Part shown: piece after piece, positions 1 to 20,377 of the stretch | How positions within the stretch are numbered: the first letter of the stretch is position 1 | Layout of the letters: each line of letters opens with the position of its first letter | Virus record (IMG/VR): IMGVR_UViG_3300030419_007497 | Span: 1 to 20,377 of that record | Strand: one strand, 5' to 3' | DNA length: 20,377 nt | Origin: a virus | Made by a program: the position numbers and the translations under genes | Notes under the pieces: model-generated | Database searches by the model: none | What the model was told of the DNA's origin: nothing | Seen by the model: only the letters and a program-made list of their open reading frames with translations

Positions 1-1
1 A

Positions 2-586
2 AATGTTGCAACACACACAGGTGCTCTTGCACTAGCACAGCTTGGAATTAATAGTGTTCGTGTAGGTATCGGAGGTGGCTCTATTTGTTCAACCCGTATC
101 CAAACAGGGCACGGTGTACCAACTCTTGCATCGGTTGTTGATTGTGTAAAAGTGAAGGAACAGTTTCCCGATTTTAAGATTATTGCTGATGGAGGAATTA
201 AAAATTCAGGCGACATGGTAAAAGCTTTAGCCGCAGGTGCCGATTTCGTTATGGTTGGGTCACTTCTGGCTGGCACTACAGAAACACCAGGAGACGTTGT
301 TCACAAGGGCGGTGAAGTATATAAAACCTATCGGGGCATGGCAAGCAAAGATGCCCAGATGGACTGGAGAGGGAAAACATCTTCTCTTGAAGGCGTTGCA
401 ACGGTTGTGCCCTATCGTGGCGGCGTAACAGAAGTGCTACAGAGCCTTGAAAACGGTATACGGAGCGGACTTTCCTATTCTGGTGCTCGCAATCTACATG
501 AACTTCGCGAAGGTGCATATTTCATTAGACAAACAGCCTCTGGTCTTTTAGAGAGCGACACCCATATTATGCGGAGGTATAAATAA
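2..586 (+). CDS. IMP dehydrogenase / GMP reductase family protein, 3' part
   Basis: The reading frame is open from base 2, so the gene starts upstream and only its last 194 codons are here. The family is a TIM-barrel enzyme of guanine nucleotide metabolism: IMP dehydrogenase oxidises IMP to XMP, and GMP reductase runs GMP to IMP. The nucleotide-binding and catalytic loop is clear (VGIGGGSICSTR, fragment residues 21-32, with the active-site Cys at 29). It is followed by the phosphate-binding ADGGIKNSGD segment, YRGMAS, and a C-terminal NGIRSGLSYSGARNLHEL block. The flap after YRGMAS is short and lacks the RYxQ segment typical of IMPDH, so I cannot choose between IMPDH and GMP reductase. Such genes are carried by phages as metabolic helpers for nucleotide supply. 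The next gene starts directly after its stop codon. Confidence 0.9.
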   Translation, partial: NVATHTGALALAQLGINSVRVGIGGGSICSTRIQTGHGVPTLASVVDCVKVKEQFPDFKIIADGGIKNSGDMVKALAAGADFVMVGSLLAGTTETPGDVVHKGGEVYKTYRGMASKDAQMDWRGKTSSLEGVATVVPYRGGVTEVLQSLENGIRSGLSYSGARNLHELREGAYFIRQTASGLLESDTHIMRRYK

Positions 587-925
587 ATGCCTAAAAAACA
601 ATGGGATGAGCCAGTAGAAAAGATATACGCAAACGTCCCTCAGTCTCACAAAGTTGAGCTTAAGATTAGATTACATCACCACGGGTTAACACAGTCTAAT
701 TTCTTGAGAGGAGTGGTAGCAGCGTTTTTGCAAGACGAAGAACAGTTCATGAACTGGTTTGATGCATGGAAGTTGAGAAATAGTAAAATCAACTCTCTAC
801 AAAGTCATAAAAAATCAAAAAAGCTTCATCAACAAGGCGAAAAGCTTGCAGCCAAATTTGGTATTAACGATGGAGAGATAGATAATATATTTGATATATT
901 AGAAAAGGAGCACCCAGAATTATGA
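587..925 (+). CDS. small basic protein of unknown function, paired with the sigma-like gene
   Basis: 112 residues, starting right after the stop of the purine gene with a strong GGAGG site at 573-577, nine bases before the ATG. I do not recognise a named family. Residues 17-50 (VPQSHKVELKIRLHHHGLTQ onwards) predict as a short strand then helices, which could fit a ribbon-helix-helix type DNA-binding fold. The middle is rich in Lys and Ser, and the C-terminus (DGEIDNIFDILEKEHPEL) is acidic and helical. Its last bases overlap the start of the next gene by ATGA, so translation is probably coupled to that sigma region 4-like protein. A role in phage transcription or translation control is inference from this pairing only. 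Confidence 0.75.
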   Translation: MPKKQWDEPVEKIYANVPQSHKVELKIRLHHHGLTQSNFLRGVVAAFLQDEEQFMNWFDAWKLRNSKINSLQSHKKSKKLHQQGEKLAAKFGINDGEIDNIFDILEKEHPEL

Positions 926-1146
926 TTGAATGTGCTAAAAAGTGTTGCGAATTGGAGGTTTCATGCCCAGTTCAAGATTGCCGATATTGGATTGATTATG
1001 AGGATGATTTAAACTGTACAAATATAGCGATTGACAAGAATGGTGCAATGAAATTGAGGGAGATATCGGAAAGATTGGGACTAACTCCAGCAAGAATTCA
1101 GCAAATTGAAAAGAGTGTTTTGCCCAAGTTGAAGAAACTTATGTGA
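922..1146 (+). CDS. mini-protein with sigma-70 region 4-like helix-turn-helix and Cys-rich N-terminus
   Basis: 74 residues, overlapping the previous gene by four bases (ATGA) with AAAAGGAG at 903-910 upstream. The N-terminal half is rich in Cys (CAKKCCELEVSCPVQDC and a later Cys in DLNCTN), enough to bind a metal. The C-terminal half (MKLREISERLGLTPARIQQI, then EKSVLPKLKKLM) matches the pattern of sigma-70 region 4, which binds the -35 element: LREI-x2-RLGL-[ST]-x2-R-[IV]-x-QIE-x3-L-x-KL. Regions 2 and 3 are missing, so it cannot be a full sigma factor. It may be a phage transcription regulator, or an analogue of the small late sigma-like proteins of T4-type phages. The domain resemblance is seen; the role is inferred. 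Confidence 0.8.
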   Translation: MIECAKKCCELEVSCPVQDCRYWIDYEDDLNCTNIAIDKNGAMKLREISERLGLTPARIQQIEKSVLPKLKKLM

Positions 1147-1149
1147 ATT

Positions 1150-1178
1150 TTGTTCTTTTTATATATTTGGGTTCTAAT
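1150..1178 (+). promoter_or_regulatory. possible promoter before the acidic protein gene
   Basis: TTGTTC at 1150-1155 and TCTAAT at 1173-1178 are 17 bases apart, which is a moderate sigma-70-like match (3/6 and 5/6). The -10 region runs into CTAATTATATATG, which also resembles the ACTATTTAT motif seen upstream of other genes. It lies in the only gap between 1146 and 1227, and the gene behind it ends in a terminator, so some promoter here is likely. Confidence 0.4.
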
Positions 1179-1226
1179 TATATATGATTATTTTGCACAC
1201 AAATAACAGTTTTAGGAGATAATATT

Positions 1227-1820
1227 ATGAGCAAAAAGAAAATTTTATCTGAGGAACAGGTTCGCCGCTTTATGGGGCTGGCTGGTCTTCCGGTAGTTAA
1301 TGAAATGGGCGGCATGCATTATGGCCAGCGTGAAGACGATGAGCTTGATGTCGCTGCCGAAGAGGAACCTGAACTCCCCGGAGATGAAGGTCCAGAAGAT
1401 ATGGGCATGGAGCTTCCTGATGAAGGAGGTGATGATCTAGATTTAAGCCCAGAACAAAAAGAAGACCTTGCTGCTGATATAGTTCGTGCAGTTGCTCAAG
1501 AGCTTGAGCAAGCTCTTAGCCTTGAAGAGCCAATTGATGTAGAGGTAGATGGCGAAGTCGAAGGTGATCTTGAAATGGATCTTGGTGAGCCCGATCTTGG
1601 CGGTGAACCGGAAATGGCACTTGATGTTGAAGAAGATCCCATGGCGGAACCTGAAGAAGACGCCCTTGAAGAGGCTGCTGAAGAAGACGCTCTTGAAGAG
1701 TCTGCTGAAGAAGAAGCTCTTGAAGAAGCTGAAGAAGAATTAGCGGAGGTTATTGATGATGAGGCTCTTGTCAATGAAGTACTTCGCAGGGTAGTTGAGA
1801 GACTATCAAAGAAACAATAA
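1227..1820 (+). CDS. highly acidic protein with ALEE repeats, possible head-core/scaffold-type protein
   Basis: 197 residues, TTAGGAG at 1213-1219 before the ATG. The N-terminus (KKKILSEEQVRRFMGLAGL, then PVVNEM) is a helical segment of the kind that recurs at the start of marine T4-like phage structural proteins, as far as I recall. Most of the rest is Glu, Asp, Leu and Ala. Residues 143-168 are three copies of a nine-residue unit (EEDALEEAA, EEDALEESA, EEEALEEA). The C-terminus (ALVNEVLRRVVERLSKKQ) is an amphipathic basic helix. Strong acidity with helical ends is typical of phage head-core or scaffold proteins, but this is inference from composition. It forms a transcription unit of its own, ended by the terminator at 1853-1880. 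Confidence 0.75.
   Translation: MSKKKILSEEQVRRFMGLAGLPVVNEMGGMHYGQREDDELDVAAEEEPELPGDEGPEDMGMELPDEGGDDLDLSPEQKEDLAADIVRAVAQELEQALSLEEPIDVEVDGEVEGDLEMDLGEPDLGGEPEMALDVEEDPMAEPEEDALEEAAEEDALEESAEEEALEEAEEELAEVIDDEALVNEVLRRVVERLSKKQ
1653..1730 (+). repeat. 27-base tandem repeat inside the acidic gene
   Basis: Three in-frame units start at 1653, 1680 and 1707; the last is 24 bases. The units share GAAGAAGA[CA]GC-CTTGAAGA and differ mainly at third codon positions. They encode the nine-residue acidic unit EEDALEEAA and its variants, suggesting expansion by slippage or unequal recombination under selection for an acidic helix. Confidence 0.85.
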
Positions 1821-1852
1821 AATAGTATTGTAAAAAATCTCCTAAAATAATT

Positions 1853-1880
1853 AAAAGCCGTGGGTTCCACGGCTTTTATG
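1853..1880 (+). terminator. Rho-independent terminator after the acidic gene
   Basis: An 11-base-pair perfect hairpin: AAAAGCCGTGG (1853-1863), loop GTT, CCACGGCTTTT (1867-1877). The descending arm ends in TTTT. It lies 32 bases after the stop codon and before the next promoter-like motif. Confidence 0.88.
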
Positions 1881-1893
1881 TTATAATAGAAAA

Positions 1894-1910
1894 CAATAAA
1901 CTATTTATTT
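1894..1910 (+). promoter_or_regulatory. ACTATTTAT motif (possible late promoter), copy 1
   Basis: ACTATTTAT at 1900-1908, preceded by CAATAA. It lies between the terminator of the previous unit and the ATG at 1937, which has no Shine-Dalgarno. AATAAA and TTTATT flank CTA as an inverted repeat. The same 9-mer recurs upstream of 4842, 11994 and 17671. Confidence 0.55.
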
Positions 1911-1936
1911 TTGAATGTTCTCTGGTTTTATTTAAT

Positions 1937-3136
1937 ATGAATATTAACGAAATAAAAAGACTGATTCAAGAAGTAAAGGTACAAGAAGCACTTCAAAGAG
2001 GAATCAGACAAGTACGGCACCCATTTAAGGCATTTTTTATTTTTGGACCTGCCGGTGCTGGAAAAACTTTTATAAAAGACGAGCTTGAGCTACCCGAAGA
2101 ATTTATAAGCGTCAACACAGATGAGGCTGTTGAACGTGTTTTTCCAAAATATGATTTATCACTTAAGTTTGACGAAGGTCCACAGCAAATAAAACAAGAG
2201 CTAAGGAAATTGTTGCAACAGGCAACATTTAACGAGACTCAAACTCAAGTTAACAAATGTAAGCCGCTTTTGTTTGATACGCCCGGTGAAAAAACAGGCA
2301 AAATTTATAAGATAGTCAGAGCACTGGTTGAGATTGGATACGATGTCGCGATATTTCAAATCAATGTCCCTCCCGACTATTCAGTAGAGTCTGATCGGAA
2401 ACGAGGGGAAGAAGGAGAGCGATCTGTTGGTTCAAAAAGAACAAGAAAGATTGCTAATGACTATCAAAAAAGAGTTGTTCAAGGAGGGGCTTATTATCAG
2501 CTTGGTCAGGAGCGAGGAGTGACTCTTCTTTCTGACAAAATATATCCAAATGTCTTTAACGTGGAGACGGGCAAAATTAGAGGCGACTTTGATCCAGAGG
2601 AGCTACAACAAAAGTCATTGCTACTTAAAGACCCAAAGGGAAAAAAGGAGCCTGAAAAAATCCAAAATTCATTCCGAGGAGTGACTTGGGAAGATGCTAG
2701 TGTTATATTAGAGGAGGCAAAAACTGGATTGTCCGAATGGCTATCTGATAAAACACCAAACAACCCCACGGGTAAAGTGCTTTATGATGCACTCTCATAT
2801 ATTCAGGAGCAAGGGGTTGGAAACTTAGGCGACGAACTTACTGATATAGCTCAGTTCGCAGGTTATGCGGCGATTAATGATGTTGAATTACCAAGAGAGG
2901 TTGAAGAGGCTCTATATATCACTGTCAACGTAAAGAGCAAGCTCGCGAAAACGCAGCCACCAGAGAAGAAGCCAGATTTTGACCCGAGATATTCTCCACT
3001 GAAGGTGCCCTATAAAGGTCCGGCTTATACAAAACCAGGGGCACCAACTGCTAAAGACATTGTTAAGGAAGAGAAGCTTGAGATGCAGCAGCTAAGAGAA
3101 TTTGTTTCTAAGTTTAATAAAAAAAATAAGATTTGA
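1937..3136 (+). CDS. P-loop NTPase / zeta-toxin-like kinase family phage protein
   Basis: 399 residues. A Walker A motif GPAGAGKT lies at residues 37-44 after a hydrophobic strand (AFFIF). Further on are FDTPGEKTGKIYKIVRALVE (about 111-130) and a strand YDVAIFQINVP followed by SDRKRGEEGERS, an arrangement like zeta-toxin and related small-molecule kinases with an Arg-rich lid. The C-terminal third is charged and Pro-rich (PPEKKPDFDPRYSPLKVPYK), without a recognised domain. The N-terminus (MNINEIKRLIQE) is short, amphipathic and ends in I-Q-E, similar to prohead protease sites, so it might be a targeting peptide. The ATG has no Shine-Dalgarno and sits 28 bases after an ACTATTTAT motif. The P-loop is certain; the substrate is unknown. 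Confidence 0.8.
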   Translation: MNINEIKRLIQEVKVQEALQRGIRQVRHPFKAFFIFGPAGAGKTFIKDELELPEEFISVNTDEAVERVFPKYDLSLKFDEGPQQIKQELRKLLQQATFNETQTQVNKCKPLLFDTPGEKTGKIYKIVRALVEIGYDVAIFQINVPPDYSVESDRKRGEEGERSVGSKRTRKIANDYQKRVVQGGAYYQLGQERGVTLLSDKIYPNVFNVETGKIRGDFDPEELQQKSLLLKDPKGKKEPEKIQNSFRGVTWEDASVILEEAKTGLSEWLSDKTPNNPTGKVLYDALSYIQEQGVGNLGDELTDIAQFAGYAAINDVELPREVEEALYITVNVKSKLAKTQPPEKKPDFDPRYSPLKVPYKGPAYTKPGAPTAKDIVKEEKLEMQQLREFVSKFNKKNKI

Positions 3137-3161
3137 CATATGTCGCATATCTTGTTATATT
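3133..3161 (+). promoter_or_regulatory. sigma-70-like promoter before gene at 3190
   Basis: TTGACA at 3133-3138 and TATATT at 3156-3161 are 17 bases apart. The -35 box overlaps the stop codon of the P-loop gene. A transcript starting near 3168 would give a short leader carrying AAAGGAG before the ATG at 3190. Confidence 0.75.
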
Positions 3162-3189
3162 ATATAATAGTGAATCAAAGGAGAGTGTT

Positions 3190-3489
3190 ATGAAAGCATG
3201 GGCTTGGCGTCGTGGAGACGAAGGAAACTATTGTGTACAAATAGAGAACATTAAAGGTAAAAGAAAATTAAATAAGGTTTTAAAACTATTATCAGACTGG
3301 AAGGTTATTAGCGATGGGTACAATCCAAAAACCGAGGAATATACATATATCTTTGCAAAGAGCTTTGCCAATACAAATAAGTGGCTTTCATGGGCTGAGA
3401 AATTTCCGGTGCATTTGACAGAAACAACCTCTCATGGCAATGAAAAGGTTAGAAACAAAAACTTGATTAAAAAAGGCATGCTATTATGA
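3190..3489 (+). CDS. small protein of unknown function upstream of clpP-like gene
   Basis: 99 residues. I chose the ATG at 3190 because AAAGGAG lies at 3177-3183. A longer frame from TTG at 3133 would begin inside the promoter's -35 box and has no ribosome site. The protein starts MKAWAWRRGDEGNYCVQIEN and has alternating charged and hydrophobic stretches (KLNKVLKLLSDWKVISDGY; TYIFAKSFANTNKWLSWAEK), a compact alpha/beta pattern. I recognise no family. It overlaps the ClpP-like gene by four bases, so the two are probably co-translated from the promoter at 3133. Confidence 0.75.
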   Translation: MKAWAWRRGDEGNYCVQIENIKGKRKLNKVLKLLSDWKVISDGYNPKTEEYTYIFAKSFANTNKWLSWAEKFPVHLTETTSHGNEKVRNKNLIKKGMLL

Positions 3490-4178
3490 TTTTTCCAATG
3501 CAATTTGCTAGAAAAAAGAAAGAGGACACAACTGAAGAAGAGCCTGTTGATGGTGAAGCTTCACCAGAAGAAGAAGGGCTCACAAAGGTCACAAATGTAA
3601 TCGAGAGAAAGGAGGAGGTTCCTCGTACTGTTGGTATTTGTGGCGATCTAGATGAAGAAAAGGCAGGCGAGCTTTTATATGGTATGATCTCTCTATATGA
3701 AAGCGGAATCACCTATTCCCTGAAAGATCCCGAGGATGAAGATTCTGATATTTTGGTATCATATCGCCCTTTTGAATTCATTATCTCCACTCTGGGGGGT
3801 AATGCCCAAGAAATGTTTGGTATTCATGATATGATGAGGGTTCTGAGAGAAAAGTGTGAAATTCACACCATTGGCTTGGGAAAGGTTTTTTCAGCGGGAA
3901 CTCTACTGCTTGCTTCTGGTACAAAGGGAAAACGCCGTATTGGTAAAAACTGCCGTGTCATGATCCACAGTGTTCTTGGCGGAAATCACGGTTCTCTCCA
4001 TAATCTTGAAAATGAGATGGACGAGATTCGTTGGACGCAAGATCGCTATATCGAAGCAATGGTTGAAGAGACCAATATGAGCAAGGCACATTTAAAAAAG
4101 ATTCTTAACCGAAAGGTTAATGCTTACTTCACCGCAGAAGAAGCTGTAGAACTTGGTATTGCGGATATTGTATTTTAA
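3486..4178 (+). CDS. ClpP-like serine protease (S14 fold) with altered triad
   Basis: 230 residues, starting in an ATGA overlap. Residues 1-45 are charged and not part of the fold. From about 47 the ClpP fold is clear: STLGGNAQEMFGIHDMMR (101-118), the nucleophile region LGKVFSAGTLLLASGTKGKR (Ser136), MIHSV (His161) and YFTAEEAVELGIADIV at the end. In E. coli ClpP the third triad residue is Asp, two residues before the FLSAPEAV block. Here the aligned residue is Asn212 (KVNAYFTAEEAV). Ser and His are conserved, so activity may be low, altered or rely on another acid. The protein could be a host-like Clp subunit or act on phage head proteins; the sequence does not decide. Confidence 0.88.
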   Translation: MIFPMQFARKKKEDTTEEEPVDGEASPEEEGLTKVTNVIERKEEVPRTVGICGDLDEEKAGELLYGMISLYESGITYSLKDPEDEDSDILVSYRPFEFIISTLGGNAQEMFGIHDMMRVLREKCEIHTIGLGKVFSAGTLLLASGTKGKRRIGKNCRVMIHSVLGGNHGSLHNLENEMDEIRWTQDRYIEAMVEETNMSKAHLKKILNRKVNAYFTAEEAVELGIADIVF

Positions 4179-4187
4179 GGAAATAAA

Positions 4188-4826
4188 ATGGCAGTTATTA
4201 AAGGTCTCCATGCATTTATAATTAAGGAGCAATTTAGAAAAACATTAGAATCAAAGGGTTATACCTTTTTTGGGCTTGAAAATAAAAAGCCCTGGAATGT
4301 TAATATAATTGGAGTACGCAGTGAGGTTGATATTTTCAACAAATTTGACGATGCTTTGGTTGTTATCTATCGTGATTCTAAAGGAAATTGGGAGGTACGT
4401 AGTTATTCTATCACCACAGATCCAGGTAAAATTTGGATGGAAAAACCAATGAATAGCAAAGGCTGTGCCATTCTTGTGCCAGATCAGTATCGAGGCGTCT
4501 ATAAGATTGATGGTCACGGAAAAACGCGATATACAGCATTATGTCAGCGACTCGGAAACGTAAAAGTGTTTCGCGATGCAAATTTAAACCACATACATGA
4601 TCGTGATGCAGGCACTATTGATGAAGGGATGTTCGGAATCAACATCCATCGCAGTCGAACATCTGGCGAAGCAGATCTTGTAAATTCCTACTCCGCAGGC
4701 TGCCAAGTATTTAAAAATACTACAGATTTTAAAGATTTCATGAAATTGATAAAACGATCAGCAGATCGGTGGGGCAATTCTTTTAGCTATACCCTCATTA
4801 CAGAGGGCGATTTAATCGGATTTTAA
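4188..4826 (+). CDS. L,D-transpeptidase-like (YkuD-type motif) phage protein
   Basis: 212 residues, AAGGAA at 4177-4182 overlapping the stop of the ClpP-like gene. The second half has GINIHRS and then NSYSAGCQVF: His154, 14 residues, Ser169-Ala-Gly-Cys172. This matches the L,D-transpeptidase signature H-x(14-17)-[ST]-x-G-C except that Ala stands where His is usual. Upstream strands (DDALVVIYRDSKGNWEVRSY; TTDPG; KGCAILVPDQYRGVYKI) fit the beta-rich fold of that family. The family cross-links or modifies peptidoglycan. In a phage this would suit cell-wall remodelling at entry or lysis, but no signal peptide is present, so delivery would need the virion or a holin. The motif is seen and the enzyme role inferred. 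Confidence 0.6.
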   Translation: MAVIKGLHAFIIKEQFRKTLESKGYTFFGLENKKPWNVNIIGVRSEVDIFNKFDDALVVIYRDSKGNWEVRSYSITTDPGKIWMEKPMNSKGCAILVPDQYRGVYKIDGHGKTRYTALCQRLGNVKVFRDANLNHIHDRDAGTIDEGMFGINIHRSRTSGEADLVNSYSAGCQVFKNTTDFKDFMKLIKRSADRWGNSFSYTLITEGDLIGF

Positions 4827-4840
4827 AACTATTTATATAT
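4825..4840 (+). promoter_or_regulatory. ACTATTTAT motif (possible late promoter), copy 2
   Basis: ACTATTTATATAT at 4828-4840, directly before the ATG at 4842. No Shine-Dalgarno lies in the 20 bases upstream. If the motif is a -10-type element, the transcript would begin at or next to the start codon and be leaderless. Confidence 0.55.
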
Positions 4841-4841
4841 T

Positions 4842-5960
4842 ATGAACGAGCTTGACTTATTAATTGAAAATTACTTCACCGAATCTTTTGAAACCTCCGA
4901 GGTTTTTCGGCTGGTTGAGCAAGTTCTAAGTGAGCAAGAGGGGCTACAAGATGTTATTGGTGCTATTGTTGACAAAGTGAACCAGCATACCGATACCTCA
5001 AAAGTAAAATCACAAACAAGCAAAACAACAACACTAACGGACACTGGCTCCCGTGCCAACAGAAAAGAGATATTAGATTTCGTGTTCAAGTCACTTGCCT
5101 CGTTTGGCGATTATGATGTTTCATACATTCAAGATATCGCAAAAGATGGTTCTGCCATTTTTGTTGCCAATGTTGCAAAAGGCGGAAAGAGTGTTCACAA
5201 CGTGGTACTAAAACAGGGCGTTGTTGGCAGAGAAGATACACCAAGTTCTACGAAGTTTGAAGAAAATTTAGCCAATGCGATAAACAAAGGGCAAGACGTT
5301 GAGTTATATACTGGTGCTGGAGAAAAGTTTAACAACTTGGCAGATCAGGTTATATCCAGCATTAGAGATAAAAAACCCTTAGAAGGCAAGACATTTGAAA
5401 AGCTTGTTAAAAGAGGTGACTTATCTAAGATCTACTCTGACAATGGTGTTACAAGCCGTGAGCCAAAAACAGACTTGATTTCTACAGATGGCAGTGTTAG
5501 AATATCTGTAAAGAAAAAGGGTGCTCAATTTATTAGCGCCCAAGGAAATGAAACTGCCGCCGTGTTTTTATCTGTTCTACAAAATGACTCTGCTACCCGA
5601 GAAAAATTAGGCGGCATTATTAAAAATTATTTTGCATACGAGAAAGGCTTGTCCCAATTAAAGGACAAAAGCCCAGAGGATAGAGAGAAGATAACCACAA
5701 AGAGAAATTTTCTATTAAATAGAATATTAAATTTTGGTGGCTTTGACCTTAAAGAAAAGATTGTTAGAGAAGCAACGCTTGGAGAGCACAAATTTGAAGA
5801 CGAAGCTTCTATTCCGAATTATTTCTTGGTTTGGGATGAGTCTGGAGGTGGCGAATTATACACCGCCGAAAAGTTTATAAGAGCAAAATTGCCACAAGTT
5901 AAATTTGGCGTTAGAGGACGAGGCGGAACCCGAGGTCTTTCCTTACGCGGCGATACATAA
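4842..5960 (+). CDS. possible PD-(D/E)XK-type nuclease, late-gene candidate
   Basis: 372 residues. The central region carries FEENLANAI (139-147, Glu140/141), PKTDLI (Asp211) and ISVKKKGAQFISAQGNETAA (221-240, Lys224-226). The order Glu, then P-x-x-D, then S-V-K-K resembles PD-(D/E)XK phage endonucleases in which the D/E of the last motif is replaced. The C-terminus is short and basic (RGRGGTRGLSLRGDT). The N-terminus is acidic and amphipathic (MNELDLLIENYFTESFETSE) with further x-x-E sites such as LSEQE, so it may be a virion-targeting segment. The start has no Shine-Dalgarno and lies 5 bases after the ACTATTTAT motif. The Dam-type methyltransferase follows at 10 bases. Nuclease assignment is tentative. 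Confidence 0.55.
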   Translation: MNELDLLIENYFTESFETSEVFRLVEQVLSEQEGLQDVIGAIVDKVNQHTDTSKVKSQTSKTTTLTDTGSRANRKEILDFVFKSLASFGDYDVSYIQDIAKDGSAIFVANVAKGGKSVHNVVLKQGVVGREDTPSSTKFEENLANAINKGQDVELYTGAGEKFNNLADQVISSIRDKKPLEGKTFEKLVKRGDLSKIYSDNGVTSREPKTDLISTDGSVRISVKKKGAQFISAQGNETAAVFLSVLQNDSATREKLGGIIKNYFAYEKGLSQLKDKSPEDREKITTKRNFLLNRILNFGGFDLKEKIVREATLGEHKFEDEASIPNYFLVWDESGGGELYTAEKFIRAKLPQVKFGVRGRGGTRGLSLRGDT

Positions 5961-5970
5961 CGGAGTTAAA

Positions 5971-6771
5971 TTGAAATCCCCACTACGTTACCCAGGCGGC
6001 AAAAGCCGTGCTGTGAAACATATACTTCCGCACTTTCCAGAGGATATCCGAGAGGTGTGTTCTCCGTTCTTGGGCGGAGGCTCAATTGAATTAGCTTTGG
6101 CGGAGAAGGGCATCCAGGTTTATGGGTATGACACCTTTGAACCATTGATTTGGTTTTGGCGTGCACTACTTGGAAACCCCGAGGCGTTGGCAAAAGAGGC
6201 AGACTCGCTCAGAAAATATAAAGACTACTATTACGGACACCGAGGATTGCCCAAAGACGACTTTAATTTAATTAAGGAAGAGTTGAGAAACGAAAAAGAA
6301 TATTCTCTTCAAAACGCAGCAAAGTTTTACGCTCTAAATCGCTCCTCTTTTTCGGGTGCAACTCTTAGTGGTGGGTGGTCCAAGCGAGCATCATATGAAA
6401 GATTTACTGACTCTTCAATTACCAGGGTGAGAGAATTTAGCCAGCCCAAATTGTATGTTGCCGCACAGCACTTTAAGCATTCGATCCCGGCACATCCAAA
6501 AACTTTTTTATATCTTGATCCTCCTTATCTTTTAGGTAAGGATAGAGAAAACCTTTATGGAAACGCAGGGAGCAAGCATAAAGGGTTTGACCATGCTGGC
6601 TTGGTGAATATATTAAAGGAACGAGATAATTGGATATTATCTTATAATAATTGTCCAGAGATATTGAAACTCTACGAGGGGTATGATATTCTATATCCAG
6701 ATTGGAAGTATGGAATGTCTTCGGACAAGGACTCTAAAGAAGTATTAATAATCAACAAGGGAAACAAATGA
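5971..6771 (+). CDS. DNA adenine-N6 methyltransferase, Dam/D12 class
   Basis: 266 residues. I place the start at TTG 5971 because CGGAG lies at 5961-5965 and the protein then begins MKSPLRYPGGKS, the usual start of D12-class enzymes. The longer frame from 5905 would overlap the upstream gene by 56 bases and add an unrelated N-terminus. The SAM-binding motif is SPFLGGGSIELALA (31-44) with YGYD at 51-54, and the catalytic motif IV is DPPY at 183-186. The NRSSFSGATLSGGW segment (123-136) is in the usual target-recognition area. It transfers methyl groups from SAM to adenine N6. Specificity (often GATC) is not readable here. It may protect phage DNA from host enzymes or from the putative nuclease upstream. 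GroEL overlaps its end by four bases. Confidence 0.92.
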   Translation: MKSPLRYPGGKSRAVKHILPHFPEDIREVCSPFLGGGSIELALAEKGIQVYGYDTFEPLIWFWRALLGNPEALAKEADSLRKYKDYYYGHRGLPKDDFNLIKEELRNEKEYSLQNAAKFYALNRSSFSGATLSGGWSKRASYERFTDSSITRVREFSQPKLYVAAQHFKHSIPAHPKTFLYLDPPYLLGKDRENLYGNAGSKHKGFDHAGLVNILKERDNWILSYNNCPEILKLYEGYDILYPDWKYGMSSDKDSKEVLIINKGNK

Positions 6772-8336
6772 CAAAAAAATATTGTTCAAATCAAGATTTA
6801 CAATCAAAGATATTAGAAGGAGTTGAGTCATTAGCTGATAACGTAGCGACAACTCTTGGTCCCAAGGGGCGTAACGTTATTTTGCAAGAAGCCGGAAAGC
6901 GACCAATCATTACAAAAGATGGTGTGACAGTAGCTAAGTTTGTTGATTTTGAGGATCCGTTCATGAACGCAGGTGCTCAAGTAATCAAGCAGGCAGCAGA
7001 GCAAACAAATTCCGATGCCGGTGACGGCACCACTACCACGACCATTTTGTGCAGAGCGATTTTGCAGCATGCCCAACGATATATTACAGCAGGTGTTTCC
7101 CCAGTTGAATTGAAGAGAGGTATTGATAAGGCAGTTAAGGTAGTAGCCAATAGCCTGGAGGATCAAGCTCGTCCCATTGCATCACTTGATGATATCAAGA
7201 GGATAGCAACAATTTCTGCAAATGGAGATGAGGTCATCGGTAATCTTATTGCCACCGCTGTGGATCAATCAGGCAAAGATGGGGCAATAATAATTCAAGA
7301 AGCACGGTCTGTGGAAACTTCATTAGATTTGGTCGAGGGTTTTCGTTTGGCATCAGGCTGGGCAGCGTCGGCTTTTATCACAGACGAGCACACCGCTATG
7401 ACAAGGTACGATAATCCGCTTTTTCTTGTTACTGATGAAAAAATTGAAAGAGTGGAACAAATCCTCCCAGTACTGGAAGTTGTTGCAAGGGAGGGCAGAC
7501 CTCTTGTTATTTTTGCGGAAGAAGTTGAAGGTCAAGCCTTAGCTGCTTTAATTATGAATACAGTGCGAGGCACGATGAGAGTTGCAGCAGTCAAAGCTCC
7601 TCTATATGGAGAAGAACGTCGCGGTATTTTAGAAGATTTAGCAATTTCTACAGGTGCCACTTTTATCAATAGGTTGAGCGGAATGAAAACTCAGGAAGCC
7701 AAGCTTCAGGACTTGGGTGCAGGTAAGAAAATTGAAATTAGTAGATATGCAACAACAATCATGGGCGGAAAGGGCGACTTTGATGAGGTCGAAAAAAGAA
7801 TTGAGTCGTTAAAATCCCAATTGGCTGAAAGCGAAGACCTACACATATGTGAAAGAATTCAAGATAGGATCACTAAATTAGCATCTGGAGTTGCTGTTAT
7901 AAAAGTTGGCGGCACCACGGAAGTTGAGATGATTGAGAGACGCCACCGAATTGAAGACGCACTTGAAGCAGTTAAGTCGGCTCAGCAGGAGGGAATCGTT
8001 GCCGGAGGCGGTGTAGCCCTCCTTAGAACAGCAAGCACCCTAGATATAGAAACTGATAATGAGGAACAGGCTTTAGGTGTTGAAATTGTCAAGGAGGCGG
8101 TCCAGGCACCCATTAGACAGATGGCTATTAATGCTGGAGAGTCACCAGATCTAATTGTTTCTCGCCTGAACAAAGAGGGTGAAACATGGGGATACGATTT
8201 TTCTACAAGAGAGCTTGAAGACATGATAGAAGTTGGTATCATTGATCCGGCTAAAGTGACAAGATGTGCTCTGCAAAATGCCGCCTCTGCGGCAGGTACT
8301 TTAATTACAGCAAATTATGCCATCATACAATGCTAA
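6768..8336 (+). CDS. groEL: GroEL-type group I chaperonin (phage-encoded)
   Basis: 522 residues, ATGA overlap with the methyltransferase gene and AAGGG at 6757-6761. It has the chaperonin signatures: ATTLGPKGRNVIL (28-40), ITKDGVTVAK, DAGDGTTTTTIL with the nucleotide-binding Asp, the apical domain (EGFRLASGWAASAFI; KAPLYGEERRGILEDLAI), and VGGTTEVEMIERRHRIEDAL with the Asp used for ATP hydrolysis, then GIVAGGGVALLR. Bacterial GroEL is about 548 residues with a Gly-Gly-Met tail. This one stops at ITANYAIIQC, so the flexible tail is missing. The usual GYxSPYF apical segment is changed to GWAASAFI. No groES is in the window. It folds phage or host proteins during infection, possibly virion proteins. 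Confidence 0.96.
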   Translation: MTKKYCSNQDLQSKILEGVESLADNVATTLGPKGRNVILQEAGKRPIITKDGVTVAKFVDFEDPFMNAGAQVIKQAAEQTNSDAGDGTTTTTILCRAILQHAQRYITAGVSPVELKRGIDKAVKVVANSLEDQARPIASLDDIKRIATISANGDEVIGNLIATAVDQSGKDGAIIIQEARSVETSLDLVEGFRLASGWAASAFITDEHTAMTRYDNPLFLVTDEKIERVEQILPVLEVVAREGRPLVIFAEEVEGQALAALIMNTVRGTMRVAAVKAPLYGEERRGILEDLAISTGATFINRLSGMKTQEAKLQDLGAGKKIEISRYATTIMGGKGDFDEVEKRIESLKSQLAESEDLHICERIQDRITKLASGVAVIKVGGTTEVEMIERRHRIEDALEAVKSAQQEGIVAGGGVALLRTASTLDIETDNEEQALGVEIVKEAVQAPIRQMAINAGESPDLIVSRLNKEGETWGYDFSTRELEDMIEVGIIDPAKVTRCALQNAASAAGTLITANYAIIQC

Positions 8337-8349
8337 TAAGGCATATGAT

Positions 8350-8360
8350 ACTATATATTA
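8350..8360 (+). promoter_or_regulatory. ACTATATAT motif, variant of the late-type motif
   Basis: ACTATATATTA directly before ATGATG at 8361. It differs from the core ACTATTTAT at one base. There is no Shine-Dalgarno within 15 bases, as at the copies before 4842 and 17671. Confidence 0.4.
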
Positions 8361-8645
8361 ATGATGAACGAACACACCGACACCCTTATAGAATTAAACG
8401 GCAAGCTTGAGAGATTGCTCAATGGCATTGATACGCTCGGTGCTAATCAAGAGCGTATGTGCGAGGATATATCCAAAATCAAAGAGGCAGTATACAATCC
8501 AGATTCTGGTTTATATGCCCGACTGAGATCGCTTGAGGAATGGAAGGCGAGCACGTCCAGGGTTCAGTGGCTCATCGGCTCAGGCGTTCTAATGTTAATG
8601 GGTAAAATGCTTTGGGATGCCATGATGCAAGGAGGGCAATTTTAG
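8361..8645 (+). CDS. small coiled-coil protein with C-terminal membrane segment, holin/XhlA-like
   Basis: 94 residues. Residues 1-70 form a likely helical, coiled-coil region with regular Leu/Ile spacing (TLIELNGKLERLLNGIDTL; MCEDISKIKEAV). Residues 73-88 (WLIGSGVLMLMGKMLW) form one membrane segment close to the C-terminus. This layout is like XhlA-type phage haemolysin/holin-associated proteins, but similarity is by layout only. Two start codons are adjacent (8361 and 8364), and neither has a ribosome site; an ACTATATAT motif ends one or two bases upstream. A role in membrane permeabilisation or as a membrane anchor is possible. Confidence 0.65.
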   Translation: MMNEHTDTLIELNGKLERLLNGIDTLGANQERMCEDISKIKEAVYNPDSGLYARLRSLEEWKASTSRVQWLIGSGVLMLMGKMLWDAMMQGGQF

Positions 8646-8655
8646 GAGAGATAAA

Positions 8656-9312
8656 ATGGAATACTATTCTTCATATAAACAATCTTTCACTCCCAGAAAT
8701 GCCGATCCAGAGATACTAAGTCGTATAACTAAGTTAAAAGATGGACATGATATTAGCCCAAATGTGTTTTCTTTTTTATCTTCGTTAATAGCTGGATATA
8801 AAAAATACGGAGGAATTACTAAAAAGCAGTATGAAGCATTTTGTGACATTGAGTCTGATTATCTTTGCAAAAAAGCTACGGATAATCTGGATTGGCACGA
8901 AAGATATGACGCATCTAAAAAAGAACTGATGCACATATGTGCCCTTTATTACTGTGCCAACCCCCCGTATTATGGAGATCTAGCACATCGCGTATTATAT
9001 GATAAAAACTTTGTTCCTTCTGAAAGGCAATACAAGAGACTGACACAAAACAAATATGCACAAAAAGTCTTACACTCACACTTCTCAGAATCAAAGTTTA
9101 AGGTTAACGATTATGTATCTTTTAGAAAGAACAATCCTTACAAAATTGACAATAAAGAGAATATATTTATTATTATTCAAATTGCACCGGAGCCCGTAAC
9201 AACAGCGGCGAAAGGCACAAAAAAATATAAAATACTATCTATAAATAACGTGGATCTTCACGTTGTTGAAGAAAGGTGGTTAAAAAACACACCTAAAAAT
9301 AAAATTACTTGA
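8656..9312 (+). CDS. protein of unknown function
   Basis: 218 residues with AGGAG at 8644-8648. I do not recognise the family. The first 65 residues contain a helical stretch (SPNVFSFLSSLIAGYKKYGG, then ITKKQYEAFCDIES). The middle has several Cys and Tyr/His residues (HICALYYCANPPYYGD), and the last third is Lys-rich with beta-strand patterns (NIFIIIQIAPEP; KYKILSINNVDLHVVEERW), perhaps a small SH3-like or barrel domain that follows a KVNDYVSFRK segment. No signal peptide or membrane segment is evident. Its stop codon overlaps the -35 box of the promoter at 9309. Confidence 0.75.
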   Translation: MEYYSSYKQSFTPRNADPEILSRITKLKDGHDISPNVFSFLSSLIAGYKKYGGITKKQYEAFCDIESDYLCKKATDNLDWHERYDASKKELMHICALYYCANPPYYGDLAHRVLYDKNFVPSERQYKRLTQNKYAQKVLHSHFSESKFKVNDYVSFRKNNPYKIDNKENIFIIIQIAPEPVTTAAKGTKKYKILSINNVDLHVVEERWLKNTPKNKIT

Positions 9313-9337
9313 CATAACATTATTTATTTGTTATAAT
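9309..9337 (+). promoter_or_regulatory. consensus sigma-70 promoter
   Basis: TTGACA at 9309-9314, 17-base spacer, TATAAT at 9332-9337: a perfect match to the bacterial consensus. Transcription would begin near 9344, and GGAG at 9351-9354 then serves the ATG at 9360. It probably drives the gene chain 9360-11354 using unmodified host RNA polymerase. Confidence 0.92.
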
Positions 9338-9359
9338 ATAAACATAATATGGAGAAAAA

Positions 9360-9704
9360 ATGAACGCAACACTAACTTATGCGGTAGATTTATTTGATGT
9401 TCCAAAGGAACTAAAACACCAACTTGACTACGTTCATCGCGAACTCGCTGAGATATCTCGTGATGCACATTCGGCAGGGTCATCCTTTAGTGGTGGACCT
9501 GATGATAAAGAGGTATTACAATTATTGCACAACATTCGTATTCACATGGCTAAGGTTGATACACGACTGGAAGACTGTATGTCAATATTGAGTGGCTATG
9601 TGGACTTCTTAGAAAACCCACCCGAGTCCGAAGAAGAGATCGTGGAAAACGATAGTGGTGATGGGGAAGCCGAACAAGAGGTAGGGGAAGATGACAAGGG
9701 GTGA
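9360..9704 (+). CDS. small protein with helical core and acidic tail
   Basis: 114 residues, first gene after the consensus promoter, with GGAG before the ATG. Residues 15-95 are mainly helical with heptad-like spacing (PKELKHQLDYVHRELAEISR; VLQLLHNIRIHMAKVDTRLE, then DCMSILSGYVDFL). The last 25 residues are nearly all Glu, Asp and Gly. I recognise no family. The shape (coiled coil plus acidic tail) would suit a small binding or DNA-mimic-like protein, but that is a guess. It overlaps the next gene by 14 bases. Confidence 0.75.
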   Translation: MNATLTYAVDLFDVPKELKHQLDYVHRELAEISRDAHSAGSSFSGGPDDKEVLQLLHNIRIHMAKVDTRLEDCMSILSGYVDFLENPPESEEEIVENDSGDGEAEQEVGEDDKG

Positions 9705-9927
9705 TTTAGCATATGTGCCCTCTGAAGTTTTTCTATATCAACTACAGGACGGTACGCCTACTGGCTATCACAAACTCTCTAAGCCTTCATCGGTTATAAT
9801 TATAGATAAACAGGTGGATGCATTTACAGTCTTGTTTGAAGGACAAACTTGGTCTGTTGATAGTCGCCATCTATATCCAATGGAGGATCCAAATCATGGC
9901 AACAGTCAAATTTACAGAAGTGTTTAA
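9691..9927 (+). CDS. small beta-rich protein of unknown function
   Basis: 78 residues. The site GAGGTAGGGG at 9679-9687 ends just before the ATG and lies within the previous gene. The protein alternates short beta-like stretches (DLAYVPSEVFLYQL; SSVIIIDKQVDAFTVLFEG, then QTWSVDSRHLYPM), resembling small barrel or KOW/SH3-type folds seen in phage accessory genes. No catalytic motif is visible. It overlaps the next gene by 32 bases, so the set 9360-10201 is probably translationally coupled. Confidence 0.7.
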   Translation: MTRGDLAYVPSEVFLYQLQDGTPTGYHKLSKPSSVIIIDKQVDAFTVLFEGQTWSVDSRHLYPMEDPNHGNSQIYRSV

Positions 9928-10201
9928 GCAAAATAGATTTACCTCTAAAGATGATAAATATAGAATGCGATCTGTTTACGTGAATCCAGATTTTGTAATT
10001 TGCCTAAGAGAAGACGAGCAAACCCTAAAGATGTTGAAAGAAGATGTCGGTCTTTTACCAGACGGATTAGACCCAAGACATCAGTTTACAAAACTTCACA
10101 TCAATGGTGGGCATGGCTCTTTTGATATTACAGTCGTTGGTTCGCCGGATACAGTTGAAGAAAAATTAAAGAACTCAACCTCAAAAGTACTAAAAGGATA
10201 A
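9896..10201 (+). CDS. small protein of unknown function
   Basis: 101 residues. The start at 9896 is chosen because GGAGG sits at 9882-9886, nine bases upstream; a longer frame from 9818 would mostly duplicate the preceding coding region without a ribosome site. Strand-like segments (MRSVYVNPDFVICLRED; QFTKLHINGGHGSFDITVVG) suggest a small alpha/beta protein. I recognise no family. It lies three bases before the AT-hook gene in the 9360 operon. Confidence 0.72.
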   Translation: MATVKFTEVFKQNRFTSKDDKYRMRSVYVNPDFVICLREDEQTLKMLKEDVGLLPDGLDPRHQFTKLHINGGHGSFDITVVGSPDTVEEKLKNSTSKVLKG

Positions 10202-10204
10202 CAT

Positions 10205-10651
10205 ATGATTGAGTGCACATTACGCCCACAAGAGGAATATCACCACTTCCTCCCAGGGTATGGTAAAAAAACAAAGCTTGGGCGATATCATGGATCTGAT
10301 TTTCATTTTAAGGGCTTTGGGGCAAACAAGTGGGTTGTTGGTGTTTATATTGATGTTGAATATGACAAATACATTACGGAAGATACAACAATAGAAGATG
10401 TTGTTAGGCGATGTATTGAATACCTAAACCAGCCACCTCCTCGTAAAAAATATCAGAAAAAGAAACCGCAACCGCTATATGGAAATTTGAATTTGGAGCC
10501 CCATCAGTTTTGGACAGGCGAGGATTCAAGTGGAAAATATATTGGAGCCCTATTGATCACTGATCAGCGAAAAAACAAGAAGTTCTGGGGAGCCGGTGGA
10601 GTGGGAAGAGTTAAAAGAAAACGTGGACGACCACGAAAGGATGAAGAATGA
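10205..10651 (+). CDS. protein with C-terminal AT-hook-like motif
   Basis: 148 residues, AAAAGGA upstream. Residues 1-70 include beta-like and aromatic segments (YHHFLPGYGKK; GFGANKWVVGVYIDVEYDKY). A basic linker (PPPRKKYQKKKPQP) follows. The C-terminus VKRKRGRPRKDEE contains the AT-hook core R-G-R-P flanked by Lys/Arg, which binds the minor groove of AT-rich DNA. The protein overlaps the N6-adenine methyltransferase gene by ATGA. Binding of AT-rich DNA, perhaps the phage genome or host chromosome, is inferred; the rest of the fold is unknown. Confidence 0.75.
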   Translation: MIECTLRPQEEYHHFLPGYGKKTKLGRYHGSDFHFKGFGANKWVVGVYIDVEYDKYITEDTTIEDVVRRCIEYLNQPPPRKKYQKKKPQPLYGNLNLEPHQFWTGEDSSGKYIGALLITDQRKNKKFWGAGGVGRVKRKRGRPRKDEE

Positions 10652-11139
10652 ACGCTGCAACTCAAAAAGTAATGTTTTCAAGTAAAACTGGTAATTGGGC
10701 AACGCCACAGGAATTTTACAACAAGCTGAATTTACAACTTGGACCCTTTACTCTAGACGCCTGTGCAACCATTCATAATGCCAAGTGTTCCAATTTTTTC
10801 TCACCAGAAGAAGATGGGCTCACCCAGGACTGGTATGGACATAATGTCTTTGTCAACCCACCCTACGGGCGGGGCATTGAGCAATGGATTAAAAAAGGAT
10901 ATGAAGAGTCTTTAAAAAATAGAACACGAGTCGTCATGTTGATTCCAGCCCGTACTGATACAAGATATTGGCACGACTATGTTATGAAGGCACATGCGAT
11001 TCACTTTGTTAAGGGTCGTCTTAAATTTGGAGACTCTGATAATTCTGCACCGTTTCCTTCTGCTGTTGTAGTATTTGGCAGCCAATGGAGCACAACAGCA
11101 CCAGTTGCGACACCCACAACCTACACCATGGAGAGATAA
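10648..11139 (+). CDS. phage DNA N6-adenine methyltransferase (second one in the window)
   Basis: 163 residues. It has the layout of the short phage N6-adenine methyltransferase family (Dam of phage T1 type): NWATPQEFYNKLN (16-28), FTLDACA (34-40), FVNPPYGRGIEQWI with the catalytic NPPY at 70-73, then VVMLIPARTDTRYWHDYV and FVKGRLKFG. It transfers a methyl group to adenine in DNA. The family is usually about 160-180 residues, so it is full length. It differs from the D12-class enzyme at 5971, so the phage carries two adenine methylation activities. Its site is not readable. It ends one base into the ATG of the next gene (TAATG). Confidence 0.92.
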   Translation: MNAATQKVMFSSKTGNWATPQEFYNKLNLQLGPFTLDACATIHNAKCSNFFSPEEDGLTQDWYGHNVFVNPPYGRGIEQWIKKGYEESLKNRTRVVMLIPARTDTRYWHDYVMKAHAIHFVKGRLKFGDSDNSAPFPSAVVVFGSQWSTTAPVATPTTYTMER

Positions 11140-11354
11140 TGATTTGGACAGCAATTACATATAATACGAATAGCGAAAAGATTGAGTGTGACTTGTATGA
11201 GGCACCCCTAGATTTTGCGAAGGCTTACGGCATTATAGCGACAGAGACGAAAGGTATTGTCCTTTCCATCATTAAGGGCAACCATGTTTCTGGCTCTTAT
11301 ATTCCCGGCATCAACCTTAGTTTAAAAAGAGTTGATTATCACGGGGAATTTTAA
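11139..11354 (+). CDS. small protein of unknown function
   Basis: 71 residues. The ATG at 11139 overlaps the previous stop by one base, and GGAGAG lies at 11130-11135. A frame beginning at 11085 would lie within the methyltransferase gene and is not preferred. The sequence (MIWTAITYNTNSEKIECDLY onwards; GIVLSIIKGNHVSGSYIPG) is beta-rich. I recognise no family. It ends the transcription unit that began at 9309; a T/A-rich tract follows. Confidence 0.65.
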   Translation: MIWTAITYNTNSEKIECDLYEAPLDFAKAYGIIATETKGIVLSIIKGNHVSGSYIPGINLSLKRVDYHGEF

Positions 11355-11401
11355 TTTTTTTTTAAAAAAACACTTGACGATTAATACAGAGTGATTAAAT
11401 T
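11351..11401 (+). promoter_or_regulatory. A/T tract and probable promoter before the HSP20 gene
   Basis: A run of T then A at 11353-11370 could act as an UP element. TTGACG at 11374-11379 is a strong -35. The -10 is weak: TAAATT at 11396-11401 (16-base spacer) or AATTAT at 11398-11403 (18). The leader at 11409-11425 can form a short five-pair stem (ACCTC with GGGGT). Any role in heat control is not shown. Confidence 0.55.
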
Positions 11402-11449
11402 ATATATAACCTCAGAGAGAGGGGTCTTAATTTAACAGGAGAAGACAAA

Positions 11450-11884
11450 ATGAACAACACAATCACACCTTTGAGAACATCTTTTGGAAGCCCAATTGGC
11501 GGCTTCTTGGCAGATCGCTTCTTTGACACAATTTTTGATGATGTGCCCTTTTATGGCACTACCACCACAAAACGCACGAAGGGAATCAGCGTTAACTATA
11601 ATGTTGAAAAGATAGATAACGGATTTTCTATTGCTGTAGCAGCCCCAGGCGTTAACAAGGACGATATTAATGTAAATATTGAATCCAACACAATTACAAT
11701 TTCCTATACACAAGAAGAGAAAAACGAATCCTCCTTTGCTTGCTCTTCATTTAGTCGCTCTTGGCGACTTCCAGAGGGGACAGAAGTAGAAGACATTACC
11801 GCTACGTATGAAAATGGTATTTTGACACTTTCTATTCCCACCGCAGGTGCTAAAGCTTATACTCGCACAATTACAATTAAGTGA
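11450..11884 (+). CDS. small heat-shock protein, HSP20 / alpha-crystallin family
   Basis: 144 residues, AGGAGAAG at 11437-11444. The N-terminal 40 residues are hydrophobic and variable (FLADRFFDTIFDDVPFYG). The alpha-crystallin domain runs from about 45 to 135: VNYNVEKIDNGFSIAVAAPG, VNKDDINVNIESNTITISY, FSRSWRLPEGTEVEDITATY and ENGILTLSIPTAGA. The A-x-x-x-n-G-I/V-L-x-[LI]-x-[IV]-P signature is present. These proteins form oligomers and hold unfolding proteins without ATP. HSP20 genes are common in marine T4-like phages. The gene stands alone between its own promoter and terminator. Together with GroEL it suggests that the phage invests in protein folding. Confidence 0.95.
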   Translation: MNNTITPLRTSFGSPIGGFLADRFFDTIFDDVPFYGTTTTKRTKGISVNYNVEKIDNGFSIAVAAPGVNKDDINVNIESNTITISYTQEEKNESSFACSSFSRSWRLPEGTEVEDITATYENGILTLSIPTAGAKAYTRTITIK

Positions 11885-11912
11885 GTTAATAAAATAACAC
11901 TAGCACTACTTC

Positions 11913-11940
11913 AAGAGGCACCAAATTGGTGCCTCTTTTT
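11913..11940 (+). terminator. Rho-independent terminator after HSP20
   Basis: AAGAGGCACC (11913-11922) pairs perfectly with GGTGCCTCTT (11928-11937) around AAATT, followed by TTT. It lies 28 bases after the HSP20 stop and closes that single-gene unit. Confidence 0.93.
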
Positions 11941-11945
11941 GTTTG

Positions 11946-11962
11946 TATAAATACTATTTATA
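11946..11962 (+). promoter_or_regulatory. TATAAATA-C-TATTTATA palindrome, late-promoter candidate (copy 3 of ACTATTTAT)
   Basis: TATAAATA at 11946-11953 is identical to the T4 late promoter consensus. It is followed by one C and its exact reverse complement TATTTATA (11955-11962), giving a 17-base palindrome that includes ACTATTTAT at 11953-11961. It lies just after the HSP20 terminator and about 31 bases before the ATG at 11994, so it is well placed to start the long virion-gene unit. Confidence 0.65.
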
Positions 11963-11993
11963 GTGAATCTCTACGTCTAAGGGTACATAATAC

Positions 11994-14408
11994 ATGAGCG
12001 ACAAACTTGTAAACGGTTGGCGGCAATATTTAAATAAAGTCCAAACCTCCAATCAACGAAAAGGAATGAAAGATCTCCTTTGGGAGAGGCGTGAAAATTG
12101 GAAAGTTGATCGGATGATCTTCAATCGCGTCCTGCTTGAAGGACGACTTGAGAATGTTAAGAAGAAATACGGAGAAAGACTCCCCGGCGACTATATTGAT
12201 ATGCTTTCTAGTATGGATCCCTCTGGAAATAATAAATATTTAGCCCATATGGTTAAGTTATTTCTTAAATATGTGGAAGATGTCGGAATCAAAGACACGA
12301 GGAGCTACAGACCCGCCATACGTACTATCGGAACGAGGGTTGAACAATTTCATGACCTAAATAAATACATACCTGCCGAGAAAGGCGGGAGAGACATTCA
12401 CTCATATAAAACAATAGATGATCTTAATCAGGCAGTAGCTAACGCAGAAGCAAAGAAAAAGGCTAAAGATGAAGCAGCCCTCTTTAAAGAAAAGGTCCGA
12501 GGAGACGCACAAAAAATCTATCAGGACAAGACAACCCTTGTTATTCGCCCAGGTTCAGAAGAGTCTTCTTGTTATTATGGACAAGGCACGAAATGGTGTA
12601 TCGCAGCCACCGACTCTCGCAACTATTGGGATGATTATACCAATGAACAAGGAGCAGTGTTTTTCTTTATTATTGACAAAGTCGCCCCGGAAGAAATAGA
12701 AAATGATCGGGGCAAGGTTGCCTATGTTTATAACGCTGACCACCCCGAAGCCCAGTACCCATGGGATGCTTATGATGCAGTAGATGACCAGCTTGACCCC
12801 GACTCAATTGACTCATATGAATCAATCTGGGGCACAGAAAAATTTAATCAAATAATAAGAGGCATTCAAGACAGCCTTGATGAAGACCCGCCTGACCCCG
12901 GCGTGGATCTAGATGTCGCAGCCGATGAACTTCGTGAGTATGCCGAACAGGAACTAGGCGACTGGAGTGAGTTTATAGAATTTTATCTCTACGTTGACGA
13001 TGATGAAGGTATCAGTGCTTCAGCAAAACTCTCCTTTGAATTTCCCATAGGGTACGACCCCGATGACGAACAGGAGGCAGAGCAATACACCGATGACAGT
13101 AACCAAATAGAAGACGCATATCAGGAAGGAATCAACATGGATTATGTCGATTTTGATTATGATTATGATTTCACCAACCAATCAGCAGGCGAGGTGACTT
13201 TAAGAATTTCAACAACTTTAACCTGCGATGATTGTATGGGCGGGTACAATATAGGTAACGAGCAAAGACAAGAATATCGGGACAACACGCAAGCTTTTAT
13301 TGATAACATTGTTGGTGAGTATACGGAAGATTACACTGAGTATAAAGAAGAATTACGCAAGGCACTTGTTAAAAAGAAAGTTATCGCCCCTGACAGGTGG
13401 GATAGAACACAAGAAGATATAATTAATCAAATGAAAGCTTTAGACTTGCAGCATTTCAAGCTTAACTTAAATGCTCAGGGCGGCGTAGTCGCACTTCAGT
13501 ATGAGATGGTAGAAAATGCAGCCCTCGGTCCAGCCGCAAGTGCCCCCACCATCGGTAGCTATGGTCGTGGACAAAGAGACACAATATTATTCTCAATAAT
13601 GAGGGCAAACTTTGATGAGGTCCGTGGATGGTACTCATCTGTTTTTGATCTTAAAGCAAGTCAAGCCATTAAACAATATTTCGCAGAAGCACACGAGGCA
13701 GCAAAACAACAACTTGAACTACCGCTCAAGGGAGGGACATACAAGAAGCCAGAAGAAACAGGCAGCAAAGAATGGGAAGATCCTTCAATGATGGTATATC
13801 TGAAAGAAGGTGTGGCAGGCTCTAATGAATTCAAGGGTAGCGTGCAAATTTTGTTTACTAAGTGGCATACCGGCGAAGACGCTCAGGCAACCATGGCATT
13901 TATAAAAAGTTTAGACCGGCATTATGATGATATTGTTAATAAATTAACAAATGTATATGATGAAATGACCGGTGAATATACAGAGAAAATGAAACAAGCA
14001 GACCAAGGCGTTCTTGACGGCTCAACAGCGGCAGACTTGATTCGTTCGATTGATGATAAAATATTATCCGAGCCAGAAAATGTTCGTGAGAGTGTTGTTG
14101 GTGTTTTAAAATGGTTTCAGGAGAACTTTGGCAAAATGAGTGGGATTGAAAAAACTGCGGCAGTTGATTACTTAAAGAGAGTGGAAACCGAGAGATTTCC
14201 GCTTGTCAATGTATATCTTACTTTTTCTAGCGATCTCCCCAAGAGCGGAGTTCCACAATTTTGGAAGAAATTTGTTCGGGATGAATTAAAAGCTCGCGGC
14301 GCGTCTCACAGTCAGGTCCAGGGCTATAAGTGGCAAGGAAAACGAGACGAACTTGTGGAAAGTGTCCGAATTAGAGTGAGAGAGGTGATTAATGAATGGA
14401 AGACATAA
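11994..14408 (+). CDS. large protein (804 aa) with GTKWCIA domain, probable virion protein
   Basis: The start is the ATG at 11994 with a weak AGGG at 11980-11983. The N-terminus (MSDKLVNGWRQYLNKV) has the W-R-x-[FY]-[IL] core of the targeting peptide seen on 15904 and its relatives. Residues 165-260 contain LVIRPGSEESSCYYGQGTKW, then CIAATDSRNYWDDYTNEQ and a strand AVFFFIIDK. This pattern (R-P-x-S-x-x-S-x-x-Y-G-x-G-T-x-W-C) I know from unnamed phage proteins. The middle is very acidic (many Asp/Glu and Tyr, about 270-400) with beta-like segments. The C-terminal 300 residues are mixed helix. It is the first gene after a T4-late-like promoter, so a structural or internal head protein is likely. 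No enzyme function can be given. Confidence 0.8.
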   Translation: MSDKLVNGWRQYLNKVQTSNQRKGMKDLLWERRENWKVDRMIFNRVLLEGRLENVKKKYGERLPGDYIDMLSSMDPSGNNKYLAHMVKLFLKYVEDVGIKDTRSYRPAIRTIGTRVEQFHDLNKYIPAEKGGRDIHSYKTIDDLNQAVANAEAKKKAKDEAALFKEKVRGDAQKIYQDKTTLVIRPGSEESSCYYGQGTKWCIAATDSRNYWDDYTNEQGAVFFFIIDKVAPEEIENDRGKVAYVYNADHPEAQYPWDAYDAVDDQLDPDSIDSYESIWGTEKFNQIIRGIQDSLDEDPPDPGVDLDVAADELREYAEQELGDWSEFIEFYLYVDDDEGISASAKLSFEFPIGYDPDDEQEAEQYTDDSNQIEDAYQEGINMDYVDFDYDYDFTNQSAGEVTLRISTTLTCDDCMGGYNIGNEQRQEYRDNTQAFIDNIVGEYTEDYTEYKEELRKALVKKKVIAPDRWDRTQEDIINQMKALDLQHFKLNLNAQGGVVALQYEMVENAALGPAASAPTIGSYGRGQRDTILFSIMRANFDEVRGWYSSVFDLKASQAIKQYFAEAHEAAKQQLELPLKGGTYKKPEETGSKEWEDPSMMVYLKEGVAGSNEFKGSVQILFTKWHTGEDAQATMAFIKSLDRHYDDIVNKLTNVYDEMTGEYTEKMKQADQGVLDGSTAADLIRSIDDKILSEPENVRESVVGVLKWFQENFGKMSGIEKTAAVDYLKRVETERFPLVNVYLTFSSDLPKSGVPQFWKKFVRDELKARGASHSQVQGYKWQGKRDELVESVRIRVREVINEWKT

Positions 14409-14668
14409 TGACGGCTTTAGCGCAATATGGTCCACTTGGTTTGTGGACCGCCTCTTTATTGTGGATGAACTGGCAAGGAAACAAAGAACGGAAACAAGCG
14501 GAGAAGGAAGCGAGGGAAGCATTGCATTACCATCAAGAACAGATTGTGATGAAGCTGATAGAACAGGAACACATGTTGGAAAAAGCGATTGAAAAGATTG
14601 ACAGCGGACTTCAACAAATGAGAGAGAAGTACGCAGAAGATAGATTGCTCAGAATGAGAGACAAATAA
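14396..14668 (+). CDS. small membrane protein, BhlA/UviB holin-like
   Basis: 90 residues. Start at 14396 after GAGGTGA (14382-14388), overlapping the large gene by 13 bases; ATG 14408 is a possible internal start. Residues 6-25 (TALAQYGPLGLWTASLLWMN) form one N-terminal membrane helix followed by a long charged helix (QGNKERKQAEKEAREALHYH and on). The Y-G-P-x-G-L then L-x-W pattern plus a charged coil is the layout of BhlA/UviB-type holin-like proteins. It directly precedes a coiled-coil/LamG gene. A holin role is possible, but a membrane-anchored accessory is also compatible. Confidence 0.7.
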   Translation: MEDIMTALAQYGPLGLWTASLLWMNWQGNKERKQAEKEAREALHYHQEQIVMKLIEQEHMLEKAIEKIDSGLQQMREKYAEDRLLRMRDK

Positions 14669-15907
14669 ATGCTTAAATATATAAAACATCGACAGAAGCA
14701 GTGGGAAAAAAAGTGGGAAGAAGAGGAGAAAAGGATAGCAGAGGAGGCTGAGAAAGAAGAGGCACGAATTGCTGAAATGCAAGCCCAAGCTCGCCACAAA
14801 AAACTTCTTATCGAACAACAGGAAGCCAAACGTCTGCGACAAGAAAGTCTTCAAAGGCAACAAGAGCTATCAGAAGAAAAATGGGATAAACATTTTGACA
14901 CTTTGTTATCTCAGATAAAAGACCAATTCCAAAAGAACAATAATGACAAGCTTGCTGAAATAAGGGTTATAATTCAAAGCCGTGAACCTTCTCTTGAAGA
15001 GCTTGATTGGGATAGTTGGCTGACTGACCCTCTTAATCAAAGGTTAGCTGATTTAGATTTTGAACATGCGATGGAAATGTTTAAGCGTGATAACCTGCTG
15101 GCAAAACGACGACGACGCACTGGTGGCAAGAAAAAATCTATTTCAGACAATTATTTCTTATCATTTACCGGAAATTCAGCCGTAGCTACAAGAGCCTATG
15201 ATCATGTAACAACTGACTTTAATCCCGATGATTATGATCTTAATTTAGGATTTACTGTTTCTTATTGGGTTAGACCAGATGAAGTGGGAAATACTATGTT
15301 TGCATTTGGTAGAAAGCATAACAATGATCAGCGATTTACATTTGGCATTAATAGAAAACGTCAAGGATACTTCGGCGTTGGGCCCAATAAAAATGCAACA
15401 GCGTGGGTCAACATGGACACTCCAGTAGAAGAATCATTGTTAGTTCAAGACGGTAGCTACTGGAATCTAAAAACAGACGGCACTTGGTATCATTTTGTAG
15501 TAACATATGATGACCGTTCAGATACATCTTCGAATGCTGAACGTAAAATATATGTAAACGGTGTGCTTCGACATACAAACGACTTCAATTGGAATAGTAC
15601 AGGTGGCGGAACTGGTGGTATATATTTTGGTGGCCGTAATCTAACTGGTAATTATAATAATGGATGGGCTTGTGGTCTTGATGAAGTAGCTATTTATGAT
15701 ACAGCCAAAGATTCTAGTTGGGTTGCAAGTGTATATAGTGATGAAACTGGCTATGACCATACAGGTCAAAGTGGTCTTGTAGGATATTGGAAATTTAATG
15801 AAGGTAGCGGCACTACTGTTACAGATCATTCTGGAGAGGGTAATCATGGGACTTTTGCTCCCATTTCTGGAGATACAACAGCCTTTCCAACTTGGGAAGA
15901 AAGATGA
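14669..15907 (+). CDS. coiled-coil plus LamG/concanavalin-like domain protein, probable receptor- or glycan-binding virion protein
   Basis: 412 residues; the ATG follows the previous stop without a gap. Residues 1-110 are a long coiled coil rich in Glu, Lys, Arg and Gln. A basic linker (AKRRRRTGGKKK, about 145-157) follows. From about 160 to the end is a LamG-type jelly-roll: NYFLSFTGNSAVATR, LGFTVSYWVRPD, TWYHFVVTYDD, KIYVNGVLRHT, GLDEVAIYDTA and GLVGYWKFNEGSGTTVTDHS, the last being the usual motif of that family. Such domains bind glycans or proteins and are common in tail fibres or head decorations. No transmembrane segment or signal peptide is visible. Its stop overlaps the next start as ATGA. 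Confidence 0.85.
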   Translation: MLKYIKHRQKQWEKKWEEEEKRIAEEAEKEEARIAEMQAQARHKKLLIEQQEAKRLRQESLQRQQELSEEKWDKHFDTLLSQIKDQFQKNNNDKLAEIRVIIQSREPSLEELDWDSWLTDPLNQRLADLDFEHAMEMFKRDNLLAKRRRRTGGKKKSISDNYFLSFTGNSAVATRAYDHVTTDFNPDDYDLNLGFTVSYWVRPDEVGNTMFAFGRKHNNDQRFTFGINRKRQGYFGVGPNKNATAWVNMDTPVEESLLVQDGSYWNLKTDGTWYHFVVTYDDRSDTSSNAERKIYVNGVLRHTNDFNWNSTGGGTGGIYFGGRNLTGNYNNGWACGLDEVAIYDTAKDSSWVASVYSDETGYDHTGQSGLVGYWKFNEGSGTTVTDHSGEGNHGTFAPISGDTTAFPTWEER

Positions 15908-17076
15908 AACTCCTCTTTGAAAATTGGCGAGGGTTTATTAATGAAATAGCAATCGGGCAATGCTATCCGCATGCCAACAAGATGGCGAACAAGTGGCTGG
16001 ACAATCATATTGACCGGTCTAAGCCCCCAGGCAAAGGAGTCCACCCAGATATTGATAATAAAGACAAATTCAAAGTTGTTCACGGGAGGATAACTGATAA
16101 GTTTTCTGGCGAATCAGTTGAGCACGCCTGGGTTGAGATGGGTGATGAGGTGTTTGACTGGCAAACCAGCACCACAAAGCCTGAAGGGATCCCAAAAGAA
16201 GTCTATTATGATTTATTCCAACCCGAAGTGTTTGTAGACTATACAGCACAAGAGGCAATCACCAATTGTATGAAGGCGGGACATCATGGTCCTTGGAATG
16301 AAGCTTCGGATTTTCAAGCAAGAATGAAAAAACAACTACCTGGGGAGCTTGATTTTCTTATTGGAAAGGGTGGGAACAATACCAAGGTGGGTCCAGGCGT
16401 AAAGAATCCCAAGAAGCCAAAGTTTAAAAGTGCCCCCCCTGGTACAGCCCCTGTTGGAGAGGCAGCAGGCGAGTGCCAAGTGATCACCGTGTTGCGATTG
16501 GGAGGCGAGGATGGCTTAGCAAATCGCAACGCAGCAAATGTGGAGGGCTTACAAGAATACGTTGAAAGCGCAACAGATATGGAGGGTGGTCAATTCGGCG
16601 GTGGCAACATGGCAGACCGAAATGTTTATCTTTATAAAGTTGAGGTCTGCGGGGGTTTTGGTGATTATAAACCGGTTGCAGGAGGCACGAGAGATGCCGA
16701 CACTGAGGCAGAAACACCTGTAGGGCTAAAGGAGTTTTATGGTGGAGACTTCCAGTGGTTTTATTTTCCGCAAGAGAGTGAGGGCAAGTCCTGGCGTATA
16801 ATTGAAAAAGTTGGCGTAATCAAGAACTTTATAGACGATCCTGTGTGGGAACTGTATGGAAGCGGAAAGATTAAAATAAACAAAAAACCCCTTTTGGATC
16901 TCGTAAAACATAAACCAAAGAAAAATGCATTTACAAAAGATGAAAGAGAATACGTTCCCGACGAACACGAGGAGCTTCCAAGCGTTTGGAAACACCCTTG
17001 GGAATGGGACGCGGGTGTTATTGCTCTAAAGCACTATTTAGATAATGTCTATGACATAAAACAAACGGGGACTTGA
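15904..17076 (+). CDS. putative papain-like cysteine peptidase with capsid-targeting-like N-terminus
   Basis: 390 residues. ATG 15904 overlaps the upstream stop as ATGA; a TTG-started longer frame (15892) would add only four residues and hide the shared peptide. It begins MKLLFENWRGFINE, matching the other targeting-like N-termini and ending in I-N-E, a T4-type prohead protease site. A Cys-His-Asp order follows: GQCYPHA (Cys20), VVHGRI (His60), EHAWVEMGD (His74) and FDWQTS (Asp85), a pattern of papain-like/NlpC-type peptidases and amidases. A Lys/Pro/Gly-rich linker (about 155-190) leads to a second domain (GECQVITVLRLGGEDGL; VYLYKVEVCGGFGDYKPVAG; WRIIEKVGVIKNFI) that I cannot name. I infer an enzyme packed in the head and released in the host. 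Catalysis is unproven. Confidence 0.7.
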   Translation: MKLLFENWRGFINEIAIGQCYPHANKMANKWLDNHIDRSKPPGKGVHPDIDNKDKFKVVHGRITDKFSGESVEHAWVEMGDEVFDWQTSTTKPEGIPKEVYYDLFQPEVFVDYTAQEAITNCMKAGHHGPWNEASDFQARMKKQLPGELDFLIGKGGNNTKVGPGVKNPKKPKFKSAPPGTAPVGEAAGECQVITVLRLGGEDGLANRNAANVEGLQEYVESATDMEGGQFGGGNMADRNVYLYKVEVCGGFGDYKPVAGGTRDADTEAETPVGLKEFYGGDFQWFYFPQESEGKSWRIIEKVGVIKNFIDDPVWELYGSGKIKINKKPLLDLVKHKPKKNAFTKDEREYVPDEHEELPSVWKHPWEWDAGVIALKHYLDNVYDIKQTGT

Positions 17077-17078
17077 TT

Positions 17079-17312
17079 GTGATTAAAAGATATGGACTGA
17101 TATGTTTATATGGAGCGGTAGTATTGTTTATGACTGTTTGTATAAACGCTTGTGCTAAAAAAGACACTGTAAACATTCCTGAGCAAAGAGCACCAATTAT
17201 ATTGCCAGAAATTGATGAAGAAGATATATATGATGGTATTGATATTGAAGAAGTCGATACCGCAGAACCACCTACAGACCAGGATTTGTTAAATGACGAA
17301 GAACGCCAGTGA
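17079..17312 (+). CDS. small lipoprotein with acidic tail
   Basis: 77 residues from GTG 17079, with GGGG at 17067-17070; an in-frame TTG at 17073 lies too near that site. The N-terminus has K-R, a hydrophobic core (GLICLYGAVVLFMTV) and INA-C at residues 22-25, a signal peptide with a lipobox-like end, so Cys25 could be lipidated. The remainder is acidic and Pro-rich (VNIPEQRAPIILPEIDEEDI). It may be an outer-membrane lipoprotein, for example a spanin-like or superinfection-exclusion protein, but no partner gene is clear. A Gram-negative host would be needed for an o-spanin role. It overlaps the next gene by 20 bases. Confidence 0.7.
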   Translation: MIKRYGLICLYGAVVLFMTVCINACAKKDTVNIPEQRAPIILPEIDEEDIYDGIDIEEVDTAEPPTDQDLLNDEERQ

Positions 17313-17457
17313 AAAAGAGAAGTGCCCTTTGTGTGGCAGTACTTTGGAAGACGTGGAAGAATGTAGTTATTGTGATTATAAACGCAGAGAATACATTAAC
17401 ACCAAGGAGGCTATTGAAGATGGAGTTTTTTACGAAACACTTAAGAGACGTGGATGA
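17293..17457 (+). CDS. 54-residue zinc-finger mini-protein
   Basis: A short frame starting ATG 17293 with AGGA at 17281-17284, overlapping the lipoprotein gene by 20 bases and the next gene by 38. It encodes MTKNASEKEKCPLCGSTLED and continues VEECSYCDYKRREYINTKEA to a TGA at 17455. The four Cys follow C-x2-C-x9-C-x2-C, the layout of a small zinc ribbon, with basic residues after the second pair. Such mini-proteins bind nucleic acid or proteins. It is supported by motif, ribosome site and tight packing, not by length. Confidence 0.7.
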   Translation: MTKNASEKEKCPLCGSTLEDVEECSYCDYKRREYINTKEAIEDGVFYETLKRRG

Positions 17458-17644
17458 GGGATATATTGAACACGGAAAAACGGCTACTTTATTAAGCTGT
17501 AAGCTTCTTGCATCATCTATCGCCCAATTGTTACATGCTGTGTTGCCTTTCGTGAAGCCACCGTTTGGAACAGACGTTTGCTCTTTGGTGGAACACCTTG
17601 AATCTAAAAAACCAGAAAACAGGGCAAAATGTAAAGAGGAATAA
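17420..17644 (+). CDS. small helical protein of unknown function
   Basis: 74 residues. ATG 17420 has the best ribosome site of the region (AAGGAGG at 17404-17410, nine bases upstream). A frame from GTG 17309 would add 37 residues across the zinc-finger gene and is not supported. A helix with hydrophobic face (ATLLSCKLLASSIAQLLHAV) runs through residues 22-41, then LPFVKPPFG, and the end is charged with Cys (CSLVEHLESKKPENRAKCKE). No family is recognised. A short gap of 26 bases with an ACTATTTAT motif follows. Confidence 0.7.
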   Translation: MEFFTKHLRDVDEGYIEHGKTATLLSCKLLASSIAQLLHAVLPFVKPPFGTDVCSLVEHLESKKPENRAKCKEE

Positions 17645-17654
17645 TCGTCTCTTG

Positions 17655-17669
17655 ATAACTATTTATATA
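17655..17669 (+). promoter_or_regulatory. ACTATTTAT motif (possible late promoter), copy 4
   Basis: ATAACTATTTATATA at 17655-17669, directly before the GTG start at 17671. ACTATTTAT is at 17658-17666. There is no Shine-Dalgarno. Position and sequence copy those before 4842, and a leaderless transcript would follow if this is a -10-type element. Confidence 0.55.
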
Positions 17670-17670
17670 C

Positions 17671-18096
17671 GTGAAACTTTTAATTGAAAATTGGCGTAAG
17701 TTTATTCAAGAGGCAAAACACCTTGTTTGCCCCAAGCCCACACAGGATCTTGAACTAAACACCAAGAACCGCAACGCAGCTATTCAAGCAGAACATATTC
17801 AATATGGACCTCTTAATCTTGAGGATGAGGAATACTGGGTGCGTGCCGCCGAGCACTGGAACACTGCACCCGAAATCGCGAAAAAATCTAGATGCTCTAA
17901 CTGTGTAGCTTTTGATGTCTCGCCGCGAATGAAAGAGTGTATGCCAGGATCTGTTCAAGAAGATGGGCAACTCGGATACTGTTGGATGCATCACTTTAAG
18001 TGCCATTCTGCAAGATCTTGCTACACCTGGGCAGCAGGTGGTCCAATTGATGACGATAAGGTTTCATATGAATGGCAAGAGAAGGGTAACAAATGA
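17671..18096 (+). CDS. Cys-rich HiPIP-like protein with capsid-targeting-like N-terminus
   Basis: 141 residues from a GTG start without Shine-Dalgarno. It begins MKLLIENWRKFIQE, then AKHLVC, the targeting-type peptide with an I-Q-E end. After a variable stretch comes GPLNLEDEEYWVRAAEHWNT, then a Cys cluster: RCSNCVAFD (C-x2-C), KECMPG, LGYCWMHHFKCHSARSCYTW. The spacing and the final C-x-x-W resemble high-potential iron-sulfur proteins, which hold a 4Fe-4S cluster; extra Cys are present. I recall very similar Cys-rich proteins in marine T4-like phage virion gene sets, without a proven function. An iron-sulfur or zinc role is inference. It overlaps the next gene by ATGA. Confidence 0.7.
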   Translation: MKLLIENWRKFIQEAKHLVCPKPTQDLELNTKNRNAAIQAEHIQYGPLNLEDEEYWVRAAEHWNTAPEIAKKSRCSNCVAFDVSPRMKECMPGSVQEDGQLGYCWMHHFKCHSARSCYTWAAGGPIDDDKVSYEWQEKGNK

Positions 18097-19259
18097 GCAA
18101 TTATGAAGAAAACTGGAAAAACTTCTTAAAAGAAGGTTGCTGGGAAGGCTACGAGCAGAAAGGTATGAAAAAGAAGGGAGACCGAATGGTTCCCAACTGT
18201 GTGCCGATATCCGAAGAAACTAGAGACACCTACGGTTCTGAAGTTGTGGATCGCAATAAGAGATCTGTTGAAAAAGGATCTAAAAAATTAGGTCTTGAAG
18301 AAAAAGATGACCGTTGCACCCGCATCGCTAAACGAAAATATGATGTTTGGCCTTCTGCATATGCCTCCGGTGCTGTTGTCAAGTGCCGCCAAGGTAAAAT
18401 CTGGAAAGGAGTTAAAGAAGGAGAAGAGCCGGGACTAGAGATTAAAATCAGAAAAGCTTTGCGTGATGAGGGTGGTGCCGCAGGAATGGATGCTCTTGTA
18501 GACCATGCCGAAGCCTCAGAGTCAGATATTAAAGCCGCTATCAAAGATATGGACGATGTTGGACAACATAAGAATGGCGATTATATTTTAGATGATGGAG
18601 AAGATATTGATATCTTAGAAGAAGATCTTCGCAAGTGGTTTGGTCGCAAAGGCGAGAAAGGAAGCAAGGGCGGCTGGGTAGATTGCAACGCTCCTGATGG
18701 CGAGGGTGGCTATAAAGAGTGCGCCCAGGGCGACAGGAAGAAAAAGCCCGCTTGTCGTCCAACACCATCTGCCTGCAAAGATCCTGGCAAAGGCAAGAAA
18801 TGGGGAAAGAAGGCAACCAAAGAGGCATTGAATATGAAAATTACAAAAGAAGAGTTGGAGCAAATCATTTTTGAAGAGGTAAAGGAAGTTTACTATGAAA
18901 CTTTTATCTTTCCTCACTTAACAGAAGCATGGCTAGAAGATGGCACACCTGTTTGTACCGGGTGTTTGCATGAACTGTTGAATGAAGCATCTTGTGATTG
19001 CCCTCACTTAGTTTATGAGGCAGAGTATCGTGGACGAAAAGTAAAACTTAACAAGCCAATGCGAGGCGATGTTAAAAAGTTTAAAGTATACGTCAAAGAC
19101 CCTAAGACCGGAAATATTAAAAAAGTCAATTTTGGACAAAAAGGCATGAAAATCAGAAAAAGTAATCCAAAAGCTAGAAAATCTTTTAGAGCCCGTCATA
19201 ATTGTGACAATCCCGGTCCAAAAACAAAGGCACGGTATTGGTCCTGTAAGAAGTGGTAA
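18093..19259 (+). CDS. modular basic Cys-rich protein, probable internal virion protein
   Basis: 388 residues built from several small modules. 1-14: MSNYEENWKNFLKE, a looser targeting-type peptide ending L-K-E. 16-37: CWEGYEQKGMKKKGDRMVPN module. 74-106: RCTRIAKRKYDVWPSAYASG, then VVKCRQGKIWKG. 112-180: an acidic winged-helix-like stretch (IKIRKALRDEGGAAGMDALV). 181-237: WFGRKGEKGSKGGWVDCNAP and PACRPTPSACKD. 248-303: MKITKEELEQIIFEEVKE and a Cys cluster (VCTGCLHELLNEASCDC). 318-388: KLNKPMRGDVKKFKVYVKDP to HNCDNPGPKTKARYWSCKKW. I recall several of these as repeating modules in marine phage structural proteins. The basic charge suggests contact with packaged DNA. Roles are inferred. Confidence 0.75.
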   Translation: MSNYEENWKNFLKEGCWEGYEQKGMKKKGDRMVPNCVPISEETRDTYGSEVVDRNKRSVEKGSKKLGLEEKDDRCTRIAKRKYDVWPSAYASGAVVKCRQGKIWKGVKEGEEPGLEIKIRKALRDEGGAAGMDALVDHAEASESDIKAAIKDMDDVGQHKNGDYILDDGEDIDILEEDLRKWFGRKGEKGSKGGWVDCNAPDGEGGYKECAQGDRKKKPACRPTPSACKDPGKGKKWGKKATKEALNMKITKEELEQIIFEEVKEVYYETFIFPHLTEAWLEDGTPVCTGCLHELLNEASCDCPHLVYEAEYRGRKVKLNKPMRGDVKKFKVYVKDPKTGNIKKVNFGQKGMKIRKSNPKARKSFRARHNCDNPGPKTKARYWSCKKW

Positions 19260-19265
19260 CTCGCT

Positions 19266-20291
19266 ATGAAACTTATACTTGAACATTGGCGAAATTTCTT
19301 ATCAGAAGAAGACACTCGTTATGACGAGGACGGCAATGTATTACCACCCCTACCGCCAGAACATGCAGTGGCCATTAAAGAAGCTGGAATGGTGTTAAAC
19401 AAATTCCTTGGCGAAGGCAAGATGGGAAAAGTATATGAAGTTGAGGATCCAAAAACGGGACAACGGATGGCGGCAAAAGTCGTATCAAAACACACTCCTC
19501 AGTATTATAACGAGAGCAAAAACTATAATTGGATACTTAAGAACAGGGAAAGCCTTCCCGACGATGTTAAAGAATATGTGGTGGATGTATATAAATTGTT
19601 TGAGGACTCAAGCAATAAATATTTAGTTATATTAATGGAGCTTCTTAAGCCTGCTCCAAAAAATGTTGTAAATCAAATATTTGGTTCGTTAGAATACTCG
19701 CCTGAAAAAGAAGAAAGGTTATTAAAAGACCCCACCGCAGTATATGAAATTGTATTTGATGTACTTCAGAAAAACAATATGCTTAATTCAGCTAATCAAT
19801 ATAGGGGCGTGAGTCAGAGCGATAGAAAAAAAGCAGCAAAAACAATTCTTAGAACTTACTTGCTGGACAAAGAGATTCCAAAACCAAAAACAAAAAATGT
19901 AGATTCATTCTTAGAGCTTTATCAATTATCCGGGGCTCAATGGCAGAGACTATATGATGCAATTGTTATAGAGATAGAATCACTTTTAGGAGACGTGGAC
20001 AGATCTGTCGTCTGGGCTGCCGCCGAAGCGGTAGAAAAAGATTTGCATTACTATATTAATAAACAAGTAATTCCAATGACATATGGAACAGGACGAGGAC
20101 ACCCGTTAAGTGGTGCAGGTCCAGGGGTATCTGAAGTGTTCCCAGAAATACAAGGCTTTGTCAACGCAATGAAGCAGCTTTCGCGAAAAGGATTTAACCC
20201 ACGAGACATGCATACAGACAATGTGATGATGCGTCCCGACACAAACCAACTAGTCATGACCGATGTCGGCTTATTCCTGGTGACAAGATGA
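19266..20291 (+). CDS. atypical protein-kinase-like protein with capsid-targeting-like N-terminus
   Basis: 341 residues; the ATG lies seven bases after the previous stop. It begins MKLILEHWRNFLSE, with a likely L-S-E processing site. The N-lobe is kinase-like: glycine loop FLGEGKMGKVYEV (47-59), AAKVV with the ATP-binding Lys71, a possible helix-C Glu83 and a hinge YLVILMELLK (119-128). The catalytic loop appears late as NPRDMHTDNVMMR (311-323, Asp314 and Asn319) and the metal-binding Asp is in MTDVG (Asp333). The protein ends eight residues later, so a normal C-lobe after the DFG-type motif is missing, while about 180 residues are inserted between hinge and catalytic loop. It could phosphorylate host proteins after injection. 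Kinase fold is moderately sure; substrate unknown. Confidence 0.78.
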   Translation: MKLILEHWRNFLSEEDTRYDEDGNVLPPLPPEHAVAIKEAGMVLNKFLGEGKMGKVYEVEDPKTGQRMAAKVVSKHTPQYYNESKNYNWILKNRESLPDDVKEYVVDVYKLFEDSSNKYLVILMELLKPAPKNVVNQIFGSLEYSPEKEERLLKDPTAVYEIVFDVLQKNNMLNSANQYRGVSQSDRKKAAKTILRTYLLDKEIPKPKTKNVDSFLELYQLSGAQWQRLYDAIVIEIESLLGDVDRSVVWAAAEAVEKDLHYYINKQVIPMTYGTGRGHPLSGAGPGVSEVFPEIQGFVNAMKQLSRKGFNPRDMHTDNVMMRPDTNQLVMTDVGLFLVTR

Positions 20292-20377
20292 AACTCCTAT
20301 TTGAAAATTGGCGAGAGTTTGTAAAGCAAGAGGTAGAAGAGTTTCTGCCACACGGAGAAGTGCGAGCAGTTGAGAAG
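20288..20377 (+). CDS. start of another protein with the targeting-like N-terminus (cut by window edge)
   Basis: Thirty codons are visible, beginning with ATG 20288 in an ATGA overlap with the kinase-like gene. The protein begins MKLLFENWREFVKQE and then VEEFLPHGEVRAVEK. Its first 33 bases differ from those of the gene at 15904 at only two positions, after which the two diverge. The product cannot be named, but the N-terminus places it with the putative internal virion proteins. Confidence 0.85.
   Translation, partial: MKLLFENWREFVKQEVEEFLPHGEVRAVEK

What the first reader, a model, noticed from the sequence alone, without database searches (positions are those of the whole stretch)
15904..20377. 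A shared 14-residue N-terminal peptide on unrelated proteins: a probable capsid-loading signal
The proteins at 15904, 17671, 19266 and 20288 begin MKLLFENWRGFINE, MKLLIENWRKFIQE, MKLILEHWRNFLSE and MKLLFENWREFVKQE, and 18093 begins MSNYEENWKNFLKE. What follows is unrelated: peptidase-like, Cys-rich, kinase-like, modular. T4 internal proteins carry a capsid targeting sequence of about 10 residues (MKTYQEFIAE in IPIII) cut after an x-x-Glu by the gp21 prohead protease. The pattern here, aromatic-x-x-F-[ILV]-x-E, lines up with it. I infer a set of effectors packed into the head, trimmed, and delivered to the host. It is an easily searchable tag for finding such cargo in related genomes.
Basis: partly seen in the sequence, partly recalled or inferred. 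Interest (0 to 1): 0.88.

Follow-up and report, generated by a model that had tools for sequence, protein, structure and literature searches.

The report
Phage tag for loading proteins into heads
Several unrelated proteins of an uncultured marine relative of phage T4 start with the same 14-residue tag, which keeps the residues T4 uses to load proteins into its head; the tag occurs on about 140 unrelated protein families in related phages, so it is probably a searchable label for proteins these viruses pack and inject.

Summary
In detail: five ORFs carry the quoted N-termini, although 20288 is cut by the contig end and reads FVKQE, one residue out of pattern. The tag M-K-L-[LI]-x-E-N-W-[RNK]-x-[FY]-[LIV]-x-E is not chance. 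In viral contigs it heads 354 proteins in 142 unrelated families, and conservation falls sharply right after Glu14. In 85,000 cellular genomes it was found twice, both times in phage-like DNA. The invariant core W-x-x-[FY]-[LIV]-x-E has the same spacing as T4's capsid targeting sequence MKTYQEFIAE (Y4, F7, I8, E10), whose residues 4/7 (targeting) and 8/10 (processing) were mapped experimentally. All 14 tagged contigs of at least 139 kb encode a gp21-type S77 protease and a T4-type gp23; their gp23 pro-region ends in the same phi-x-E. The window is syntenic with these phages. I conclude this is very probably a lineage-specific capsid targeting and processing signal, a large expansion of a mechanism known from T4. 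Packaging, cleavage and injection are inferred, not shown. That the cargoes are host effectors is only partly supported: annotated ones are mixed enzymes. A second leader class (MKITKSxLKQIIKEE) was found on 92 further families.

The parts
15904..15945 (+). tag MKLLFENWRGFINE at the start of ORF 15904-17076 (390 aa, two-part protein of unknown fold)
15904..17076 (+). tagged ORF; homologues in L276, L164, L104 carry the same tag
17671..17712 (+). tag MKLLIENWRKFIQE (GTG start) of ORF 17671-18096 (141 aa, Cys-rich; relatives annotated high-potential iron-sulfur protein)
17671..18096 (+). tagged Cys-rich ORF; most homologues tagged, several with a different or no leader
17658..17665 (+). ACTATTTA, late-promoter-like motif of this phage lineage, just before the 17671 start
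18093..18134 (+). diverged tag MSNYEENWKNFLKE (W8, F11, L12, E14 kept) of ORF 18093-19259
18093..19259 (+). modular tagged ORF (388 aa), apparently a fusion of a class A tagged part and a class B tagged part
18834..18878 (+). internal class B leader MKITKEELEQIIFEE inside ORF 18093; in other phages the homologous C-terminal part is a separate protein starting with this leader
19266..19307 (+). tag MKLILEHWRNFLSE of the kinase ORF
19266..20291 (+). tagged protein-kinase-like ORF (341 aa), catalytic residues conserved in 9 homologues
20288..20332 (+). tag MKLLFENWREFVKQE (one residue longer, lacks phi-x-E in register) of an ORF cut by the contig end
11994..12038 (+). degenerate tag MSDKLVNGWRQYLNK (aromatics kept, Glu replaced by Lys) of an 804-aa ORF; homologues L201, L257, L119 carry the canonical first half

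Best explanation
The 14-residue N-terminus is a capsid targeting sequence of a lineage of uncultured marine T4-like myoviruses. During head assembly its aromatic helix face (W8, F/Y11) docks the tagged protein onto the prohead core. The phage's gp21-type S77 protease then cuts after Glu14 ([LIV]-x-E), freeing the cargo inside the head, and the cargo leaves with the DNA at infection. The tag is a portable module, attached by recombination to about 140 unrelated, mostly uncharacterised or enzymatic proteins, 5-10 per genome, largely in gene islands. Shown here: the tag, its modularity, its conserved positions, and co-occurrence with the protease and the T4-type head. Inferred: docking, cleavage, packaging, ejection.
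For: (1) Tag on 354 proteins in 142 unrelated families; information drops from about 2.5 bits at position 14 to 0.5 at 15 and about 0.2 after. (2) In a set selected only on residues 1-8 (80 families), F/Y11 72/80, [LIV]12 72/80, E14 63/80 and D14 only 1, while 10 and 13 vary. Of the 17 without E14, 13 have phi-x-E shifted to end at 12-17, against a 14% background. (3) Same spacing as T4 MKTYQEFIAE, confirmed in T4 ipII/ipIII. In T4, residues 4 and 7 direct targeting, 8 and 10 processing, the gp21 motif is L/I-x-E, and Asp10 blocks processing (PMC9026906). (4) Homologues found only through the mature domain and lacking MKLxxEN still keep [WFY]xx[FY][LIVM]xE in 32 of 86 cases, against 1 of 247 control windows. 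(5) All 14 tagged contigs of at least 139 kb have Peptidase_S77 and Gp23; gene order TerL-gp20-...-gp21-...-gp22-gp23. (6) gp23 pro-region ends in conserved LL[RK]E before the mature domain. (7) In G008 one tagged gene sits inside the head module two genes upstream of the S77 gene, and a protein with WRTFLNE follows it directly. (8) The pattern occurs only twice in 84,980 cellular genomes, both in phage-like DNA. (9) The window is syntenic with the S77/gp23 phages, GroEL about 60% identical. (10) Late-promoter-like ACTATTTA precedes structural genes, some tagged operons and 17671, but 0 of 26 replication genes.
Against: No virion proteome of any tagged phage is available. P1' is often Glu (20 of 63) rather than the Ala of T4 IPs. 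20288 and 11994 lack the in-register Glu. Codon usage in the tag is skewed, so part of the identity reflects recent copying of DNA. The promoter link is weak for tagged genes (4 of 46 direct). The closest cultured relative found by gp23 (Flavobacterium phage immuto) uses other leaders (F-[LI]-x-E). Some homologues of 17671 have no leader at all.
Confidence: 0.8

Rival explanations
1. Packaging tag without processing: the peptide docks cargo to the prohead core or shell, and the Glu is part of the docking helix, not a protease site.
For: P1' is not restricted to small residues; a few tagged proteins lack the Glu; in T4 targeting and processing residues are separable (PMC9026906).
Against: When the spacing slips, phi-x-E is retained (13 of 17 cases); Asp is almost never used at 14; conservation stops exactly at the Glu; an S77 protease is always present in near-complete contigs.
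Confidence: 0.1
2. Sorting signal for another place: an amphipathic helix that brings proteins to the membrane, the tail or an intracellular phage compartment.
For: MKLLLENWRKFL is amphipathic; N-terminal helices of this length serve as cargo tags for encapsulins and microcompartments (general knowledge).
Against: Match to the T4 CTS residues and to the protease motif; one genome carries a tagged gene inside the head module; every near-complete tagged contig has a T4-type head.
Confidence: 0.06
3. DNA-level cassette: the 5' end is shared because it serves as a recombination anchor or translation-initiation region, and the peptide itself has no function.
For: Codon usage in the tag is skewed (CTC at L3 41% against 10% elsewhere; CTA/TTA 90% at L4), so tags descend from common DNA.
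Against: Upstream DNA is not conserved beyond a ribosome-binding site; F/Y and L/I/V alternate while 10 and 13 are free; divergent leaders keep only the core residues.
Confidence: 0.03

Closest known systems
Phage T4 capsid targeting sequence (IPI, IPII, IPIII; Alt propeptide) with gp21 protease
   Same: N-terminal peptide on unrelated proteins; aromatic-x-x-F-[LIV]-x-E with the same spacing; L/I-x-E protease motif; gp21-type S77 protease and gp22/gp23 head in the phage
   Different: Four residues longer at the N-terminus with a conserved MKL[LI]xEN block, Trp in place of Tyr, and about 140 cargo families across the lineage (5-10 per genome) instead of three IPs; packaging not demonstrated
Phage P1 DarB capsid targeting sequence (Dar anti-restriction system)
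   Same: Short N-terminal segment sufficient to bring a foreign protein into the head (PMC9024508); injected defence proteins
   Different: No consensus among the N-termini of the Dar proteins; no separate scaffold in P1
Giant phage (SPN3US, phiKZ) head propeptides cut by gp245/gp175
   Same: Cleavage C-terminal to Glu after a short motif; multiple ejected proteins
   Different: Propeptides often over 100 residues, motif A-x-E or S-x-E (PMC5694885), no common short tag on many proteins
Polyvalent proteins / MuF-type injected multidomain proteins
   Same: Enzymatic cargo domains predicted to be packaged with the virion (PMC5512222)
   Different: Those are long fusions without a shared short N-terminal tag

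Membership tests
T4-type capsid targeting sequence | Short N-terminal peptide shared by otherwise unrelated proteins | tested here: met
   142 downstream clusters among 354 tagged proteins
T4-type capsid targeting sequence | Aromatic residues at the positions equivalent to T4 residues 4 and 7 (targeting) | tested here: met
   W8 fixed by the query; F/Y11 in 72 of 80 families not selected for it; spacing as in T4 ipII/ipIII (PMC9026906)
T4-type capsid targeting sequence | [L/I]-x-E processing motif at the positions equivalent to T4 residues 8-10 | tested here: met
   [LIV]12 72/80, E14 63/80, 13 of the other 17 keep a shifted phi-x-E; in the window 4 of 5, 20288 departs
T4-type capsid targeting sequence | gp21-type (Peptidase S77) prohead protease and gp23-type head in the phage | tested here: met
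   14 of 14 tagged contigs of at least 139 kb; the window is a syntenic fragment without that region
T4-type capsid targeting sequence | Protein present in the mature head | not testable with these tools
   needs a virion proteome
T4-type capsid targeting sequence | N-terminus removed after Glu by the prohead protease | not testable with these tools
   needs N-terminal mass spectrometry or an in vitro assay
T4-type capsid targeting sequence | Cargo ejected into the host cell | not testable with these tools
   needs an infection experiment
Alt-like ADP-ribosyltransferase cargo | ADP-ribosyltransferase domain in a tagged protein | tested here: inconclusive
   YHAT/YHYT-type sequences seen by eye in several cargoes, but no Pfam match and an unusable fold model (pLDDT 42)

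The most novel reading that the evidence does not exclude
This T4-like marine lineage uses the head as a general protein delivery vehicle, with at least two separate portable leader classes (W-x-x-[FY]-[LIV]-x-E, and MKITKSxLKQIIKEE) that together address well over 200 unrelated protein families to the prohead core. New cargo is recruited simply by acquiring a leader, and fusions such as window 18093, which holds both leaders, are cut into separate injected parts.
Probability: 0.35. Interest if true: 0.88.

Novelty: new variant of a known kind. Interest (0 to 1): 0.74.

Why it matters
If right, a 14-residue pattern identifies, from sequence alone, the virion-packaged proteins of a widespread group of uncultured marine phages. 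That would turn scores of hypothetical proteins into predicted injected proteins that act in the first moments of infection, and show that T4's three internal proteins are a small case of a much larger, modular delivery system. It also makes a direct prediction (free N-termini at residue 15) that virion proteomics can test.

Tried and rejected
Tblastn of a 20-residue tag against 50,697 cultured phage records found only irrelevant Microviridae matches, so no cultured phage with this exact tag was found. A tagged HAD and the window kinase had no match in cultured phages. ADP-ribosyltransferase identity of YHAT-like cargo was not supported. AlphaFold of 15904 and of L100 gave pLDDT 41-42 and was not used. 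L238 (portal protein MKFIVENWRQIPFW) is a chance match of the DNA pattern to an unrelated phage protein and lacks phi-x-E. The window's ClpP/S14-like protease (3486) matches PHROG head maturation proteases and was considered as the processing enzyme. It also occurs in the relatives, but they carry an S77 protease in the T4 gp21 position as well, so S77 is preferred. Promoter association was tested and is only weakly supportive for tagged genes. No paper in the library holds ENWRKFL, LKQIIKEEL or MKTYQEFIAE as a literal string, so I found no earlier report of this tag, but the library is incomplete.
Full report
What is in the window. The window is a linear 20,377-base viral contig. The last does not fit aromatic-x-x-F-[ILV]-x-E in register. 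An 804-aa protein at 11994 has a degenerate form (NGWRQYLNK). The tag-encoding DNA differs at several synonymous sites between the copies.

How general it is. A second pattern fixing only residues 1-8 gave another set. Together 354 proteins of 60 aa or more begin with the tag; by their remaining sequence they fall into 142 clusters, 90 of them singletons. The equivalent pattern occurs only twice in genomes of 84,980 bacterial and archaeal species. Both places are phage-like: one contig with at least three tagged ORFs, and one phage segment matching the window's gene set (808-aa homologue, GroEL) inside a metagenome-assembled 'chromosome'. Cultured phages gave no convincing match.

Which residues are conserved. 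In the set selected only on residues 1-8 (80 families), position 11 is F/Y in 72, 12 is L/I/V in 72, 14 is Glu in 63 and Asp in 1, whereas 10 and 13 vary. Of the 17 without Glu14, 13 have a hydrophobic-x-Glu a few residues either side, against 14% expected. Conservation falls to near background after residue 14. Homologues found only through their downstream domains, with the MKLxxEN block lost, keep [WFY]xx[FY][LIVM]xE in 32 of 86 cases, against 1 of 247 control windows. In six near-complete genomes the W-core stands in the first 22 residues of 47 of 1057 genes, against 3 of 13,118 internal windows.

Comparison with T4. T4 ipII and ipIII begin MKTYQEFIAE. Published mutational work assigns targeting mainly to residues 4 and 7 and processing to 8 and 10; gp21 cuts after L/I-x-E, and Asp at 10 blocks processing while allowing targeting (PMC9026906). 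W8, F/Y11, L12 and E14 of the tag have exactly the spacing of Y4, F7, I8 and E10. T4 internal proteins are described as highly diverse with only the CTS conserved (PMC3012670).

The phages. All 14 tagged contigs of at least 139 kb carry both Peptidase_S77 (gp21) and Gp23. The head module has T4 order. The gp23 pro-region contains conserved LLxKWE+TGLLEG and MARLLENQAKELL[RK]E just before the mature part, so the site expected to be cut in the capsid protein is also hydrophobic-x-Glu. In G008 a tagged gene lies within the head module and a protein with WRTFLNE follows the S77 gene. The window shares GuaB-like, ClpP, GroEL, Dam and small genes in order with these phages; in G009 the corresponding block is followed by an island of ten tagged genes. 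The window therefore shows the beginning of such an island. The closest cultured phages by gp23 are Flavobacterium phages immuto (49% identity over the aligned part), which have other leaders ending in F-[LI]-x-E (MENFDLKKFLVE).

Cargo. Domains among tagged proteins: protein kinase, zeta-toxin/AAA_33 kinases, GNAT, poly(A) polymerase/tRNA nucleotidyltransferase, NUDIX, HD, RNase T, PAP2, M23 peptidase, HAD nucleotidase, nucleotidyltransferase; most have no match. The window kinase keeps its catalytic residues in nine homologues. This is a mixture of nucleotide-, RNA- and protein-modifying enzymes; some may be host-directed, others may just be needed early. ADP-ribosyltransferase identity of some cargo is only an impression.

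How the tag spreads. Codon choice in the tag is skewed relative to the bodies, so tags descend from common DNA and have been copied between genes. Upstream DNA is not conserved beyond a ribosome-binding site. Within one family (window 17671) homologues have the canonical tag, a divergent leader with the core, or no leader.

A second leader. The same contigs carry MKITKSxLKQIIKEE[LI] on 118 proteins in 92 clusters. Window ORF 18093 contains such a leader internally (18834), and in other phages the matching C-terminal part is a separate protein that starts with it. 18093 thus looks like a fusion of two tagged cargoes. The gene directly downstream of gp21 in most of the six genomes, possibly a core protein, starts in a similar manner. 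Whether this second leader also targets the head is not tested.

Expression. ACTATTTA is strongly over-represented upstream of genes (55 upstream regions, 1.8 expected). It precedes gp22, sheath, tube and baseplate genes, several tagged operons and 17671, but none of 26 replication genes (12 of 46 structural; p = 0.003). For tagged genes the direct association is weak (4 of 46).

Conclusion. The best explanation is a capsid targeting and processing signal like that of T4, in a new sequence form and at much larger scale. Membership by sequence criteria is met; packaging, cleavage and ejection have not been tested and cannot be with these tools.

Noticed in passing
window 18834-18878; L174:11642, L057:3512, L086:3072: Second N-terminal leader class MKITKSxLKQIIKEE[LI] on 118 proteins in 92 unrelated clusters of the same phages; present internally in window ORF 18093.
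   Followed up: partly
window 1900, 4828, 11953, 17658; six related genomes: ACTATTTA looks like the late promoter motif of this lineage (in front of gp22, sheath, tube, baseplate; 0 of 26 replication genes).
   Followed up: partly
T4 NC_000866 18966-19130 (-): T4 gp61.1, a 54-residue hypothetical protein, starts MKTFKEFIKE and so looks like a possible capsid targeting sequence.
   Followed up: no
L290 (CP070664.1): A 'WOR-3 bacterium chromosome' MAG contains a segment homologous to this window (GroEL to tagged ORF), probably phage DNA joined to the MAG.
   Followed up: partly
L289 (PBSV01000031.1): An 'Opitutia' MAG contig carries at least three tagged ORFs and is probably a misbinned contig of this phage lineage.
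   Followed up: partly
window 3486-4178: ClpP/S14-type protease matching PHROG head maturation proteases, conserved in all six relatives near GroEL although these also have an S77 gp21; its role is unclear.
   Followed up: partly
gp23 of six related genomes: The gp23 pro-region contains a conserved LLxKWE+TGLLEG that resembles the tag (aromatic helix followed by a phi-L-E); the tag could mimic how gp23 contacts the core.
   Followed up: no
window 1227-1820; G008, G009, G026: Third recurring N-terminus (M-x-K-K-x-L-x-E-x-x-V-R-R-F-M-x-L-A) on a strongly acidic protein in these phages.
   Followed up: no
window 18134-18225; L289, L061, L040: Recurrent CWxGYxxxGMKKKxGxxVPNCV module of unknown function within tagged and other proteins.
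   Followed up: no

Follow-up and report, generated by a model that had tools for sequence, protein, structure and literature searches.

How can a gene product carry the ATP-binding and catalytic residues of a kinase and yet stop just after its metal-binding motif, and why should such a protein begin with a peptide resembling a targeting signal? These questions are raised by a gene at positions 19266..20291 (+ strand) of IMG/VR virus record IMGVR_UViG_3300030419_007497, from an uncultured marine virus of bacteria. The stretch analysed, hereafter the window, comprises 20,377 bases. The gene starts with ATG and encodes 341 amino acids, as indicated by the open reading frame (ORF) listing, by Pfam and PHROG matches and by an AlphaFold2 (AF2) model. 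A first-pass annotation had described the product as a kinase-like protein lacking a C-lobe, tagged for the virion and injected with a logic analogous to that of T4 Alt.

Judged by its sequence, the product is a protein kinase. Pfam Pkinase (PF00069) matches residues 45-128 with an E-value of 5.1e-9, above the curated cut-off, and phrog_18305, annotated 'kinase', matches residues 290-337 (E 1.2e-7), so that the kinase likeness goes beyond chance; the best phmmer match to solved kinases has an E-value of 3.5e-4. All the motifs named in the annotation are present, each on the + strand. The N-lobe (residues 45-128, 19398..19649), modelled with its strands and helix C, holds the glycine-rich loop GEGKMG (residues 49-54, 19410..19427), the VAIK lysine Lys71 (19476..19478), the predicted helix-C glutamate Glu83 (19512..19514, within model helix 80-96) and the hinge ILMELL (residues 122-127, 19629..19646), which the alignment and the model place with MELL at 124-127. 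Further on come the catalytic loop RDMHTDN (residues 313-319, 20202..20222), with Asp314, His316 and Asn319, and the metal-binding DVGLF (residues 333-337, 20262..20276; TDVG being residues 332-335), with the chain ending four residues later.

Eleven positions (Gly51, Gly54, Ala69, Lys71, Glu83, Glu125, Asp314, His316, Asn319, Asp333 and Gly335) are identical in 30/30 aligned relatives, a selected set into which long-tailed members were entered by their kinase part only. Since the catalytic loop and DxG served to find these relatives, the full identity there is partly due to selection, which does not apply to the N-lobe residues. Pkinase matches 28 of the 30. The distance from the hinge glutamate to the catalytic aspartate ranges from 173 to 229 residues across the alignment and is 189 in the window kinase (Glu125 to Asp314), in agreement with the roughly 180 first reported. 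Compared with the eukaryotic-like Ser/Thr kinases of PF00069, the window kinase shares the N-lobe and the catalytic residues (glycine loop, VAIK lysine, helix-C glutamate, catalytic Asp, Asn, and the Asp and Gly of DxG), whereas it has eight helices after the hinge and lacks both the catalytic-loop lysine and, after DxG, the activation segment, the APE motif and helices F-I.

Ser/Thr kinases carry a lysine two residues after the catalytic aspartate, where small-molecule kinases have a histidine. In the window kinase this lysine is replaced by His316, as in 30/30 members, which makes a small-molecule substrate conceivable. The DxHxxN loop with its invariant histidine resembles the APH/ABC1 pattern, Pfam ABC1 weakly matches 3 of the 30 members (best E 3.1e-4), and the protein has neither an activation segment nor a P+1 loop. 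Even so, we regard it as unlikely that a tag-packaged kinase acts on a nucleoside, a polyamine or an antibiotic-like compound as APH-type kinases do: the N-lobe is best matched by Pkinase, the fold matches among those listed are protein kinases, and the same DxHxxN occurs in T7 gp0.7, a Ser/Thr protein kinase according to PMC4858673.

The next gene, of which the window holds the start only (20288..20377, +), begins with an ATG at 20288 that shares bases with the kinase stop (ATGA); because this start codon sits within the stop, the 3' end of the kinase gene is genuine. The N-terminus of that gene, MKLLFENWREFVKQE, is of the kinase's own kind, with the tag MKLLFENWREFVKQ and a Q at residue 14. 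C-terminal truncation by a frameshift or an assembly error was considered and is ruled out by the ATGA overlap and by relatives that stop at the same place. The last residue lies 8 positions after Asp333 and 6 after Gly335, so that the eight residues originally counted hold from the aspartate and not from the glycine. Tag-bearing full-length relatives mostly retain 1-8 residues after DxGLF, the exceptions having 107 residues after DxG (L054/L026) or 77 (L042). Since this build recurs in the IMG/VR relatives, and T7 gp0.7 ends similarly (TDxxxF), the short end is a family trait and not a truncation. A catalytically dead pseudokinase or a decaying gene is a hardly credible explanation: the chain is indeed far shorter after DxG than canonical kinases, but the eleven kinase positions are intact in 30/30 relatives, one intact copy is present in each of 10/10 contigs (fetched because they carry the kinase), and gp0.7 is an active precedent (PMC4858673).

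What takes the place of the missing C-terminal region was addressed by structure prediction. The AF2 model built on the 30-row alignment (pLDDT 88.4, pTM 0.81) has a canonical N-lobe, followed by about 160 residues with eight helices (132-139, 146-154, 156-168, 171-180, 184-199, 210-219, 224-241 and 246-265) between hinge and catalytic loop, the first of them at the place of helix D; a further helix, 293-307, runs into the catalytic loop, and just four residues follow DxGLF. This helical stretch (residues 132-292, 19659..20141, +) is alike in the second subfamily described below. With helices 132-265 and 293-307 modelled ahead of the catalytic loop, the prediction is of a lower lobe made of helices, in which the insertion would supply C-lobe helices, the alternative that the first-pass annotation had proposed to check. 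Its statement that the C-lobe is lacking holds for the canonical parts after DxG, which are missing; in the model, however, the lobe is not simply absent, as a helical set precedes the catalytic loop while the canonical set after DxG is gone. The fold is also not one without an ATP site, since the Lys71-Glu83 N-lobe and the DxG/Asn pair are modelled together. With VIA-align 2, run against 999 PDB chains, the best match was CDKL1 (4agu; Z 13.7, rmsd 3.1, 146 residues aligned), and protein kinases were found throughout the best rows listed, in which rows within 1 Z unit count as tied. Because only chain residues 2-151 of the 277 in 4agu align, the likeness covers the first half of the kinase fold and ends at DxG. 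The best BFVD match was A0A516M7K3 (816 aa, TMq 0.65). Residues 1-20, which include the tag, are modelled with low confidence (pLDDT 52-58).

T7 gp0.7 and its relatives (phrog_2828, phrog_15752 and phrog_18305) have the N-lobe, the DxHxxN loop and TDxxxF in common with the window kinase and, like it, no activation segment or helices F-I recognisable by sequence. In T7 gp0.7 DMHSGN is followed by TDPVSF and then by a Lys/Arg-rich stretch (146 residues after the TDP aspartate), while the 'kinase protein' of Stenotrophomonas phage DLP6 (188 aa; phrog_15752, a gp0.7-type family, E 9.7e-67) stops 3 residues past that aspartate and the kinase of Caulobacter phage Cd1 12 residues past it. The Lys, Asp, His, Asn and TDP positions are in register in 8/8 aligned gp0.7-type proteins, of which the Erwinia phage member was clipped at the match end, making its tail length meaningless. 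The profile of the window-kinase family aligned by hhalign with the gp0.7 family over the N-lobe (prob 94.8%, E 5.4e-8, 85 columns) and with the DLP6 kinase over the catalytic end (95.5%, E 1.3e-8), and weakly with T7 gp0.7 alone (41.7%); these matches cover one lobe at a time, with no single alignment across both halves.

Several features set the two apart. The distance from the lysine to the catalytic aspartate is 102 residues in T7 gp0.7 against 243 in the window kinase (71 to 314), a far bigger insertion, and DxG is degenerate (DPV) in gp0.7 whereas it is intact here. gp0.7 has a basic tail, as does the second subfamily, whereas the window kinase ends four residues after DVGLF without a C-terminal basic shut-off domain; such a domain is not universal in the gp0.7 family, since DLP6 and Cd1 have none. 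Finally, gp0.7 is synthesised early after infection and bears no such tag. PMC4858673 reports serine phosphorylation of RNase III by the purified T7 kinase and assigns the activity to the N-terminal ~30 kDa. A phage kinase can therefore be active even when the canonical region that follows DxG is missing. From these sequence comparisons, the window kinase is probably a distant relative of gp0.7 that would work in a similar way, rather than a proven member of its family.

Reduced kinases are also delivered by bacteria: in PMC7943720 and PMC13395416, the effector kinases OspG, NleH and SteC are described as having an absent activation loop or a depleted C lobe. These are secreted bacterial effectors, whereas the window kinase is a phage protein. 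SteC retains the substrate-contacting helix F, while in the window kinase the chain all but ends at DxGLF and the helices precede the catalytic loop. OspG and NleH were absent among the best structural rows listed, which is no evidence against a relation.

Relatives were found in IMG/VR by a catalytic-loop/DxGLF pattern (27 loci) and by an alignment query (45 loci), two lists that overlap, and all carriers found are uncultured. A single-sequence search of IMG/VR gave no close relatives of the window kinase, tblastn against GenBank phages gave no match at E up to 1, and 30 stretches of cellular genomes retrieved with one peptide pattern contained no relatives, which does not exclude cellular ones. 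A second subfamily (L009, L010, L002, L022, L052, L058 and L059) has N-termini that differ from the tag and often long basic tails: some 260-430 Lys/Arg-rich residues follow DxGLF, with repeats such as KxIKVKxLxE that resemble further N-termini, perhaps because the product is a polyprotein cut inside the head. Its AF2 model, based on its own 15-row alignment (pLDDT 81.5, pTM 0.76), shows the same order of elements and aligns with MK2 (Z 13.0, rmsd 3.9, 149 residues). In one further locus (L039:3192-5486) the catalytic end continues in frame for about 730 residues, with the N-terminal part encoded in a different frame, which probably reflects a frameshift or a gene fusion in that contig.

The second question concerns the first 14 residues of the kinase (19266..19307, +; MKLILEHWRNFLSE), which we propose to be a capsid-targeting propeptide with an L/I-x-E consensus at residues 12-14, here LSE. 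The suggestion that this N-terminus is targeting-like gained statistical weight in the window itself, where the tag, with the consensus MKLLxENWRxYLxE, has 4 exact pattern matches against 0.01 expected, a number reached in 0/100 shuffles. Besides the gene following the kinase, tags are borne by the neighbours at 15904..17076 (MKLLFENWRGFINE; no Pfam or PHROG match) and 17671..18096 (KLLIENWRKFIQE; GTG start, tag pattern match), and a variant by the immediate upstream neighbour at 18093..19259 (MSNYEENWKNFLKE; matching only PHROGs of unknown function), all on the + strand. Across 10 kinase-bearing contigs the pattern (codons 1-9) occurred 34 times, in 9/10 contigs, with up to 7 matches per contig and always on a single strand per contig, against 0 matches for the reversed control pattern. 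A looser pattern matched 255/1500 ORFs, compared with 1/1500 when the N-termini were shuffled.

At least 275 distinct translations begin with the tag, and at least 256 were left after filtering, which removed 10/275 under 60 aa and 9 prefixes and excluded loci L105-L108 (DLP6, T4). They fall into at least 123 sequence families, defined by single linkage at E < 1e-4 on the sequence following the tag; an earlier, smaller clustering with a different cut-off had given 40 families from 82 proteins. As the search patterns largely fixed residues 1-9 and in part codons 10-11, only residues 12-14 are independent of them. At these positions L/I at 12 and Glu at 14 are combined in 86/123 family representatives, against 15/327 untagged ORFs (>=150 aa) from the same loci; 37/123 families are without L/I-x-E exactly at residue 14, 27 of them without even [LIVMF]-x-E there.

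A search with tag DNA gave only weak matches in cultured phages (E 0.7-8, none covering 80%), and no T4-type marine phage isolate with tagged genes was found among 50,697 phage records. For two other tagged proteins, GenBank phages yielded relatives in 3 uncultured megaphage records for one and in none for the other. Within the open PMC literature, outside which most subscription papers and bioRxiv lie, the string 'MKLLLENW' had 0 matches, the 8 matches to shorter strings were by title unrelated to phages, and no description of the tag or of the kinase family was found.

A precedent for such a peptide exists in phage T4. According to PMC9026906, the gp21 protease cuts after L/I-x-E, packaging of IPIII requires its first 10 residues, and tagged proteins are located initially in the prohead core; in the same paper a capsid-targeting sequence is presented that lets T4-like phages package various proteins; the principle of capsid targeting is therefore not new. 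IPs and Alt with such propeptides enter the host, according to PMC7411985. As in the T4 system (IPI-IPIII, Alt and gp21), a short N-terminal peptide ending in L/I-x-E is carried here by unrelated proteins, and related contigs have head genes of T4 type, with a protease of gp21 type and a capsid protein of gp23 type. The two systems differ in that T4 puts its targeting peptide on three IPs and Alt, whereas one 14-residue tag is found here on at least 123 families, and in that the tag sequence is unlike the N-terminus of T4 IpI.

The prohead protease of T4-gp21 type (PF03420) was present in 7/10 kinase-bearing contigs and the Gp23 capsid protein (PF07068) in 6/10; the 3 contigs without the former and the 4 without the latter are all records of 94-103 kb. 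No gp21-type protease was seen in the window itself, a 20 kb fragment. With the looser pattern, tag-like proteins lie near the protease gene in 4/7 protease loci of about 3 kb. In Flavobacterium phage immuto, which has the nearest cultured protease (45%), 0/56 ORFs of the stretch analysed match that pattern. In our reading the tag is a capsid-targeting sequence, and the kinase a gp0.7-like protein that would be packaged in the head and injected. The nearness to the protease gene, together with the prohead core being the first site of tagged T4 proteins (PMC9026906), also fits a head-assembly protein that phosphorylates core or capsid in the infected cell or prohead and is not ejected. This is distinctly unlikely in our estimation, because the tag also stands on Nudix, exonuclease, nucleotidase and nucleotidyltransferase domains, for which a role in assembly is not evident, and the T4 IPs and Alt with such propeptides are ejected (PMC7411985).

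The capsid-targeting reading also has to account for the DNA of the tag, whose codons 3-6 and 9 are far more uniform than the genes' own codon usage would lead one to expect, an effect that fades by codon 13. This uniformity would suit a 5'-end translation element, or the peptide could be an amphipathic address to another phage compartment. Either seems very improbable, given that residues 12 and 14, which the patterns left unfixed, yield the T4 protease consensus at the frequencies given above and that protease and Gp23 occur in related contigs. As a capsid signal, the tag may instead owe its uniformity to exchange. An identical 27-mer is common to 14/123 unrelated families; where the sequence extends far enough upstream (243 tag starts), the stop of a preceding ORF is nearby in 202 cases, and the tag start shares 4 bases with it in 104; and directly after one kinase gene there is a bare tag of 11 codons and a stop (L011:6329-6361, - strand), which looks like a leftover of cargo exchange. 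From the uniform codons, the common 27-mer, the overlapping starts and the bare tag we infer that cargo genes may be exchanged by recombination at tag DNA, early-codon translation constraints being the alternative.

The tagged proteins belong to several domain types. When 20 other tagged proteins, drawn from the 40 families of the smaller clustering, were scanned against Pfam, 5 scored above the curated cut-off: a Nudix protein, an RNase_T exonuclease, a cytidylyltransferase-like protein, a tRNA-ligase CPD-like protein and an NT5C nucleotidase. An NT5C-like nucleotidase is tagged at L041:14221-14805 and has another N-terminal peptide in phage immuto (5155-5754). A different recurring type of N-terminus (like MKITKxxLxxIIxEE) was noted near prohead protease genes (L068:286 and 1067; L070, - strand; immuto 8487) and, within an ORF, in the window gene 18093-19259; it is possibly a second targeting peptide. 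The window also encodes a Zeta-toxin/AAA-type kinase domain (1937-3136; Pfam E 1e-7), a second possible phosphotransferase, a ClpP/head-maturation-protease-like protein (3486-4178), a GroEL-type chaperonin (6768-8336) and an Hsp20 (11450-11884).

Taken together, the data lead us to a scheme that we hold to be somewhat better than an even bet, in which the kinase is loaded into the head, loses its tag by a cut after LSE14, is injected and immediately phosphorylates host proteins. It builds on what sequence and model provide (an intact gene, the catalytic set, its layout, the sharing of the tag, the position of the cleavage consensus and the T4-type head genes of related contigs); packaging, cleavage, injection, activity and substrates are the steps it adds. 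Synthesis of the kinase would be late, its 14-residue tag would direct it into the head of a T4-type marine phage, a T4-gp21-like prohead protease would remove the tag after L-S-E14 at head maturation, and the mature kinase would enter the host along with the DNA. It could then phosphorylate host proteins ahead of any phage gene expression, whereas T7 gp0.7 acts after its synthesis. The N-lobe would bind ATP (Lys71-Glu83), Asp314, Asn319 and Asp333 would serve catalysis, and the helices between hinge and catalytic loop would form the lower lobe and substrate platform in place of helices F-I and the activation segment. As the protein has no such segment, it cannot be switched by phosphorylation in the ordinary way. 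The earlier idea of an injected, virion-tagged protein with the logic of Alt is thus well supported by comparative sequence, with packaging and injection as its presumptive part.

On a wider scale, and with about equal chances of being right or wrong, marine T4-type phages may possess a modular 'injectome', in which a movable 14-residue tag sends more than 100 unrelated proteins into the capsid. Its cargo would include the kinase, Nudix, exonuclease, nucleotidase and nucleotidyltransferase proteins and many unknowns, with the tag moving as near-identical DNA between head-to-tail genes; the gp0.7-like kinase, whose rebuilt C-lobe would precede the catalytic loop, would be one item of this cargo, serving takeover from the moment of DNA entry. 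Capsid targeting was known from T4 and a shortened kinase from gp0.7; what is new, within the open PMC literature, is that the two are combined, that the insertion is enlarged and that so large a set of proteins bears the tag. If this is true, the tag would be a sequence rule for listing the injected proteins of T4-type phages from metagenomes alone, where four injected proteins (IPI-III and Alt) have been described for T4 itself, and time-zero delivery by large phages would become directly testable, starting with the kinase. Alongside T7 gp0.7, the window kinase suggests that the canonical activation segment and helices F-I may be dispensable, which bears on how small or how rearranged a working kinase can be.
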